From Porphyromonas uenonis DSM 23387 = JCM 13868 (GTDB lineage Bacteria > Bacteroidota > Bacteroidia > Bacteroidales > Porphyromonadaceae), in the NCBI RefSeq assembly GCF_000482365.1, contig NZ_KI535309.1, positions 35,546 to 99,545 on the forward strand: a stretch of 64,000 nucleotides of DNA, read 5' to 3'. Positions 1-64,000 of this stretch are shown one piece after another (within the stretch, counting starts at the first letter, position 1; each line of letters starts with the position of its first letter). Made by a program: the position numbers and the translations under genes. A model generated the notes under the pieces. It had not been told where the DNA came from. It searched no databases and was given only the letters and a program-made list of their open reading frames with translations.

Positions 1-108
1 ATGAAGCGCAAGGCGCTGAGGGTGAGGTCTGAAGGGAGCATACCTCCGTATGTGACCGAAGCCGAATCCCGAAAGCAACACAGCGATTCGCCTTTATGCA
101 ACAGTCTC
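1..108 (-). mobile_element. Partial MITE copy cut by the window edge
   Basis: The reverse complement of this stretch matches the left part of the 175-bp element inside the lipoprotein gene near 2.5 kb, base for base as far as I can read. It ends at the terminal inverted repeat TGCAACAGTCTC (97-108). The other end lies outside the window, so the target duplication cannot be tested. No coding capacity of its own is expected. Confidence 0.85.
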
Positions 109-202
109 TCTTCGGGAGGGAGGGGTAATCAGAGAGGTCGCGTAGCCACTGCGTAGTGCTGCTCGAAGCGTATCCCCCTGCGTAGGGAGGCAGAGAGGGG
201 AC

Positions 203-235
203 AAAGAAAAAGCCCCCCGCTAGATGCGAGAGGCT
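203..235 (-). terminator. Rho-independent terminator of tRNA-Lys
   Basis: On the minus strand AGCCTCTCGC pairs with GCGGGGGGCT (10 bp with G-U pairs) around a 5-nt loop, followed by a T-rich run. It lies about 20 bases beyond the 3' end of the tRNA. Confidence 0.75.
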
Positions 236-254
236 CTCATTAAATATTCAAGCG

Positions 255-329
255 GTGACCTCGGAGGGGCTCGAACCCTCGACCCACTGATTAAGAGTCA
301 GTTGCTCTACCAACTGAGCTACGAAGTCA
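255..329 (-). tRNA. tRNA-Lys (anticodon CTT)
   Basis: On the minus strand the sequence folds as a full cloverleaf. The acceptor arms TGACTTC and GAGGTCA pair. The D-arm contains AGCTCAGTTGGTAGAGC, the anticodon loop is CTCTTAA flanked by CTGA/TCAG, giving anticodon CTT for codon AAG, and the T-arm contains GGGTTCGAGCCC. CCA is not encoded. A Bacteroidota -7 box lies upstream and a terminator hairpin downstream, so it is a single-gene transcription unit. Confidence 0.95.
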
Positions 330-376
330 AGCTTCATTCGGGAGAGTCACAAGGACTTCCTTCCTGAACTGTGATG

Positions 377-384
377 CAAAGGTA
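377..384 (-). promoter_or_regulatory. -7 promoter box for tRNA-Lys
   Basis: The minus strand reads TACCTTTG, the Bacteroidota -7 consensus TAnnTTTG, about 50 bases upstream of the tRNA 5' end. Confidence 0.6.
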
Positions 385-535
385 CAACTTTTTCTGAATA
401 CTGCAAGCGCTTGGATCAACTTTTTTCGCAATCCGCTGATTTCTTCCTTTAAGAGGCTTGCGGGTAGCATGGGAGCACGAGCGATATCTCGCATAGATAG
501 AGCGCATTGCGATGGGAACCATAGGAATGCACAGG

Positions 536-830
536 AGTCTCTAGCGGGAGGGCATCCGTTGTGTCAAAGCGAGACGAGTAACGGTTGTAGGGACGCACGG
601 TCGTGCGTCCGTCTCCGTTAAAGATTACAATGTCCAGTTTGTATGATTACTAGGTTATATGTCTCGCCTTGACACAACGGACGCATGGCCGTGCGTTCCT
701 ACAGCCGTTACACGTCCCGATTTAACGGGGACGGACGCCCTCCGACTCGACACTTCCGTGCGTCTCTACAGCGGGTTACTCGTCTCCTTTTGATGGGACG
801 GACACACGGGTCACTCGTTGCACAGCGGTT
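536..830. repeat. REP-like GTAG palindrome cluster (locus A)
   Basis: At least three related units lie in both orientations. The forward unit has GTAG (587-590) followed by the near-perfect palindrome GGACGCACGGTCGTGCGTCC (591-610). A reverse unit has the palindrome ACGCATGGCCGTGCGT (681-696) followed by CTAC, and a third, more divergent unit lies near 724-787. Shared flanks are GTAACGGTTGTAGGGACGC on one side and CCGTTGTGTCAAAG on the other. The same family recurs near 14.85, 60.1 and 61.9 kb. Short open frames here are repeat-derived and not called as genes. Confidence 0.75.
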
Positions 831-908
831 GCAGGAGCACTCGGTCCTCTTATGCTCCGAGGGATCTGCTGGCGTCTCTTGATGGCAGGGCCCCCTGGGG
901 GCGTGTCG

Positions 909-916
909 TACCTTTG
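909..916 (+). promoter_or_regulatory. -7 promoter box upstream of the HU-like gene
   Basis: TACCTTTG matches TAnnTTTG. Transcription from here would give a leader of about 210 bases before the HU-like start codon. Apart from this box I see nothing definite between the repeat cluster and the gene. Confidence 0.5.
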
Positions 917-1136
917 CATCGTCTCCTCAGAGATACGGCCACGCGCTCCTCGTAAGCGGGTCAGCAGGTAGAGAAAAATAGGCTCTGCAAGCTCCTAACT
1001 GTAGATGGTCCCTGAGAGCAATCGCTGGCATGCTCCATGACACCTATTATATATAGGAGATCCTCAGACGTAGCAACGGCAGCATCACAGTGTGGGAGAC
1101 GAACTAAATTTACTAACTCAACAAAATCAATTTACT

Positions 1137-1670
1137 ATGGCAATCAAGTATGCAATCCAGCAAATCAATCGAAAAGGCGCAACTCCAGACAGTAAGATTA
1201 CTCGCTACTACGCACAAGCTAAGTACGATGGTGTTACCTCACAAGAAGACATCGCTCAGATGGTCTCACAGATCTCCGCTATATCTGTTGGGGACGTGCT
1301 CAGCGTCATGAATACGGTCTCTATGCTGCTCTCCATAGAGCTGGCTAATGGACGTATCGTGGAGCTAGGCGATCTAGGACGCTTTAGAGCGACTTTGCGT
1401 AGCAAGTCTTGCGAGAAGCCTGAGGAGTTTAAGCGGGAGATGATCCATGGCAACAGGGTCATATTTGTCCCAGGGGCACAGATACGCCAGAAGATGACAA
1501 GCGCTAGCTACCTCAAGTATAACCCCACCAGCCTATCGTCAGAGTCGGGTGAGAAGCCCAATGCGACACCAGGTAATGGTACGCCGGGCGAGTCAGGGTC
1601 TCAGACGCCCTCCACAGGCAACGAAACGGGTGGAAGCACCAATCCAAACAGTGGTCAGACAGGTATGTAA
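1137..1670 (+). CDS. HU-like DNA-binding protein (Bacteroidota HU/IHF-type)
   Basis: A 177-residue protein with the pattern of the Bacteroidota-specific HU-like family: a short strand start MAIKYAIQQ, then helices with SVGDVLSVMNTVSMLLSIEL and the strand LGDLGRFRATL typical of the HU fold (roughly residues 1-125), then a Ser/Gly/Pro/Thr-rich disordered tail. An in-frame GTG 45 bases upstream would add 15 unusual residues; the ATG is preferred because family members begin with MAxKY. It probably bends or coats DNA. It sits directly before an amidase and a small membrane protein, a combination that recurs in Bacteroidota. Its exact cellular role is unknown. Confidence 0.8.
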   Translation: MAIKYAIQQINRKGATPDSKITRYYAQAKYDGVTSQEDIAQMVSQISAISVGDVLSVMNTVSMLLSIELANGRIVELGDLGRFRATLRSKSCEKPEEFKREMIHGNRVIFVPGAQIRQKMTSASYLKYNPTSLSSESGEKPNATPGNGTPGESGSQTPSTGNETGGSTNPNSGQTGM

Positions 1671-1716
1671 TCTGAGTCTATCCAAGTAACCGGAGGGGAT
1701 CGGAGTAATCTGATCC

Positions 1717-1780
1717 CCTCTAACCTCTAAAGTCTAATCTCTAACCTCTAACCTCTAATTTCTAAAGTCTAATCTCTATA
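1717..1780 (+). repeat. CTCTAAY leader repeats (locus 1)
   Basis: About nine imperfect 6-8-base units of the form CTCTAAC/T, some read TCTAAAG, stop four bases before the amidase start codon. Similar tracts precede purM and the leucine-rich repeat gene. Confidence 0.75.
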
Positions 1781-1783
1781 ATC

Positions 1784-2251
1784 ATGAAGCCAGACGACAT
1801 CAAATATATCGTAATCCACTGTAGCGCCACGCGTAGTAATATGACCTATAGCGCATGGCAGCTAGATCAAGACCATCGAGCCAGAGGCTTTGCCATGGCT
1901 GGTTACCACTTTTACATCACACGTGCCGGCGTCATCGAGTCTCTGCGTCCTCTCACCATGCCCGGAGCACACGCTATCGGATACAATCGCTGTAGCCTAG
2001 GCGTATGCTACGAGGGGGGACTGAGGCCCGACGGGACTCTGTGGGATACCCGTACGCCCGAGCAGCGAGACGCTATGCGCCAGCTACTCAAGACGCTTGT
2101 AGCTACCTACCCTAAGGCACGGATCGTGGGGCATAGAGACTTGAGCCCCGACTTAAACCACAACGGCATCATAGAGCCTCACGAGTGGATGAAGGCGTGC
2201 CCCTGTTTTGATGCATTCAAAGAGTATCTATCGCTATGGCACAAACGATAA
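1784..2251 (+). CDS. N-acetylmuramoyl-L-alanine amidase (Amidase_2, T7-lysozyme type)
   Basis: 155 residues, the whole of one amidase domain with no signal peptide. Candidate Zn ligands are the His of YIVIHCSAT near the N-terminus, the His of IVGHRDLSPD and the Cys of MKACPCFD near residue 140, which correspond to the two His and one Cys of T7 lysozyme; a Lys precedes the Cys pair as in active family members. It would cleave the MurNAc-L-Ala bond of peptidoglycan. Lacking a signal, it needs lysis or a holin-like partner to reach the wall; the next gene overlaps it and encodes a tiny membrane protein. It is prophage-like in origin, but no other phage genes are visible. Confidence 0.9.
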   Translation: MKPDDIKYIVIHCSATRSNMTYSAWQLDQDHRARGFAMAGYHFYITRAGVIESLRPLTMPGAHAIGYNRCSLGVCYEGGLRPDGTLWDTRTPEQRDAMRQLLKTLVATYPKARIVGHRDLSPDLNHNGIIEPHEWMKACPCFDAFKEYLSLWHKR

Positions 2252-2448
2252 AACCCCAGGGAGGGAAGCAACTCTGCCTAGCGGTGCTCCTGAGCATCTC
2301 TGGCATAGGACTCCTGGCAGCGGGCTTTACAGCACCTCCGCTCGGGGTCATAGACAGCTCCGTGCTCGTAGCGTACGGTGAGGTGATGACCTTCGTCGGA
2401 GCCCTCCTCGGGCTAGACTATAAGTACAAGTACCATGCAGACCTATAA
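2236..2448 (+). CDS. Small two-helix membrane protein (holin-like or smalltalk-like)
   Basis: 70 residues, overlapping the end of the amidase gene by 16 bases. Two hydrophobic segments are visible, roughly residues 12-36 and 43-60, with a charged YKYKYHADL tail. Small proteins of this kind regularly sit beside HU-like and amidase genes in Bacteroidota. A holin-like role is inferred only from size, topology and neighbourhood; no diagnostic motif is present. Confidence 0.6.
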   Translation: MAQTIKPQGGKQLCLAVLLSISGIGLLAAGFTAPPLGVIDSSVLVAYGEVMTFVGALLGLDYKYKYHADL

Positions 2449-3148
2449 GAGGAGACTGTTGCATAAAGGCGAATCGCTGTGTTGCTTTCGGGATTCGGCT
2501 TCGGTCACATACGGAGGTATGCTCCCTTCAGACCTCACCCTCAGCGCCTTGCGCTTCATCCTTTCTGCAAAGTCAGGACAATCTTGCTTGCAAGATTGTG
2601 AGACTGTTGACTTTTGCAACAGTCTCAAGAGACGCGTGAGCGCACTGATCCTCACCGCCAGCATACTACTAAGCTGTGGCACACGGCGACACCACTTCGC
2701 GGATGCGTCGCAGCAGCGTAGCGAGCTGGCGGTGAGCCAGGCTGAGCAACATCTCCGTGACACCACCCTAGAAGAGTGGGAGCTGCTCCTCTTAGACAGC
2801 ATTCCGCCCAGTCAGAAGGGGTTAGAATTACTGTCAGGCTTAGAGCCTCTAGTAGGAGACTCGCTACCTGCAGGGTATAGCTTGCAGACACCCCATGTGC
2901 GCTATATACGCGCTAGGCGAACGGTCGTCAAGAAGCAAGATAGCATAGTACAACAGGGTGCAGCGCTACGGCAAGAGGACTTTCAGCAAGAAGAGGTGAC
3001 GGATCGCCAGACAGCAAGTCGTCGTCCCAGTCTGCTCACTAGGCTACTAGTCTGGGTAGTAGGAGGGGGGCTCCTCGTGATCTGCGTCACTACGTTCGTA
3101 TGGAGCGTAGTGCGACGTTTGCAGCCCATCATCGGCAAATATAAGTAG
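2435..3148 (+). CDS. Putative lipoprotein with C-terminal membrane segment, interrupted in frame by a MITE
   Basis: The 237-residue frame starts MQTYKR; residues 7-66 derive entirely from a MITE and its target duplication. Removing them restores MQTYKR joined to RVSALILTASILLSC, a classical lipoprotein signal peptide with its Cys at 21. The remainder is charged and helical, with a strong transmembrane segment near the C-terminus (LLVWVVGGGLLVICVTTFVW) and a basic end. In the current allele the signal is displaced to about residue 67. An in-frame GTG at 2636 after AAGAGA could restart translation as MSALILTASILLSC. It overlaps the small membrane gene by 14 bases, suggesting coupling. A spanin-like role with the amidase and holin-like gene is possible but unproven. 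Confidence 0.65.
   Translation: MQTYKRRLLHKGESLCCFRDSASVTYGGMLPSDLTLSALRFILSAKSGQSCLQDCETVDFCNSLKRRVSALILTASILLSCGTRRHHFADASQQRSELAVSQAEQHLRDTTLEEWELLLLDSIPPSQKGLELLSGLEPLVGDSLPAGYSLQTPHVRYIRARRTVVKKQDSIVQQGAALRQEDFQQEEVTDRQTASRRPSLLTRLLVWVVGGGLLVICVTTFVWSVVRRLQPIIGKYK
2447..2631. mobile_element. 175-bp MITE with 12-bp terminal inverted repeats and 5-bp target duplication
   Basis: The element spans 2452-2626. Its left end GAGACTGTTGCA and right end TGCAACAGTCTC are perfect inverse complements, flanked by AAGAG on both sides (2447-2451 and 2627-2631). Element plus duplication is 180 bases, so the host reading frame stays open. It encodes no transposase and must be moved in trans. The right end has a second internal GAGACTGTTGA just before the TIR. 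Confidence 0.9.
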
Positions 3149-3213
3149 CTACTCGCTAGGTCTGCAAAATCTAGGTGAAGGGCAGAGTTAGCTGGCGGGT
3201 ATGTGCTATTTTG

Positions 3214-3221
3214 TATCTTTG
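3214..3221 (+). promoter_or_regulatory. -7 promoter box for the YitT-family gene
   Basis: TATCTTTG, preceded by a T-rich stretch. It lies about 80 bases upstream of the preferred start codon. Confidence 0.6.
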
Positions 3222-3301
3222 CACGCAGATAACTGTCGAAGAGCATCGCCACCCCGTGTGGTGCCCTCTCGATGGGTCTCATACTTCGTAATACACATCT
3301 A

Positions 3302-4306
3302 ATGAAATACAAGCTCCCCAGTAAGGATGAACTTCGTGCCCGCCTCGCAGCTCTGCCTGCTCAGGCTACCGAGCTACTCTCTAGTCGTAAGTTTTGGTAC
3401 GAATTGGTCTTGATGACCGTTGCCATGTTTATCGGCGCTATGGCGGTACACTACTTCCTGGCTCCTAGTGGTCTGATCGTTGGATCGGTGACGGGACTGG
3501 GCATCGTGCTGGAGCGGTTGCTCCCAGTGATGTCGCTGGGGTCCTATATGTTTCTCATCAATGCGATCTTGCTACTCCTCTCTTTTATCCTGATCGGCAA
3601 CGAGTTTGGTGCTAAGACTTGCTACACGGCACTGATCCTAGGCCCGTTTGTGGACTTGATGGGGTGGCTCGATCCGGTCAGTGGGTCGATGTTTGCCCAG
3701 GAGGTTCATGGTGTGATGGTGACTAACCCGGGGTTTGACTTGGTCTGCTTCATCTTGGTGATGAGTGCAGCGCAGGCGATCCTCTTTAGCATCAACGCCT
3801 CAACGGGCGGGCTAGATATCTTGGCAAAGATCTTCAACAAGTTCCTCCATGTGCCACTAGGTGTGTCGGTTACGATCGCTGGGGGCTTGATCTGCTGCTC
3901 CGCCTTCCTGACCAGTCCTACGGGGCTTGTGATCATGGGTCTCGTGGGTACCTGGCTCAATGGCTTGATCCTCGACTACTTTATGACCCGCATGAGCTCG
4001 CGGACACGTGTCTATGTCATCTCTAAGGATTGGGAGCATATCCGTAACTATGTGATCCACACGCTGAATCGTGGGGTGACGATCCACCCCGTGACGGGTG
4101 GTTACTCAGGCGAGGAGCACAAGCAGCTGGAGTGTATCTTGACGAGAGATGAGTTTGGCAAGCTGCTAGACCATCTGCGTGCTGAGCGTATGGATCCCTT
4201 TATCACCTCAGACCCGGTCAGCGAGGTGTACGGGCTGTGGCGCAAGAAGGGCCAGCGTGAGGAGCTGCCGGTCGAGACGGACACGCCTGACGAAAGCACC
4301 TTTTAA
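3302..4306 (+). CDS. YitT family membrane protein (DUF2179 C-terminal domain)
   Basis: 334 residues from MKYKLPSK; an ATG 30 bases upstream is in frame but adds an atypical MGLILRNTHL. About five or six transmembrane helices occupy the first two thirds, including the glycine-rich LAPSGLIVGSVTGLGIVLERLL and the family-typical NASTGGLDILAKI. A soluble DUF2179 domain follows (YVISKDWEHIRNYV, GVTIHPVTGGYSGEEHKQLE). The family is an uncharacterised set of inner-membrane proteins, possibly transporters; no substrate can be named. It has its own promoter and is followed after 26 bases by a porin gene. Confidence 0.88.
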   Translation: MKYKLPSKDELRARLAALPAQATELLSSRKFWYELVLMTVAMFIGAMAVHYFLAPSGLIVGSVTGLGIVLERLLPVMSLGSYMFLINAILLLLSFILIGNEFGAKTCYTALILGPFVDLMGWLDPVSGSMFAQEVHGVMVTNPGFDLVCFILVMSAAQAILFSINASTGGLDILAKIFNKFLHVPLGVSVTIAGGLICCSAFLTSPTGLVIMGLVGTWLNGLILDYFMTRMSSRTRVYVISKDWEHIRNYVIHTLNRGVTIHPVTGGYSGEEHKQLECILTRDEFGKLLDHLRAERMDPFITSDPVSEVYGLWRKKGQREELPVETDTPDESTF

Positions 4307-4332
4307 GTATCAACTTATTGACTCTCTAGACC

Positions 4333-5406
4333 ATGTCACATCTTACGAAGTATCTCTCGGCTCTCATACTCCTACTGACACTTGCTCTCGGCTCACTGAT
4401 GGCTCAGGAGCCTGTGCCCGATGCTGAGCTAGAGGCTCCTCATGACAAGAAGGTCTCTCTCTCGCTGGAGGCGCGCGGTGACTACCAGCGTATCTATCTA
4501 GGGAGCCACACCGATGAGGCGGGCTCAGGCTTTAAGGGAAACATTGCTAACATCGTACTCAGTGGCACGCTCTCGCCAAAGTTTAGCTACCTCTATCGAC
4601 AGCGACTTAGCTCGATCAATCTAGATCGCTCCTTCTTTGAGTCGATCGACTTCCTCTACCTGCAGTACAACCCGATCGAGCAGCTGAGTGTACGACTCGG
4701 CAAGTGGATCGTCTTCGTCGGTGGGTGGGAGTTTGAGCCAGCGCCGATAGATGTCTTCCAGGTGGGCGAGTTTTGCTACCATATGCCAGCCTATCAGTGG
4801 GGTGCTACGGTGAGCTACACCTTGCCCAATGGACAGGACAACCTCCATATGCAGGTGATCCAGAGCCCTTATCGCAAAGCCTACGAAGAGAGAAGTGGCG
4901 AGCCTGCCGATATGTATGCCTACAACTTGGTCTGGACTGCGCACCACGACTGGTTTGTGCCGATGTGGAGTGTCAACTTTATGGAGTATGCCCCTAGGCG
5001 CTTTATGAACTACATTTCGCTGGGCAATCGCTTCCAGCTGACCCCTCGCACCTTCGTGGACCTAGACCTGATGCACCGTGCGCCACTAGACGGAGATGGC
5101 AAAAAGCTCTTCTCCGACTACTCTATCTATGGACAGCTAGCCTACCACCCGACTGAGCAAACGAAGCTTTACCTGAAGGGGAGCTACGATCATAATACGA
5201 GTGGCTTTCACGCAGACTACGGCGTCACCGATGGCACGCAGATCACTTGTCTCGGGGGCGGAGTCGAGTACTCACCGATCCCCGAGGTGCGCCTGCATGC
5301 ACATGCTGACTACGCCTTTGGTACGAACACGAATCCGCAAGCTGTGCTACATAACCAGCGCACGCTGATCAATGTGGGAGTCACCTGGCGCATGAAAGTC
5401 CTCTAA
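4333..5406 (+). CDS. Outer-membrane porin, phosphate-selective porin O/P-like
   Basis: 357 residues with a clear Sec signal peptide ending near LALGSLMAQ. The body alternates amphipathic strands rich in Tyr, Trp and Phe. An OprO/OprP-like block is visible: FLYLQYNPIEQLSVRLGKW followed by WEFEPAPIDVFQV. The chain ends LINVGVTWRMKVL, so it lacks the usual terminal Phe. It would form a channel in the outer membrane; phosphate selectivity is a family label, not shown here. It is closely spaced between the YitT gene and argS on the same strand. Confidence 0.75.
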   Translation: MSHLTKYLSALILLLTLALGSLMAQEPVPDAELEAPHDKKVSLSLEARGDYQRIYLGSHTDEAGSGFKGNIANIVLSGTLSPKFSYLYRQRLSSINLDRSFFESIDFLYLQYNPIEQLSVRLGKWIVFVGGWEFEPAPIDVFQVGEFCYHMPAYQWGATVSYTLPNGQDNLHMQVIQSPYRKAYEERSGEPADMYAYNLVWTAHHDWFVPMWSVNFMEYAPRRFMNYISLGNRFQLTPRTFVDLDLMHRAPLDGDGKKLFSDYSIYGQLAYHPTEQTKLYLKGSYDHNTSGFHADYGVTDGTQITCLGGGVEYSPIPEVRLHAHADYAFGTNTNPQAVLHNQRTLINVGVTWRMKVL

Positions 5407-5424
5407 CACGTTATACTATATACT

Positions 5425-7239
5425 ATGAGCCTTTACAAACAGCTTAGCGAGGCGATCGCCTCGACACTACATACACTATACGATCTCACCACGACCGCTG
5501 ACGAGATCACGCTGACCGCCACACGACCTGAGTTTGAGGGGCATGTGACGCTCGTCGTCTTCCCCTACCTCAAGGCTTCGCGCAAGTCTCCTCAAGAGAC
5601 CGCCGAGACGATCGGTGCCAAGCTACAGGAGCAGACAGATCTCATAGCTTCCTATGGCGTGGTCAAGGGCTTTCTCAACCTCACGCTGACCGACTCAGCG
5701 TGGCTCGCAGCACTGCGAGAGATTGCCGAGACCCCGCACTACGGGCACATCACACCGACAGAGCAGTCGCCTCTCGTGATGATCGAGTACTCCTCACCAA
5801 ATACCAATAAGCCCCTGCACCTGGGACACGTACGCAACAACCTACTCGGCTACAGCCTCGCTCAGATACTAGAGGCGAGCGGGCATCGTGTGGTCAAGAC
5901 GAATATCGTCAACGACCGTGGCGTGCATATCTGCAAGTCGATGCTGGCGTGGCTACGCTGGGGCAATGGCGAAACGCCTGAATCTTCGGGCAAAAAGGGC
6001 GACCACCTCATCGGCGACTACTACGTGCGCTTTGACAAGGAGTATCGTGCCGAGCTGGCGCAGATACGTGCTGAGCATCCCGACTGGAGCGACGAAGAGG
6101 TCGAGGCTAAGTCTCAGCTGATGGCTGACGCACGACAGATGCTCCGTCAGTGGGAGCAGGGCGACCCAGAGGTTCGTGCACTATGGCGAAAGATGAATGA
6201 GTGGGTCTACAAAGGCTTTGACGAGACTTACCGCCGTATGGGGGTCTCCTTTGACAAGATCTACTACGAGAGCGACACCTACCTCGTGGGGCGTGAAGAG
6301 GTTTTGCGTGGTCTGAAAGAGGGACTCTTCGAGCAGCACGAGGATGGCTCCGTCTGGGCCGATTTTGAGGCGGAGGGTCTAGACAAGAAGATCCTCCTCC
6401 GCAGTGACGGCACCTCGGTCTACATCACCCAAGACATTGGCACGGCCAAGCTTCGCTATCAGGACTTCCCGATAGACCAGATGATCTACGTCGTGGGCAA
6501 CGAGCAGGAGTACCACTTCCAGGTGCTATCGCTACTCTTAGACCGCCTAGGCTATAAGTGGGGCAAGAGCTTGACACACTTTAGCTACGGTATGGTGGAG
6601 CTACCTCACGGCAAGATGAAGAGTCGCGAGGGGACGGTCGTCGATGCGGACGATCTGATGGACGCTATGCGCGACACCGCTCTAGAGGTGGCACGGACAG
6701 CTCAGCAAGCTAAGGGTGCAGAGCTAGCCACCGAGCCGACAGCCGAGGAGCTACGCACCGCCGAGATGGTCGGGCTGGGCGCGCTCAAGTACTTCATCCT
6801 CAAGGTGGATCCGAGGAAGAATATGATGTTCAACCCCGAGGAGTCTATCGACTTCAACGGCAACACGGGCCCCTTCATCCAGTACACCTATGCGCGTATT
6901 TGCTCGCTCCTGCAGAAGGCTGACGAGATGGGCTACAAGCATCAGCTCCCCGAGGGCGGAGAGCTAACTCTTTCGTCCTATGAGACGGCACTCGTCCAGC
7001 AGCTACTCGACTATCCTAGCGTCGTGCAGGAGGCTGCCGAGAGCTATTCGCCAGCCCGCATTGCCAACTATACCTATGACTTGGTCAAGGGGTATAACCA
7101 GTTCTACCACGAGTGCTCCGTACTGCGTGAGGAGGACGAGGCGCTGCGTAGTATGCGCCTGCAGCTCAGCCAGACCGTTGCCGAGACGATACATAGTGCC
7201 ATGGGGCTTCTCGGCATTGAGTTGCCCGAGCGCATGTAG
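5425..7239 (+). CDS. argS: Arginyl-tRNA synthetase
   Basis: 604 residues, close to the usual class I ArgRS length. The N-terminal Arg-specific additional domain covers about residues 1-110. The HIGH-type motif HLGH is at 132-135 within SSPNTNKPLHLGHVRNN, and the KMSKS-like loop reads GKMKSREG. The C-terminal DALR anticodon-binding domain is recognisable from YTYARICSLL onward. It charges tRNA-Arg with arginine in the cytoplasm. It lies 18 bases after the porin gene and 30 before mnmA, so the three may be co-transcribed. The family is unambiguous. Confidence 0.97.
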   Translation: MSLYKQLSEAIASTLHTLYDLTTTADEITLTATRPEFEGHVTLVVFPYLKASRKSPQETAETIGAKLQEQTDLIASYGVVKGFLNLTLTDSAWLAALREIAETPHYGHITPTEQSPLVMIEYSSPNTNKPLHLGHVRNNLLGYSLAQILEASGHRVVKTNIVNDRGVHICKSMLAWLRWGNGETPESSGKKGDHLIGDYYVRFDKEYRAELAQIRAEHPDWSDEEVEAKSQLMADARQMLRQWEQGDPEVRALWRKMNEWVYKGFDETYRRMGVSFDKIYYESDTYLVGREEVLRGLKEGLFEQHEDGSVWADFEAEGLDKKILLRSDGTSVYITQDIGTAKLRYQDFPIDQMIYVVGNEQEYHFQVLSLLLDRLGYKWGKSLTHFSYGMVELPHGKMKSREGTVVDADDLMDAMRDTALEVARTAQQAKGAELATEPTAEELRTAEMVGLGALKYFILKVDPRKNMMFNPEESIDFNGNTGPFIQYTYARICSLLQKADEMGYKHQLPEGGELTLSSYETALVQQLLDYPSVVQEAAESYSPARIANYTYDLVKGYNQFYHECSVLREEDEALRSMRLQLSQTVAETIHSAMGLLGIELPERM

Positions 7240-7269
7240 TCCGCTCTGAGGGCTTGACACAGGAGGTGT

Positions 7270-8400
7270 ATGGAGACCACTCTCTACACAGCACTACCAC
7301 GGGATAGTCGCATCGCACTGCTCGCCTCGGGCGGAGTGGATAGCAGTGTGGCGATGCACCTACTCGTCGAGGCGGGCTTTCGTCCAGACCTTTACTACAT
7401 ACGCATCGGCATGCAGGACGAGGATGGCAGTTTCCTCGACTGTCCTGCCGAGGAGGACATTGAGCTGGTGACGCTCCTGGCTCGTCGCTACGACCTGCAC
7501 CTAGAGATTGTCGACCTGCACCAAGTCTATTGGGATCGTGTGGTCGCCTATACGATGGATGCGGTCAGGCGGGGGCTCACGCCCAATCCCGATGTGATGT
7601 GCAATAAGTTGATCAAGTTCGGAGCTTTTGAGGAAAGGTGCGGTGCCTCGTACGACTACATAGCCACGGGCCACTACGCCACGATACGACAGACGGAGGA
7701 TGGCTTGACCTTCCTTGGCACTTCTCCTGACCCTGTGAAGGATCAGACCGACTTCTTGGCGCAGATCGGCTTTCGGCAGATGGAGCGTCTCCTCTTTCCC
7801 ATCGGGCATTTGCCAAAAGAGGAGGTACGTCGCATCGCCCTCGAGGCGCATCTGGTCAATGCGCAGCGCAAAGACAGCCAGGGCATCTGCTTCTTAGGGC
7901 AAATCGACTACAACGACTTCATCGAGCGCTACTTAGGCACCCAAACAGGCGATATCATCGACCATGAGACGGGCGAGAAGATCGGCGAGCATCGTGGTTA
8001 CTGGTTTCACACCATCGGCCAGCGCAAAGGGCTCGGGCTCTCGGGCGGCCCGTGGTATGTCGTGGCAAAGGATGTGGAGCACAATATCCTCTACGCCTCA
8101 CGAGGCTACGACCCCAAGACGCAGTACGGCACGATCATTGAGACCGAAGAGATGCATTGGCTCACGACCGATCCGTGGCTCTGGACGAAGACTCCGTCAG
8201 ACAGTCCGCTAGAGGTCACCTTCAAGATAAGGCACACGCCCGACTTCACCGCAGGACGCCTCGAGCATCTCCCCTCAGGTGGCTATCAGCTGGTCAGCAG
8301 CGTGCCGATACAGGGCATTGCCGCGGGACAGTTTGCCACCATCTACGATCCTCAGCGCCAGCTCTGCTGGGGCAGCGCTCCGATCCGCTCGGGCCGCTAG
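7270..8400 (+). CDS. mnmA: tRNA-specific 2-thiouridylase MnmA
   Basis: 376 residues. The PP-loop [11 protein letters not shown] lies near residue 18, the first catalytic Cys in [13 protein letters not shown], and the second in [16 protein letters not shown]; both are needed for sulfur transfer. The family motifs [19 protein letters not shown] and GQFATIY follow. It thiolates U34 of the Lys, Glu and Gln tRNAs using persulfide sulfur and ATP. It follows argS closely and is followed by a promoter-bearing gap before yajC. Confidence 0.97.
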
Positions 8401-8499
8401 CCACTTTCTTACCACACCTCAAGAGATACGCTAGCTAAGACTTAAAGTCTAAGAGGTAGGAGAGGAGGGGCAAGGCTGTGCTATGCGGTCGGTTTTTTG

Positions 8500-8507
8500 T
8501 AAGTTTG
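8500..8507 (+). promoter_or_regulatory. -7 promoter box for the yajC operon
   Basis: TAAGTTTG preceded by a run of T, about 35 bases before the yajC start. The gap from mnmA to here otherwise shows no gene. Confidence 0.55.
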
Positions 8508-8541
8508 CAGAAGTAATTGAATTCATCAACTATAGATACCT

Positions 8542-8868
8542 ATGAATATATTCCTTCTACAGGCAGCACAGCCTGCTCAGGCAGCACCACAGGGAGCGCC
8601 TGCATGGACTTCGCTTATCTTCTTTGTTGTCATCATCTTGATCTTCTGGCTCTTCTTCATTCGCCCTCAGAGCAAGCGACAGAAGAAACTGCAGCAGGAG
8701 CGTGATGCCATCGCTGTGGGTGACTCTGTCATAACCGCTGGCGGTGTGCATGGCGTGGTCCGTAAGGTGCACGAGCAGACCTTCGAGGTGGAGATAGCAA
8801 GGGATGTCTGCATAGAGATCGCCAAGAGCTCCGTATATCCGAACGGCACGGATCCTAACGCACGCTAG
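8542..8868 (+). CDS. yajC: Preprotein translocase subunit YajC
   Basis: 108 residues. A single transmembrane helix, SLIFFVVIILIFWLFFIRPQ, is followed by the family-defining RPQSKRQKKLQ and the cytoplasmic module VGDSVITAGGVHGVVRKV. YajC associates with SecDF-YidC at the Sec translocon. It heads a long forward operon (ybbR, coaE, DUF4271, hemD and beyond) in the order typical of Porphyromonas and Bacteroides. Confidence 0.96.
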   Translation: MNIFLLQAAQPAQAAPQGAPAWTSLIFFVVIILIFWLFFIRPQSKRQKKLQQERDAIAVGDSVITAGGVHGVVRKVHEQTFEVEIARDVCIEIAKSSVYPNGTDPNAR

Positions 8869-8898
8869 TAGACTCCCCGAACTGCTAAGTCGAGAGCG

Positions 8899-9912
8899 GT
8901 GCGACTCAATCTGACCCCTAAGCTTCGCCCAGGTGGAGAACCTGTGGTGCGTAAGCAGCGTATCCCTGGCTTGAAACGACTGCTGGCGATCGCTGTGTGG
9001 GTGCTCCTAGCGACCGCACTATGGTTTATGCAGACGCTCTCTCGTGGGACGACCTCGATCGTCCACATCCCCATCGTATACGAGGAGATGCCGAAGGCGA
9101 TCGGTCTAGAGGGCGAGCAGCCGACCATGCTGGACGTTAGCGTCTCGGCAAAAGGTTCGCAGCTGCTCTTTCGCTGGATGAAAGGGGTGACACCGATCAA
9201 GCTATCGATGCCTCAGCGGATACCCCAGGGAGGGCGCATCCTCGTTAGCAATGCGGTCTTGACACAGAAGGTTCGTGAGAGCCTCGGGAGCGCCGTGCAG
9301 ATTCGTGAGATCTACCCCAATCAGATCTCGCTGCGAGCCTTTCCTCTCCAGAGAAAAGAGGTGCCAGTCATCAATCAGGTGTCGGCCTCAGCCAAGGATG
9401 GCTATATGGTACTCCCGCTCTCAATGACTCCGACTACGGTCGAGCTGTATGGTAGTCGTGAAGCGCTGGAGGGAATTAACGAAGTGCGTACTAAAGAGCA
9501 TCTCTACAAGGACTTGTCGCAAGACAAGGTGCTGCGAGTGCCTCTCGAAGCGATCCCCAATGTCCATAGCTCTCCCGATAGTGTGCAGCTACAGATCTCT
9601 GTCGTCGAGCTCACGGAGAAACGCATCGAGCTGCCAGTCAAAGCTCTGAACACGCCGGCAGGCTTTGTCGCCAAGCTCCTTCCAGCTCGTGTCTCTCTGA
9701 CCTTGACGATGCCGATCACGGACTACAACAAGCCTATCGGAGACAAGATCTCGGTGGTGGTGGATCTGAGTCAGATCTCAGAAGCTGTACAGAATGGTGA
9801 GAAGCACCCTGAGATGCTCCCCGTAAGAGTCGAGGGTCTACCCGACTGGGTGGCGCGTGCTACCCCCTCGCCCAAGGCGGTACAGTATATCCTAGAGGCT
9901 GCCGAGCAGTGA
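8899..9912 (+). CDS. YbbR-like domain protein (CdaR-like)
   Basis: 337 residues from a GTG start (MRLNLTPK). One N-terminal transmembrane helix (LLAIAVWVLLATALWFMQTL) is followed by repeated YbbR-type beta modules of about 80-90 residues. In Firmicutes CdaR regulates the diadenylate cyclase CdaA; the Bacteroidota homologues lie with yajC and coaE and have no demonstrated function. Topology suggests an inner-membrane protein with a periplasmic body. Its stop codon overlaps a possible GTG start of coaE. Confidence 0.82.
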   Translation: MRLNLTPKLRPGGEPVVRKQRIPGLKRLLAIAVWVLLATALWFMQTLSRGTTSIVHIPIVYEEMPKAIGLEGEQPTMLDVSVSAKGSQLLFRWMKGVTPIKLSMPQRIPQGGRILVSNAVLTQKVRESLGSAVQIREIYPNQISLRAFPLQRKEVPVINQVSASAKDGYMVLPLSMTPTTVELYGSREALEGINEVRTKEHLYKDLSQDKVLRVPLEAIPNVHSSPDSVQLQISVVELTEKRIELPVKALNTPAGFVAKLLPARVSLTLTMPITDYNKPIGDKISVVVDLSQISEAVQNGEKHPEMLPVRVEGLPDWVARATPSPKAVQYILEAAEQ

Positions 9913-9932
9913 GCCCTGCAGGACTCCGCACT

Positions 9933-10586
9933 ATGAGTGAAAAGCGTCTCACCACATCAACAAACCCTCGCATCTTAGGGCTGACAGGCGGGATCGGTGC
10001 GGGTAAGAGTTTCGTCGGGCAAATGCTTGTCCAGTCTGGGCTACCCCTTATGGACAGCGATGCGGTGGCTCGGGGGGCTTACACCGATAGTGAGCAGGTA
10101 CGTCAGCAGGTGACGGCGCTACTAGGTGCGGAGGTCTATGATCCTGAGGGAAAGCCTCGCTACGATGTGATCGCTCGCAAAGTTTTCGCACCGTCTGATG
10201 AAGGACGGTCCCTATTGCACGATCTAGAGCAGATCATTCACCCTTATGTGTCTGACCGGCTAGAGACTTGGGCTAAGGAGCAGCAAGCCCCCGAGGGGTG
10301 GGTCGTCCTAGAGAGTGCCATCTTATGGCAGTCAGGCTTCTATCGTCTTTGCGACGCGGTGGTCGTCGTGACAGCTCCTGAGGCGGTACGTGTAGCTCGT
10401 GTTCAGGAGCGTGACGGAGCTTCGCTCGAGCAGGTGCAAGCACGGATCAATCGCCAGGCAAGCTACTCTTTTGCCGCTCTTCAGCAGGAGCATCCAGAGC
10501 TACCGCTCTATCAGATCCAGAATGATGGTGTGCAGGAACTGGAGGAGCAGGTAGCACAACTCCTCGCTTGTTTAGCCGCTCTGTAA
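9933..10586 (+). CDS. coaE: Dephospho-CoA kinase
   Basis: 217 residues from the ATG (MSEKRL); a GTG at 9909 overlapping the ybbR stop would add eight residues and cannot be excluded. Walker A is LTGGIGAGKS, followed by MDSDAVAR, IIHPYV and the LID-like AVRVARVQERDG. It phosphorylates the 3'-OH of dephospho-CoA in the last step of CoA synthesis. It is embedded in the yajC operon. Confidence 0.95.
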   Translation: MSEKRLTTSTNPRILGLTGGIGAGKSFVGQMLVQSGLPLMDSDAVARGAYTDSEQVRQQVTALLGAEVYDPEGKPRYDVIARKVFAPSDEGRSLLHDLEQIIHPYVSDRLETWAKEQQAPEGWVVLESAILWQSGFYRLCDAVVVVTAPEAVRVARVQERDGASLEQVQARINRQASYSFAALQQEHPELPLYQIQNDGVQELEEQVAQLLACLAAL

Positions 10587-10597
10587 GTCTTACGTGT

Positions 10598-11296
10598 ATG
10601 GAGAGCTCGGTCGGGGTATGGGCATTGACCCCTTTTGGGGTAGATCGGGGAGCAGAGGATATCATCTTACTGCTGCTCCTCTTGCTCCTCTTGCTTCCAG
10701 CACTCATGCAGATGTGGGTCGGCTCTCTTATGTCTCGCTCGGTAGATGCGCTACTATATAATAGAGGACATATCTTCTTTCGCAGCTTAGTACACCGAGT
10801 CTCTGTCGGCACCTACGCACTCTTAGGCGTGTTGCAACGGCATCTGCTGGTCGGCGTGACAGGTTATCTACTCTTGCGCTACTATGGAGGCGTGCCCTCA
10901 GGCGATCTCTGGACGACGCTCTCGCAGGTAGGCGGTCTAGCCCTCGGTAGTCTGATCCTGAGCGGACTCTATCTAGGCGTCAACCGCTTGCTGGCGGGGA
11001 TCTATCTTGACTCAGCTTTTTACCTACACTGGATACGTCACTACAGCATCTTAGAGTGGCTATGGCCACTACCCCTCTACATCAGCTGTTTGTTACTATT
11101 GTCGGGCGTCTGGCAGGGTGTCGCACTTTGGCTCACAGTCGCTGTAATTCTACTATGGCGCCTTGCGATTATCCTGCCCACAGCGCGATGGCTAGGGGAG
11201 GCTGGAGTAACTCCTTTGCTTATTTCTTTGTACCTTTGCAGTCAGGAAGTGGCTCCTCTAGCCTATCTCATAGGCTTTGGAATGCTGATCCTATAA
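10598..11296 (+). CDS. DUF4271 multi-spanning membrane protein
   Basis: 232 residues from MESSVGVWALTPFGVD; a TTG 30 bases upstream overlapping coaE is less likely. About seven hydrophobic segments are visible, starting with a long Leu-rich helix IILLLLLLLLLLP. The size, hydrophobic pattern and place directly before hemD fit the Bacteroidota-specific DUF4271 family, whose function is unknown. The 3' end of the gene contains a -7 box that may serve hemD. Confidence 0.75.
   Translation: MESSVGVWALTPFGVDRGAEDIILLLLLLLLLLPALMQMWVGSLMSRSVDALLYNRGHIFFRSLVHRVSVGTYALLGVLQRHLLVGVTGYLLLRYYGGVPSGDLWTTLSQVGGLALGSLILSGLYLGVNRLLAGIYLDSAFYLHWIRHYSILEWLWPLPLYISCLLLLSGVWQGVALWLTVAVILLWRLAIILPTARWLGEAGVTPLLISLYLCSQEVAPLAYLIGFGMLIL
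11231..11238 (+). promoter_or_regulatory. Internal -7 box before hemD
   Basis: TACCTTTG within the 3' end of the DUF4271 gene, about 100 bases before the hemD start. It could be a secondary promoter for hemD and downstream genes; being inside coding sequence, it may also be chance. Confidence 0.35.
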
Positions 11297-11335
11297 AAGA
11301 ATCTATCGTATACCATTAGCACCCTGCCTGTGAGT

Positions 11336-12085
11336 ATGTCACGGATTAAAAAAATACTTATTTCTCAGCCCGCCCCACTGATGGCCAATCCATACACCGA
11401 AGTTGCTGAGAAGTATCAAGTGGAACTTGATTACAAGCAGTTCATTCGTGTCGAGACGGTTGCAGCGAAAGAGTTTCGTCAGCAGCGCATCAATCCGTTG
11501 GATTACACAGCCATCATCTTTACCTCTCGTACTGCTATCCTGCACTTCTTCACACTGATGAAGGAGATGCGCATCTCCATCCCAGATACGATGAAGTATT
11601 ACTGCAGCTCCGAGATGTCCGCTCCATACCTGCAGAAGTTTGTCAACTACCGTAAGCGCAAAGTCTTCTTCTCACCGACTGGACGTACCGAGGATCTGGT
11701 CAAGGTCATTACCAAGCACAAGAGTGAGAAGTATCTCCTACCCGTCGCTGAGGAGCACAGCGACAAGCTCTCCGACCTGCTTACGGAGGCTGGCATAGAC
11801 TATACCAAGTCGGTTATGTATCGCACCATACCTCGGGAGTTAGAGCTTGAGAAGCCACTGCCCTACGATATGATCATCTTCTTTAGCCCTGTCGGGATCA
11901 CCTCACTCTTTGAGAATGTCCCCGACTTCAAGCAAGAGGATATGATCATCGCTACCGTCGGGCCCAAGACTGCGCAGAGGGCCGAGGAGCTAGGGCTCAG
12001 AGTGGATATCAAGTCTACGGGCAGTCGTCAGGATCCGCCGATGCCTGAGCTGCTGAGCAACTTCCTTACCGAGCAGGAAGGATGA
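11336..12085 (+). CDS. hemD: Uroporphyrinogen-III synthase
   Basis: 249 residues from [14 protein letters not shown]; a GTG six bases earlier is also in frame. It shows the two-lobe HemD pattern: [14 protein letters not shown] in the first lobe, then [16 protein letters not shown] and [18 protein letters not shown] in the second. It closes and inverts ring D of hydroxymethylbilane to give uroporphyrinogen III. Whether this organism completes haem synthesis or uses the product for corrinoids or sirohaem cannot be told from this window. It overlaps the next gene by 4 bases (ATGA). Confidence 0.85.
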
Positions 12086-12849
12086 CTACGGAGGAAGGCA
12101 CCCCTCGCTCCCTCCAGAACCGACGTCTACCCAAAGGTGAGCGACTCTATCTGCGTGAGGAGATAGAGCGACTACATGACCGAGGGCACTCATTTGTCTC
12201 TTATCCCATTCGCATCGTATGGCTCGCTGAGCCTATCGCCACACACTCCCCTAGTGAGCAGGCGCAGGTGGCTGTCATGACTTCGGTCGCCAAGCGGCGC
12301 TTCAAGCATGCCGTCGATCGCAACCGTGTCAAGCGCATGACCCGCTCGGCTTATCGTATCCACAAGAATCCGCTCTGGCAAGCTGCCCTCCAGCATCACT
12401 GCACGGTGCGACTAGCGCTTCAGTCTGTTGCTAAGACAATGCCAACCTACCCTGAGCTAGCACAAGCGGTAGAGCAAGCTATAGCTCGTATCGTCAAGGA
12501 GATAGACAAATCAAGCCCTACAGCCCCAGAGGCGAAAGCCTCGCTCGATCGTCCAGAGCAGACTGCGAAAGCCCCTTCTGTCCAAGCTGATGAGACTAAT
12601 CAAGCTGACTCGCAACAGCTCTCACTGGCAGTCCGCTTGCTGAGCTACCCCGTCAAGTTTTATCGCGCTTGCATCTCGCCCTTGCTACCGCCCAGCTGTC
12701 GCTTCACACCCACCTGCTCGCAGTACGCACTGGAGGCGCTACGAGTGCATGGCGCACTAAAGGGGACCTGGCTAACCATTTGGAGACTCTTACGATGTAA
12801 CCCCTTCAATCGACATGTGGGTTACGACCCCGTGCCACCACGACGATGA
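12082..12849 (+). CDS. rnpA-yidD: Fused RNase P protein component (RnpA) and YidD
   Basis: 255 residues in one uninterrupted frame. RnpA covers about 13-140, with the RNR signature RNRVKR at 80-85 in a basic helix. A low-complexity Ala/Gln/Pro linker spans about 141-184 and contains no Met. A complete YidD domain covers 185-255 with [34 protein letters not shown] and GYDPVP. RnpA assists 5' tRNA maturation with the RNase P RNA; YidD assists YidC-dependent membrane insertion. The two are usually adjacent or overlapping separate genes. The gene is joined by 4-base overlaps to hemD and tatD. Confidence 0.92.
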
Positions 12850-13574
12850 TCCACGAGCAACACCTCAGCTCCCGAGGGCTTTTAGACTGTCACACACATA
12901 GCCACAAGGTGAACGGGCTAGCCATTCGCTCGCTCACCTACGAGGAGTGGAGCAGTGGCGTAACGATTGGGGAGGGACAGCTCTATTCGATAGGCCTTCA
13001 CCCTTGGTCTCTGCCTCTAGCGGAGCGTCTGACAGATCTCATCGATCAGATGCGAAGCCTCCTAGCGTCTACCCCTCAGATCGTCGCTGTCGGCGAGTGT
13101 GGCATCGACAAGGTGCGGAGCAACGCTTCTCTCGCAGAGCAACGAGCTTGGCTAGAGGCGCAACTGCGCTTAGCCTGTCAGCTCCATCGACCCATCCTCC
13201 TACACACGGTACGTGCTTGGAGCGAAACGATTGAGATACGTAGAGAGCTGGCGCAAGAGTTTGACCAGCTCCCTCCGATGGTGTTACATGGCTTTCGGGC
13301 TAAGAGTGAGGTGGCTCAGATGATGCTGAGCCAGGGCTTCGCGCTCTCCTTCGGCCGTCACTACGACCCAGCTGCTTTGCAACTAGCCTATGAGGCGCGT
13401 GCGCTGCTTGTCGAGACCGATGAACTGCCCCAGGGGCTTACCCATCGGGAGGCTTTAGCGGAGACCTACACCCATCTAGCCGAGGCACTCGCTATCACCC
13501 CCGAGGCGCTGGCAGAGCGCGTGGCAGCGACACCTTTCTGGCAGCAAGTCGAGAGACTAGGCTCTTTGCGCTAA
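12846..13574 (+). CDS. TatD family metal-dependent hydrolase
   Basis: 242 residues, overlapping the previous gene by 4 bases. Candidate metal ligands are all present: HTHS near residue 16, the Glu of GECGID, the His of LLHTVRAW, the His of [10 protein letters not shown] and the Asp of VETDE. TatD proteins are TIM-barrel Mg-dependent nucleases, mostly 3'-5' exonucleases acting on DNA or RNA. The protein is slightly shorter than E. coli TatD. Which of the TatD, YcfH or YjjV groups it belongs to is not clear. Confidence 0.85.
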
Positions 13575-13610
13575 AAGCGTTACCTTAGTAGCGCTAACAG
13601 ATTGAATGCG

Positions 13611-14432
13611 ATGACAGACACGGACCAGCTAGCATGCTCCCCGGAGTATCAGATGCTGCGAGAGCAGTACGATATGCTCGTCGCAGCCTACACGACACTC
13701 GTATCCCAGTATCAGGACATGACGGATCACGAGGCGCCCCACCTATCAGCGCTCTATATGCACTACTTCGGCAAGCTGCTGTACACTCAGTTGCGTCTAG
13801 GCCTCTCCCTAGCGGCACTACGCTTGCGGCGTTCGCTCCTACAGGCTTACATCAATCGTGACCAAGCGCCCGACCTCGTCGAGGTAGACAAGCAGATGGC
13901 GCAGCAGCGGCTCGAGTATCGTAGGCTCTTGGAGCGAAAGCTGGACCAGCTCAAGGCGGCACAAGCTTATTGGGATGCCCCTCGTCTCACCCGTGAGGAG
14001 AGCAAAGAGCTCAAGGAGATCTACAAAACTCTCGTCAAGCGTCTCCACCCAGATCTCAACCCGCACTACACGGAGGAGGACAAGAAGTTCTTTCTCGCTG
14101 CGGTCAAAGCTTACAAAGCTTGCGACCTCCAGCAGCTACAAGCCATACTGGCACTAGTAAACAAGGATCAGCCAGCAGACATACCACTGGACTCGGAGTC
14201 GCTCTCAGTAGAGATCGAGAAGCTACAAAAGAAGCTGAGACTTATCGAAGCTAAGGTCATCAAGCGATCGGACAGCTTTCCCTTTGATCAGAAAGAGTTG
14301 CTGGCCAATCCCGTGGCGATACAAGAAAAGCAAGCTGAGCTGCAAGCGGTCATCAAGGAGCTAGAGGATAGCGAGCAGGAGATGCAGACTATCATATCGC
14401 TAATGGAGGAGTACAAGTCACACGACCTATGA
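13611..14432 (+). CDS. J-domain-like protein
   Basis: 273 residues. The N-terminal half is helical and coiled-coil-like. Around 128-180 lies a J-domain-like segment, TREESKELKEIYKTLVKRLHPDLNP, with the HPD triad at 146-148, followed by a helix with FFLAAVKAYKACD; the C-terminus is again coiled coil. The HPD loop is what J proteins use to stimulate Hsp70 ATPase, so it may recruit DnaK to an unknown client. A TTG at 13602 is an alternative start. Its stop overlaps the start of a HIRAN gene by 4 bases, implying linked function. Confidence 0.72.
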   Translation: MTDTDQLACSPEYQMLREQYDMLVAAYTTLVSQYQDMTDHEAPHLSALYMHYFGKLLYTQLRLGLSLAALRLRRSLLQAYINRDQAPDLVEVDKQMAQQRLEYRRLLERKLDQLKAAQAYWDAPRLTREESKELKEIYKTLVKRLHPDLNPHYTEEDKKFFLAAVKAYKACDLQQLQAILALVNKDQPADIPLDSESLSVEIEKLQKKLRLIEAKVIKRSDSFPFDQKELLANPVAIQEKQAELQAVIKELEDSEQEMQTIISLMEEYKSHDL

Positions 14433-14818
14433 AACATGAGATCATACCTGTTAGCCCAGAGCTACTAGCGCTCATTGGCACAGAGGGCATCAACGCACTA
14501 GGACTGCCCAAGCGAGAGATCTTCTTGCTAGACATCGTAGTCGCTGGCACCACCTTCTGCCCTGTAGTACAGGAGCTCTACCCGACGCTACTGCCAGACA
14601 CGGTGCTACGCATGGTACGCCAGCCACAAAACGGACACGACGAGCACGCCATCGCCATCTACTACGAGGAGCACCGCATAGGCTACGTGCCACAAGAGCT
14701 CAACCTAGTCATCTCTCGCTTGATGGACGCTGGCAAAGAGTTTTACGCTCGGGTCGTCCAGGTGAAGAAGATCAACGAGTGGGTACGTATATCGGCTCAG
14801 CTCTTTATGATCGAGTAG
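14429..14818 (+). CDS. HIRAN domain protein
   Basis: 129 residues, almost all one HIRAN domain: LLDIVVAGTTF, then VLRMVRQPQNGHDEHAIAIYYEEHRIGYVPQELN, the expected Asp-His-Ala-Ile-Ala-Ile strand and GYVP turn. In HLTF, HIRAN binds 3'-OH single-stranded DNA ends; stand-alone bacterial versions are uncharacterised. It is translationally coupled to the J-domain-like gene upstream and ends the yajC-tatD operon. Confidence 0.82.
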   Translation: MKHEIIPVSPELLALIGTEGINALGLPKREIFLLDIVVAGTTFCPVVQELYPTLLPDTVLRMVRQPQNGHDEHAIAIYYEEHRIGYVPQELNLVISRLMDAGKEFYARVVQVKKINEWVRISAQLFMIE

Positions 14819-14837
14819 CGAAATGCCCACACCAGAC

Positions 14838-14910
14838 GTGTAACTGCGGTAGGAACGCACGGTGAGTATCGAGCCGGAGGGCGTCCGCTTCGTTCTCTCA
14901 AAGGTTACAG
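14838..14910. repeat. REP-like repeat (locus B)
   Basis: GTAACTGCGGTAGGAACGC resembles the head of the locus A units, and CCGGAGGGCGTCCGCTTCGT matches their distal half, with about 12 variable bases between them. It is one unit in the gap between the HIRAN gene and the zinc-ribbon gene. Confidence 0.65.
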
Positions 14911-14990
14911 CGTTTAGTTTTTATGATGCGGGCTATTCGTTCGATTCTCTCCGATCTCTTCTCCCCTCCTCCCTCTAATCTATAAACTTG

Positions 14991-14998
14991 TATCTTTG
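14991..14998 (+). promoter_or_regulatory. -7 promoter box for the zinc-ribbon/WG-repeat gene
   Basis: TATCTTTG, right after AAACTTG. It gives a leader of about 100 bases to the preferred start, or about 20 bases to an upstream in-frame ATG at 15022. Confidence 0.65.
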
Positions 14999-15102
14999 CG
15001 CTAAAGGGGTGATTCCTTGCGATGAACGATCTAGCTGGTAGACCTAGTGCTGAGTCTCCGGCCCGTTGTGTAGCATGTCAAACTCAAAAACATTATAGCG
15101 TC

Positions 15103-16380
15103 ATGGCTTTAAAGAACTGTACCAAGTGCGGAGCCTCAGTACCAGAAGGCTCGGCAACCTGCCCACAGTGTGGTAACCCTATGGGTCAAAACGAGAACAA
15201 ACCGAGGCAGAAGATGTGGACGATCATCATCGCAGCAGCCGTTGTTGTCGTGGGGGTGTGTTGCATCCTCCTCTTTATGCTGCCCAAGGGGTGCGCTAAG
15301 AAGGCGCCCTCAGTCGATTTGGATCCAACAAGGAGCGCTACAACAGAAGTGGAGAGCGTAGACGAGAACTTAGTCCAGCTAACCCCTGAGTTCATTGAAG
15401 CCATCCAGAAGTATGACCAGCTCAGCCTCTTTAGCGAGGGGTATGCGGCTGTCTGTAAGAATGGCAAGTGGGGCTACATCGACAAGACGGGTCGGGAGGT
15501 GATACCGTGTCAGTATGATTGGGCCAATCCCTTTCATGAAGGGCTAGCCTCTGTGCGGTTTTCTTATGACTCAAGCTATGGCTTCATCGATACCACGGGG
15601 CGTGAGGTGATCCGACATCGTCGAGAGATAGCGGTGCCAGGCGATTTTTCTGAAGGGCTAGTAGTTGTCAAGAACGAGGGTAATGATCACTTTTTCGTCC
15701 TGGACAAGGAGGGACGTAAAGTTTTCCAAGGGAGTTATGGCAAAGGTTCCTATGCCCCCTATAGTAGCTTCGGAATGATGCCTTATGCCGCACCAATTTA
15801 TATCGAGAAGTTCATTGATGGTAAGCTCTACATCCCCAAGGGGGAGTCAGGATACAACGTTTATGACACTAAGGGCAACAAGGTTAAAGAGTTGAGTGAC
15901 AGCGAGATGGAGCAGATCACAAAGCGCGCCTCCGCTGGCCAAGCTCAGACCTTCACACACACGCTCTACACAGATAAGATGTACGGCGGGATGATGGGTG
16001 AGATAGTACTCTGGGGCGTGAAAGATGCCAACGGCAAGATAATCGTTCCTGCAGAGTACGATAAGGCTAGTATCTATTTCGAACCGGGAAAAATAGACCT
16101 CACTAATGGCGTGATCCCTGTAGTCTTAATAGAGTATAGCGGGATTAGCTATATGGGTGAATGGCTGGGCATCTGCCCTGATGATGGCAGTGTAGAGCAT
16201 TACGGCTATGTGGATCTAAAGGGGAATGACACCTTCCCTAAGGGACTCAAGGAGCGGTGCAAGCAGTCTAGGCTGAGAGCCATAGAGCGCTACAAAGTTC
16301 AAGAAGCGAAAGAGGTGGCAGTAGCGGAAGATGCAATGAAAGCAGCAGAAGATGCAGCAAGGTGGGTAGATGAGGATTGA
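15103..16380 (+). CDS. Zinc-ribbon, single-pass membrane protein with WG repeats
   Basis: 425 residues from MALKNCTKCG. An N-terminal zinc ribbon has two CxxC pairs (CTKCG, CPQCG), followed by one transmembrane helix (IIIAAAVVVVGVCCILLFML) and an extracytoplasmic part with at least three WG-type repeats: YAAVCKNGKWGYIDKTGREV, then SYGFIDTTGREVI and FFVLDKEGRKVF. The C-terminus is an Ala/Glu-rich helix. WG repeats form beta-propeller-like binding surfaces of unknown ligand. An ATG at 15022 would add 27 residues before the ribbon and is less typical. A strong terminator follows. Confidence 0.7.
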   Translation: MALKNCTKCGASVPEGSATCPQCGNPMGQNENKPRQKMWTIIIAAAVVVVGVCCILLFMLPKGCAKKAPSVDLDPTRSATTEVESVDENLVQLTPEFIEAIQKYDQLSLFSEGYAAVCKNGKWGYIDKTGREVIPCQYDWANPFHEGLASVRFSYDSSYGFIDTTGREVIRHRREIAVPGDFSEGLVVVKNEGNDHFFVLDKEGRKVFQGSYGKGSYAPYSSFGMMPYAAPIYIEKFIDGKLYIPKGESGYNVYDTKGNKVKELSDSEMEQITKRASAGQAQTFTHTLYTDKMYGGMMGEIVLWGVKDANGKIIVPAEYDKASIYFEPGKIDLTNGVIPVVLIEYSGISYMGEWLGICPDDGSVEHYGYVDLKGNDTFPKGLKERCKQSRLRAIERYKVQEAKEVAVAEDAMKAAEDAARWVDED

Positions 16381-16422
16381 TAACGTATAGTCTACACATA
16401 GAGCACTCCTCCAGATACGCAA

Positions 16423-16466
16423 GTAGCCCCCTCACTACGCTGTGCTAGTGAGGGGGCTACGGTTTT
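16423..16466 (+). terminator. Strong rho-independent terminator
   Basis: GTAGCCCCCTCACTA and TAGTGAGGGGGCTAC form a perfect 15-bp stem with an 8-nt loop, followed by GGTTTT. It ends the zinc-ribbon/WG gene and also faces the convergent gene. Confidence 0.85.
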
Positions 16467-16509
16467 CGTCTCAAGGAGCAGGCGAGATATCGTCTACTAC
16501 CCATTGGAA

Positions 16510-16526
16510 ACTTTTGCAACAGTCTC
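16510..16526. mobile_element. Solo MITE end
   Basis: ACTTTTGCAACAGTCTC matches the terminal 17 bases of the right end of the MITE near 2.6 kb. No matching left end or target duplication is visible, so it is a remnant or a chance-preserved end. It lies between convergent genes. Confidence 0.5.
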
Positions 16527-16571
16527 CATTGAGATACTGTCACTGGGACAGCCTCATGAGATCAAGGTTTA

Positions 16572-17714
16572 CTAGTCATCCTCATTGACGGTCTTGAGGA
16601 GCTTGTAGCACAGCTCGTCTTTCTTCTCATAGGACTTGTCGATATATGAGGCGACATACTCCTCTTCGGTCTCGTACTCGGAGTCAACAAGAGCTTTGAT
16701 GACTGCATCCTTATTCTCCTGCGTAGAATCCTCTAAGTATCGCAACATTTCGGAGGGGATGTTTTGTACATCGGTCGATGTTATGAGCGAACCGTCTCGT
16801 AGCGTCACGCTTTTCACCTCATACTTGATCGTGTATCGATCATAGATGTCAGGCTCATAACTAGAGATGTAAGTCCAATAAGAAGAATTAGACCGTGTGC
16901 AATTCTTCAGTCTCTCTAGCTGCCAAGTGCCTGTGGATCCATAGTTCCACTGTTCATTCTCCTCATTCCATAGTCCGAAGTAGACCTCACAATCCTCTAT
17001 AGCACCATTGGGATAGGCTATATCCACCCAAAAAGCTGGATGATACATGGTATAGTAAGAGTCGTCATCTCTTTGATACGTCGTATGGAAGGTGAGCTGG
17101 ATGTAAGCACTCGGGTCATGCTTTTTGTAAAACTCAGTCCACTCCTGCGAGAGCGTCTCAAACTTTGCCTCGTAATCCTTACTATAGTCCGCGTATGCTG
17201 TTCGGGCTTCACCTTGGAGCTTTTGCTTCACCTCTTCGCTACTGGTGTAGTCTAGGTAGTCGATCATCTGCTCGTAGGTGATGGAGCGATAGGTATCCTC
17301 CTCTGGCGTGCCTACCACCTTATCGCGTATCTCATTGAAGAGGCGATTGTACTGAAGGAGCTGTGGACAGCTCTCCCGCTTTGCCTCTAGTTGCTGCTGC
17401 GTCAGTGGCTCCAAGATACTCTTCTTGAGGAGTCTCGCCTCAGACACAGTGTTCCACACGAAGATACCTATAACTAGAGCCGCAACCACAGAGCCACCGA
17501 TGATAAGGCCTTTTCGTAGTCTCTTCTTAGCCTGTGGAGACATAGGCTTCTTCTGACGAGGTGCCTCGGATGGAGTGGGCTGAGACTGTGAGCTTGAAGC
17601 CGTCGGTAGCTTAACCTCAGCATTGCTACAGTAAGGGCAGGTCTTATAGCTCTTAGGGACGAGGTGCCCACAAGTAGGACACCTCCTCACATTTACTAAG
17701 TTTAGCCTAGTCAT
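16572..17714 (-). CDS. Zinc-ribbon membrane protein of unknown function
   Basis: 380 residues. The N-terminus carries a zinc ribbon (CPTCGHLVPKSYKTCPYCSN, about 12-31), then a Ser/Pro-rich linker, a basic stretch and one transmembrane helix (GLIIGGSVVAALVIGIFVW, about 69-87). The rest is an acidic, Tyr-rich extracytoplasmic domain that I do not recognise. It starts 2 bases after the stop of the upstream membrane gene, so the two form a minus-strand pair. The ribbon-plus-one-helix design matches the convergent neighbour, suggesting a shared local theme. Confidence 0.7.
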   Translation of the reverse strand: MTRLNLVNVRRCPTCGHLVPKSYKTCPYCSNAEVKLPTASSSQSQPTPSEAPRQKKPMSPQAKKRLRKGLIIGGSVVAALVIGIFVWNTVSEARLLKKSILEPLTQQQLEAKRESCPQLLQYNRLFNEIRDKVVGTPEEDTYRSITYEQMIDYLDYTSSEEVKQKLQGEARTAYADYSKDYEAKFETLSQEWTEFYKKHDPSAYIQLTFHTTYQRDDDSYYTMYHPAFWVDIAYPNGAIEDCEVYFGLWNEENEQWNYGSTGTWQLERLKNCTRSNSSYWTYISSYEPDIYDRYTIKYEVKSVTLRDGSLITSTDVQNIPSEMLRYLEDSTQENKDAVIKALVDSEYETEEEYVASYIDKSYEKKDELCYKLLKTVNEDD

Positions 17715-17716
17715 AT

Positions 17717-18463
17717 CTACTCCTCGTTAGTGGTAGGGGTACTCTCTGCAGCTGATTCTGTGACAACAGAAGACACAGTCGGCATTTCTTGTTTGTTGGC
17801 ACCACTAGCCAGTGACTCCTCAGTCTCTGGCATCACTGCTGCACGATGTATGTCGCCAAGGTCTGATACATTGTTAGCCACGATGGCTCTGATCAGCAGT
17901 CGCTCTGAGATAGCGTGAGCAGACAGTATGATCGGATAGCTAATGAGGAAGAGGACCAAGCACAATGGAGGGATCGCGAGTAGACCTCCGAAGAGGATAA
18001 TCAAGAAACCCAGAAAGTCTCCTCCACCGGAAATGAGAGCAAGGACATAGAGGATCAGATAGGCTCCCATGATCGAGACAAAGAGGTATATGCCATTCCA
18101 CTCCCCTAGGCATCTGACGATGTGAGCACATACGGGGATGGCTTTGATCTTGTCTCCAGGCCTAACTGTGGCATAGAGATCGCGCTGCCTATTGCGCCAA
18201 TAGTAAAAGCCGAAGAAGCCCAGCGCCAAGAAGTAGACGATGAGGACCAGCACCCCAAGGTAACTCACGACAGTAGGCCATCCCCCCAGAGAGCTGATGA
18301 AGTCATTAACCTGGGGGATGAACAGGAGTGCGATAGGAAGGACCACAGGGAGGAAGGTAGAGACCCCGATTAAGATGTAAAACACCTTGATAGGACTCCG
18401 GAAGAATCGTCCACTGTCGATGTACTGCAAGAGACGATCCACATACTGCTTGATTAGTTTCAT
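17717..18463 (-). CDS. Multi-spanning membrane protein of unknown function
   Basis: 248 residues with about four hydrophobic segments (around VFYILIGVSTFLPVVLPIAL, YLGVLVLIVYFLALGFFGFY, IYLFVSIMGAYLILYVLALI and LIILFGGLLAIPPLCLVLFL) and a charged cytoplasmic tail rich in Glu, Ser and Thr. I do not recognise a family. It is the first gene of a two-gene minus-strand unit with a zinc-ribbon protein and has a clear -7 box about 120 bases upstream. Confidence 0.7.
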   Translation of the reverse strand: MKLIKQYVDRLLQYIDSGRFFRSPIKVFYILIGVSTFLPVVLPIALLFIPQVNDFISSLGGWPTVVSYLGVLVLIVYFLALGFFGFYYWRNRQRDLYATVRPGDKIKAIPVCAHIVRCLGEWNGIYLFVSIMGAYLILYVLALISGGGDFLGFLIILFGGLLAIPPLCLVLFLISYPIILSAHAISERLLIRAIVANNVSDLGDIHRAAVMPETEESLASGANKQEMPTVSSVVTESAAESTPTTNEE

Positions 18464-18582
18464 AGTTTATTGGTGTTTAAGTGATAGTCAGCCTATACGA
18501 ACGTGTCACAAATTCTTTTATCCGAATGCTTAAGAATGGACCTCTTACACCACGGCCCTTTACAGCACGTTTCGTTTAAGCG

Positions 18583-18590
18583 CAAAGATA
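18583..18590 (-). promoter_or_regulatory. -7 promoter box for the minus-strand membrane gene pair
   Basis: The minus strand reads TATCTTTG. It is one of two divergent promoters in this 290-base gap. Confidence 0.6.
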
Positions 18591-18694
18591 AACCTTTGAA
18601 ACTAGAAATGCAATAGTTCATTAATGGTCAGCCACTCCTAACTTAGCAGAGAAGAAAACGAAAGGAAATGATAGCACAGCTACCGCGAAAAGAG

Positions 18695-18702
18695 TATCTT
18701 TG
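18695..18702 (+). promoter_or_regulatory. -7 promoter box for the M48 protease operon
   Basis: TATCTTTG, about 50 bases upstream of the lipoprotein protease start, divergent from the box at 18583. Confidence 0.65.
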
Positions 18703-18750
18703 CAGTAGTAGAGACTACGATCTCATAGACTCAATCAACATACTACGAAG

Positions 18751-19704
18751 ATGACACAGATAGCAAAATGGCTTACAGCACTCACCCTGATGCTACTACT
18801 AGCCGGGTGTGGCGTCGTGCCGATCACGGGACGACAGCAACTCAACCTTGTGTCGGACGCTGAGATATCGGCGGCCAGCGCACAGCAATATAATCAGTTT
18901 ATCCGCAAAGCGACGGTGGACAACAACTCGCCCCAAGGGCAGCAGACGCTCCGTGTGGCACGACGCATAGCGCAGGCTACAGACAACTATCTGCGCAACA
19001 ATGGCTACGACCAGATAGCGCAGGCGACACAGTGGGAGTTTAACTTCGTCCGTGATCGTCAGGTCAACGCTTTCTGTATGCCTGGTGGCAAGATCGTCGT
19101 CTACAGTGGTTTGCTCCAGGCGACGCATCCTACCGACGACGAGCTGGCTGCGGTCATAGCGCACGAGGTCTCTCACGCTGTGGCTAAGCATGCCAACGAG
19201 CGCATTAGCCGTGAAATGCTTACGCAGCTTGGCGGACAGGTCTTGACGGGGATGGTCGGCTCGAAGAGTGCGGCTCTGGGGGGCATCCTCCAGCAGGTTT
19301 ATCCTATTGGCTCGCAGCTCTTGGTCTCCCTACCCTATGGTCGCAAGCAGGAGTACGAGGCGGACAAGATCGGCATGGTCTTCATGGCAATGGCGGGCTA
19401 CGATCCTGCAGCCGCAGTGACGCTCTGGCAAAAGATGGCACAGCAAGGGCAGAAGTCGCCTGAGTTCCTCAGCACCCACCCAAGCGATCAGAACCGTATC
19501 CGTGCCATTCAGGAGTTCCTCCCCGAGGCACGACAGTACTACAGTGGTCCTGGAGTTATGTCGCAAGGGCCTAAGGTACAGCTCAAGTCGCTCCATAAGA
19601 AGAGTAGCAGTCAAGCGGCTAGCCAGCTGAGAGACAGCGGGAGCTCTTCGTCTGCTAAGCAGCAGGACGGCGGAGGCTTTCACTATGAGCCTGTCAGCCG
19701 CTAA
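18751..19704 (+). CDS. M48 family metalloprotease, lipoprotein (LoiP/BepA-like)
   Basis: 317 residues. The lipoprotein signal ends LLLAGC with Cys20, followed by the typical VPITGRQQLNLVSDAEI. The zinc motif HEVSH is at 138-142, and EYEADKIG supplies the third ligand Glu. The C-terminal tail is Ser/Gln-rich. Relatives act as periplasmic or outer-membrane-anchored proteases in envelope quality control. Its stop codon overlaps the ATG of the corrinoid adenosyltransferase gene (TAATG), so translation is probably coupled. Confidence 0.92.
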   Translation: MTQIAKWLTALTLMLLLAGCGVVPITGRQQLNLVSDAEISAASAQQYNQFIRKATVDNNSPQGQQTLRVARRIAQATDNYLRNNGYDQIAQATQWEFNFVRDRQVNAFCMPGGKIVVYSGLLQATHPTDDELAAVIAHEVSHAVAKHANERISREMLTQLGGQVLTGMVGSKSAALGGILQQVYPIGSQLLVSLPYGRKQEYEADKIGMVFMAMAGYDPAAAVTLWQKMAQQGQKSPEFLSTHPSDQNRIRAIQEFLPEARQYYSGPGVMSQGPKVQLKSLHKKSSSQAASQLRDSGSSSSAKQQDGGGFHYEPVSR

Positions 19705-20252
19705 TGAGCATGTGGGAGCGAGGCTTTGTCCACTACTATTACGGTACGGGCAAGGGTAAAAGCACCGCGGCCATGGGGCTGGCGATACGCACGCTGGGGC
19801 ACGGCGGGCGGGTCTACATCGGGCAGTTTATCAAGACGATGCGCTACGGCGATGTGCTCTTTCTGGAGCAACATACGAAGCGTGAGGAGTGTGCCGTCGA
19901 GCTGTACGGATCGATGTACGGTGGCACGGGTTGCCTGATAGACCATGCGGCTAGTGCTCAGGACGTGCAGGCTGCCGAGCAGGGGCTGGCACGAGCCGTC
20001 GAGCAGATGTGCTCGGGACAGTACGACTTAGTCATTTGGGATGAGGTCTCGATGGCTGTCGGCTTGGGCTTGCTCAGGATCGAGGCGCTCATCGATGCTA
20101 TAAAAAAGCGCCCCGATGAGTGCGAATTGGTACTCACGGGACGACACTACTGTGAGGAGTTACTGCCATATTGCCAGCTTGTCACTAACTTTGCAGAGGT
20201 CAAGCACTATTACCACGAGGGCATCCTCTCTCGTACTGGGATCGAGCATTGA
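19704..20252 (+). CDS. cobO: Cob(I)alamin (corrinoid) adenosyltransferase, CobO/BtuR type
   Basis: 182 residues. The P-loop GTGKGKSTAA lies near the N-terminus, then VYIGQFIKTMRYGD, the Walker-B-like YDLVIWDEVSMAV and VLTGRHYCEELL, all standard for this family. It transfers the adenosyl group from ATP to reduced cobalt, making the coenzyme form. It stands apart from other corrinoid genes here; the nearest possible partner is the BtuFCD-like importer at 52-55 kb. An ATG six bases downstream is an alternative start. Confidence 0.92.
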   Translation: MSMWERGFVHYYYGTGKGKSTAAMGLAIRTLGHGGRVYIGQFIKTMRYGDVLFLEQHTKREECAVELYGSMYGGTGCLIDHAASAQDVQAAEQGLARAVEQMCSGQYDLVIWDEVSMAVGLGLLRIEALIDAIKKRPDECELVLTGRHYCEELLPYCQLVTNFAEVKHYYHEGILSRTGIEH

Positions 20253-20273
20253 CCCGCTTAGCTTTTAATTCAT

Positions 20274-21269
20274 ATGATACGTATCACACAATACATCTTA
20301 CCGCTGCTCCTCGGACTCTCACTGCTCTCCTGCAATAAGGAGCAGCAGAGCCAGCAGACGGCTCAGGGAGAAGAGGAGACACCCCGCGTGGCTACCCCCT
20401 TTGAGGCGGATAGCGCTTACAACTTTGTCGCCAAGCAGGTCGCCTTCGGACCACGCATCCCAGGTTCTGAGGGGCATACCGCTTGTCTCGCCTGGATGAA
20501 AGAGCGACTGACACAGTATGGCGCTACGGTCGTGGAGCAAAGCTTCGAGGCGACGGCGCATGACGGGACAAAGCTCCCGCTGACCAATCTGATTGCTTCG
20601 TACAATCCCGAAGCCTCTCAGCGAATCCTCCTGATGGCGCATTGGGATACACGCCCCTGGGCCGACAAAGATCCTAACCCTGCTAACCATACGCAGCCGA
20701 TCCTCGGTGCTGACGATGGAGGTAGCGGTGTAGGCGTCCTGCTCGAAGTGGCTCGGCTACTGGGCAGTGTCGCAGCGCCTCAGACGATTGGAGTGGACAT
20801 CGTGCTCTTCGATGGAGAGGACTACGGCACTTACTCCAACGAAGAGAGCTGGTGCCTAGGCTCTACTCACTGGAGCAAGAACCCGCATGTGGCTGGCTAC
20901 CAAGCGATGGGTGGCATCCTGCTAGACATGGTCGGAGGGCGCGATGCGACCTTCTACTGGGAGTACTTCTCCAAGAGCTATGCCCCGCAGCTTCTTACGA
21001 AGGTGTGGAGCAAAGCGGCCGAGATAGGCGACGGATCCTACTTTCACCAAGCTGACGGCGGGGGCTTGACCGACGACCATGTGCCAGTCATTCGCAATCT
21101 TGGCATCCCCAGCATTGACATTGTCAACTATAATCCTCAGAGCGAGGAGGGCTTTGCCCCCTATTGGCACACACTTCAAGACAACATGAGCAACATCTCG
21201 GCGGAGACGCTAGGTGCTGTCGGACATACCGTCATGGCAGTGCTCAAGGATCTAGATGCTCAACACTGA
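20274..21269 (+). CDS. Type II glutaminyl-peptide cyclotransferase-like lipoprotein (M28 fold)
   Basis: 331 residues with lipoprotein signal LLGLSLLSC (Cys20). The catalytic core matches the zinc aminopeptidase-like fold: MAHWDTRPWADKDP (His123), GADDGGSGVGVLLE, IVLFDGEDYG (Glu-Asp near 182-183), GILLDMVGG and HTLQDNMSNI with the last His. The TRPWADKDP and FDxEDYG motifs point to bacterial glutaminyl cyclases such as that of P. gingivalis rather than a general peptidase; these convert N-terminal Gln exposed by signal peptidase I to pyroglutamate. It is probably tethered in the envelope. It lies in an operon-like run with cobO and sufE. Confidence 0.85.
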   Translation: MIRITQYILPLLLGLSLLSCNKEQQSQQTAQGEEETPRVATPFEADSAYNFVAKQVAFGPRIPGSEGHTACLAWMKERLTQYGATVVEQSFEATAHDGTKLPLTNLIASYNPEASQRILLMAHWDTRPWADKDPNPANHTQPILGADDGGSGVGVLLEVARLLGSVAAPQTIGVDIVLFDGEDYGTYSNEESWCLGSTHWSKNPHVAGYQAMGGILLDMVGGRDATFYWEYFSKSYAPQLLTKVWSKAAEIGDGSYFHQADGGGLTDDHVPVIRNLGIPSIDIVNYNPQSEEGFAPYWHTLQDNMSNISAETLGAVGHTVMAVLKDLDAQH

Positions 21270-21285
21270 TTAGCTTCCTAAACTT

Positions 21286-21705
21286 ATGACTATAGACGAA
21301 CGGCAAGAGGAACTTATCTCACAGTTTGAACTGGTAGACGACTGGATGGATCGATACCAAATGATCATCGATCTGGGCGACCAGCTGGAGCCTGTCGAGG
21401 ACTCGGAGCATACGACCGAAAACCTCATCGACGGCTGTCAGAGCCGCGTGTGGATCATCATATCACCACAGGAAGACGGCACGCTACACCTCAAGGCTGA
21501 CAGCGATGCGCTCATCACCAAGGGCATTGCCGCCATGCTCCTCTACTGCTACAATGACCAGCCTGCACAGGCTATCGTAGAGACACCGCTTTACTTCATT
21601 GACCGACTGGGACTCCAGTCACACCTCTCACCGACACGAAGCAACGGTCTTCAGTCGATGTACGAGACGATCAGACGACGTGCTCAGGAGTTTCTGAGCC
21701 ACTAG
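21286..21705 (+). CDS. sufE: SufE family Fe-S cluster assembly sulfur acceptor
   Basis: 139 residues, the normal size. The acceptor Cys lies in the family motif LIDGCQSRVW. It takes persulfide sulfur from a SufS-type cysteine desulfurase and passes it to the scaffold. No suf cluster is adjacent, so it works in trans here. It begins 16 bases after the glutaminyl cyclase gene. Confidence 0.92.
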   Translation: MTIDERQEELISQFELVDDWMDRYQMIIDLGDQLEPVEDSEHTTENLIDGCQSRVWIIISPQEDGTLHLKADSDALITKGIAAMLLYCYNDQPAQAIVETPLYFIDRLGLQSHLSPTRSNGLQSMYETIRRRAQEFLSH

Positions 21706-21715
21706 GAGATAGATT

Positions 21716-22657
21716 ATGACCCCTTTTAGACAGATTGATGTAGCCGACCGCTCCACAGTCTTTCCTTATATATATTATGGTGCAGAGCCGATCTGCGACA
21801 TCTCCTTTGCCAATCTTTATGGCTGGGCGGTACAGTACGAGACCTCGTGGGCGATCGGTGGCACACAGACACTGGTGATCCGCTTTCGCTCACCACGCCG
21901 AGACCACCCCGTCTACCTCTGCCCCTTCTGTCGTGATGACAACTCCTGGACGACGACCATCAAGGAGCTCATGGAGATCTCCGAGCAGGAGGCTTATCCA
22001 CTCGTCTTCATGGGCGTTACGCCAGGCTGCAAGGAGCGCTTGGAGAAGCTCTTTCCCGATGAGTTCGTCCATATTCAGGACGACGACTACATCGACTACG
22101 TCTATCTCAGGGAAAAGCTCGCACGGCTCAATGGCAAGAAGCTTCAGTCGAAGCGCAATCACATCAACCGCTTCGAAGCTTCCTACCCCGACTACCGCTA
22201 CCTGCCCATCACCACGGACGACCTAGAGCGTGTAGCGCACTTTGCCGATGAGTGGCTAGCGCATGCTGAGGCGACGGGAGATCCTGACCCCAGCTTGCAT
22301 ACAGAGCGCAAGGTCATCCAGCGATTCCTAGACAACTATGAGGCGCTGGAGATGCGTGGCGGGATGATCGAGATCGGAGGCGAGATCGTTGCCTTTACAC
22401 TTGGGTCGCCCATCACGGAGGACACCTTTGACGTGCATATTGAGAAGGCGCGCACCGACATCGATGGCGCCTATACGATTATCAACCGTGAGTTCGCCCG
22501 TAGCATCCCCGAGCAGTACACCTATGTCAATAGGGAGGAAGACCTTGGCCTGCCTGGCTTGCGTCAGGCGAAAGAGTCTTATCGCCCTGAGATACGCCTC
22601 GTCAAGCACACCTGCGTGTGGCGTCGTCCCGACTGGGCTGGCGAACTGGAGTCCTAA
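21716..22657 (+). CDS. DUF2156 (phosphatidylglycerol lysyltransferase C-terminal-like) protein
   Basis: 313 residues. Features of the DUF2156 acyltransferase fold are visible: DYIDYVYLREKLARLNGKKLQSKRNHINRF, the acidic DDLERVAHFADEWL and IEKARTDIDGAYTIINREF, with no membrane segments. Related domains in MprF transfer lysine from tRNA to lipids, but stand-alone forms like this are uncharacterised; the substrate is unknown. It is followed by a GNAT gene starting 2 bases after its stop, suggesting paired function. Confidence 0.82.
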   Translation: MTPFRQIDVADRSTVFPYIYYGAEPICDISFANLYGWAVQYETSWAIGGTQTLVIRFRSPRRDHPVYLCPFCRDDNSWTTTIKELMEISEQEAYPLVFMGVTPGCKERLEKLFPDEFVHIQDDDYIDYVYLREKLARLNGKKLQSKRNHINRFEASYPDYRYLPITTDDLERVAHFADEWLAHAEATGDPDPSLHTERKVIQRFLDNYEALEMRGGMIEIGGEIVAFTLGSPITEDTFDVHIEKARTDIDGAYTIINREFARSIPEQYTYVNREEDLGLPGLRQAKESYRPEIRLVKHTCVWRRPDWAGELES

Positions 22658-22659
22658 GC

Positions 22660-23646
22660 ATGAGACCGAAGTTTGAGACGCAGCGACTCTACGAAGAGAT
22701 CTGGCGCACTACCTTTGGGGATAGCGATGACTTCATCGCGCTCTACAGTCGTACCACCTTTGACCCTCGTCGCACCCATCTGCTCACGACGCTAGACCAG
22801 GGCCGTGCACTCAGTCATGTGCAGTACCTCCCCTACCTAATGCGCTACCGTGACCAGTTGTGGCATGCTGGCTACATCTCGGGCGCAGCCACCGCAAGCG
22901 ACCAGCGAGGCAAAAGGCTCGTGCAGCATCTCATGCGAGAGAGTCATCAGCAGATGTGGCGAGACGGGTGTCTTTTTGCCTTCCTCATACCAGCCGAAGA
23001 GTGGCTCTATCACTTCTATCGCAAGATGGGCTACGCCACGCTCTATGGCAAGCGCCTTACTCCTACTCTAGAAGGGAAGCCCACCGACCGACCCTCTGGC
23101 GAAGCTTGGCAACAATACCGAAGTTGGCAGGCTGCACTGGCCGAGCACTACCCCACCGTCGCGCATAGCTACCATCAGTGGCGCACGCTCCTAGCGAGCT
23201 TAGCACTCGAGGACGGCGGCATCGGTACGATCGGAGAGACAACCTACTATTATTATAGAGATGCTGAGGGAAAGAGGCAAAGTATCCTCGCCATCCCCCC
23301 TGCGAAGGTGCCTGCCGACAAACCTTTTGACCTAAAAGCCCCCTTCGGTATGCTACGTCCCCTGCGCATTGCTGAGTTGCTCGGCTGGGCTATCAAGCTA
23401 AGCCTGCTGGAGGTGGATCAGCTCGCTTCCGCAGCGCTCTATATAGATCCAGAGCGCATCGTCTTTGACCTACTCGACGAACAGATTCCGACGAATAGCG
23501 GTCGCTACTGTCTCCTACGCCAGCGTCGCCAGCTCCTCTTCGCGCCACGTCCTAGCAAGCGGCTCGTCAGTCCGCTTACACCCGACCAACTCCTCGCAGC
23601 GCTACCCACCCTTCAGCATACGTTGGTCTACGCCATGATGGAGTGA
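22660..23646 (+). CDS. GNAT family N-acetyltransferase
   Basis: 328 residues from MRPKFETQRL, starting just after the upstream stop; an earlier in-frame start would overlap it and is unlikely. The first half is a GNAT domain: YLPYLMRYRDQLWHAGYISGAAT, ASDQRGKRLVQHLMRE in the acetyl-CoA loop and FLIPAEEWLYHFYRKMGY. The second half resembles the C-terminal sterol-carrier-like part of Eis-type enzymes. The substrate is unknown. It is paired with the DUF2156 gene, also a GNAT-like fold. Confidence 0.82.
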   Translation: MRPKFETQRLYEEIWRTTFGDSDDFIALYSRTTFDPRRTHLLTTLDQGRALSHVQYLPYLMRYRDQLWHAGYISGAATASDQRGKRLVQHLMRESHQQMWRDGCLFAFLIPAEEWLYHFYRKMGYATLYGKRLTPTLEGKPTDRPSGEAWQQYRSWQAALAEHYPTVAHSYHQWRTLLASLALEDGGIGTIGETTYYYYRDAEGKRQSILAIPPAKVPADKPFDLKAPFGMLRPLRIAELLGWAIKLSLLEVDQLASAALYIDPERIVFDLLDEQIPTNSGRYCLLRQRRQLLFAPRPSKRLVSPLTPDQLLAALPTLQHTLVYAMME

Positions 23647-23674
23647 GCCCCGCTCGTTGTCTAGAGAAGGAAGC

Positions 23675-25999
23675 TTAGCGAACGCTCGCTTGAGAGCGGC
23701 CTTGTAGCTGTCCCGCAGACTGCCGCGTGGGAGCACCACTGCCAGCGCCGAGTGGCTGCGTCTGAGATTTATCGTCTTGCTCTTTATCCTTGGGCGGAGC
23801 ACCTATCTCCACCTCTTCGCCACGCGCTCGCGCCTCTCGCTCCTCGGCACGTGAGGGCAGCCCCATGATCTTACGCTCGCGATCCGTCGGGTTCCACCGC
23901 TTGCCGTAGCGCTCCCGCATACGCTGAGCGTACTCGACGTTGAGGTCTCGCTTCTGATTAGTCTCATTAGCACGGTTGCCATCACCCTCCGCTGGCTTAT
24001 CACCCTCCAGGTCCTTCGGACGCTGCTCTGCTAGAGGCGTACCATCGTATGCCCACTTCTGCTCTGTGGCAAAGCGCGCCTGCACATTTACCGACTGAGG
24101 TAGATAGCGCACAGGCTCAGGAGGCGTCGCTGGGTAGATGCCCCCATCCCAAGAGCCATTCTCATTCAGGTCTACATAAAGCTTGAGAAAGTAAGCTCCA
24201 GGAGCCAGCTCCGTAAAGGATACCAAGCCTGCGCTGTCAGGCTGAGCAGTCGCTAGAATCTCCTCCTTACTACTGAGTAGGTAGACGTAGAGCGGATGCT
24301 CCGTAGGGTGTCCCGTGAGCGTGATCGCTAGGGAGCCCAGCTCAGTGGCGGAGGCTATCTTGAGATCTTTTTGCGCAGGAGCACTGGTCCCCCCATAGAG
24401 TCCCGTGATGGCAGCCGTATCTACCGTGAGACGATACGTGGTGCCTGGCTCTTTGGCAAAGTCCACCAACCATCGGCAGCGTCGTATGCTGTCAGGTCGT
24501 AACTGGCAAGGGATCGGATGCGGCACCGAGTCGACCAACTTAGCGAGCTGCACCTGCGCCGTGTCAATGGCTAGAATCGGCACATCATAGCTAATCCATA
24601 GGGAGTCACGCGTCGTCTCCTTATGGATATCTTCTTGCGAAAGGATCGTGACAGCCCTGAGCTCACGCTGTGTCTCTGCCAGAGCGGTGGTGTCACTAGC
24701 ATGGCTGAGGCCATCGGCAGCTGTCTCGGGGGCTTCTACCTTCGGTTGCTTCTTTGGCTTAGCTTTAGCCTTTGCCGCTTGCACTCTGGGGGCATGCAGC
24801 GTCATCGTATCAAGCTTATTGATCGGACTGCCTATTGAGTCAGTCGTAGGATAGGCGAATGCCACCACGACAGAGTCTCTCGCCAGTGAGTCGTGAGGAG
24901 AAAGCCAGTAGGTGAGACTCTTGCGATCGGTCGAGAGGTCAGGATAGTAGCTCGTAGGTGTCGTCAGGTAGTCTGGCGAGAGGATCTTGATCTGAGGTAG
25001 CGTGTCTATAGGCTCCGTAAAGGTCGCCATCAGGGACATCGAGTCACGTCGCACCAGTCGCTCGAGGCGGACAATGTGCGTCTTCGGACGGGTCAGCAGG
25101 AGGACAAGGTCGTTGGGCAGGTAAACGTAAGGCGAGATGCTGTCTGTGGCCGTGGCAGTCGTATCTGTAGCAGTCGTAGGAGTTTGTTCCTTAGCAATCA
25201 AGCTGTCTGCACGCACCCCAAGTGAGTCCGCCACATTGCCAAGCGAGTCTACCTTTGTCTCCTTTGTTTCCTTGGCGGGCATCAGAGCCGAGCGAGGTAC
25301 CACCTCGGTACGGAAGCTGTCGAGCGTGATAGCAAAGCTCTCGTTCGGAGCGTTGTAACTATAGCTACGATCCATATCGACCAGTGCGATGGCATAGTAA
25401 TCGCCGTCCCGTACATTCTGCAGAGTAAAGTGTCCCTTGTCGTCCGTATAGGTCATACGGGTCATCGGCCGGTCTAGTGAGTCCGTAGGAAGTGGCGTAT
25501 TATAGACACCCGCTAGGATACGAGGCACTGGCTGTAGCGTATAGGCATCGAGCGCCTGCCCCGAGACCTGCATCGTGTCTAGGTAGTCACCGGTACTGAA
25601 GGCGTAGACATACTGCTCTATGTAGTTGCCCTCGTTATAGTCCTTGATAGCACGATTGAAGTTGATCGTGTAGGTCGTGTTTGCGATGAGACTATCTTGG
25701 TAAGTGACAACCAGCTGCTTCTGATTGACCAAAGCCTTCGGCGGGATGCGCTGTGGCGGCGAATAGATTATCTTGTCCTCGCCTCGCTCCAGCTGTATGT
25801 ACTCATCGAAGGTGATGCGCACACGATGCGTCGAGACATTTGTACTCCCCATCTCAGGCGTGCAGCGCACGACCCGAGGCGGGGTCATATCGTAGGGTCC
25901 ACCCTCAGGCGAAGATTGCTTGGCACACCCCGCAGCGCCTAGGATTAGGAGCAGGAAGGTAACTAAGAGCGTGGAGAAGTGCTGGTGCGAATGAAGCAT
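23675..25999 (-). CDS. Large lipoprotein with Ig-like (SbsA/Big_5) domain
   Basis: 774 residues with a lipoprotein signal ending LILGAAGC (Cys25) and SSPEGGPYDMTPPRV after it, a common Bacteroidota arrangement. The first module TPPRVVRCTPEMGSTNVSTHRVRITFDEYIQL is a classic SbsA Ig-like domain. Later segments are beta-rich; one near 135-200 looks like a carboxypeptidase-regulatory-like fold. The C-terminal 110 residues are highly charged and Gln-rich, probably disordered, with NPTDRERKIMGLPSRAEEREARARGE. The family is surface-anchored with unknown role. It is the last gene of the nfo-sua5 unit. Confidence 0.8.
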   Translation of the reverse strand: MLHSHQHFSTLLVTFLLLILGAAGCAKQSSPEGGPYDMTPPRVVRCTPEMGSTNVSTHRVRITFDEYIQLERGEDKIIYSPPQRIPPKALVNQKQLVVTYQDSLIANTTYTINFNRAIKDYNEGNYIEQYVYAFSTGDYLDTMQVSGQALDAYTLQPVPRILAGVYNTPLPTDSLDRPMTRMTYTDDKGHFTLQNVRDGDYYAIALVDMDRSYSYNAPNESFAITLDSFRTEVVPRSALMPAKETKETKVDSLGNVADSLGVRADSLIAKEQTPTTATDTTATATDSISPYVYLPNDLVLLLTRPKTHIVRLERLVRRDSMSLMATFTEPIDTLPQIKILSPDYLTTPTSYYPDLSTDRKSLTYWLSPHDSLARDSVVVAFAYPTTDSIGSPINKLDTMTLHAPRVQAAKAKAKPKKQPKVEAPETAADGLSHASDTTALAETQRELRAVTILSQEDIHKETTRDSLWISYDVPILAIDTAQVQLAKLVDSVPHPIPCQLRPDSIRRCRWLVDFAKEPGTTYRLTVDTAAITGLYGGTSAPAQKDLKIASATELGSLAITLTGHPTEHPLYVYLLSSKEEILATAQPDSAGLVSFTELAPGAYFLKLYVDLNENGSWDGGIYPATPPEPVRYLPQSVNVQARFATEQKWAYDGTPLAEQRPKDLEGDKPAEGDGNRANETNQKRDLNVEYAQRMRERYGKRWNPTDRERKIMGLPSRAEEREARARGEEVEIGAPPKDKEQDDKSQTQPLGAGSGAPTRQSAGQLQGRSQASVR

Positions 26000-26019
26000 A
26001 TGCGATGGCGACTGTGTCG

Positions 26020-26622
26020 TTAGAAAGTTCCCTCACGAAGAAGCTGCGGCTCCGCACCCGTACAGTCAATGATTGCGCCATGACCGCCTGGAGCCACACC
26101 ACCGTCGATGATCAAATCTACCTGATGCCCGTAATACTCCTCGATGAGCTCTGGATCTGTCAGGTAGTTCGTGTCATACCCCTCAGGCAGATCAGGCAGT
26201 GAGCCGGTCAGGAGCGGAGCCTCCAGCTCCTCCAGGATGATCCGTGTCACGGGATGCTTGCAGAGCTGCACGCCCACCTCTTTGCGCTGGCGGAAGGGCA
26301 TCGGCAGTGTCGTCGTCGGAGGCAGTATATAGGTTGCTGGCTCGTACTTGCCCGACTTCATCAGGGCAAAAGTTTCATCCCCCAGCTTAGCATATTGTGC
26401 TACCTCGCCAAGGTCTTGGCACATAATCGCCAATGTGTGGCGCTTGCTGTCCACCCCTTTGATCTGGCACACCTGCTCCACGGCACGCTTCTTCAGTGCC
26501 GAGCAACCGAGCGCATAGCCTACACCCGTAGGATAGATGATGACTCCGCCACTCTCCAGGCATTGGACCACCTCACGCACTACAGCGTAGTCAGGTGTGT
26601 CAGCGTATATCTTCGTTAGCAT
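26020..26622 (-). CDS. Sua5/YciO/YrdC family (threonylcarbamoyladenylate synthase-like)
   Basis: 200 residues: one YrdC domain. Diagnostic stretches are GGVIIYPTGVGYALGCSALKKRAVEQVCQIKG, PATYILPPTTTLPMPFRQRKEVGVQL, PVTRIILEELEAPLLTGSLPD and the terminal GAIIDCTGAEPQLLREGTF. TsaC-type members make threonylcarbamoyl-AMP for t6A37 of tRNA. This sequence lacks the C-terminal Sua5 domain and could equally be a YciO paralogue. It lies 6 bases after nfo and 20 before the Ig-like lipoprotein gene. Confidence 0.85.
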   Translation of the reverse strand: MLTKIYADTPDYAVVREVVQCLESGGVIIYPTGVGYALGCSALKKRAVEQVCQIKGVDSKRHTLAIMCQDLGEVAQYAKLGDETFALMKSGKYEPATYILPPTTTLPMPFRQRKEVGVQLCKHPVTRIILEELEAPLLTGSLPDLPEGYDTNYLTDPELIEEYYGHQVDLIIDGGVAPGGHGAIIDCTGAEPQLLREGTF

Positions 26623-26628
26623 ATGATG

Positions 26629-27486
26629 TTAGAGCGCATAGAGGTAAGCGATCTCCTCAGCCCAGAGCTCAGGCACAGGCGTCTCTAGGACGATCGGGAT
26701 ATTGTCTAGGTGTGGGTCGTCCATCAGCATTTTGAATAGCTCCGTACCCATAAAGCCCTTGCCGATAGACTCGTGTCGATCCACACGCGTGCCCAAGTCC
26801 TTCTTGCTGTCATTCAGATGGATAGCACAGAGCTTGTCGTAACCGATGATGTCGTCGAAAGCTTGCCACATAGCCGTGTAGCCATCAGCCGTACGTATCT
26901 CATAGCCAGCCGCCAACGTGTGCGCCGTGTCGATGCAGACGCCCACACGGCTAGCATCGTCAACGTGCGAGATGATGTAAGCGAGCTGCTCGAAGGTATA
27001 GCCCACGTTGGTTCCTTGACCCGCCACATTCTCCAGCACCAGCTTGACGCCCTCCGACTCAGCCAAGACAGCATTCATCTCAGCTGCGATGTACTCCATG
27101 CACTGCTCCTCGGAGATCTCCTTGAGGTGGCTCCCAGGGTGGAAGTTGAGCAGACTCAGCCCCAGCTGCTCGCAGCGGTGCATCTCGTCGATCATTGCTT
27201 GGCGACTGCGCAGGCGCTTGGCAGCGTCCGCATTACCTATGTTATATAGGTAGCTCGCATGGGGTAGGATATGCTCCCGTCGGATGCCCACCTGGTCGCA
27301 ATTTGCGATGAAAGCATCGATCTGCTCCTTGGTGTAAGGCTTAGCCTGCCACTGGCGCTGATTCTTGAGGAAGAACGCGAAGGCACGTGCGCCCAGTTCG
27401 CCAGCACGCAGCGGCGCTTCCTCCACGCCACCGGCAGCGCTCACGTGCGCTCCGATATATTTATTAGGATGTTTGGTGTAGCTCAT
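26629..27486 (-). CDS. nfo: Endonuclease IV
   Basis: 285 residues from MSYTKHPNKYIGAHVSAAGG. An ATG 78 bases upstream exists, but the -7 box lies between the two so that transcripts begin after it; the inner start is therefore chosen. Zinc-site motifs are NFHPGSH, LVLENVAGQGTNVGYTFEQL, VGVCIDTAHTLAAGYE, AIHLNDSK and DRHESIGKG. It cleaves DNA 5' to abasic sites in base excision repair. It heads a three-gene minus-strand unit. Confidence 0.96.
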   Translation of the reverse strand: MSYTKHPNKYIGAHVSAAGGVEEAPLRAGELGARAFAFFLKNQRQWQAKPYTKEQIDAFIANCDQVGIRREHILPHASYLYNIGNADAAKRLRSRQAMIDEMHRCEQLGLSLLNFHPGSHLKEISEEQCMEYIAAEMNAVLAESEGVKLVLENVAGQGTNVGYTFEQLAYIISHVDDASRVGVCIDTAHTLAAGYEIRTADGYTAMWQAFDDIIGYDKLCAIHLNDSKKDLGTRVDRHESIGKGFMGTELFKMLMDDPHLDNIPIVLETPVPELWAEEIAYLYAL

Positions 27487-27524
27487 GATGGGAAAAACGA
27501 CTAGTGATATAACCCTAGCTCTCG

Positions 27525-27532
27525 CAAAGATA
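27525..27532 (-). promoter_or_regulatory. -7 promoter box for nfo
   Basis: The minus strand reads TATCTTTG after TTTTG. It lies about 40 bases upstream of the chosen nfo start. Confidence 0.65.
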
Positions 27533-27677
27533 CAAAATGAGCCCGAATGAAGCGCCCACTCCACCAGGGCTGATGCATTATAACCAGTCGTCTAGGAGCT
27601 GCACATGACGATAACCAGGAATACACGGTGCGACTAGCGATACAGAGTGGCTATGGGACCTCTCTGATTACGCCTTC

Positions 27678-27885
27678 CTCCCGAAGAATTAAATTCCTAC
27701 CTAGGAATTTGCCCAATAAGTACCTAGGAATTTGCCCAATTCCTACCTAGGAAATAAAAAATTCTTCGGAGGAATCAAATGAAACTTCGGAGGAATCAAA
27801 TCATAAGTCCGAAGAATTTTTTATTTCCTAGGTAGCAAATCAAAAATATCTACGGAGGAATTTGGGCAATTCCTAGGTAGGAAAT
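27678..27885. repeat. CCTAGG / TTCGGAGGAA composite array 1
   Basis: TACCTAGGAA recurs at 27698, 27721 and 27744 (23-base period), each followed by a TTTGCCCAAT-type spacer. CTTCGGAGG recurs at 27764 and 27785 (21-base period). Inverse copies TTCCTAGGTA lie at 27825 and 27870, giving a long imperfect palindrome. No gene is visible in the roughly 600-base gap between nfo and the TonB receptor beyond this array and the two promoters. Confidence 0.9.
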
Positions 27886-28067
27886 GGGGAGAGGATCAAA
27901 ATGAGAGGTTAGTCCTTAGGAGCACTCGAGGCATTAGGAGCACTAGCAAGTCTTGACGAGCGCTCTGAAAGATACGTTCCCAAACCAACTTAACTGAAAA
28001 TATCAAACGGTTTCAGACATTTGGCACAGGCACGTACTAATAGACCTCTTTTTCTATCTCGTTTGCT

Positions 28068-28075
28068 TACTTTTG
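28068..28075 (+). promoter_or_regulatory. -7 promoter box for the TonB-dependent receptor
   Basis: TACTTTTG matches TAnnTTTG. It lies about 25 bases before the chosen start codon and excludes a TTG start at 28073. Confidence 0.5.
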
Positions 28076-28099
28076 CGCCCAGTAATCCATTTTCAATAC

Positions 28100-30451
28100 A
28101 TGATGAAGCTAAGAAAACTACTTTTTGCCCCCTTGGCGAGTCTGCTCTTCTTGCCACTCCACGGGGCTATTGACGAGACACCCGTGGTCACGGACTCGGT
28201 AATGAGCTACGAGCTGGACGAGGTGCGGGTGATCACGAGCCGTCCGCTACTACGTCAGGCGGGGCTGATGATGAGCACGCCTGGCGCTATGAGCCTGGTG
28301 ACTCCGACCATGCTACGAGAGTATGACATCAAGCATCTCTCAGACTTGACGGGCGTGGTGCCTAATCTCTACATGCCAGACTACGGCTCACGTCTCACCT
28401 CGCCGATCTATATGCGTGGCATCGGGACGCGTAGTGGCGGACAGTCCACCGCTTTCTTTATCGATGGGGTTCCTGTGCTCAACCAGTCGATCAATCGCTA
28501 CCTCCTCGGCATCGAGTCTATTGAGGTGATGAGCGGTGCGCACAGCAATATCTATGGTCGCAACGCTATGGCGGGGACGATCCTGCTGACCTCTCGCTCG
28601 CCTATTGACGACCCTGCACTGGATGTAACGGCTAGAGCCGGCAATCACGGGATCATCGAGGGAGCGGCGCGACTAGCTCACGCCTTTAACTCCAAAGTGG
28701 GCCTGGCCCTCGGTGGGTACTATAATAGGAATAGTGGGTTCTATACGAATGCTTTCGACAATCGTTCTGCTGATGCGGAGGAGGCGTACGGTGCTAACCT
28801 GCACTTCGAGTGGCGCCCCGATGCGACGCAAAGACTTCGCCTGGCTGGCGTCTGGGATGGGGTACGGCAGGGAGCTTTCCCCTATGCGATGATCCATCCT
28901 AAGAGTGGCGAGACGATGCCGATCAACTACAACGCACCTGGTTCCTACGACCGTACCATCGGTGAGGCGCGTCTGGCTTATGACAAGAGCTGGGACGAGA
29001 TACGTCTAGACTTCACCACGAGCTATCAAGCGCTCAGAGATAATATGCTGATGGATCAGGACTACACGGCTCGGGATATCTTTACGATCAACCAAAAGCA
29101 GCATCAAGATGCGGTCACGGCAGATCTCATCTTGCGAAACCGTGAGCAGACGACCTACAACTGGACTGTGGGTGTCAATGGTATCTACCAGATGAATCAT
29201 ATGGAGGTGCCCGTAGCGATACGCCCCGACGGCTTGATGGCGATGATACAGCCAGGACTGAACAAAGCGAACAAAAATGACAAGGTGCCTGTACTCCTGA
29301 CGGTCGATGCCTCTAAGGAGCGGGTCAACCACAATCTCTTTGACAAGCGTAGCTACGGTGTCGCTCTTTATCACGAGAGCAACCTGCACGAGCCATTTGG
29401 CTGGACGGGCTTCGACCTTAACCTGGGCGTACGCCTTGATGCGGAGCGTCAGGCGATGGACTTCGATAGCGACTTTAGCCTAGGGCTAGACGTGGCGCCG
29501 AAGGTAAAGCCCGATGCAAAGAGACACTTTGACGCGACGAGTCGTCTGAAGGGTGAGGGCGGTTATCAGGACTTCTTCCAGATCCTGCCGAAGCTATCGC
29601 TGAGTTATCGCCCCACGGCTGGTAGTTACCTCTTTGTCGCAGCCTCCAAGAGCTACAAGACGGGTGGTTACAATGAGCAGATGATGACTGAGGTGCTCAT
29701 GCAGCAGACTCAGCGCGAGATGATGGCGCTGGTCATGTCGCAGGGCAAGCAGCAACCACAGGTGCAGAATGGCGATGCGAATCTAGCAGCCTTCAAGCCT
29801 GAGCATGCTTACAATCTAGAGTTGGGCGGACGACTCCTGACGCTACAAGATCGTCTCTTCGTATCGGCTACGCTCTTCGGTTCGTGGATACGAGACCTAC
29901 AGGTGGCTCGCTTCGTAACGACCGGTACGGGTCGTACGACGGTCAATGCGGGCAAGGCACTCTCGCTCGGTGCTGAGGCGAGTGTCAAGGCGCGTCTATG
30001 GCGCTCACTAACGATCTCGGCGCAGTATGGCTATACGCACGCAACCTTCCAGGACTACCTCACGAGCCGTGCCAATCCTCAGGGTGGCGCACCGATAGAG
30101 GTGAACTACAAGGGGAACTTTATCCCTTACGTTCCTGCGCATACCTACGCTACGATGCTTCAGCTGAACGAACCTATCCAGACCTCTTGGCTCAAGGGCG
30201 TACTCGCCTCCGTGGAGCTACGTGGCAATGGACCGATCTACTGGGAGTCGGAGAATAAGCACCAGCAGGCACCCTACATGACGCTCGGAGCTCGCCTCGG
30301 AGTACGTTTCCCCTACGTGACGGTAACCCTGTGGGGTCGTAACCTGACGGATACGCGCTATGCGACCTTCTACTTCCAGTCGTTTGGCAATTCGTTCCTC
30401 CAGCAGGCTCAGCCACGCACCTTCGGTGCAGACCTCTCCTTCCACTTCTAG
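28100..30451 (+). CDS. TonB-dependent outer-membrane receptor
   Basis: 783 residues from tandem ATGs (MMKLRKLL); signal peptide ends near LHGA. There is no carboxypeptidase-like N-terminal domain. The plug domain is clear: ELDEVRVITSRP, TPGAMSLVTPTML, then SPIYMRGIGTRSGGQSTAFFIDGVPV and IESIEVMSGAHSNIYGRNAMAGTILLTSR. The barrel ends with LSFHF, a terminal Phe as expected. A Met/Gln-rich extracellular loop (QMMTEVLMQQTQREMMAL) stands out. There is no SusD-like partner, so an iron-chelate or cobalamin-type ligand is more likely than glycan; the ligand is unknown. It has its own promoter and a terminator shared with the opposite gene. Confidence 0.93.
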   Translation: MMKLRKLLFAPLASLLFLPLHGAIDETPVVTDSVMSYELDEVRVITSRPLLRQAGLMMSTPGAMSLVTPTMLREYDIKHLSDLTGVVPNLYMPDYGSRLTSPIYMRGIGTRSGGQSTAFFIDGVPVLNQSINRYLLGIESIEVMSGAHSNIYGRNAMAGTILLTSRSPIDDPALDVTARAGNHGIIEGAARLAHAFNSKVGLALGGYYNRNSGFYTNAFDNRSADAEEAYGANLHFEWRPDATQRLRLAGVWDGVRQGAFPYAMIHPKSGETMPINYNAPGSYDRTIGEARLAYDKSWDEIRLDFTTSYQALRDNMLMDQDYTARDIFTINQKQHQDAVTADLILRNREQTTYNWTVGVNGIYQMNHMEVPVAIRPDGLMAMIQPGLNKANKNDKVPVLLTVDASKERVNHNLFDKRSYGVALYHESNLHEPFGWTGFDLNLGVRLDAERQAMDFDSDFSLGLDVAPKVKPDAKRHFDATSRLKGEGGYQDFFQILPKLSLSYRPTAGSYLFVAASKSYKTGGYNEQMMTEVLMQQTQREMMALVMSQGKQQPQVQNGDANLAAFKPEHAYNLELGGRLLTLQDRLFVSATLFGSWIRDLQVARFVTTGTGRTTVNAGKALSLGAEASVKARLWRSLTISAQYGYTHATFQDYLTSRANPQGGAPIEVNYKGNFIPYVPAHTYATMLQLNEPIQTSWLKGVLASVELRGNGPIYWESENKHQQAPYMTLGARLGVRFPYVTVTLWGRNLTDTRYATFYFQSFGNSFLQQAQPRTFGADLSFHF

Positions 30452-30478
30452 AGAGGCCTTCGGTTAGTCCATTTCGCA

Positions 30479-30520
30479 AAAATAGCCACCCACTCGCTGT
30501 AGAGAGGGTGGCTATTCTTA
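30479..30520. terminator. Bidirectional terminator between convergent genes
   Basis: ATAGCCACCC pairs with GGGTGGCTAT around a roughly 15-base loop, with T-rich sequence on both outer sides. It serves the TonB receptor on the plus strand and the O-antigen-ligase-like gene on the minus strand. Confidence 0.75.
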
Positions 30521-30535
30521 TATATGGAAGGCTGG

Positions 30536-32044
30536 TTAGTCCGCCGGCTGGAACTTGTCCTCGCCCTGCGTGCTGAGTGCTAGGCAGAGGACGAACATCA
30601 TACCGATGAGGTAGTTGGCCATATAGCTCACAAGGTCTACATTGCAGAGTATGATCCATAGGGAGGTTAGGACGACGAGAGCCTTATTGCGCTGGCGACG
30701 AGCTGTCCAGAGCATAGAGCCGAGGATAGAGATCCAGAGTAAAAGTCCGATGATGCCACTCTGGACGAGCGACTGCATATATTGATTGTGGAAGTGTATG
30801 ATAAAGCTCTCCTGCTCGGTATTAATCGACAGGGGGAGTAAGAGTCGATAGACATAGTCTAGTCCTCCACCGATCCAGACGGGAACCTCACGGAGGGCTT
30901 GATAGCTCATCTGTAAGAGGTCGTTGCGGATGCCCCCTCCTAGATAGCCTTCTACAAGATTAGGTGAGGTGGTATAGACAATGGTAAAGAGGCTAGCTCC
31001 AGCGAGCATCAGGTAGGTGACGACGAGGTGAGGCTGACGTCGTGTGACTTTGATCCAGTCAAGGAGATGGCAGACGACGGCATACACTACCAGGAGAAGC
31101 GTCATCAGGAGCAGATAGCGCGCCTGCAGCGCACAGGCGTAGAGGATGACCCCAAGGAGTAGGCACTCAGCCTGGAGGCGTAGAGAGCGACTGCTACTAC
31201 GTATGGTCATCACAATGGGAGTCAAAAGAAAGACGCCGAGATACGTGTAGTGCGTGAAGGTAAAGGGCATCAGCATGTGAGAGCTACTAACGACAAAGCC
31301 AGCTTCACCTAGATAATACTTATTTAGCGTCAGTGTAATGAACGGGCTACTGCCACAGCTGATTAGTAGTGCGTAGAAAAAGACTAGGAAGGTCACGATG
31401 TAGATCCACCCGATGCGTAGTGCACTGAGCCAAAAGCTCTGCATCAGTCGCTGCGAAGCCCCACTATAGATGAAGAAGCAGAGGGGGATGATGAGGAGCC
31501 AAATCTCTTTGTCCCAATAGCTAAAAGCCAACCCTCTGTCGGTAGACCAGCCCACGGCGACGATGAGTGTGTAGAGGACGTAGAGAGCGACACAGAGGAG
31601 TAGCGGGTAGAGCGGTCTGGCACGAAGCGTCTGTAGGAGAGGGCCTTGTCGTCGCCAGCGGTTGTCGATGAGTATACCGAGGAGGAAGGGCGTTACCAAC
31701 CCTAGGTAACTAGTCACCACGCCAAGCAATAGGTTCGCATAGCCTAAGCCGAAGCAGAGGAGGGGGGCGAAGTGATGTCGGTAGTCTAGCTTTGCTCCAG
31801 TCGTACGGGACGCCCCTTTCTCCAAGAGCCATGGGAGGAGCAAAGCGCCAAAGACCATGAGCAGGCTCACGGTGAGTAGCAAGGGAGTGAAGCGGAGTAC
31901 ATCTACGGCGAGGAGCGAGCCAGGCGTATGCCGAGGATAGGCTCCCGTGAGGGCTACGATGCCTGCGACAACGAGTGCTATGACTAAGATAACTAGGTAG
32001 AAGTAGCGCGAGATACCTCTAGCGACGTCGGTGTGTGAAGACAT
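30536..32044 (-). CDS. O-antigen ligase/polymerase-like membrane protein (Wzy_C type)
   Basis: 502 residues from MSSHTDVARG; an upstream in-frame ATG overlaps the previous gene and is rejected because the nearer start leaves a 7-base gap. About eleven or twelve transmembrane helices are visible. The hallmark segment is FIIHFHNQYMQSLVQSGIIGLLLWISILGSM, as in the Wzy_C/WaaL family, after a large periplasmic loop. It could ligate or polymerise surface glycan on lipid A-core. It is the last gene of the minus-strand unit and directly follows a lipid A acyltransferase-like gene. Confidence 0.75.
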   Translation of the reverse strand: MSSHTDVARGISRYFYLVILVIALVVAGIVALTGAYPRHTPGSLLAVDVLRFTPLLLTVSLLMVFGALLLPWLLEKGASRTTGAKLDYRHHFAPLLCFGLGYANLLLGVVTSYLGLVTPFLLGILIDNRWRRQGPLLQTLRARPLYPLLLCVALYVLYTLIVAVGWSTDRGLAFSYWDKEIWLLIIPLCFFIYSGASQRLMQSFWLSALRIGWIYIVTFLVFFYALLISCGSSPFITLTLNKYYLGEAGFVVSSSHMLMPFTFTHYTYLGVFLLTPIVMTIRSSSRSLRLQAECLLLGVILYACALQARYLLLMTLLLVVYAVVCHLLDWIKVTRRQPHLVVTYLMLAGASLFTIVYTTSPNLVEGYLGGGIRNDLLQMSYQALREVPVWIGGGLDYVYRLLLPLSINTEQESFIIHFHNQYMQSLVQSGIIGLLLWISILGSMLWTARRQRNKALVVLTSLWIILCNVDLVSYMANYLIGMMFVLCLALSTQGEDKFQPAD

Positions 32045-32051
32045 AAGAGTG

Positions 32052-33026
32052 CTATATAGATGAGTGATTGCAGCGTGGTGAGTAGACCATCTGCGGGAAG
32101 TCGTGTGGATCAAAGCGCCAGCGCTTATGGCTCCAGAGCCAGCGATGTGGGGCTAGACGAATGTTCTCCTCGAGCTGTGCCACGTAGTCGTCGATGAGCT
32201 GGTATTGTAGCTCGCTCGTCGGATGCTCACAGAGCAGACGGAAGGTGCCGACCCACTGCTTAGCTTGGTCGTCATGGCGAATCTCACAGAAGAGGAGCGG
32301 TATCTGTAGCTTGGTAGCTAGATGGCTCCACCCTGTGACAAAGGAGGTGGTGCGCCCGAAGAGCACCGAAGCGTAGCGCATCTGCTCGTAGCTAGGTGAT
32401 TGGTCAGCTAATAGACAGTAGATATGCATACGGGTATCGTGCTCCTGATCTCGATGCCGTAAGATGTCCCGAGCTAGCTGACTCATCTCGATACAGTGAG
32501 CGTAGTGCTGCTCCCGCATCTCATGGGTGAGCTGGTCTGCGACGGGATCGTGCAGTCGCTTGTAGATGACATGGAGCTGATAGCGACTACGGTCTAGGTG
32601 TAGTGATGAAGAGCCCATCAGTTCCCAAGGACCAATGTGTCCCAAGAGGGCGAAAACTTGTCGGTGCCCGGCCTCGTAGAGTTGGTCTAGTAGCTCCGTC
32701 TGCTCAAGACGAAAGAGCTGGCGCACCCGTTCGTCAGAGCCGTAAGCGTAGCGAGCCTCGTGAAGCATCAGCTCTGCGAGGTGACGGTAGAAACGCTTGC
32801 CGACAGTCTTTTGCTCAGCGGGAGAGAGGTCCGTGAGCGTGAGGCGAATGTTCTCCTCCACCACCTGACGGCGGTACTTAAAGAGATGATAGAGGAGCCA
32901 GTCCAACGAGGGAACCAGCACCTTGTCAACGAAAGAGCGTGGCAAGCGTGCCAAGCCCCGCAATGTAGAGCGCATCAGCCGAAGCCTTAGTCGCTGCCAT
33001 CGTGTGAGCTGGTTACTCTGCGCCAT
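32052..33026 (-). CDS. Lipid A biosynthesis acyltransferase-like (LpxL/HtrB family)
   Basis: 324 residues. The HX4E active motif is in FALLGHIGPWELMGSS, with SVILFGRTTSF-like and RWLWSHKRWRF motifs toward the C-terminus as in LpxL. The N-terminus has an amphipathic segment, VLVPSLDWLLYHLFKYRRQVVEENI, usual for these membrane-associated enzymes. It probably adds a secondary acyl chain to lipid A. Its start overlaps the hflX end by 14 bases, and the O-antigen-ligase-like gene follows, which fits envelope assembly. Confidence 0.88.
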   Translation of the reverse strand: MAQSNQLTRWQRLRLRLMRSTLRGLARLPRSFVDKVLVPSLDWLLYHLFKYRRQVVEENIRLTLTDLSPAEQKTVGKRFYRHLAELMLHEARYAYGSDERVRQLFRLEQTELLDQLYEAGHRQVFALLGHIGPWELMGSSSLHLDRSRYQLHVIYKRLHDPVADQLTHEMREQHYAHCIEMSQLARDILRHRDQEHDTRMHIYCLLADQSPSYEQMRYASVLFGRTTSFVTGWSHLATKLQIPLLFCEIRHDDQAKQWVGTFRLLCEHPTSELQYQLIDDYVAQLEENIRLAPHRWLWSHKRWRFDPHDFPQMVYSPRCNHSSI

Positions 33027-34248
33027 CGTCCGTCAGATCGCTATAGTCTTGGTAGAGGAAGTCGTTGTAGGGGTAGCGCTGTATGTGGATCTCTTTGACA
33101 CGATCGTAGAGGAGTCGTCGCAGCTCGTCCATACCTTCGCCCGTGCGTGCCGAGATGAAGGTACAGTCGTTGCCCATGCGCGCCATCCAGCTCTTCTCGA
33201 GCTCCTCCCGTGTGCGGTTAAGCTTGGTCGCCGGCGTCAGATCGTCGGGATCCTTGGGGATATGCTGGTAAGCGTCGATCTTGTTGAAGACCAGGATCTG
33301 CGGTTTGTCGCCCAGCGCATCAATCTCTCGGAGCGTCTCCGTGACCACTGCTATCTGATCCTCAAACTCGGGGTGCGAGATGTCCACAACGTGCAGGATC
33401 AGGTCCGACTCGCGCACCTCATCGAGGGTACTCTTGAACGACTCCACCAGCTGTGTCGGGAGCTTGCGTATGAAGCCCACGGTGTCGGCTAGAAGGAAGG
33501 CAAGATTGCCCAAAACGACCTTACGAACGGTCGTATCGAGCGTCGCAAAGAGCTTGTTCTCGGCAAAGATGTCGCTCTTCGCCAGGACATTCATCAGCGT
33601 AGACTTGCCCACATTCGTGTAGCCGACGAGAGCGACACGCACCATCTTGCCACGGTTCTGGCGCTGTACGCTCTTCTGCTTGTCGATCTTCTTGAGCTGC
33701 TCCTTGAGCTGCGAGATCTTGCGTAGGATGATCCGTCGGTCGGTCTCTAGCTGCGTCTCACCTGGACCACGTAGCCCGATGTTACCACCACGCTGCCGCT
33801 CGAGGTGCGTCCACAGTCGGGTCAGACGCGGGAGCATATATTGGTACTGCGCCATCTCCACTTGCGTCTTGGCGTGAGCCGTCTGCGCTCTTGTGGCGAA
33901 GATGTCGAGTATGAGCGAAGTGCGGTCCAGAATGCGGATGCCGAGCTGACGCTCTATGTTGCGCAGCTGATTGGGCGCCAGCTCATCGTCAAAGATTGCC
34001 AGCCCCACCTCGTGAGCAGAGACATACTCGGTGATCTCGTCGAGCTTGCCTTTGCCCACAAAGGTGGCGGGGTTCGGCGTGTCGAGACGCTGTAAGAAGC
34101 GTGCCACAGGCTCTGCCCCAGCAGTCTCTGAGAGAAAGGCCAGCTCATCAAGATACTCCTCCGCCTGTGTCTCCGACACGTCGGGCGTGATGAGACCCAC
34201 GAGGATCGTGCGCTCACTAGATTGAGAAGTCTTGATAAACTCTTTCAT
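33013..34248 (-). CDS. hflX: GTPase HflX
   Basis: 411 residues. The N-terminal HflX domain has the motif ATFVGKGKLDEI and ILDRTSLILDIFATRAQTAHAKTQVEMAQYQY; a coiled linker RGPGETQLETDRR follows. The G domain has G1 GYTNVGKSTLMN, G3 DTVGFIRKLP and G4 NKID. HflX binds and splits stalled 70S ribosomes. It sits in an operon with another ribosome-associated GTPase (obgE). Confidence 0.95.
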   Translation of the reverse strand: MKEFIKTSQSSERTILVGLITPDVSETQAEEYLDELAFLSETAGAEPVARFLQRLDTPNPATFVGKGKLDEITEYVSAHEVGLAIFDDELAPNQLRNIERQLGIRILDRTSLILDIFATRAQTAHAKTQVEMAQYQYMLPRLTRLWTHLERQRGGNIGLRGPGETQLETDRRIILRKISQLKEQLKKIDKQKSVQRQNRGKMVRVALVGYTNVGKSTLMNVLAKSDIFAENKLFATLDTTVRKVVLGNLAFLLADTVGFIRKLPTQLVESFKSTLDEVRESDLILHVVDISHPEFEDQIAVVTETLREIDALGDKPQILVFNKIDAYQHIPKDPDDLTPATKLNRTREELEKSWMARMGNDCTFISARTGEGMDELRRLLYDRVKEIHIQRYPYNDFLYQDYSDLTDDGAE

Positions 34249-34257
34249 ACAGGAGGA

Positions 34258-34995
34258 CTAATAGATAGCGTACGACTTCTCACGCATCGCCTGATCATCG
34301 GCGAAGAGATGTACCCAGGGAATCTTCGCCGCGAGGAAGTTGGCGGGATAAGCCTTCGCCTCGGGCAGTAGATTGATAATGTGTCCCACAGCATGGCGCA
34401 CATCCTGTCCGAGCGCGAGGAAGACCAGACGCTTAGACTCCTCGAGGGCCTCCAGCGTGACGGTAACCAGCTGACGCTGCTCACCCTGCTCGGTAGTCAT
34501 CTCGTTGGGTGCGAAGACATCGTCCGAGATGTACAGCTCCACCTGATCGGGATAAACCCCAGCAAGATGACCGTCCACGCCCATCTCCAGGAGAGCTAGG
34601 TCAAACTGCGGGCGGCCGTCCAGGTGTCGTACACGCGCCGCTAGATGTTGCTGCAGAGCCGTCGCAGCCTGTGCGGGTTCTTGTGCGGGCTCCTCCAGAG
34701 CGTGGATATGATCTGCAGGGATCTGTAGCGGATCAAAGAGCAAGCGCTGTAGTCGTGAGCGGTGCGCTAGGTCGGCTCCGCCCAGCTGCTCGTGAAGGAG
34801 GTAGAAGTGTACCCGATCCCACGCTATGCGACTGCGCCAAGGCTCCGATGTGAGCGCCTTGGCCAAGATCTCCGCATGCTCCTCTAGTGAGAGTGCTAGA
34901 TGAAAGTCGCCTTCGGTCGCCTCAACCGCCTCAGCGATAAACTGTGCGAGCTGTGTCGTGACTAGCTCGGGGGTACTGTATTGATGATAGTTCAT
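34258..34995 (-). CDS. pgl: 6-phosphogluconolactonase
   Basis: 245 residues. The family signature LLEMGVDGHLAGVYPD replaces the usual GMGxDGHTASLFP, followed by a conserved-type VTVTLEALEESKRLVFLALG and a LPEAKAYPANFL end. It hydrolyses 6-phosphogluconolactone in the pentose phosphate pathway; a glucosamine-6-phosphate isomerase-like role is the main alternative. It lies 9 bases before hflX. Confidence 0.85.
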   Translation of the reverse strand: MNYHQYSTPELVTTQLAQFIAEAVEATEGDFHLALSLEEHAEILAKALTSEPWRSRIAWDRVHFYLLHEQLGGADLAHRSRLQRLLFDPLQIPADHIHALEEPAQEPAQAATALQQHLAARVRHLDGRPQFDLALLEMGVDGHLAGVYPDQVELYISDDVFAPNEMTTEQGEQRQLVTVTLEALEESKRLVFLALGQDVRHAVGHIINLLPEAKAYPANFLAAKIPWVHLFADDQAMREKSYAIY

Positions 34996-35058
34996 AGGGT
35001 ATATGCTAGGTTAGTAGTTATAAGATAAAAGTGTCGTGACCATCATCCTCGTAGGCAG

Positions 35059-36198
35059 TTACTCCTCCCAGATGATGTCATCGATGAGGTCGTGATCCTC
35101 CTCCACCTTTAGCTTAGGTAGCGGGTTGTCTGGATCATCGTCCTCTTGTGTGGTTCGGTCGTTGAGCGGTTGGCGTAGGATCTCGTTAGGATCGTGTAGC
35201 GAGGGCGCATTGATCTCTCGCCATATCAGGTCCTTCAGCTCGGTCAGTCCTCGCTGTGCCACGGCAGAGATAAAGATCGTCGGCACCTCTTCGGGGAGCG
35301 TCTCCGAGACCAGGTCGATCAGCTCGCTGTCCGCCATATCTATCTTGGTGATCGCCAGGATGTGTCGCTTGTCGATCAGCCCAGGGTTGTACTCCTCCAG
35401 CTCACGGCATAGCATCCGATACTCGGCAATGATGTCGGGGCTGTCGATAGGCACCATAAAAAGCAAGATCGAGTTGCGCTCGATGTGTCTGAGGAAGCGA
35501 AGCCCTAGGCCCTTGCCCTCGGCAGCTCCCTCGATGATACCAGGAATGTCCGCCATTACGAAGGAGCGGTTGTCACGATAGGAGACCATCCCGAGGTTTG
35601 GCTGTAGCGTCGTGAAGGGATAGTCCGCAATCTTAGGCTTCGCCGCTGAGAGTGCGGCAAGAAGTGTCGACTTGCCCGCATTAGGCAGGCCTACCAGTCC
35701 CACATCGGCCAGCGTCTTGAGCTGTAGCACCACGAGACGCTCCTGACTAGGTTCGCCAGGCTGTGCATAGCGAGGCGCTTGGTTTGTCGAGGTTTTGAAG
35801 AAGTTATTGCCCTTGCCCCCACGACCGCCAGGGAGGAGGAGGTGTCGCTCGCCATGCTGCGACACATCTAGGATAAACTCGCCCGTCGTGGCGTCATGCA
35901 CGCTCGTCCCGCAAGGCACCTCAATGACAATGTCAGGCGCATCGGCACCCGTCTGCAGCTTAGCACCGCCCGCTCCGCCATTCTCAGCGATGATATGACG
36001 GTTGTAGCGCAGGTGTAGGAGCGTCCAGTAGTTTTGGTTAGCCTCTATATAAATGCTACCGCCACGGCCACCGTCACCTCCGTCGGGACCACCCTTGGGG
36101 ATGTACTTCTCACGACGAAAGTGTGCCGATCCTCTACCGCCCTTGCCCGAGCGGAGATAGATCTTGACATAATCTACAAAGTTGCTCTCACCTGCCAT
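35059..36198 (-). CDS. obgE: GTPase Obg
   Basis: 379 residues. The glycine-rich Obg fold fills the first 160 residues (VKIYLRSGKGGRGSAHFRREKYIPKGGPDGGDGGRGG and similar). The G domain starts VGLVGLPNAGKSTLL, with DIPGIIEGAAEGKGLG as G3 and TKID as G4. The acidic C-terminal tail ends HDLIDDIIWEE. Obg acts in 50S maturation and stress control. It starts 3 bases after adk. Confidence 0.97.
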   Translation of the reverse strand: MAGESNFVDYVKIYLRSGKGGRGSAHFRREKYIPKGGPDGGDGGRGGSIYIEANQNYWTLLHLRYNRHIIAENGGAGGAKLQTGADAPDIVIEVPCGTSVHDATTGEFILDVSQHGERHLLLPGGRGGKGNNFFKTSTNQAPRYAQPGEPSQERLVVLQLKTLADVGLVGLPNAGKSTLLAALSAAKPKIADYPFTTLQPNLGMVSYRDNRSFVMADIPGIIEGAAEGKGLGLRFLRHIERNSILLFMVPIDSPDIIAEYRMLCRELEEYNPGLIDKRHILAITKIDMADSELIDLVSETLPEEVPTIFISAVAQRGLTELKDLIWREINAPSLHDPNEILRQPLNDRTTQEDDDPDNPLPKLKVEEDHDLIDDIIWEE

Positions 36199-36201
36199 TG
36201 T

Positions 36202-36789
36202 TTACTTATTGTCCTGTATGCTCTTGTCTATAGCCACAAAGATAGCCTCCGTGATCTGCTCTATGGAGCCAGCGCCTGGCACCTCGTAGTGTAGCCCCTT
36301 GCGGTGGTAGTAGTCTACGATCGGGAGCGTACGCTCGTTGTAGACACGTATACGGTCAGCGATCACCTCGGGCGTATCATCAGCGCGACCCTCTATCTTG
36401 GCGCGATTGAGGAGTCGTGTGCGAAGCTCCTCTTCGGGCACCTTGAGCTCGATCAGGCAGTCCACGCTCGTCTTGTCCTTCTCTAGGAGAGCATCCAGCG
36501 CCTCGGCCTGAGCTACCGTACGAGGGAAGCCGTCGAAGATAACGCCATCGACACCCTCGGGCAGATGGTGTAGCTCGTTGGCTATAAGGTCGATGATGGT
36601 CTCGTCATCTACGAGATGCCCCTGGGATATGATGCTCTGCACACGCTTGCCTAGCGGAGACTGGCGAGCGATCTCTTGGCGAAGTAGATCGCCCGTAGAG
36701 ATATGCTCTAGGTGATAACGTTGCTCTATGAAGTGGCTCTGTGTACCCTTGCCAGCGCCAGGAGCGCCGAAGATTATTACGTGGATCAT
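36202..36789 (-). CDS. adk: Adenylate kinase
   Basis: 195 residues, a short-LID adenylate kinase. The P-loop is IIFGAPGAGKGTQ, then LEHISTGDLLRQEI and DGVIFDGFPRTVAQAEAL, and a short lid RTRLLNRAKIEGRADDTPEVI without zinc Cys. It interconverts AMP, ADP and ATP. The order hpt-adk-obgE is typical of Bacteroidales. Confidence 0.97.
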   Translation of the reverse strand: MIHVIIFGAPGAGKGTQSHFIEQRYHLEHISTGDLLRQEIARQSPLGKRVQSIISQGHLVDDETIIDLIANELHHLPEGVDGVIFDGFPRTVAQAEALDALLEKDKTSVDCLIELKVPEEELRTRLLNRAKIEGRADDTPEVIADRIRVYNERTLPIVDYYHRKGLHYEVPGAGSIEQITEAIFVAIDKSIQDNK

Positions 36790-36845
36790 TGCTTTTAGTA
36801 GTGGTTTAGATGGTCTCTGTGGACCGTATGATTATTCCTGTATGA

Positions 36846-37388
36846 TTACTCTTTAAGTATATAGATGTCATCGAGCATACGTCCTCGGTCGTTGTAGTCG
36901 AGGCCGTGGCCGACGATGAAACTGTTGTGGATCTCCATACCCACATAGTCGGCATGGATAGGACACTGGAGCGCCTCGGGCTTGAGTAGCATAGTAGCTA
37001 TGCGCACCTCGGCAGCGCCGTCAGCGAGAAACTTCTCCTTGAGCTTCATCATCGTAAAGCCCGTGTCGATCAGATCCTCTATAATGATGACCAGACGACC
37101 CGCTAGAGGCGCTGTCACGGGCATCACCTCCTTGAGCTGGTAGGTGCTCCCCATGCCTGAGTAGCTGGAGTAGCGTGCGAAGGCCACCTCTGCAGACGTA
37201 TTGATCGCCTGCAGCAGCTCTGCGGCAAACATAAAGGAGCCGTTCATAATGCAGACAAAGAGTGGGTCACGTTCCTCCGTGTCGTGGCGTATCTGCTCCG
37301 CTAGTCGCCGTGTGGCAGCACGTAGCTGCTCGCCCTTGATGTATGGTACAAAGGTCTTGTCGTGTACTATAATCTCCTGATCAGTCAT
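36846..37388 (-). CDS. hpt: Hypoxanthine phosphoribosyltransferase
   Basis: 180 residues from MTDQEIIVHDKTFVPYI; an ATG 30 bases upstream is possible. The PRPP-binding motif reads LVIIIEDLIDTGFTM, the base-binding region PEALQCPIHADYVGMEI, and the flexible loop has SSYSGMGSTYQLKEV. It salvages hypoxanthine and guanine. It is the first gene of the long minus-strand unit ending at 30.5 kb. Confidence 0.94.
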   Translation of the reverse strand: MTDQEIIVHDKTFVPYIKGEQLRAATRRLAEQIRHDTEERDPLFVCIMNGSFMFAAELLQAINTSAEVAFARYSSYSGMGSTYQLKEVMPVTAPLAGRLVIIIEDLIDTGFTMMKLKEKFLADGAAEVRIATMLLKPEALQCPIHADYVGMEIHNSFIVGHGLDYNDRGRMLDDIYILKE

Positions 37389-37457
37389 AGTGAAAATAAC
37401 AAGCTGGCGGTCTCTCATAGCGGAGGCCGCCTTCTTTTTTTACTGTTGTGTGTAGCA

Positions 37458-37465
37458 CAAAGGTA
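37458..37465 (-). promoter_or_regulatory. -7 promoter box for the hpt-adk-obgE operon
   Basis: The minus strand reads TACCTTTG preceded by TTTTTG. It lies about 70 bases before the chosen hpt start. Confidence 0.65.
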
Positions 37466-37548
37466 CAAAAATAGGTGATGCCCCACCCCTCTTCGTGCCG
37501 CAGGACTGACGCAAGGGCTGAAGCAGTATAGAAAAAATGAGCTCCTCT

Positions 37549-37745
37549 CATTTCCTACCTAGGAATTTCCACAATTGCTACCTAGGAAATGGGCAAATTC
37601 TTCGGACTTATTTTTTGATTCCTCCGAAGTTTCATTTGATTCCTCCGAAGTTTCATTTGATTCCTCCGAAGTATTTTTTATTTCCTAGGTAGGAATTGGG
37701 CAAATTCCTAGGTACTTATTTGGCAAATTCCTAGGTAGGAAATTT
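37549..37745. repeat. CCTAGG / TTCGGAGGAA composite array 2 (inverted copy of array 1)
   Basis: Its reverse complement reproduces the order of array 1: CCTAGG units, TTCGGAGGAA units, then inverse CCTAGG units. Here TTCCTCCGAAG occurs three times, at 37619, 37640 and 37661 (21-base period), against two in array 1. It lies between rpsA and hpt. No gene is visible in the roughly 530-base gap. Confidence 0.9.
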
Positions 37746-37823
37746 GTAGCGAAGCCTCGAGCGAATGCTTTTATTAGAGGTAAGCGCTTAGCAGACACAG
37801 CGATAGTGCGATCAACGACAAAT

Positions 37824-37862
37824 AAGAGAGAGGTGACCTCCCGATGGGACATCACCTCTCTT
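37824..37862. terminator. Terminator hairpin after rpsA
   Basis: GAGAGGTGA and TCACCTCTC pair around a roughly 14-base loop; on the minus strand the stem is followed by CTTATTTG. It lies about 60 bases past the rpsA stop. Confidence 0.6.
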
Positions 37863-37923
37863 ACTATTTGCTATGGTTAGTCTCAGGGGGTGCTGGGCAC
37901 CGCTCCGTGACTTCCACTATTTG

Positions 37924-39720
37924 TTACTCAGCGCTCTCTAGACGCTCCTTGAGAGCTGCTAGCTCGTCCAGGTCTCCGAGAGTAGCACGCTCTACGCTCT
38001 GCTGTGTAGCTGCGACAGCTGCAGCATCACGTACCTGCTGGTTGCGCTCCTCGCTAGCAGCCTGACGACGCTCTGCACGCTCAGCATCCTCGTGGATACG
38101 GCTGTGAGAGACGATGATGCGCTGCATCTCGGGGTTGAAGTCTAGGATCTTGAAGGGGAGCTTCTCGTCTACAGCAACGCTCGTGCCGTCCTCCTTGATG
38201 AGGTGCTTAGGTGTGGCAAATGCCTCGACACCGTAAGGTAGCGCGATGGTGGCACCCTTCTCATTCATACGAACGACTGTACCCTCGTGGATAGAGCCGA
38301 TGGTGAACTCCTTAGCGAACTCGTCCCAAGGATTCTCTGTCACCTGCTTGTGACCGAGGCTGAGACGACGGTTCTCCTTGTCGATCTCGAGGACCTGTAC
38401 CTCGATCATCTGACCAACCTTGACGAACTCGTTGGGGTGCTTGACCTTGCGAGTCCAGGAGAGGTCGCTGATGTGGATCAGACCGTCGATACCCTCGTCT
38501 AGCTCAACGAAGACACCGTAGTTGGTGAAGTTGCGTACGCGAGCCTCGTGGTTGGACCCAACGGGGAAGCGCTGCTCGATGGTTTCCCATGGATCGGGCT
38601 TGAGCTGCTTGAGACCGAGGCTCATCTTGCGATCCTCGCGGTCGAGCATGAGGACGACAGCGTCTACCTCCTGACCTACTGTGAGGAACTCCTGAGCACT
38701 GCGTAGGTGCTGCGTCCAGGACATCTCGCTGACGTGGATCAGACCCTCGACACCTGGGATCACCTCTACGAATGCACCGTAGTCTGTGATGACTACAACA
38801 CGACCATGGACGATGTCACCCTCCTTAAGGTTAGGATCGAGTGCATCCCATGGGTGAGGCATGAGCTGCTTGAGACCGAGAGCGATACGTGTCTTCTCCT
38901 CATCAAAGTCGAGGATGACCACGTTGATCTTCTCATCAATAGAGACCACCTCGGAGGGATCTCCGATACGACCCCAAGAGAGGTCGGTAATATGTATTAG
39001 ACCGTCTACGCCACCGAGGTCGACGAAGGCACCATAAGAGGTGATACCCTTGACGACACCCTCGAGGACTTGACCCTTCTCGAGCTTGGAGATGATCTCC
39101 TTCTTTTGCTGCTCGAGCTCTGCCTCGATGAGGACCTTGTGCGATACGACTACGTTGCGGTACTCGGGGTTGACCTTGACGATCTTGAACTCCATCGTCT
39201 TGTCGACAAAAGCGTCATAGTCCTTGATAGGACGTACGTCGATCTGTGATCCTGGCAGGAAGGCCTCGATGCCGAAGACATCGACGATCATACCGCCATT
39301 GACACGGCTCTTGATGTAGCCGAGGATGACCTCGTCGTTTTCCTGAGCAGCAGCGATCTTCTCCCAAGCACGAGCAGCACGCGCCTTGCGGTGTGAGAGC
39401 TGTAGCTGACCATGGCGATCCTCCTTGCTCTCGACAAGTACCTCTACCTCGTCTCCGACCTTGAGGTCCTTGTTGTAGTTAAACTCGTTGGCAGAGATGA
39501 TACCTGCACTCTTGTAGCCGATGTTGACTAGTACCTCGCGCTTGCTGATAGACATAACTTTGCCCATGACGACCTCGTTCTCTTTGATGGTCGTGAGGGT
39601 CTTGTCATAAATCGCCTCGCGCTCTTTGCGCATCTCCGGAGAGATGTCAGTGTCCTGTGCGTAGCCAGACCAGTCGAAGTCTGCGAGTGGCTGGATACGA
39701 TCCGTTGGATTGTTACTCAT
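37924..39720 (-). CDS. rpsA: 30S ribosomal protein S1
   Basis: 598 residues with six S1 OB-fold domains: typical starts are VGDEVEVLVESKEDRHG, KGQVLEGVVKGITSYGAFVDLGGVDGLIHITDLSW, EGDIVHGRVVVITDYGAFVEV, VGSNHEARVRNFTNYGVFVEL and IGSIHEGTVVRMNEKG. The tail is Glu/Ala-rich. It helps mRNA docking on the 30S subunit, important in Bacteroidota where Shine-Dalgarno sequences are rare. It has its own promoter and terminator and is divergent from the glucosaminidase gene. Confidence 0.97.
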   Translation of the reverse strand: MSNNPTDRIQPLADFDWSGYAQDTDISPEMRKEREAIYDKTLTTIKENEVVMGKVMSISKREVLVNIGYKSAGIISANEFNYNKDLKVGDEVEVLVESKEDRHGQLQLSHRKARAARAWEKIAAAQENDEVILGYIKSRVNGGMIVDVFGIEAFLPGSQIDVRPIKDYDAFVDKTMEFKIVKVNPEYRNVVVSHKVLIEAELEQQKKEIISKLEKGQVLEGVVKGITSYGAFVDLGGVDGLIHITDLSWGRIGDPSEVVSIDEKINVVILDFDEEKTRIALGLKQLMPHPWDALDPNLKEGDIVHGRVVVITDYGAFVEVIPGVEGLIHVSEMSWTQHLRSAQEFLTVGQEVDAVVLMLDREDRKMSLGLKQLKPDPWETIEQRFPVGSNHEARVRNFTNYGVFVELDEGIDGLIHISDLSWTRKVKHPNEFVKVGQMIEVQVLEIDKENRRLSLGHKQVTENPWDEFAKEFTIGSIHEGTVVRMNEKGATIALPYGVEAFATPKHLIKEDGTSVAVDEKLPFKILDFNPEMQRIIVSHSRIHEDAERAERRQAASEERNQQVRDAAAVAATQQSVERATLGDLDELAALKERLESAE

Positions 39721-39781
39721 TTAGTAAGTTGTGGTGATTTAATAGGTAAAACTGTATGTATAGATACTCTGTACAATGGCG

Positions 39782-39789
39782 CAAAGGTA
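39782..39789 (-). promoter_or_regulatory. -7 promoter box for rpsA
   Basis: The minus strand reads TACCTTTG, about 65 bases upstream of the rpsA start. Confidence 0.65.
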
Positions 39790-39868
39790 CGAAAATTCTT
39801 ACATACGTGACGACTAGCCGATTAAGCGTTGCGTCGATGCCGAAGCTAGTGACTACAGATCTATTTAG

Positions 39869-39876
39869 TACCTTTG
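39869..39876 (+). promoter_or_regulatory. -7 promoter box for the glucosaminidase gene
   Basis: TACCTTTG, about 80 bases upstream of the start codon, divergent from the rpsA box. Confidence 0.65.
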
Positions 39877-39957
39877 TAGTTCAGGTAGCTCCTCTCACTT
39901 TGTGGAGAAGTGCTTGGTCCCTAGCTACACACCTAATAGATTAACGCCTAAAGCCCT

Positions 39958-40899
39958 ATGAAGCTCTTCACCGATCTGTCACGGTCTCTGCTCTCGATAG
40001 CTTGTCTGCTCTTGCTCTGCACCACTGCGTGGGGGCAGGCGCCGATGAATCCTAACTACCAGACCTATATACGTACCTATGCCGATGAGTGCATTCGCCA
40101 GATGAAGCGTCACAAGATCCCTGCGAGCATCACGATGGCGCAGGGGCTGATCGAGACGGGCGCTGGCTCTAGTCGTCTGGCGCGCGATGGTAATAACCAC
40201 TTCGGCATCAAGTGTCACCGCGCCTGGCAGGGGCAGCGTATCTATGCCGACGATGATCTCAAGGGAGAGTGCTTTCGCAAGTACCGCTCTGCGGGTGACT
40301 CCTACGAGGATCACTCGAACTTCCTCAAGCAGCCTCGCTACAAGGTGCTATACACTTACCAGATCACGGACTATGAGGCGTGGGCTAGGGGACTGCAGCA
40401 GTGTGGCTATGCGACGAACAAGGGCTACGCCAACATGCTCATCAAGGTGATCGAGCAGTACGAGCTATACGAGCTGGATCGTGGGCGCTACCCGCGCTGG
40501 ATGTCGGGCCGTCCCGCTCCGACTTATACGCCTTCTGAAAAGGATCCGGAGATGAAGCTGACGCACGAGGGATACTTTAGCTATGGACTCCTATATATAT
40601 TGGCAAACGAAGGGGACTCGCTCGAGTCGATCGCTCGTGAGATGGGCATAAGCCTCAAGCGCTTGGCCGACTACAACGATATGCCAGTAGACTTCCCGCT
40701 ACAGGCTGGCGACGTGATCTACCTAGAGCGCAAGAACAAGCGTGCCACGCCTGACTACCCCGACCATGTGGTGCAGGTAGGCGAGTCGATGCACGACATC
40801 TCCCAGCGCTACGGCATCCGCCTCGCTCGACTCTACCGTATGAACCATCTAGACTACGACTACGTCCCCGAGGAGGGCGACGTGCTCAGGCTTCGCTAA
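39958..40899 (+). CDS. Secreted glucosaminidase with two LysM domains
   Basis: 313 residues. The signal peptide ends near LLCTTAWGQ. A FlgJ/LytG-type glucosaminidase domain covers about 33-175, with the catalytic Glu region ITMAQGLIETGAGSSRLARDGNNHFGIKC and the strand GYATNKGYANMLIKVIE. Two LysM modules follow, EGDSLESIAREMGISLKRLADYN and VGESMHDISQRYGIRLARLYRMN. It would cleave the glycan strands of peptidoglycan in the periplasm. It is followed by CTCTAAY repeats and purM. Confidence 0.93.
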   Translation: MKLFTDLSRSLLSIACLLLLCTTAWGQAPMNPNYQTYIRTYADECIRQMKRHKIPASITMAQGLIETGAGSSRLARDGNNHFGIKCHRAWQGQRIYADDDLKGECFRKYRSAGDSYEDHSNFLKQPRYKVLYTYQITDYEAWARGLQQCGYATNKGYANMLIKVIEQYELYELDRGRYPRWMSGRPAPTYTPSEKDPEMKLTHEGYFSYGLLYILANEGDSLESIAREMGISLKRLADYNDMPVDFPLQAGDVIYLERKNKRATPDYPDHVVQVGESMHDISQRYGIRLARLYRMNHLDYDYVPEEGDVLRLR

Positions 40900-40947
40900 T
40901 CTCTAACTTCTAATTTCTAAAGTCTAACCTCTAACCTCTAAGGTCTC
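40898..40947 (+). repeat. CTCTAAY leader repeats (locus 2)
   Basis: About seven imperfect units (CTCTAAC, TTCTAAT, TTCTAAAG, TCTAACC) fill the whole gap between the glucosaminidase stop and the purM start codon. They match the tract before the amidase gene. Confidence 0.75.
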
Positions 40948-40948
40948 T

Positions 40949-42109
40949 ATGAACCGATATATGCGCCGTGGCGTTTCTGCCGCAAAAGAAGATGTACACA
41001 AGGCGATAGCTCACATAGACAAAGGGCTCTACCCGCAAGCCTTCTGCAAGATCCTCCCTGACATACTGGGTGGTGATCCTGACTATTGCAATATCATGCA
41101 CGCTGATGGGGCTGGCACAAAGTCTTCGCTAGCCTATATCTACTGGCGAGAGACGGGCGATCTATCCGTGTGGCGAGGCATTGCGCAGGATGCGATCGTG
41201 ATGAACCTCGACGACCTCCTCTGCGTGGGAGCGACCTCGGGGATGCTCCTCTCCTCAACCATCGGGCGCAACAAGCAGCTCATACCAGGCGAAGTGATCG
41301 GTGCAGTCATCAATGGTACCGAGGAGATCCTAGCGCAGATGCGCGATCTCGGCGTAGAGATCTACCTTACGGGAGGTGAGACGGCTGACGTGGGCGATCT
41401 GGTTCGTACGATCATCGTGGACAGCACGGTGACCTGTCGTATGCGTCGGAGCGACATCATCGACAACGCACATATCGCTGACGGAGACGTGATCGTCGGC
41501 TTCGCCTCCTATGGTCAGGCGACTTACGAGGCGCGTTACAATGGCGGCATGGGGAGCAACGGACTAACCTCCGCACGACACGATATACTCTCGCACGCAT
41601 TGGCCGAGAAGTTCCCCGAGAGCTACGACCCTGCGGTGCCTGACGACTTGGTTTACAGCGGGAGCCGTGAGCTACTCGCTGAGGTGCCAGGGACCGGGCT
41701 GACGGTCGGCGAACTGATCCTCTCACCGACACGCACTTACGCTCCGCTTGTGGCGAAGCTGCTCAAGGAGATGCGCCCCGCCATACATGGACTGATCCAC
41801 TGTACCGGAGGTGCTCAGACGAAGGTGATGAACTTCGTCACGAACAAGCACATTATCAAGGATCATCTGCTCCCCGTCCCGCCGCTTTTCCAGATGATTG
41901 CCGAGGAGAGTGGCGCCGATGCTGCGGAGCTGTACCAAGTCTTCAACATGGGGCACCGCCTAGAGGCTTACTTGCCCGCAGAGCAGGCCGAAGAGGCCAT
42001 CGCCGTGGCACGACACTTCAACATTGATGCGCAGGTCATCGGCCGTGTCGAGTCGGCCGACCAGAACCGCCTGACGCTCATTACGCCCTTTGGCACGGTA
42101 GAGCGATAG
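40949..42109 (+). CDS. purM: Phosphoribosylformylglycinamidine cyclo-ligase (PurM)
   Basis: 386 residues, longer than the roughly 345 of E. coli, as usual in Bacteroidota. AIR-synthase motifs are NIMHADGAGTKSSLAYIYW, QDAIVMNLDDLLCVGAT, LTGGETADVGDLVRT and IHGLIHCTGGAQTKVMNFV. It forms aminoimidazole ribotide from FGAM with ATP in purine synthesis. The start is fixed by the immediately preceding repeat leader. It is followed by prfA after 37 bases. Confidence 0.93.
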   Translation: MNRYMRRGVSAAKEDVHKAIAHIDKGLYPQAFCKILPDILGGDPDYCNIMHADGAGTKSSLAYIYWRETGDLSVWRGIAQDAIVMNLDDLLCVGATSGMLLSSTIGRNKQLIPGEVIGAVINGTEEILAQMRDLGVEIYLTGGETADVGDLVRTIIVDSTVTCRMRRSDIIDNAHIADGDVIVGFASYGQATYEARYNGGMGSNGLTSARHDILSHALAEKFPESYDPAVPDDLVYSGSRELLAEVPGTGLTVGELILSPTRTYAPLVAKLLKEMRPAIHGLIHCTGGAQTKVMNFVTNKHIIKDHLLPVPPLFQMIAEESGADAAELYQVFNMGHRLEAYLPAEQAEEAIAVARHFNIDAQVIGRVESADQNRLTLITPFGTVER

Positions 42110-42146
42110 CTTTTGACCCACCCCTTACATCACTTAGCAGACCTAT

Positions 42147-43253
42147 ATGAACGATTTACTCAACCGCATAGAAGCTCTGGTGGCGCGCCACGAGGAGCTA
42201 GAGACTTTGATCACAGACCCTAGCGTCATCGCCGACGGCAGGCGCTTTGCCACCCTGAGCAAGGAGTACACTCACCTCGGAGAGATCCTCAAGGCTGGGG
42301 GGCAGTACAAGCAACTTCTGACCCAGCAGGAGGAGGCCGAGAGCACCCTCCAGGACAGCGACAGCGATGAGGAGCTAAAGGCCATGGCTCGCGAACTACT
42401 CGCTGAGGCTAAGGAGGAGATCCCTAAGATGGAGGAGGAGATCAAGCTACTCCTCCTACCGAATGACCCTGAGGACGACAAGAACGCTATCCTAGAGCTA
42501 CGCGCTGGGACGGGCGGTGACGAGGCTGCGCTCTTTGCGGGAGATCTCTTCCGTATGTACTCGCGCTACTGCGAGACCAAGGGGTGGAACGTCACCGTCA
42601 GTAGCTACACCGAGGGCGGTACGGGAGGTTACAAAGAGATCGTCCTCAACATCACAGGCACGGGCGTCTACGGTACGCTCAAGTATGAGAGTGGCGTGCA
42701 CCGTGTGCAGCGTGTTCCGCAGACGGAGACGCAAGGACGTATCCACACCTCGGCAGCGACCGTGGCGGTACTGCCTGAGGCGGACAAGTTTGAGGTAAAT
42801 ATCAACGAGGGAGAGATCAAGTGGGACACCTTCCGCTCCAGTGGTGCTGGTGGGCAGAACGTCAACAAGGTGGAGTCGGGCGTACGTCTGCACTATCCGT
42901 GGCGCAACCCCAATACGGGCGTCGTGGAGGACATAACGATCGAGTGTACCGAGACGCGCGACCAGCCGAAGAACAAGGAGCGTGCCCTCTCACGCCTTCG
43001 CACTTTCATCTACGACAAGGAGCACCAGAAGTATATTGACGAGATCGCCTCACGTCGTAAGACGATGGTCTCGACGGGCGACCGCTCGGCAAAGATCCGC
43101 ACCTACAACTTCCCTCAGGGTCGTGTCACCGATCACCGCATCGGTCTGACCGTGCACAACCTGCCAGGCGTCCTCGGTGGCGACCTGCAGCCGATCATCG
43201 ATGCGCTCATCGTTGCTGAGAATACCGAGCGCCTCAAGGAGGCTGCCCTCTGA
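42147..43253 (+). CDS. prfA: Peptide chain release factor 1
   Basis: 368 residues. The GGQ loop is in RSSGAGGQNVNKVESGVRLHY. The N-terminal helical domain precedes LRAGTGGDEAALFAGDL. The codon-recognition region (RVQRVPQTETQGRIHTSAATVAVLPE) contains a PET tripeptide-like segment, QTET. It terminates translation at UAA and UAG. It is likely in one unit with purM. Confidence 0.95.
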   Translation: MNDLLNRIEALVARHEELETLITDPSVIADGRRFATLSKEYTHLGEILKAGGQYKQLLTQQEEAESTLQDSDSDEELKAMARELLAEAKEEIPKMEEEIKLLLLPNDPEDDKNAILELRAGTGGDEAALFAGDLFRMYSRYCETKGWNVTVSSYTEGGTGGYKEIVLNITGTGVYGTLKYESGVHRVQRVPQTETQGRIHTSAATVAVLPEADKFEVNINEGEIKWDTFRSSGAGGQNVNKVESGVRLHYPWRNPNTGVVEDITIECTETRDQPKNKERALSRLRTFIYDKEHQKYIDEIASRRKTMVSTGDRSAKIRTYNFPQGRVTDHRIGLTVHNLPGVLGGDLQPIIDALIVAENTERLKEAAL

Positions 43254-43293
43254 TCCCGCACTCTGGGGACTTGTTTTTGTAATTCATTTTGTA

Positions 43294-43301
43294 TACCTTT
43301 G
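43294..43301 (+). promoter_or_regulatory. -7 promoter box for sodB
   Basis: TACCTTTG with an upstream T-rich TTGTTTTTG segment in -33 position range. It lies about 75 bases before the start codon. Confidence 0.65.
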
Positions 43302-43376
43302 TGACGCAGTCTAGGCTCAGAATGCTATGAGCCTGGAACTGCACATGTCACACTTAAAGTAAACAGATAAAGCAAT

Positions 43377-43958
43377 ATGACACACGAACTAATAAAGCTC
43401 CCCTATGCAAACGATGCGCTTGAGCCAGTAATCAGCGCTGAGACGATTCAGTATCACCACGGCAAGCACCTCAAGGGCTATGTCGACACGCTTAATAAGC
43501 TCCTGCCCGACTCTGACCTCAAGGACGCCTCTCTCGAGGAGATCGTTCGCAAGGCGGAGGGCAAGCTCTACAATCAGGCTGGCCAGGTGATGAATCACAA
43601 CATGTACTTCCTCCAGTTCGCACCAAACGCTGGTGGGCACCCCGAGGGCAAGCTCGCTGACGCTATCAAGCGCGACTTCGGTAGCTTTGAGGCGTTCCAG
43701 ACAGCCTTCAACGATGCCTGCACCTCACTCTTTGGTTCAGGCTGGGCTTGGCTAGCTAGTGACGACAAGGGCAAGCTCTCTATCGAGAAGGAGCCTAACG
43801 CTGGCAACCCTCTACGCAAGGGCCTCAAGCCGCTGATGTGCTTCGACGTATGGGAGCACGCTTACTACCTCACTTATCAGAACCGTCGTGCCGATCACGT
43901 CAAGGACCTATGGTCTATCATCAACTGGAAGGAGATCGCACGTCGCTACGAGGCGTAA
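43377..43958 (+). CDS. sodB: Fe/Mn superoxide dismutase
   Basis: 193 residues, very like the P. gingivalis enzyme. Metal ligands are His27 (HHGKHL), His74 (MNHNMY), Asp157 and His161 (FDVWEHAYY). Gln70 is in the Fe-SOD position. Residue 155 is Cys, where my recollection of the P. gingivalis enzyme is Gly155, a position linked to metal preference. It disproportionates superoxide in the cytoplasm. It has its own promoter and is followed by a long stem-loop. Confidence 0.97.
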   Translation: MTHELIKLPYANDALEPVISAETIQYHHGKHLKGYVDTLNKLLPDSDLKDASLEEIVRKAEGKLYNQAGQVMNHNMYFLQFAPNAGGHPEGKLADAIKRDFGSFEAFQTAFNDACTSLFGSGWAWLASDDKGKLSIEKEPNAGNPLRKGLKPLMCFDVWEHAYYLTYQNRRADHVKDLWSIINWKEIARRYEA

Positions 43959-43996
43959 GCCGATAAGCGCAAACCCGTAGAAGCGATCGCTTAGTG

Positions 43997-44070
43997 GAGA
44001 GATTGGGGGTGTGAGCAGTCAGACCTGTAGGGTCGCAAAGCTTTCCTCCCAGTCTCTCTTCTTTATTAAT
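43997..44070 (+). terminator. Long stem-loop terminator after sodB
   Basis: AGAGATTGGGGG pairs with CCTCCCAGTCTCT, and a smaller GACC/GGTC hairpin lies inside; the outer stem is followed by a T-rich CTTCTTTATT. It could also act as a structured leader for mdh, which has no visible promoter of its own. Confidence 0.5.
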
Positions 44071-44121
44071 AGGGGCGCAACGCAATAAGCTGACAATTTC
44101 AATACAGACTAAATAAGCACT

Positions 44122-45120
44122 ATGAACTTTGTAACGCAAGACAAACTGGTCCTCATCGGCGCTGCCGGTATGATCGGATCAAATATGGCGCAGACTGCTG
44201 CCATGATGCACCTAACTCCAAACATCTGCCTCTACGACCCCTTTGCCAAGGGACTCGAAGGCGTCTGGGAGGAGATGCGCCACTGTGGCTTCGAGGGGCT
44301 AAACCTCACCTTCACCTCAGACATCGCTGAGGCTCTCCGAGGGGCTAAGTATATCGTCTCATCGGGCGGTGCGCCTCGCAAGGAGGGTATGACCCGCGAA
44401 GACCTACTCAAGGGGAACTCTGAGATCGCTGCTGAGCTAGGACGCAACATCAAGAAGTACTGCCCCGACGTGCACCACGTGGTCATCATCTTCAACCCCG
44501 CTGACATCACCGGTCTCGTCACGCTCATTCACTCAGGGCTAAAGCCTTCGCAGGTGACCACCCTGGCAGCGCTCGATAGCACACGTCTGCAGAGCGAGCT
44601 AGCCAAGCACTTTGGTCTCCAGCAGAGCCAAGTAACCAATACCCGTACCTATGGTGGTCACGGTGAGCAGATGGCTGTCTTCGCCAGCACCGCTCGTGTC
44701 GACGGCACCCCGCTCACAGACCTCATCGGCACAGACCGGCTGACGCACGACGACTGGGCTGCACTCCAGCAGCGCGTCATCAAGGGCGGTGCCAACATCA
44801 TCGCTCTGCGTGGTCGCTCTAGCTTTCAGAGCCCAGCCTACGTATCCATTGAGATGATACGCGCGGCTATGGGTGGCGAGCCCTTCCGCTGGCCAGCTGG
44901 TTGCTTCGTTCGTGACAGCCGTTACAAGAATGTGATGATGGCTCGTGAGACCACTATCACACGTGACGGTGTAGCTTATAAGGAAGTCAAGGGGCTACCC
45001 GACGAAGAGGCAGCTCTCGACAAGAGCTACGAGCACCTACAGGCTATGCGCGATCAGATCATACAGATGGGCATCATCCCCGCTGTCGCTGACTGGCACA
45101 CGGTCAATCCCAATCTATAG
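44122..45120 (+). CDS. mdh: Malate dehydrogenase
   Basis: 332 residues. The dinucleotide fold starts LVLIGAAGMIGSNMAQ. Substrate loop GGAPRKEGMTREDLL and catalytic-His motif RTYGGHGEQMAVF follow, then SPAYVSIEMIRAAMGG. It interconverts malate and oxaloacetate with NAD(H). It is followed by a terminator. Confidence 0.9.
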   Translation: MNFVTQDKLVLIGAAGMIGSNMAQTAAMMHLTPNICLYDPFAKGLEGVWEEMRHCGFEGLNLTFTSDIAEALRGAKYIVSSGGAPRKEGMTREDLLKGNSEIAAELGRNIKKYCPDVHHVVIIFNPADITGLVTLIHSGLKPSQVTTLAALDSTRLQSELAKHFGLQQSQVTNTRTYGGHGEQMAVFASTARVDGTPLTDLIGTDRLTHDDWAALQQRVIKGGANIIALRGRSSFQSPAYVSIEMIRAAMGGEPFRWPAGCFVRDSRYKNVMMARETTITRDGVAYKEVKGLPDEEAALDKSYEHLQAMRDQIIQMGIIPAVADWHTVNPNL

Positions 45121-45170
45121 TATACACGCCCTCGCTTCGCCTAGCATAGCGAAGTAAGGCGCCAACGTCT

Positions 45171-45208
45171 GACGACCACGTGGAGCAATCCCTGTGGTCG
45201 TCTTTCTG
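45171..45208 (+). terminator. Rho-independent terminator after mdh
   Basis: GACGACCAC and GTGGTCGTC form a 9-bp stem around a 14-base loop, followed by TTTCTGTTT. Confidence 0.75.
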
Positions 45209-45321
45209 TTTGCTCCGAAACCTCCGGGAGCGCGGACTCTTTCACGGCCCATGCGCTCCTACAGCAAGCGACTTATTAGACTTGTGGAGTCAAGAATACT
45301 TGCGCTGTAATTGTTTTTCTG

Positions 45322-45329
45322 TATATTTG
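45322..45329 (+). promoter_or_regulatory. -7 promoter box for the outer-membrane barrel gene
   Basis: TATATTTG with TTGTTTTT upstream. It implies a leader of about 120 bases that ends in a very A/T-rich, TTAACTAA-like stretch, as in highly translated Bacteroidota genes. The rest of the roughly 330-base gap holds the mdh terminator and a weak REP-like fragment near 45225-45262. Confidence 0.6.
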
Positions 45330-45451
45330 CCATCGTAAAGGCGCTTCCACACGGCTAGATAAGCGTATCTGGCGAAGTATTAGGGGAGAGCCTTCCGAAA
45401 AATCCGAAACCAAATTAACTAATTAACTAACCTATAATCAATCAACTAACA

Positions 45452-46147
45452 ATGAAGAAAGTAATTCTCGCAATCGTTACGATGCTCGCAGCTACTACGC
45501 TAGCTACAGCTCAGATGCGCCCCGCTATCAAGGTAGAGGCAGGTGCTAACTTCGCTAACCAGACTACTAAGGTCGGAGATCAGTCTCAGGACGGCAAGAT
45601 GATGATCGGCTACCGCGCTGGTGTCGGTGTCGAGTTCGGCATCACAGACGGTTTCTACGTCAATCCTGGTCTGTACTTCCTCAGCCGTGGTCATAAGGGT
45701 GAGGCTACAGAGGTGCTGGGCGCTAAGGTAAACAATACTCTTTGGCTCCACAACGTCGAGATCCCTGTACATGTAGGATACCGCGCAGCTGTAGCTCCTG
45801 GTATGGCTGTCTCTATCCAGGCTGGTCCTTGGTTCTCTTACGGCTTCCTTGGTAAGAACGTTTACAAGGCAACTGGCGAGGGTACCGTTGCTGAGCTTTC
45901 AAAGAAGGCTGTTGAAGAGCTCAACAAGCGTGACAACAACCCATATAAGGAGTCTAAGATCGCTGGTGTAACTATCCCTGCTACACTTAAGCCTTTCGAT
46001 CTAGGTGTCGGCATGCAGGCTGGCTTTGAGTATCAGCAGTTCGGTCTCAACCTAGGCTTCGAGTATGGTCTACTCAACACCTCCGCAGTGGAGAAGACGA
46101 AGGTCAACAACATGAACTTCTACGTAGGTCTAGGCTATCGCTTCTAA
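45452..46147 (+). CDS. Outer-membrane beta-barrel protein (PorT-like family)
   Basis: 231 residues. Signal peptide MKKVILAIVTMLAATTLATAQ. Eight or so amphipathic strands follow, e.g. AIKVEAGANFANQT, GVGVEFGITDGFYVNPGLYF, IPVHVGYRAAV and the terminal NFYVGLGYRF with final Phe. It fits the small OMP_b-brl family; a specific role cannot be assigned. The A/T-rich leader and strong promoter suggest abundant expression. Confidence 0.85.
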   Translation: MKKVILAIVTMLAATTLATAQMRPAIKVEAGANFANQTTKVGDQSQDGKMMIGYRAGVGVEFGITDGFYVNPGLYFLSRGHKGEATEVLGAKVNNTLWLHNVEIPVHVGYRAAVAPGMAVSIQAGPWFSYGFLGKNVYKATGEGTVAELSKKAVEELNKRDNNPYKESKIAGVTIPATLKPFDLGVGMQAGFEYQQFGLNLGFEYGLLNTSAVEKTKVNNMNFYVGLGYRF

Positions 46148-46199
46148 TTATAGCAAAGACTTACCCTCCTAGCTGCTAGGAGTGGTGATGACAACAGCG

Positions 46200-46245
46200 A
46201 GCAGGCTCTCTGAGGCATACACCTCGGGGAGCCTGCTTCGTTTCC
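46200..46245 (+). terminator. Rho-independent terminator after the barrel gene
   Basis: AGCAGGCTCTCTGAGG pairs with CCTCGGGGAGCCTGCT (G-U pairs included) around a 6-base loop, followed by TCGTTT. Confidence 0.8.
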
Positions 46246-46281
46246 GATAGCACCCCAGTAGCGAAATCTGCAAATATTCTG

Positions 46282-46289
46282 TACCTTTG
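46282..46289 (+). promoter_or_regulatory. -7 promoter box for the GYF/CD225 gene
   Basis: TACCTTTG, about 30 bases upstream of the start codon. Confidence 0.6.
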
Positions 46290-46319
46290 GAGGAAAAGTA
46301 ATCAAACCACACAGCAACG

Positions 46320-46853
46320 ATGAGGCAATACTATATCATCTACAATGACAAGCAGGCTGGTCCCTACACGATCGAGAAGCTTGCGAGGCTAGCGCTTACG
46401 CCTGAGACGATGGTCTGGACGGAGGGTATGAGCGACTGGGCTCCCGCCCGTGAGGTGCGCGAGCTGGATGCGCTCTTTACCCCCACGACACCGCCAATTC
46501 CTAGCTACAGCGCACCCACCTACGAAGCGCCACAAGGCCACAATGCGTCACAGTATGCTAGTGCTCCTCAGCACGATACAGCCTCGGAGCTCCCGCCCAT
46601 ACCGCCCAGCTACCTCGTATGGAGTATCCTTGTCACCCTCTTCTGCTGTAATTTAGGAGGTATCATCGCAATCATCTACTCATCACGGGTCTCCTCACGC
46701 TATCTAGCTGGCGACTACGAGAGAGCAGCCTACGCTAGTCGACAAGCACGGAACTGGATCATTGCCTCTGCATGCGTTGGTTTTTTCGTGCTGATATGTT
46801 ACGCTGTCTGGCTTTTCAGTTACAACACCGGACAGATAATGCTTACAAAATAG
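46320..46853 (+). CDS. GYF_2 domain plus CD225-like membrane protein
   Basis: 177 residues. The N-terminal GYF_2 (DUF4339) domain YYIIYNDKQAGPYTIEKLARLALTPETMVWTEGMSDW covers about 3-50. After a Pro/Ala/Ser-rich linker, a CD225/dispanin-like pair of helices spans about 98-172: PSYLVWSILVTLFCCNLGGIIAIIYSSRV, then YERAAYASRQARNWIIASACVGFF. This combination is common in Bacteroidota and its function is unknown; the GYF part may bind proline-rich partners at the membrane. Confidence 0.85.
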   Translation: MRQYYIIYNDKQAGPYTIEKLARLALTPETMVWTEGMSDWAPAREVRELDALFTPTTPPIPSYSAPTYEAPQGHNASQYASAPQHDTASELPPIPPSYLVWSILVTLFCCNLGGIIAIIYSSRVSSRYLAGDYERAAYASRQARNWIIASACVGFFVLICYAVWLFSYNTGQIMLTK

Positions 46854-47017
46854 CTTCGTCTAGCGCACCTTCGGGGGCAGGGCTCATGCCTATTTAGACA
46901 ATTCCTCCTGAGGAATTTTCGGCAACTCGTGAACTCGTGCCACAAAGCATGAAAAGCACAAGTGTCACTAGGGGGTTGCGGGATAGGCTTCAACGAGATA
47001 GGTATCGAGTTATTCCG

Positions 47018-47025
47018 TATCTTTG
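47018..47025 (+). promoter_or_regulatory. -7 promoter box for the S41 protease
   Basis: TATCTTTG. It overlaps an upstream possible ATG at 47023, which supports the downstream ATG as the true start. Confidence 0.6.
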
Positions 47026-47046
47026 TGCCAACGTCGTAAATATCGT

Positions 47047-48735
47047 ATGAAACAACTCGCTCACTCCCTACTCGCGCTACTTCTCGTCGGCTCCCTGACA
47101 TTGGCTCCGATGAGTCTGGTGGCTCAAGAGACCTCTACGTCACGCCCTACCAATGATTTTACCACCACTATGGCGGTGATGGGGAGCGTACTGAGCAATG
47201 TACGCAACTTCTTCGTTGATACGGTCGACCTGACCACGCTCTACGACGGTGCACTCACCTACATGCTACAGCAGCTGGACCCTTACACGGTTTACTTCAA
47301 CGAGGAGGAGACGAAAGCCTTTGAGGAGAGTACGACGGGCCTCTACGGTGGCATTGGAGCGATCCTACGACAGCATCAAGACTCGGTCGTCATCATTGGC
47401 TCGCTCATGCAGGGCAAAGCGGCCGACAAGGCGGGGCTACGCCCGGCCGACGTCATATGGCGAATCAATGGCAAGGACTTCTCTCACACGAAGGTGGTCG
47501 ACGTGCGCAATGAGCTCCGTGGTGAGCCGGGCACGCCTATCACACTGGTGGTGCGCCGTCCGGGCTATGCCAAGGACTCGCTGACGGTGGTTTTCAACCG
47601 TGAGCGCATCGACCTGAGTCCTGTCTCCTATGCGGAGCTACTCGATGGTCGTGTGGGCTTTATCTCGCTCAATACCTTCTCCACCTCCACCTGCCAAGAG
47701 TTTCTCAAAGCTTACGACCGCTTACAGAAGGATGCTGGGGGTAAGCTGAGCGGGCTGATCCTAGACCTTCGTGACAATGGTGGCGGGCTGATGGAGCAAG
47801 CGATACAGTTGGTCAATCTATTTATCCCCAAGGGACAGCTGGTCGTTTCACTCAAGGGGCGCTACCCGCAGCAGAGCAATAGTTACAAGACGACCAAAGA
47901 TCCTCTCGACACGAAGATACCGCTCGTCGTGCTGATCAACGAGGGCTCAGCCTCTGCCTCTGAGATCGTGGCGGGAGCCTTGCAGGACTATGATCGTGCA
48001 GTGATCGTGGGGCGCAAGAGCTTTGGCAAGGGACTGGTGCAAGGCACCCTCGAGCTGCCCGATGGCGGACTACTCAAGCTGACTACGGCTCGCTACTATA
48101 TACCTAGTGGACGCTCTATACAGAAGCTCTCCTACAACCATCGTGGTGGCTCTGAGCAGGTCAATGCGACCGATTCGCTGGGCGTACCCTACAGCACTAC
48201 GGGGGGACGCACCGTCTACGCCGCGGGAGGCATCATGCCCGACATCGTTTGTCCGTCAGACTCGATTCCTTCGTTGCTAGGCACTCTGCTCTTTGACACA
48301 CTTACCTATGACTTTGTCACCGACTACCTACTAACGCACAAAGCTCCCGAGCGGAGTACGCTCAGGAGCTTCGATCTAGGGGATGAGGCTTATGCAGCTT
48401 ATCAGAAGAAGGTGATAGAGAGTGGCTTTACCTTTAAGTCTATTGCTGACGAACTGGTCAAGAAGGTGGAGGAGGCGCTCAAGGGGGAGCAGCGCTACGA
48501 CGAGGTGTCGGACGAGTTTGCCGCATTTCAGAAAAGCCTCAAGGCCGACACGCCTCGGCTGATGAAGACGTACGAGAGCTTCATCCGGGACTACCTCAAT
48601 ATGGAGATCATCTCACGCTACTACTACGACGAGGGACGACTGGAGTACTATATGTCACGAGACAAGGTGGCGCAGCGTGCTGTGTCGCTCCTCGGAGACC
48701 CGACCTCTTATCACCAATTACTCAAAGGTAAGTAA
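47047..48735 (+). CDS. S41 family C-terminal processing peptidase
   Basis: 562 residues. Signal peptide MKQLAHSLLALLLVGSLTLA through SLVAQ. A helical cap is followed by a PDZ domain (GGIGAILRQHQDSVVIIGSLMQGKAADKAGLRPADVI) and the S41 core. Catalytic Ser and Lys lie in INEGSASASEIVAGAL and VGRKSFGKGLVQ. The C-terminus is an extended helical region ending STSYHQLLKGK-like. Such Tsp/CtpA proteases trim or degrade envelope proteins in the periplasm. Confidence 0.94.
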   Translation: MKQLAHSLLALLLVGSLTLAPMSLVAQETSTSRPTNDFTTTMAVMGSVLSNVRNFFVDTVDLTTLYDGALTYMLQQLDPYTVYFNEEETKAFEESTTGLYGGIGAILRQHQDSVVIIGSLMQGKAADKAGLRPADVIWRINGKDFSHTKVVDVRNELRGEPGTPITLVVRRPGYAKDSLTVVFNRERIDLSPVSYAELLDGRVGFISLNTFSTSTCQEFLKAYDRLQKDAGGKLSGLILDLRDNGGGLMEQAIQLVNLFIPKGQLVVSLKGRYPQQSNSYKTTKDPLDTKIPLVVLINEGSASASEIVAGALQDYDRAVIVGRKSFGKGLVQGTLELPDGGLLKLTTARYYIPSGRSIQKLSYNHRGGSEQVNATDSLGVPYSTTGGRTVYAAGGIMPDIVCPSDSIPSLLGTLLFDTLTYDFVTDYLLTHKAPERSTLRSFDLGDEAYAAYQKKVIESGFTFKSIADELVKKVEEALKGEQRYDEVSDEFAAFQKSLKADTPRLMKTYESFIRDYLNMEIISRYYYDEGRLEYYMSRDKVAQRAVSLLGDPTSYHQLLKGK

Positions 48736-48826
48736 CCCCACGCTCCCCTACCTAGAGGCTTCTTGTAACGCACACATCTTATTATTACATACTCTACATC
48801 ACATCAAGTAAAAAGCTTATTGTACA

Positions 48827-50506
48827 ATGAATTGGTTTGAAAACTTATTTGTCGGCTCGGGGATAGCGCACTCTGTCTTCCTGATAGCTCTAGTCATCGC
48901 TGTGGGGATGCTCCTAGGACGCATCAAGATCGGCAAGGTCTCCCTGGGTGTGACGCTGGTACTCTTCGTGGGTATCTTCTTCGGTGCTCTAGGGATGCAG
49001 ATCGAGCCTGGGGTTTTGCACTTTGTCAAGGAGTTTGGCCTCATACTCTTTATCTATGCGGTCGGTCTGCAGGTGGGACCAGGCTTCTTCCCCTCACTGA
49101 AGAAGGGCGGTCTGAAGCTCAATCTTCTGGCGGTCCTCGTGGTCATGCTCGGCGTGGGCGTCACGATCGCTATCAAGTATATCTCAGGACTACCTATGTC
49201 AACAATGGTGGGTATCCTCTCGGGTGCTGTGACGAATACGCCTGGCCTAGGTGCTGCGGAGCAAACTTACTCAGATATCATGGGTACGTCTGACCCCTCC
49301 ATTGCAATGGGCTATGCGGTGGCCTATCCGCTCGGGGTGATCGGTATCATACTCTCGATGATGGTGGTACGCAGTGTCTTACGGATCAATATCCGCAAGG
49401 AGGAGCAAGACTTCGTCTCTCAAGATGATGCCCTAGAGCATACGGCGCGTGCGGCTTCCTTTGTCGTGGCAAATCCCGCAGTCTTTGGCAAGTCCATCAT
49501 GGAGCTACTCTCGAGCTACTTCGAGCATGGCGACATCGTCGTGTCACGGCACTATAATCATGAGACTCAGGAGATCACGGTCGCTACGGGGAGCACTATC
49601 CTCGAGGAGCATGACCGTGTCTTCGTCATCGGACAGCCTCACGAGCTAGATCACTCGGAGGCGATCTTCGGGCAGCGCATCGAGATAGACCGTAAGAAGT
49701 GGATCCCCACGGGGTCAAACCTCATCAGCAACAAGTACACAATCACGAAGAAAACGCTCAACGGTAAGCGTCTCGGAGAGCTACAGCTACGTCAGATCTA
49801 CGGTGTCAATGTAACCCGTGTGACACGTGCTGGAGTGGACCTCGTAGCACATCCTAATATGCGCCTGCAGATGGGCGACCAGATACGGGTCGTAGGCTCT
49901 GATGCCTCTGTCAACAAGGTGCGTGAGCTGGTCGGCGACTCCCAGAAGCATCTTAACGAACCGAACCTGATCGGGATCTTCATCGGTATCGCTATCGGTG
50001 TACTCTTTGGCTCTATCCCCTTTGCCTTCCCTGGCATCCCTCAGCCTATCAAGCTGGGCTTGGCGGGCGGTCCGCTTATCGTGGCGATCCTGCTGAGCAA
50101 CTTCGGTCCTAAGTTTGGCCTTGTGACCTATACGACACATAGTGCCAACCTGATGATCCGTGAGATCGGCATCGCGCTTTTCCTCACCTGCGTCGGCATC
50201 GGCGCTGGCGATGGCTTCGTCGATACGATCATCAATGGAGGCTATCACTGGGTCGGCTACGGCTTTATCATCACGATCATACCGATGCTCATCGTGGGCT
50301 TCCTCGGCAAGAAGCTCTTTAAGGTCAACTACCTCACGCTCTCAGGGCTGATGGCTGGTAGTATGACCGATCCCCCTGCACTGGCCTATGCCAACGGACT
50401 CACCGAGGAGGATGCGCCCGCCGTGGGCTATGCGACGGTCTACCCACTGACGATGTTCCTCCGTGTCTTGACGGCACAGATGCTCATCATCTTTTTCGTA
50501 AGCTAA
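48827..50506 (+). CDS. AspT/YidE family transporter with two RCK_C domains
   Basis: 559 residues. Two membrane halves, each with about five helices and the duplicated AspT motif ([10 protein letters not shown] and [30 protein letters not shown] and [16 protein letters not shown]), flank two RCK/TrkA_C domains near 205-370 ([27 protein letters not shown]). AspT exchanges aspartate for alanine in lactic acid bacteria; most homologues have unknown substrates. It is followed by a small conserved gene after 22 bases. Confidence 0.9.
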
Positions 50507-50528
50507 TAACCAACTAATCAATCAAACT

Positions 50529-50834
50529 ATGGCAAGTCGTAGAAACCTAAAGAAAACCATACATACAGATGTCGAAGAGATGCTCTTTGACCTATCTATC
50601 CTCCATGCAGTAGCCTCTGAGGAGCGCAAGCCCGCCATCGAGGAGCTGATCAGCAAGGTGATCGACAGCGAGAATGACTTCATCGCTCGCATCTCACATA
50701 CAGACGGCCGTGGCGAGTCTAAGCTCGTTCGCAGCTACTACAACAAGCTCCATGAGGAGTACCTGCACTTCGCCAATGAGATCGAGGGCGAGGTCAACAA
50801 GCTCGGTGACGAGCTACTAACTCCAGAGGCTTAG
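50529..50834 (+). CDS. Conserved small helical protein of unknown function
   Basis: 101 residues, basic N-terminus (MASRRNLKKTIH), then two or three amphipathic helices rich in Glu and Lys; no membrane segment or Cys. It resembles small Bacteroidales-restricted hypothetical proteins. An A/T-rich leader (AACCAACTAATCAATCAAAC) precedes the start, suggesting good translation. It lies between the AspT-like gene and an acyltransferase gene. Confidence 0.75.
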   Translation: MASRRNLKKTIHTDVEEMLFDLSILHAVASEERKPAIEELISKVIDSENDFIARISHTDGRGESKLVRSYYNKLHEEYLHFANEIEGEVNKLGDELLTPEA

Positions 50835-50841
50835 TCTGCTG

Positions 50842-51387
50842 ATGAAGCTAGCACGTCTCATACTGCGCTGGTGTGGCTGGCAGCTCATTGAGCCCGCCGC
50901 CTATCCACCGCAGAGCGTCATCTGTGTAGCGCCCCATACGAGCAATATGGACTTCATATGGGGCAAGCTATACTACTGGGCGGTAGGACAGAGAGCGCAC
51001 TTCTTGATGAAGCGCGAGCTCTTCGTCCCGCCTCTCGGATGGCTCTTCAAGGCGATGGGAGGCATCCCTATAGATCGTCGCCACAAGGGCAATACGGTCG
51101 AACAGGTTGTAGCGCGCTTTCGTGCTAAGGACGACTTCGCCGTGGCGATCACGCCTGAGGGTTCGCGCAAAGCTCGGGACAGATGGAAGACAGGTTTCTA
51201 TCACATCGCCGAGGAGGCGGGCGTACCCATACAGCTGGCGGTCATAGACTACAAGCGTAAGCGCATCGGCATCTTCGAGCAGTTTGTCCCGACGGGAGAC
51301 CTCGACAAGGACATACTATATATAAGGAGTAAGTACCACGCCGACCAGGCGAAGAAGCCTGAGCTCTTTAGCGAGCAGACTCTATAA
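50842..51387 (+). CDS. Lysophospholipid acyltransferase (PlsC-like)
   Basis: 181 residues. The HX4D motif is in VAPHTSNMDFIWG and the phosphate-binding block in FKAMGGIPIDRR; the motif ITPEGSRKARDRWKTGFYHIAEEAGVPI completes the PlsC pattern. It is short for the family and resembles the 1-acylglycerol-3-phosphate acyltransferase-like proteins common in Bacteroidales. The substrate is uncertain. It starts 7 bases after the previous stop and 4 before the nitrilase-like gene. Confidence 0.88.
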   Translation: MKLARLILRWCGWQLIEPAAYPPQSVICVAPHTSNMDFIWGKLYYWAVGQRAHFLMKRELFVPPLGWLFKAMGGIPIDRRHKGNTVEQVVARFRAKDDFAVAITPEGSRKARDRWKTGFYHIAEEAGVPIQLAVIDYKRKRIGIFEQFVPTGDLDKDILYIRSKYHADQAKKPELFSEQTL

Positions 51388-51391
51388 GCTG

Positions 51392-52210
51392 ATGGAGCAG
51401 GAGACACTGCGGGTGGTTCTCGCACAGCGCCCGATCGTCTGGACAGATCCCGAGGCAAACCTTCGCCTCATGGCGGAGGACATACGCACGGCTGCCGAGG
51501 AGGGAGCGCACTTAGTTGTCTTCCCCGAGGTGATGCTCACGGGCTTTAACCTCAAGGTGGCTCAGTCGGCCCGTCCCTGGCGGGGTGCTGAGCTGGAGCG
51601 CCTGCGAGCCTTGGCGCAGGAGCATCAGATAGCGATCGCCTCCTCCGCCTTCGTCTGGGACGACGAGGCGCAGCCGACGCACTACTACAACCGTGCCTAC
51701 ATGGCGCTCCCCGACGGATCGCTCTATGCGCAGGACAAGCGGCACCTCTTCTCCATAGCTGGCGAAGACCGCCTCCTCACGCCAGGCAAGGACTACGACA
51801 TCGTCACCTATCGTGGCTGGCGCATACGACTGATCACCTGCTACGACCTACGCTTCCCCGTATGGTGTCGCAATCGTACCCATACGGACGGCTCGCTCGA
51901 CTACGACCTCCTGCTCGTCGTCGCCAATTGGCCTCGTCCCCGCATCACCGCTTGGCGCACACTCCTACAAGCTCGCGCCGTCGAGAATGTCGCCTACGTC
52001 ATCGGCGTCAACCGCATCGGCTCCGATCCCTTTGGCACCGACTACTCAGGCGAAAGCTTAGCCTACGACTATCTCGGCAGCCCGCTCATCGAAGCGAAAC
52101 CTTACGCAGACCAACTCTTGAGCGCCACGCTAGAGCCGGAGCCTCTGGCAGCCTTTCGGCAGAAGTTCCCCGTATGGCGCGACAGTGACCCCTTTACCCT
52201 TCACTCCTAA
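51392..52210 (+). CDS. Nitrilase-family amidohydrolase (omega-amidase-like)
   Basis: 272 residues. The Glu-Lys-Cys triad is present: VVFPEVMLTGF, YAQDKRHLFS and LITCYDLRFPVW. The sequence context, with HLFSIAGED and ITAWRTLLQARAVENVAYVIGVNRIG, fits YafV/NIT2-type omega-amidases that hydrolyse alpha-ketoglutaramate. The exact substrate is inferred only. It is in a tight run with the acyltransferase and ABC importer genes. Confidence 0.87.
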   Translation: MEQETLRVVLAQRPIVWTDPEANLRLMAEDIRTAAEEGAHLVVFPEVMLTGFNLKVAQSARPWRGAELERLRALAQEHQIAIASSAFVWDDEAQPTHYYNRAYMALPDGSLYAQDKRHLFSIAGEDRLLTPGKDYDIVTYRGWRIRLITCYDLRFPVWCRNRTHTDGSLDYDLLLVVANWPRPRITAWRTLLQARAVENVAYVIGVNRIGSDPFGTDYSGESLAYDYLGSPLIEAKPYADQLLSATLEPEPLAAFRQKFPVWRDSDPFTLHS

Positions 52211-52216
52211 CGTACT

Positions 52217-53083
52217 ATGACCGCTCTAACCCATTCGCTGCGCAGACCGCTCCTGCGCTTCCTTCCGCTCCTACTTCTGTTCCCTCTCTTGGTCGGTTGC
52301 CACAAGGCGAGCCAGCAAGAAGACGAGACGCAAGCGCCACGCATCGTCTCGCTCGTCCCCTCCGTGACTGACCAGCTCTACGACCTCGGATGCGACTCGC
52401 TCCTCGTCGGCTGCACCTCTTACTGTAGCCGAGCCGTTGCCGATAGCGTCACCGTCGTTGGCTCCGCCATACAGACCAATCTCGAGCTCCTCATAGCACA
52501 GCGTCCGACCCTTGTCTTCGCCTCCGACTTCACCGCTCCGCAGACCATCTCCGCACTGGAGAACGCTGGCATCGAGGTCGTTCAGTTTACCAATCCCGCC
52601 AGCTACGACACCATACAGGCGCAGTATCGCCAGATTGCCACACTCGTCGGCGCGAGCGACCGTGCCGAGTCTCAGCTCGCAAAGATTAACCAGCGAGTCG
52701 ACTGGCTCAAGCAGCTCAATGCGACACGCCCCTGGCATCCTCGTGCCTTCATGCAGATAGCTTTTGACCCGCTCTTTGGTGCCTCCACCTCGACCTATAT
52801 GAATGACCTAATCACCTTCAGCGGTTGTACGAACATCGTCACCGTGGCGGGCAATGGTCAGCTCAGCCTAGAGTATGTCGTAGAGCAAGACCCCGAGGTG
52901 CTCTTCCTCATCACCAATCATGGCAGCGAGAGCGGATCAGAAGAGTCGTGGCACACGCTGCGCTCGGTCACAGCTGTGCAGCAAAGCAACTACTGCCCGC
53001 TCCCAGGAGAAATCGTCAGCCAGCCCACGCCACAGCACTTTGTCGAGGCACTGCAGCTGATGACCGACTACCTTAGTGAGTAA
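52217..53083 (+). CDS. ABC importer substrate-binding lipoprotein (BtuF/FecB type)
   Basis: 288 residues. Lipoprotein signal LLLLFPLLVGC (Cys28). The helical-backbone binding fold is recognisable from RIVSLVPSVTDQLYDLGCDSLLVGCTSYC, ETLVFAS-like QRPTLVFASDF, and NDLITFSGCTNIV to the C-terminal LMTDYL helix. It delivers an iron-siderophore or corrinoid to the FecCD-type permease encoded next. The BtuF-like motif CTSYC points slightly toward corrinoids, but the ligand is not decidable here. Confidence 0.87.
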   Translation: MTALTHSLRRPLLRFLPLLLLFPLLVGCHKASQQEDETQAPRIVSLVPSVTDQLYDLGCDSLLVGCTSYCSRAVADSVTVVGSAIQTNLELLIAQRPTLVFASDFTAPQTISALENAGIEVVQFTNPASYDTIQAQYRQIATLVGASDRAESQLAKINQRVDWLKQLNATRPWHPRAFMQIAFDPLFGASTSTYMNDLITFSGCTNIVTVAGNGQLSLEYVVEQDPEVLFLITNHGSESGSEESWHTLRSVTAVQQSNYCPLPGEIVSQPTPQHFVEALQLMTDYLSE

Positions 53084-54107
53084 AAGTTTCTTCCCCATGC
53101 CCCACCGACCGACCCTCGCTAAGTCCTACTGGACGCTCCCTCTGATGGTGCTGCTGCTCCTAGTCGTCGCCATCCTATCGCTACATGTCGGGGCGCATCC
53201 CATCTCCCTCTGGCAGCTCTCGGAGATCCTCTCAGACACCACCTCTGTCGAGTACACGATCCTGACGCAGCTTCGTCTGCCACGTATCATCAACGCCATC
53301 TCCATCGGTGGCGGGCTAAGCCTCTGCGGAGCTATCCTGCAGGGGCTTTTTCGCAACCCGCTCGTCGAGCCCTACACCCTCGGCATCTCGGGCGGTGCTT
53401 CGCTAGGGGTCACGCTCGCCATCGTCTTAGGCTTGTCCACCGCCTTCCTGACGCTCCCCGCCTTCGGCTTCATCGGAGCTTTGGTCACCATCTTACTGGT
53501 CTATGCCAATAGCTACCAGCGCCACGGACTAAGCGTACAGCGCATGCTCCTCGTCGGTGTGATGGTCAGCTTCATGGCTTCGTCAGGCGTCATGCTTCTT
53601 CTCTCCGTGGCTCGTGCCGAGCAACTCTCCCGCATCATCTTCTGGACGATGGGTTCGCTACAGGAAAGCAAGCCGTTTATCGTCTGGGGCATGCTCCTCT
53701 TCACCTTGCTCCTCCTAGGGGTGAGCTACCTCTTCGTACAGTCGCTCAATGCGCTCCGTCTGGGCGAACTCAAAGCGCAGCAGCTCGGCATCAACACACG
53801 ACGAGTCGTGCTGTGGCTCTTCGTCCTCAGCTCGCTGCTGACCAGTGCCTGCGTCTCCGTAGCTGGCGTCATCGGCTTCGTCGGGCTAGTCATTCCGCAG
53901 GCGACACGTATCCTCCTCGGCAATGACTACCGCGTCCTCCTCGTCGGGAGCTTCATCAATGGCGGCATCTTCCTCATCCTCTGCGATATGTTGGCCCGCA
54001 CCATCCTTTCGCCCATTGAGCTCCCGATAGGTGTCATCACCGGCTTGATCGGTGGCGTCGCCTTCCTCTACCTCATTCACCGCACTAGACGCTCGCACCA
54101 AATATGA
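53076..54107 (+). CDS. FecCD-family ABC permease (BtuC type)
   Basis: 343 residues from GTG, overlapping the binding-protein gene by 8 bases; an ATG at 53097 would remove seven residues. About nine or ten helices are visible, with the family motifs LRLPRIINAISIGGGLSLCGAILQGLFRNPLVEPYTLGISGGASLG and VSVAGVIGFVGLVIPQATR. It forms the inner-membrane channel of the importer. The ATPase gene follows with a 4-base overlap. Confidence 0.93.
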   Translation: MSKSFFPMPHRPTLAKSYWTLPLMVLLLLVVAILSLHVGAHPISLWQLSEILSDTTSVEYTILTQLRLPRIINAISIGGGLSLCGAILQGLFRNPLVEPYTLGISGGASLGVTLAIVLGLSTAFLTLPAFGFIGALVTILLVYANSYQRHGLSVQRMLLVGVMVSFMASSGVMLLLSVARAEQLSRIIFWTMGSLQESKPFIVWGMLLFTLLLLGVSYLFVQSLNALRLGELKAQQLGINTRRVVLWLFVLSSLLTSACVSVAGVIGFVGLVIPQATRILLGNDYRVLLVGSFINGGIFLILCDMLARTILSPIELPIGVITGLIGGVAFLYLIHRTRRSHQI

Positions 54108-54889
54108 CCAGTCAGACGATCCTACGTGCCGAGCAGCTCATCTGTGGCTATGGTCGCAAGGCGGTCATCGGCCCTCTCGACCTCGCCATCGCTCGTGGCT
54201 CCCTGACTGCTATCATCGGGCCTAATGGGGCTGGCAAAAGCACCTGCTTCAAAACCCTCACGGGCGTCCTGCCCCCACTCTCTGGAAAGGTTAGCCTACT
54301 AGACAAACTCCTCAGCAACTACACCCTCCGTGAGCGTGCTCGCCTCGTCTCGATGGTCAATCAACAGATCATTCCTCAGCCACTCAGGGTCTACGACTAC
54401 GTCCTCATGGGACGACTGCCTTACTTCAAGCGCTTTCAGATCGGATACAGCGAAGAGGATCATGCACGCTGCGACCATTACCTCGAGCGCACCGGCATCG
54501 CACGACTAGCCGACAAGCGACTCGACGAACTGAGCGGTGGCGAACAGCAGATGGTCGCCATAGCACAGGCACTCACGCAGGAGCCTCAGCTCCTCCTCCT
54601 CGACGAGCCGATCTCGCACCTAGACATCGGCTACACGACCGAGATCATGCAGCTCCTCGAGACGCTCCACGCAGAGGGATTGACGATCCTGATGATCCTC
54701 CACGATATCAACGTAGCCTCCGAGTACTGCGAGGAGCTCATCCTCTTCGGTCCCGACGGCTTGCTCGCTCACGGCACCCCCCAGACGGTTCTCACCGAGG
54801 CGCACCTGCAGGCGGCCTACCACACCACCGTCCTCGTGCAGCCCGCCCCCGCCTCCGGCCGACCCTACATCTATCCCCAGCGTCGCTAG
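54104..54889 (+). CDS. ABC transporter ATP-binding protein (BtuD/FecE type)
   Basis: 261 residues. Walker A is IIGPNGAGKSTC, the Q-loop lies in VSMVNQQI, the ABC signature is ELSGGEQQM, and Walker B LLLLDEPISHLDIG. It energises the permease encoded immediately upstream. With the binding protein and permease it forms a complete iron-chelate or corrinoid importer. No cobalamin riboswitch is visible upstream of the unit. Confidence 0.93.
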   Translation: MTSQTILRAEQLICGYGRKAVIGPLDLAIARGSLTAIIGPNGAGKSTCFKTLTGVLPPLSGKVSLLDKLLSNYTLRERARLVSMVNQQIIPQPLRVYDYVLMGRLPYFKRFQIGYSEEDHARCDHYLERTGIARLADKRLDELSGGEQQMVAIAQALTQEPQLLLLDEPISHLDIGYTTEIMQLLETLHAEGLTILMILHDINVASEYCEELILFGPDGLLAHGTPQTVLTEAHLQAAYHTTVLVQPAPASGRPYIYPQRR

Positions 54890-54944
54890 CCAGTCGCTCC
54901 TCTTCATTTCCTCCGATACGCCTGAGACATTGGTGCCAATAGAG

Positions 54945-55038
54945 TGAAACTAAAGTTTCTTCCGTAGGAAACTCTAGTTTCATACCTAGGAAACTCCAGT
55001 TTCTTACCTAGGAAACTCTAGTTTCATACCTAGGAAAC
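54945..55038. repeat. 22-bp tandem CCTAGG array (array 3)
   Basis: TAGGAAACTC-type units start at 54965, 54987, 55009 and 55031, an exact 22-base period. Each unit contains a GAAACTC-AGTTTC half palindrome joined by TACCTAGG. A shorter related inverted pair (GAAACTAAAGTTTC) precedes it. It lies between the ABC ATPase and folD and shares the ACCTAGGAA core with arrays 1 and 2. Confidence 0.9.
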
Positions 55039-55082
55039 TATTTGCGGGTAGGCTACGACCGAGTTAATCTCTCAGATTTCGG

Positions 55083-55090
55083 TATCTTTG
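55083..55090 (+). promoter_or_regulatory. -7 promoter box for folD-mfd
   Basis: TATCTTTG. Transcription begins after a possible upstream start of the folD frame at 55042, so the inner ATG at 55186 is favoured. Confidence 0.65.
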
Positions 55091-55185
55091 TACAGCAACT
55101 TTGCGAAGGTGATGCCACGAAGAGAGCTTTGCTCACCTCGCTAGCACAAGCAGAACAACAAATTCATCTATACAAATACTACTCT

Positions 55186-56079
55186 ATGACACAAGAATCA
55201 TTCATTCGCCTAGATGGCAAGACCACGGCGACTGAAATCAAGAAGGAGATTGCCAAAGAGGTACAGCAGATGGTCGCTGCGGGGCAGCGTCCACCCTGTC
55301 TAGGCGCTATCATCGTGGGGCATGACGGTGCCAGTGAGACCTACATAGCGAGCAAGATTAAGGCTTGCGAGGAGGTCGGCTTCATCTCCTTGACGAAGCG
55401 CTTCGATGAGTCCATCACGCAGGAAGAACTCATCGCCGAGATCGAGCAGCTCAACAAAGATCCCGAGGTCGATGGCTTCATCGTCCAGCTCCCGCTACCG
55501 AAGCATATTGACGAGCAGGCGGTCATTCACGCTGTGGACTACCGCAAGGATGTGGATGGATTCCACCCGATCAACGTGGGACTCCTAAGTCTCGGCGAGC
55601 CGTGCCTCGTACCTGCCACGCCGAAGGGGGTTATCGAGCTACTCAAGCACTACAACCTCAGCACAGAGGGCAAGCATGTGGTAGTCCTCGGACGAAGCAA
55701 CATCGTTGGCAAACCGATCGCTCAGCTTTTCCTTCAGAAGGGTGCGCAGGGCAATGCGACCGTGACGATCTGCCACAGCCGTACGAAAGATATCGCCTCC
55801 ATTTGCCGTCAGGCTGACATCGTTGTCGCTGCGATCGGCATCCCGCTCTTTGTCAAGAAGGAGATGGTCAAGGAGGGTGCCATCGTCATCGACGTGGGCA
55901 TCACACGTGTCCCCGACGCAACGAAGAAGAGTGGCTCTCGCATCGTAGGCGACGTTGACTTTGACGAGGTGGCTCCGCACTGCTCCTACATCACGCCTGT
56001 GCCAGGCGGTGTAGGTCCTATGACCATCATCACGCTGATGCGCAATACGATCCTGGCTCGCCAGCTACGCCAGAAGTAG
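55186..56079 (+). CDS. folD: Methylenetetrahydrofolate dehydrogenase/cyclohydrolase
   Basis: 297 residues from [21 protein letters not shown]. The family motifs are [22 protein letters not shown] with the catalytic Lys, [13 protein letters not shown], the NADP-binding [16 protein letters not shown] and [15 protein letters not shown]. It interconverts methylene-, methenyl- and formyl-tetrahydrofolate. The longer open frame upstream contains the promoter and is not used. mfd follows after 10 bases. Confidence 0.96.
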
Positions 56080-56089
56080 TCTCTCCCCT

Positions 56090-59000
56090 ATGTCCCTCCT
56101 CGATCTCTGGCACGATCATCCGCGCATCGTAGAGCTTCGCCAAGCCCTACAGCAGGATCATTGTGTAGAGCTCGAGGGGGTGACCGCTTCGGCGCCCGCC
56201 TTTATCCTCGCCACCTTGGCGCGTGAGCATCCTTATCTAGTGATTGCCGAGGATGACGACAGTGCGGGCTATATGCTGGGCGACTTAGAGGCTCTGGGTG
56301 TCAAAGCTTACTACTACCCCTCAGCCTTCAATAGACATATTAAGTATGGTCAGCGAGAACCAGCGCAGGAGGTCTTGCGTGCCGAATTGCTCGCCTGCCT
56401 TGCTGCGGGCGATACACCGCTGATCGTCTCTTACCCCGAAGCTCTTGCCGAGGCAATACCCTCCCAGCAGGAGGTGGCGCAGAGCTGCTTCACGCTCAGC
56501 GTGGGCGATGTGATCTCTCGAGATAAGCTACGAGAGCGACTACTCGAGGAGGGCTTCGAAGAGGTGGACTACGTCTACAGTCCTGGTCAAGTGGTCTACC
56601 GTGGTAGTCTTGTGGACATCTTCTCTTACGGGAGCACCTACCCGTACCGCATTGACTTCTTTGACGATGAGATCGATAGCATACGTCGCTTTGACATCGA
56701 GAGCCAGCTCTCTGTGGATCAGTGCGAGCGAGCTGAGATAGCCCCCGCACTACAGGTCAAAGGCGATGCCGCAGGCGGAGAGACTTCGCTCCTGTCGCTC
56801 CTATCCCCTGACTACCAACTCTGGATCAGTCGCTACGAGTCGCTAGCTGAGCAGTGCAAAGGGCTTTACGATGCGGAGCTAGCGGTAGAGTACGAAGGGG
56901 CTTTTACCACACAGGAGGAGATGCGCGAGCTGCTACTTCCTCCAGACAAACTCTCGGCTGAAGTGGCGCAGCGCACGAAGATCCTAGGCACTCCGACGAA
57001 AGGGCTGTCAATCGTCGACCAGCGGATCACCTTTGCGACGAAGCCACAGCTACTGATCCATCGCCACTTTGACCTATTGGTCGAGGAGCTGCAGGTGCGC
57101 AAGCGGGGCTTCTTCAAGAGCTTCTTCCTCTCCGAGTCGTCCGCACAGGCGCAGCGCCTCAAGGAGATACTCATCGAGCGTGAAGCCGAGGAGCTCCTCC
57201 CCGAGTGGGTGCCACTGGTCGTTCACGAGGGATTTGAGGATAAGGACTTGGACGTCTTGCTCCTGACCGATCATCAGGTCTTCGACCGCTACCACCACTA
57301 CCAGCTCAAGAGCGACCGCATACGCAATGCCGATGCGGCGATCTCGCTCAAGGAGCTACACGCCATCTCGCCTGGCGACTACATCGTCCACAGCGACCAC
57401 GGCGTGGGGCAGTTTGACGGGCTCCTCACCACGGAGGTAGACGGCAAGCCACGTGAGGTGGTCAAGCTGGTTTACCAAAACAAAGATGTGCTCCTCGTCA
57501 GCATCCACAGCCTGCACAAGCTCTCAAAGTATCAGGCACAAGAGGAGGGTTCGCCACAGCTCAGCAAACTAGGTACTGGAGCCTGGACAAAGCTCAAGGA
57601 GCGTGCGAAGACCAAGATCAAGTCGATCGCTCGTGACCTCATTGCGCTCTATGCAGCGCGCAAGGAGCAACCAGGCTTTGCCTTTTCGCCCGATAGTTAC
57701 CTGCAGCACGAGATGGAGGCTTCCTTTGCTTATGAGGAGACGCCCGACCAACTGAAAGCGATCGAGCAGATCAAGGCGGACATGGAGAGTAACCGCCCGA
57801 TGGATCGATTGGTCTGCGGTGACGTGGGCTTTGGCAAGACGGAGGTAGCGATACGAGCTGCCTTCAAGGCGGTCGCCGACAGCAAGCAGGTGGCGGTCCT
57901 AGTGCCGACGACGATCCTCGCTTACCAGCACTACCAAACCTTTAGCCAGAGACTTGAGGGTTTGCCCTGCCGCATCGAATACCTCTCGAGAGCTAAGAGC
58001 GATAAGCAGACGAAAGCGATCCTAGCGGACCTAGCCGAGGGACGGGTCGACATATTGATCGGCACGCACCGACTGCTGGGCAAAGGGGTCACCTTCAAGT
58101 CGCTCGGACTGCTCATCATAGACGAGGAGCAGAAGTTTGGCGTCAAGGCTAAGGAGCAGCTCCGCAAGCTACAGGTCAACGTGGATACGCTCACGCTCTC
58201 GGCAACACCGATACCCCGCACCCTACAGTTCTCCCTGATGGGTGCTCGTGACCTCTCCAATATCAATACGCCTCCGCGCAATCGTCAGCCCGTCACGACA
58301 CGCCTCATTCGCTGGTCGCAAGAGACCATCGCCGACGCTATCGGTTACGAGTTGGCAAGGCACGGGCAAGTCTTCTTCGTCCACAACCGCATCGAGTCGA
58401 TCCACGGCGTGGCGGGACAGATCCAGGAGTGCGTCCCAGGCATTCGCATAGCGATTGCTCACGGGCGCTTGACCCCGAGCGAGACGGAGCGGATACTGCT
58501 AGACTTTGCGGAGCGCAAGTACGACCTGCTCCTAGCCACGACGATCATCGAGAACGGCATCGACATGCCCAATGTCAATACAATCATCATCAACTCTGCT
58601 CACCGCTACGGACTCAGCGACCTGCACCAGCTCCGTGGCCGTGTGGGGCGTGGTAGCCAGCGGGCATACTGCTACCTGATCACCCCGCCACTGGGCACCC
58701 TCACGGAGGCTGCCGCACGGCGTGTCAAGGCGATCGAGAGTCTCTCCGACCTAGGCAGTGGTATGCGCATCGCCTTGCAAGATCTGGACATACGAGGTGC
58801 TGGCAATATATTAGGTACCGAGCAAAGCGGCTTCATCGCGGATCTGGGCTTCGAGACTTACCGCAAAGTCTTTGAGGAGGCAGTCCGCGAGGTCAAGCAG
58901 GAGGACTTTGCTGCGCTCTTTGCCGCTCAGACGGAGCAGCAGGCGGAGCTGGGCAATGCCCTCACCGACACCACGATCGATACCGACCTCGACCTCTCCC

Positions 59001-59437
59001 TACCCCACGAATACATCCCGCAAGACAGCGAGCGCATCTTGCTCTACCGTGAACTGGACGAGCTGGCGAGCGACCGCGAACTAAAAGAGTTTGCCGATCG
59101 CTTGCGAGACCGCTTTGGCGCCCTGCCACCGCAGACGCAGGGGCTTCTCATGGTGCCACGTCTGCGACGTTTGGCCAGCCACCTAGGCATCGTCAAGGTC
59201 TCGCTACGTCGTGAGCAGATGATCCTTTTCCTCCCGCCCAGCGGCTCAGCATACTATCAGAGCAAAGCCTTCGACATACTCCTCAAGAGCGTGGCCAGCT
59301 ACGGCAAAGCGTGCGAAGTGCGCGAGACCCGTGAGGGACACCGCAGCGTCAAGTGGCATAACGTCACCACCGTCTACCAAGCCGACAAAATCCTCTCCAC
59401 GCTCTACAAAGCGCTCTTCGCCCATCCCGCCAAGTAA
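56090..59437 (+). CDS. mfd: Transcription-repair coupling factor
   Basis: 1115 residues. The N-terminal UvrB-like region, CarD-like RNA polymerase interaction domain (SPGDYIVHSDHGVGQFDGLLTTEVDGKPREVVKLVYQNKDVLLV) and RecG-like motor are present. Walker A is VCGDVGFGKTEVAIRAAF, the DExx box LLIIDEEQKFGVKAKEQLR, and motif VI reads QLRGRVGRGSQRAYCYLI. The C-terminal TRCF domain closes the protein. It removes RNA polymerase stalled at lesions and recruits UvrA. It is probably co-transcribed with folD. Confidence 0.97.
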   Translation: MSLLDLWHDHPRIVELRQALQQDHCVELEGVTASAPAFILATLAREHPYLVIAEDDDSAGYMLGDLEALGVKAYYYPSAFNRHIKYGQREPAQEVLRAELLACLAAGDTPLIVSYPEALAEAIPSQQEVAQSCFTLSVGDVISRDKLRERLLEEGFEEVDYVYSPGQVVYRGSLVDIFSYGSTYPYRIDFFDDEIDSIRRFDIESQLSVDQCERAEIAPALQVKGDAAGGETSLLSLLSPDYQLWISRYESLAEQCKGLYDAELAVEYEGAFTTQEEMRELLLPPDKLSAEVAQRTKILGTPTKGLSIVDQRITFATKPQLLIHRHFDLLVEELQVRKRGFFKSFFLSESSAQAQRLKEILIEREAEELLPEWVPLVVHEGFEDKDLDVLLLTDHQVFDRYHHYQLKSDRIRNADAAISLKELHAISPGDYIVHSDHGVGQFDGLLTTEVDGKPREVVKLVYQNKDVLLVSIHSLHKLSKYQAQEEGSPQLSKLGTGAWTKLKERAKTKIKSIARDLIALYAARKEQPGFAFSPDSYLQHEMEASFAYEETPDQLKAIEQIKADMESNRPMDRLVCGDVGFGKTEVAIRAAFKAVADSKQVAVLVPTTILAYQHYQTFSQRLEGLPCRIEYLSRAKSDKQTKAILADLAEGRVDILIGTHRLLGKGVTFKSLGLLIIDEEQKFGVKAKEQLRKLQVNVDTLTLSATPIPRTLQFSLMGARDLSNINTPPRNRQPVTTRLIRWSQETIADAIGYELARHGQVFFVHNRIESIHGVAGQIQECVPGIRIAIAHGRLTPSETERILLDFAERKYDLLLATTIIENGIDMPNVNTIIINSAHRYGLSDLHQLRGRVGRGSQRAYCYLITPPLGTLTEAAARRVKAIESLSDLGSGMRIALQDLDIRGAGNILGTEQSGFIADLGFETYRKVFEEAVREVKQEDFAALFAAQTEQQAELGNALTDTTIDTDLDLSLPHEYIPQDSERILLYRELDELASDRELKEFADRLRDRFGALPPQTQGLLMVPRLRRLASHLGIVKVSLRREQMILFLPPSGSAYYQSKAFDILLKSVASYGKACEVRETREGHRSVKWHNVTTVYQADKILSTLYKALFAHPAK

Positions 59438-59448
59438 ATCAATAAGTC

Positions 59449-59889
59449 ATGCATGTAGGCAACTACACAGCTCTGTATTATCACATTGTATTCTCAACTA
59501 AGGGGAGAAAGCCTTTGCTTTCCCTTGATGTTCAGCAGAGACTATACGCCTATCTGCAACATTGCTCGAAGTCTAAGAGCCATTCCATAATCAAGGTAAA
59601 TGGCATGAGCGATCATATCCACATACTGTTGATGGCTTACTCAGGGGACTTTGTCATCTCCAACTTCGTAAGAGAGATAAAGAAGTCCACAAACAAGTTT
59701 CTCAATACTGCGATGGGTATGAATGGCTCTTTTGCTTGGCAAGATGGGTACTTTGTTAGTACGGTTAGCAAGCGAGATGTTGCAGCTATATGCAGGTACA
59801 TTGAAATGCAACAAGAACATCACAGCAAGTTTGATGTCGCAAAAGAACTAGAGATCATCTTCAGACTAAATGATGATGAGCTCAGATAG
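59449..59889 (+). CDS. Y1 (HUH) transposase, IS200-like / REP-associated type
   Basis: 146 residues, the full size of a Y1 transposase domain. The HUH motif is in MSDHIHILLMAY. Candidate nucleophile Tyr is in FAWQDGYFVSTVSKRDV, followed by YIEMQQEHHSKFDVAKELE as in Bacteroidota members of the family. It starts 12 bases after mfd, with no TnpB partner. The sequences downstream contain palindromes and GTAG-headed repeats that such an enzyme could recognise. Single-strand transposition or REP-sequence maintenance is inferred. Base composition (A/T-richer than mfd) suggests horizontal arrival. Confidence 0.88.
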   Translation: MHVGNYTALYYHIVFSTKGRKPLLSLDVQQRLYAYLQHCSKSKSHSIIKVNGMSDHIHILLMAYSGDFVISNFVREIKKSTNKFLNTAMGMNGSFAWQDGYFVSTVSKRDVAAICRYIEMQQEHHSKFDVAKELEIIFRLNDDELR

Positions 59890-59988
59890 GCATTAGTCCG
59901 ACCCACAAGGGGTCGATAAACTGCTACCGTCTTGCCCCCATCGGTCGTTCGGGGCTGTAGCCCCTCCGACCGACGGCTACGATGCGTC

Positions 59989-60012
59989 GGACCTCTCACG
60001 AGGTCCTTTTTT
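59989..60012 (+). terminator. Terminator downstream of the Y1 transposase
   Basis: GGACCTC and GAGGTCC pair around a 4-base loop, followed by TTTTTT. It lies inside the left arm of the inverted repeat. Confidence 0.8.
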
Positions 60013-60053
60013 ATAAGAGCCATCGGAGGGTTTAGAGGTTAGAGATTAGAGGG

Positions 60054-60300
60054 GACGAGTAACGGTTGTAGGGACGCTCGGTCGAGCGTCCGTTGGGTAA
60101 AAGCGAGACGTATAACCCGTCATCGTAAAAACTGGACATCGTATCGCTTTAACGGGGACGGACGCACGACCGTGAGTCCCTACAAGGGTTACACGTCCCG
60201 TGCGTCTGTACATACTGTTACACGTCTCGCTTTGACACAACGGATGCCATCCGACTAGAGACATCCGTGCGTCCCTACACGGGGCTACCCGTCCTCTGCA
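60054..60300. repeat. REP-like GTAG palindrome cluster (locus D)
   Basis: GTAG (60068-60071) is followed by the palindrome GGACGCTCGGTCGAGCGTCC (60072-60091). Two further units in reverse orientation end ...GTGAGTCCCTACA and ...GTGCGTCCCTACA. Flanks GTAACGGTTGTAGGGACGC and TTTGACACAACGGA match locus A. Confidence 0.8.
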
Positions 60301-60436
60301 TCTTTACGGAGAGCAGACGACCGCTTGCGGTCGGACGCTTCGTAGCCGTCGGTCGGAGGGGCAACAGCCCCGAACGACCGATGGTTAGGTGAACACGCTA
60401 GAGGATCGACCCATTGTGGGTCGGACTAGACGAGGC

Positions 60437-61597
60437 TCACCCAGCCATAATCCTTTTGTTTTTTAGAACTTCCCAGTTTTTTCGCTTTGCTGTAGTTACG
60501 TCAGCAGCGCTACACCTGTTTTTATCCCTTCTCTCAGAGGAGCGATCTATCACCACAAGAGTACCACGACTCTTTTTCCTTCGATTGGGAAGACTATTCA
60601 CCAACTTGGTCATAGCCTTGCCATTGATACAATTACTGTAGCAATAAAGAGCATTCAACCTAGCACACCCAGATACATTCAAGTTAGTCAGCTTATTGGA
60701 GTTGCAGTAAAGCGTTTCCAAGGCTGTGTTCTTTGACATGTCCAAGCTGGTGAGTTGATTGTTCTGGCAGTAAAGCTTTGTCAAGGAGGTACAGTCCGAC
60801 AGTTCCAAGCTGGTCAGTTGATTGATCTGGCAGTCAAGCTTTGTCAAGGAGGGACAGCCCGACAGATCCAAGCTGGTCAGTTTGTTGAGACCGCAATCAA
60901 GATCTGTCAAGGCGATGTTCTTTGACACGTCCAAGCTCTTCAGTTGATTGTCGAGGCAAATAAGCTTTGTCAAGGCGGTATTCTTTGACACGTCCAAGCT
61001 GATCAGTTGATTCTCGTCGCACTCAAGCTTTGTCAAGGCGGTGTTCTTTGACACGTCCAAGCTGGTCAGTCGATTGGCGGAGCAATTAAGATATGTCAAG
61101 GCGGTGTTCTGCGACACATCCAAGCTGGTCAGTCGATTGCCGGAGCACCCAAGCTCTGTCAAGGCAGTATCCTTTGATACGTCCAAGCTGGTCAGTTGAT
61201 TGAGGCCACAATCAAGATATCTCAAGGCGGTGTTCTGCGACAGATCCAAGCTGGTCAGGTCATTGCAAGAGCAGTCCAGCTCTGTCAAGGTGATGTTCTT
61301 TGAAACGTCTAGGCTGGTTAGTTGATCCCAACTGCCACAGAAAAGCGTTTTCACATCGCCACGAATAGTGAGCATTTGGCTGGTGAGAGTGTAGGACTTG
61401 CGATCGAGATTGTCCGTTTTTCCAGTCTCTTGAGCCCCCTCAATGGTGACGTTTCCATTGGCTTTGATGCCCAAATAGATGTCCTCACCGACTCTTTTGG
61501 TCGTGGTCATCGTGATGACACCTTCGGCGAGGAGGGAGCTGGAGGTGAGGAGCGTGCCGAGGAGGACGAAGAGCCAGATGCGTAGATGTTTGCTCAT
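60437..61597 (-). CDS. Secreted leucine-rich repeat protein (InlJ-like)
   Basis: 386 residues. Signal peptide MSKHLRIWLFVLLGTLLTSSSLLA. After about 70 residues, eleven 21-residue repeats of the form LTSLDVSKNTALTELDCS-NN follow, then a capping segment ending MTKLVNSLPNRRKKSRGTLVVID and ADVTTAKRKNWEVLKNKRIMAG. This resembles InlJ/BspA-type surface proteins of Porphyromonas, which can mediate adhesion or self-association. The usual longer tail after NWEV is lacking: the frame stops 14 codons later beside an inverted repeat. The DNA repeats are 63 bases long and could recombine. No typical C-terminal secretion domain is seen. Confidence 0.85.
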   Translation of the reverse strand: MSKHLRIWLFVLLGTLLTSSSLLAEGVITMTTTKRVGEDIYLGIKANGNVTIEGAQETGKTDNLDRKSYTLTSQMLTIRGDVKTLFCGSWDQLTSLDVSKNITLTELDCSCNDLTSLDLSQNTALRYLDCGLNQLTSLDVSKDTALTELGCSGNRLTSLDVSQNTALTYLNCSANRLTSLDVSKNTALTKLECDENQLISLDVSKNTALTKLICLDNQLKSLDVSKNIALTDLDCGLNKLTSLDLSGCPSLTKLDCQINQLTSLELSDCTSLTKLYCQNNQLTSLDMSKNTALETLYCNSNKLTNLNVSGCARLNALYCYSNCINGKAMTKLVNSLPNRRKKSRGTLVVIDRSSERRDKNRCSAADVTTAKRKNWEVLKNKRIMAG

Positions 61598-61635
61598 AGT
61601 GTAGCTAGAGATCAGAGGTTAGAGATTAGAAGTGG
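61598..61635 (-). repeat. CTCTAAY leader repeats before the LRR gene (locus 4)
   Basis: Read on the minus strand, units CTTCTAAT, CTCTAAC, CTCTGAT and CTCTAGC run straight into the start codon of the LRR gene, as at loci 1 and 2. A longer tract of the same kind lies about 100 bases further upstream (61729-61756), and another at 60031-60052. Confidence 0.7.
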
Positions 61636-61814
61636 GGGAAGCTGTGAAGGCTCGGCCGTACGAACTGTGTTTTCTGCGAAGTTATACCTTTATTGCGAGT
61701 TGAGCAAGAGGGGGGAGGGGGATTAGAAATTAGAGATTAGAGGTTAGAGATTAGAGGGGGGAAATCGGAGCTATCGGAGGTGTCGGAGCCATCGGAGGAA
61801 TCGGGCGAATAGTC

Positions 61815-62062
61815 CAATGAGGGGACGCACGAGACGTGTAACGGTTGTAGGGACGCTCGGATAGTGTCGGGTCGGAGGGCGTCCGTTGTCGAACCAGCCG
61901 ACGTGTAACCGGTGTAGGGACGCTCGGTGAGTGTTTAGCCGGAGGGCGTCCGTTGTGTCAAAGGTTATGGTGTCAGGGCTTTAACGGGGACGGACGCCCT
62001 CCCGCTAGATACTCCCGTGCGTCCCTACAACCGTTACACGTCTCGTTTTGACGCAACGTGAG
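61815..62062. repeat. REP-like GTAG palindrome cluster (locus E)
   Basis: Three units are readable: two forward units beginning GTGTAACGGTTGTAGGGACGC and GTGTAACCGGTGTAGGGACG, each ending CGGAGGGCGTCCGTTGT, and one reverse unit ending GTGCGTCCCTACAACCGTTA. Nothing else is visible in the roughly 480-base gap between the LRR gene and ispE apart from CTCTAAY tracts. Confidence 0.8.
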
Positions 62063-62079
62063 ATTTGCGGAGACTAGGG

Positions 62080-62961
62080 TCAGGAGAGGCGCTCGAGCCA
62101 GACGGGGAGGTCGGCGAGGTGGGGAGCGAGCGGGGAGGGGGTGGCAGAAGACGAGGTGGAGACAGAAGAGGGGGTGGACGAGAGGGGGTTGTCGGCGAAG
62201 AGGGCGTAGAGGGCGGTGCCGGAGCCGGACATGGCGGCGTAGAGAGCACCGTGGTGGTAGAGCGTGTCTCGCAGTGCGGCTAACTCGGGGTAGTGTGCGA
62301 AGACGACGGTCTCGAAGTCGTTGACGATGAGTTCTCGCCACTCCCCTATCGGTTGCTCGAGGAGTGCAGCGAGCTTGCCCTCCGCCTCGGGGTGACGTGT
62401 CACCTGTCGGTACGCTTCGGCGGTGCTCATGCCGATGGGGGGCTTGACGACGAGGAGCCATTTGCCGTGCAGTGCGGACGGCATCGTGAGCGGTGTGAGC
62501 ACTTCGCCACGGCCTGTGACGAGCACGGGGCGGGACTGGATGAAGAAGGGGCAGTCGCTGCCGAGCTCTCCCGCCAACGTCTCTAGCTCTGTGGTAGAGA
62601 GTCCTAAGTGGCACAGTTCGTTGACCGCTAGGAGCGTGTAGGCCGCATCGGCAGAGCCACCACCGAGACCAGCCTCTGACGGGATTAGCTTCTCGAGCTT
62701 GAGCCGTAGCGGAGGTATCTCGTGGTGGTGCGCTCGGAGTAGCTGCACCGCTTTGTAGATGAGATTGCGCTCGATGGGCAGTTCACCCGCTAGCCCAGCG
62801 ATCTCGTACGAGTCCTCCGTAGCTCCTGCAGCTATCTCTACCGTGAGCTGATCCGCCCAGCCGATGGGGAGCATACAGCTCTCGATGTCGTGGTAGCCGT
62901 CGGGGCGACGGCGTAGGATACGCAGCCCGAGGTTGATCTTAGCGTGTGGGTGTAGGATCAT
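62080..62961 (-). CDS. ispE: 4-diphosphocytidyl-2-C-methyl-D-erythritol kinase
   Basis: 293 residues. The N-terminus MILHPHAKINLGLRILRRRPDGYH and GHMP-kinase loop SEAGLGGGSADAAYTLLAVN are characteristic; the third motif is MSGSGTALYALF. It phosphorylates CDP-methylerythritol in the MEP isoprenoid pathway. The roughly 30 C-terminal residues are Ser/Thr/Pro-rich and variable. It lies 19 bases after recQ on the same strand. Confidence 0.94.
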   Translation of the reverse strand: MILHPHAKINLGLRILRRRPDGYHDIESCMLPIGWADQLTVEIAAGATEDSYEIAGLAGELPIERNLIYKAVQLLRAHHHEIPPLRLKLEKLIPSEAGLGGGSADAAYTLLAVNELCHLGLSTTELETLAGELGSDCPFFIQSRPVLVTGRGEVLTPLTMPSALHGKWLLVVKPPIGMSTAEAYRQVTRHPEAEGKLAALLEQPIGEWRELIVNDFETVVFAHYPELAALRDTLYHHGALYAAMSGSGTALYALFADNPLSSTPSSVSTSSSATPSPLAPHLADLPVWLERLS

Positions 62962-62980
62962 ATCGTGGTGACTCTTTCGA

Positions 62981-64000
62981 TTACTTATTCTTATATAGGT
63001 GTACCCCGTCAGTACGGTAGCGGTCGTCCTCCTCGAGGAGCTTCTGCAGGATCGGAAGCAAAGCTTTCGTCTTGACCCCTAGCCTCTTGGCCAACTCCCG
63101 CAAAGTAGGCGACGGCTCCTCCATTTGCTCTAAAAGAGCTTTGAGTCGCATCTCCAGAGTCTCTTCGCTACGCTGGGAGCGCGCTTTACGAGCTAGGCAA
63201 AGGTCACAGCGTCCGCACGGCTCAGCCAGCTCCTCGCCAAAGTAGTGTAGGAGCATCGCCTGTCGGCAGCCCTGCTGACTGTCGAGGTATGCGATCGTAG
63301 CGGCGAGTCGCTTGGTCATCGCTTCCTTGCGCAGCTCGTACACCTCGGGGGGAATGAGGAAGTGATGCTTGCGCTCCCGCCGTGTGTAGAAGAGGATGCG
63401 GGGCAAGCGCTTTCGCGGAATATAGTGAATGATGCCTCGCTGGCTCATCCGGACCAAGCTCTCGTAAACCGCCTCTCCCGTCAGGCGGGTCTGTATGGAG
63501 AGGGTACGCTCGTCGATGAAGACGTAATCGGAAAAGAGTCCCGAGTAGTTTCTCAAGACAGCCCGTAGCACCTTGTCATCTTGGGCGGACAAGCCTCGGA
63601 TGTAGTATAGCTCCTCTCTAGAGACCTCCACGATGAGTCGTGAGCGTGCCTCGTCGAGGAGTAGCTCCCAGGCGCCGGCCAACTCGAGGATATGCAGGGC
63701 ACTCAAGCTCCGTATCGGGTGCAGATGCTCCGTCCGCACAAACGCCTCGAGGTCTATCTCGTAGCTACGCTCCATGCCCTCGCCGAGACCAATGCCAAGG
63801 TAGCTGTAAAGGGTGTCGTATAGATCACGAATGTAAGCTTTGTCGGGAAATTCGTTTTGCACCCGCTGCAGGAGCATCCCACGATCCCGACGCTCGTATA
63901 GCACCACGGCAAAGGCACGCTGTCCGTCACGCCCCGCACGTCCCGCCTCTTGGAAGTATTCCTCCAGAGCCACGGGCATACTCCAGTGCACGACGAGACG
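62981..64000 (-). CDS. recQ: ATP-dependent DNA helicase RecQ, C-terminal part (gene continues past the window)
   Basis: The frame is open to the window edge. Visible are the end of the second helicase lobe (RLVVHWSMPVALEEYFQEAGRAGRDGQRA, motif VI), the RecQ zinc-binding region (CRQAMLLHYFGEELAEPCGRCDLCLARK, four Cys) and a winged-helix-type region; no obvious HRDC domain follows. It unwinds duplex DNA 3'-5' during recombination and fork repair. The N-terminal helicase lobe lies outside the window. The C-terminus ends GVHLYKNK, 19 bases before ispE. Confidence 0.9.
   Translation of the reverse strand, partial: RLVVHWSMPVALEEYFQEAGRAGRDGQRAFAVVLYERRDRGMLLQRVQNEFPDKAYIRDLYDTLYSYLGIGLGEGMERSYEIDLEAFVRTEHLHPIRSLSALHILELAGAWELLLDEARSRLIVEVSREELYYIRGLSAQDDKVLRAVLRNYSGLFSDYVFIDERTLSIQTRLTGEAVYESLVRMSQRGIIHYIPRKRLPRILFYTRRERKHHFLIPPEVYELRKEAMTKRLAATIAYLDSQQGCRQAMLLHYFGEELAEPCGRCDLCLARKARSQRSEETLEMRLKALLEQMEEPSPTLRELAKRLGVKTKALLPILQKLLEEDDRYRTDGVHLYKNK

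Follow-up and report, generated by a model that had tools for sequence, protein, structure and literature searches.

How can a transposable element come to lie inside a signal peptide with the gene still open, and what becomes of the exported protein? The question is raised by a locus in the window, the whole stretch of 64,000 nucleotides of Porphyromonas uenonis DSM 23387 analysed here. In it, a lipoprotein gene of 237 codons (2435–3148, + strand; an open reading frame with orthologues in the genomes G001, G022, G024 and G025) carries a 175-bp MITE (2452–2626, + strand) in the n-region of its signal peptide. The element was delimited from the sequence, an inverted-end search, a comparison of copies and a table of insertion sites. 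Its perfect 12-bp terminal inverted repeats, placed by both the inverted-end search and the site table, lie at the left (GAGACTGTTGCA; 2452–2463, + strand) and the right (2615–2626, − strand; TGCAACAGTCTC on the + strand), and an AAGAG target site duplication flanks them in the sequence (2447–2451 and 2627–2631, both + strand). Element, ends and duplication are thus as the first-pass annotation described them. MITE and duplication together add a net 180 bp, and the host frame runs uninterrupted through all 237 codons despite the insertion; as the frame used in the element is also stop-free, 60 residues would be read through, in agreement with the earlier reading.

Directly beyond the element, the right copy of the duplication restores Lys-Arg ahead of the hydrophobic core, and motif inspection finds the basic n-region, core and lipobox cysteine of a bacterial lipoprotein (KRR-VSALILTASILLSC; core and lipobox at residues 68–81, 2636–2677, + strand, with the cysteine as residue 81). 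Because the duplicated AAGAG restores K-R-R before the core, and because core and lipobox are untouched, the signal appears to survive behind a 60-residue extension. The change of localisation proposed in the first-pass annotation finds no support in this arrangement, in which K-R-R, core and lipobox all stand intact after the element.

We consider it probable, from the sequence comparisons set out below, that a cleaved signal peptide can accommodate the MITE-encoded extension in its n-region, and that the extension would be discarded on processing. On this view, a non-autonomous IS5-type MITE would recently have entered a type II (lipoprotein) signal peptide within its n-region; translation from ATG 2435 would add 60 residues before reaching K-R-R, core and lipobox, all intact; the Sec machinery and signal peptidase II would still recognise the core in the N-terminally extended pre-protein; and the extension would be removed along with the signal peptide, leaving the mature lipoprotein unchanged. 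Everything before the lipobox cysteine is removed in established Sec/Lsp biology, so that the mature protein would be identical. We infer translation of the element in the window strain, processing and unchanged localisation on these grounds. More generally, signal-peptide n-regions would be places in which such MITEs survive in frame.

The gene has close neighbours. A gene for a hydrophobic 70-residue protein (2236–2448, + strand) overlaps the start of the lipoprotein gene by 14 bp; its TAA (2446–2448) overlaps the left duplication, and the MITE begins 3 bp past it. Further upstream lie genes for an N-acetylmuramoyl-L-alanine amidase (1784–2251, + strand; PHROG category lysis) and an HU-HIG DNA-binding protein (1092–1670, + strand). 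The cluster as a whole (1092–3148)—HU-HIG protein, phage-type amidase, hydrophobic protein and a lipoprotein with a C-terminal transmembrane segment, beginning at about residue 204—resembles a lysis cassette, and the amidase, the 70-residue protein and the lipoprotein occur together in five Porphyromonas genomes. The topology of the lipoprotein is that of a unimolecular spanin, defined in the cited part of PMC6139136 by an N-terminal lipoprotein signal and a C-terminal transmembrane segment within a lysis cassette. Topology and amidase neighbour fit a spanin candidate; the best PHROG match of an orthologue is weak (E 0.02) and functionless, and tblastn against phages gave no match. A search for the MITE in plasmids likewise returned no match. 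No sigma-70-like promoter was found in 1700–3300, promoter types of this phylum lying outside the model, and the same interval holds one terminator-like site against 0.7 expected. Rfam at the gathering threshold, over window positions 1–6000, identified only a tRNA and no other family.

The IS5-type MITE family

Copies of the element abound in the window's own genome (G000), in which the best 40 of 77 candidates cover 172–175 of the 175 bases at 97–100% identity; at least 47 copies passed the filter once more stretches had been added (95–100% identity). The 12-bp end occurs 111 times, against once for a reversed control pattern. An IS with the same left end is present in the congener G012 (L103:679–2008, 1330 bp), with a right end ending CAACAGTCTC, a 5-bp duplication (AATAG) and a transposase of the IS5 family (NF033581, E 1.7e-65). 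In G000, a draft of 29 contigs in which further transposase copies may be hidden, a PF01609 search recovered one fragmentary transposase (C15:1205–1486), followed by the end GACTTTTTCAACAGTCTC. Short length, many copies, IS-matching ends and a fixed 5-bp duplication place the element among the MITEs of the IS5/ISPg4 group, and the identification of the insertion as a MITE is upheld by its own-genome copies and its terminal repeats of IS5 type. A 187-bp relative occupies 23 sites in G012 (L254–L271), 22 of them with a perfect 5-bp duplication. Frame-neutral length was considered as a property of the wider family and dropped, the G012 sites being 187 bp (n = 23) and two G012-type loci 188 bp.

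Within the element, a 22-nt palindrome (2578–2599, + strand), of which the equivalent (element positions 127–148) matches its own reverse complement in other copies, forms a hairpin in the predicted fold. A nested copy of the terminal repeat (2600–2626, + strand) forms another with the right end. Three of the six reading frames are stop-free, a number reached by 1.3% of 20,000 dinucleotide shuffles, so that an insertion of random orientation and phase would be open about half the time and a single open copy is unremarkable; we accordingly rejected the open frame of any one copy as evidence of selection. Read on the reverse strand, the element is basic and has its own ATG (MKRKALRVRSEG...).

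Other traces of the family were encountered along the way. A truncated copy lies at window positions 1–108 (element positions 1–108, reverse strand, 108 nt identical), near tRNA-Lys (254–328), and a lone right-end sequence without a MITE body (TTTGCAACAGTCTC; 16513–16526) is perhaps the remnant of another element of the same IS group. Tandem MITEs, in which positions 1–173 are fused to a second copy of positions 53–175, occur at four G000 loci (L011, L023, L024 and L062), two of which face a single copy in a relative (L024/L166 and L062/L187).

The family has a recognisable target. Of at least 151 sites in six Porphyromonas genomes, 95 (95/151) have a perfect 5-bp duplication, and these 95 yield the consensus Y-AWNWT-R. 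By target score, the window site falls in the top 2.4% of window positions, with a median of 1.1% for used sites.

Recurrence in signal peptides

Convincing orthologues of the lipoprotein were found in 5 of the 26 genus genomes, three weaker matches (E 0.004 to 0.28) being left out; the signal core and SCG are conserved in all five. The first-pass annotation had suggested looking for an empty site in relatives, and two provide one: in G001 and G024 (P. uenonis 60-3) the site is uninterrupted and the proteins begin with a standard lipoprotein signal (MRSSKRRLTALILTACLLLSCGS and MRSYKCVVCALILSASMLLSCGS, respectively). G022, an uncultured Porphyromonas MAG, and G025 share a MITE insertion in the same n-region, one codon from the insertion point in the window, in the opposite orientation and with the duplication AGTAA; here too the net addition is 180 bp and the frame is open. 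As duplications (AAGAG and AGTAA) and orientation differ, the two insertions are independent, and a single ancestral insertion flipped in place was rejected, both duplications being different and intact. The second insertion has been retained in two species, and these filled sites lend support to the earlier suggestion that the MITE serves as coding sequence.

A wider census covers at least 201 sites, 178 of the 175-bp family and 23 of the 187-bp G012 relative. It was built from the best 40 scored candidates per genome and is a lower bound; one G025 copy surfaced only through the orthologue search. Alignments below 165 bases or 85% identity were left out of the 151-site set and those below 150 bases (for G012, below 140 or short of either end) out of the added set. 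Both sets exclude copies whose junction adjoins an N and copies lying no more than 30 bases from a locus end; among those left out is L077, next to a run of N in a repeat-protein gene.

Five independent in-frame insertions into signal peptides emerge from these sites, and all five are open: the window lipoprotein in G000; the same gene, independently, in G022 and G025; an Endonuclease_NS/BACON nuclease lipoprotein in G022, G024 and G025; LptE in G001; and a DUF4835 protein with a cleavable-type signal in G001 and G025. The last (L131), with a hydrophobicity of 1.89 against a cut-off of 1.9, was counted on its Pfam match and orthologues. Element-free orthologues place the native start upstream of the insertion for LptE (G000, G022, G024 and G025), DUF4835 (G000 and G024) and the nuclease (G000 and G001). 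Three further insertions lie within gene bodies and are likewise open: in a TatD DNase (G022 and G025), an isochorismate synthase (G000; the matches in G001, G022, G024 and G025 are continuous without the insert) and an EEP nuclease (G016). Five of the genes, those for the lipoprotein, the nuclease, LptE, DUF4835 and isochorismate synthase, have orthologues with an empty site. Every one of the eight verified in-gene events, spread over seven protein families, is open, with about half expected by chance (P 0.004, hand calculation), as would be seen if closed insertions were purged. N-terminal rows not counted are L172, L054 and L218:399 (closed) and L151 (open), none with a recognised gene, as well as L187 and L062 (closed). 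Open read-throughs lacking an upstream ATG (L098, L011, L237, L061, L142 and L252) were also not counted as in-gene; at L011, a patatin-like gene starts after the tandem copy.

The nuclease insertion has a patchy distribution, present in G022, G024 and G025 (L136, L158 and L201) and absent from G000 and G001 (L286 and L289), which conflicts with the amidase divergences and suggests recombination, precise loss or more than one insertion at a single target; we counted it as one event. In both the nuclease and the DUF4835 gene the MITE is less diverged than its surroundings, and no recombination tract is evident: between G001 and G025, DUF4835 has 4 changes in 58 MITE codons (dS 0.025), against a dS of 0.333 in the body. 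These two MITEs may have been homogenised with other copies by gene conversion, or may have arrived later through recombination; the time of insertion is thus uncertain, and the strong synonymous excess in the two gene bodies cannot be taken as clean evidence of post-insertion selection.

Could a preference for A/T-rich gene starts alone account for the parallel insertions and for their cluster in signal peptides? The target consensus and the high score of the window site are what this would predict. Among the at least 151 sites, 17 cross-genome pairs have both flanks orthologous and junctions within 60 bp; 16 share an orientation and represent shared insertions, and one, the window lipoprotein site, is opposite. 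One-flank evidence alone adds 19 near-coincident rows, 8 of them opposite in orientation, and together these pairs and rows indicate that near-coincident insertions at favoured targets may not be rare. Target preference alone is less readily reconciled with the eight open frames in eight verified events, or with the kind of protein hit: all five verified insertions in the first 25 codons of recognisable genes hit a signal-peptide protein (five of six if L187/L062 is included), whereas a crude rule assigns a signal- or transmembrane-like start to 17 of the 58 window ORFs (P about 0.002 and 0.009, respectively; hand calculation on a small sample from an incomplete census). We regard target preference as a possible sufficient cause, and it is compatible with the other readings considered here.

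Probable translation through the element and constraint on the mature protein

Differing from the consensus at only 3 of 175 positions, the window copy appears young, and it says little on whether the gene still works. Of the at least 151 sites listed, that in G022 has diverged furthest (14/175 differences; median 4), the G025 copy has 16 differences from the consensus, and the two differ from each other at 18 positions; neither has an indel or a stop. Over residues 83–190, G022 and G025 are separated by 18 synonymous and 12 non-synonymous changes (dN 0.051, dS 0.265), a synonymous excess with P 8e-5 to 3e-3 (kappa 1–8). The signal core has 3 synonymous and 1 non-synonymous changes; for the mature part as a whole the figures are 28 and 36 (P 0.001 to 0.048, depending on kappa). 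These counts point to purifying selection on the mature protein after the insertion, weaker when the whole mature part is taken, and they further counter a change of localisation. In the MITE part itself, with 7 synonymous and 11 non-synonymous changes, constraint is weak (P 0.09 to 0.36), although its contrast with the mature part is not significant (Fisher P 0.23), and 24 substitutions would leave the frame stop-free by chance with a probability of about 0.31, hence no evidence of constraint. The absence of significant constraint on the MITE-derived codons would be expected of a discarded segment.

Hydrophobicity over 13 residues is lower in the element stretch than in the core: 1.22 versus 2.22 in the window, 0.09 versus 2.53 in G022 and −0.13 versus 2.13 in G025, the element stretch being clearly polar in the last two. 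Over 19 residues the window values are almost equal (0.96 versus 1.15).

Translation might begin elsewhere, at GTG 2636 or in or at the edge of the element, which would make the product of ATG 2435 irrelevant and the MITE a 5′ insertion. The first-pass annotation had raised the GTG, which lies in frame directly ahead of the core and is a possible start in the window. Its product, however, would have just 13 residues, none basic, before the cysteine, and G022 and G025 have no such start: between element and core they contain no ATG, GTG or TTG, the sole exception up to the cysteine being a GTG two residues before it. A constrained lipoprotein in these two genomes therefore requires reading of element codons, if it is made. 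Whichever of the two directions is read, the element does contain an in-frame ATG (residue 29 in the window, residue 28 in G022 and G025). In 52 of 160 intact-end copies, an ATG arises at one or both junctions from the last bases of the duplication together with the element's first base (23 and 36 per side, where base composition predicts about 8 for each), in frames open as RLLHKG... or RLLQKS.... Such junction ATGs are present at LptE (L119) and one nuclease-lipoprotein copy (L136), though not in the window. At L187:853–1548 and L062, the end of the element supplies the ATG (MQQSPLEEAS...) of a gene for a signal-less protein whose own N-terminal frame the element closes. At L098:2662–2846, a MITE has landed on the start codon of a gene encoding a TonB-receptor-like protein with a signal peptide; its duplication, ACTAT, leaves an ATG on both sides, and the gene is intact downstream. 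At some loci, internal and junction starts must therefore be taken seriously as substitutes for the native ATG, and they still give element-encoded residues before the core; even the last internal start in G022 and G025 (GTG, residue 45) needs about 19 of them. Against a restart also stands the native-ATG frame, open in all five signal-peptide events, and we judge it an unlikely explanation of the locus. Nothing pointing to alternating forms, as in the membrane-targeted/untargeted switch once suggested, was found.

Least likely is that the extended pre-protein goes unexported and the gene is decaying in this strain, its openness being chance (about one in two): half of the element's frames are open, the insertion looks recent and the mature lipoprotein evolves faster than its amidase neighbour (dN/dS 0.42 versus 0.06, G000–G024), but constraint persists in the orthologue that bears a comparable, older insertion, and LptE and DUF4835 bear similar insertions with bodies that stay conserved (95–99% identity among the closest genomes).

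Beyond tolerance of a discarded n-region extension, which we favour, a bolder proposal can be put forward tentatively: that the MITE family is coding-compatible by build—given its net 180 bp, three open frames, junction ATGs and basic reverse reading with an ATG—and that n-regions, that of the LPS-transport lipoprotein LptE included, are recurrent safe harbours, where extensions would be translated, kept across species and possibly tuned, the transposon repeatedly supplying part of an export signal.

Significance and relation to known elements

That a single MITE family has inserted on two separate occasions into one signal peptide, and into three or more others besides, points to a rule open to testing: within a cleaved export signal, mobile DNA can become coding without cost to the mature protein. 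The rule would account for puzzling N-terminal extensions of 60 residues in Porphyromonas annotation, caution against wrongly called starts and predictions of mislocalisation, and provide natural constructs with which to probe the length limit of a signal-peptide n-region. In the literature searched, mostly outside subscription journals, we found no report of recurrent MITE insertion in signal-peptide n-regions. In-frame bacterial MITEs are already known, scattered over many kinds of protein; what appears new here is the recurrence of the same family in signal peptides.

The closest relatives by their ends are in P. gingivalis, in which ISPg4 (IS5 family) and MITEPgRS/MITE464 have the same 12-bp left end as the window MITE (GAGACTGTTGCA), according to the cited part of PMC4596501; the comparison covers the ends. 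BrickBuilt, a further P. gingivalis MITE, is strictly intergenic as described in the section of PMC10969869 cited here, whereas the Porphyromonas MITE analysed above lies in frame within genes. Rickettsia palindromic elements (RPEs) offer a functional parallel: the cited portions of PMC2229807 and PMC10969869 describe short repeat-derived segments in frame in unrelated proteins and, in one tested case, an RPE in gmk with the protein made and active. Our eight events share the pattern of an RPE-like coding repeat—in frame, in unrelated genes and still open—but the likeness is one of in-frame insertion only, the present family having IS5-type ends, 5-bp duplications and N-terminal events in signal-peptide n-regions. 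QMITE2 of Coxiella is, like this MITE, sometimes in frame in mid-ORF, the cases given in the cited part of PMC5896051 being hypothetical proteins and not signal peptides. The long signal sequences of autotransporters (PMC2805444) are also N-terminal extensions, but a feature of a protein family rather than transposon-derived as here. Nearest in kind is the Yersinia YPAL/RU-2 MITE in YPO1552, which, in the extract of PMC2229807 cited, likewise contributes to a predicted signal peptide; the Yersinia element takes part in building a new signal, whereas the Porphyromonas one precedes an existing, conserved core.
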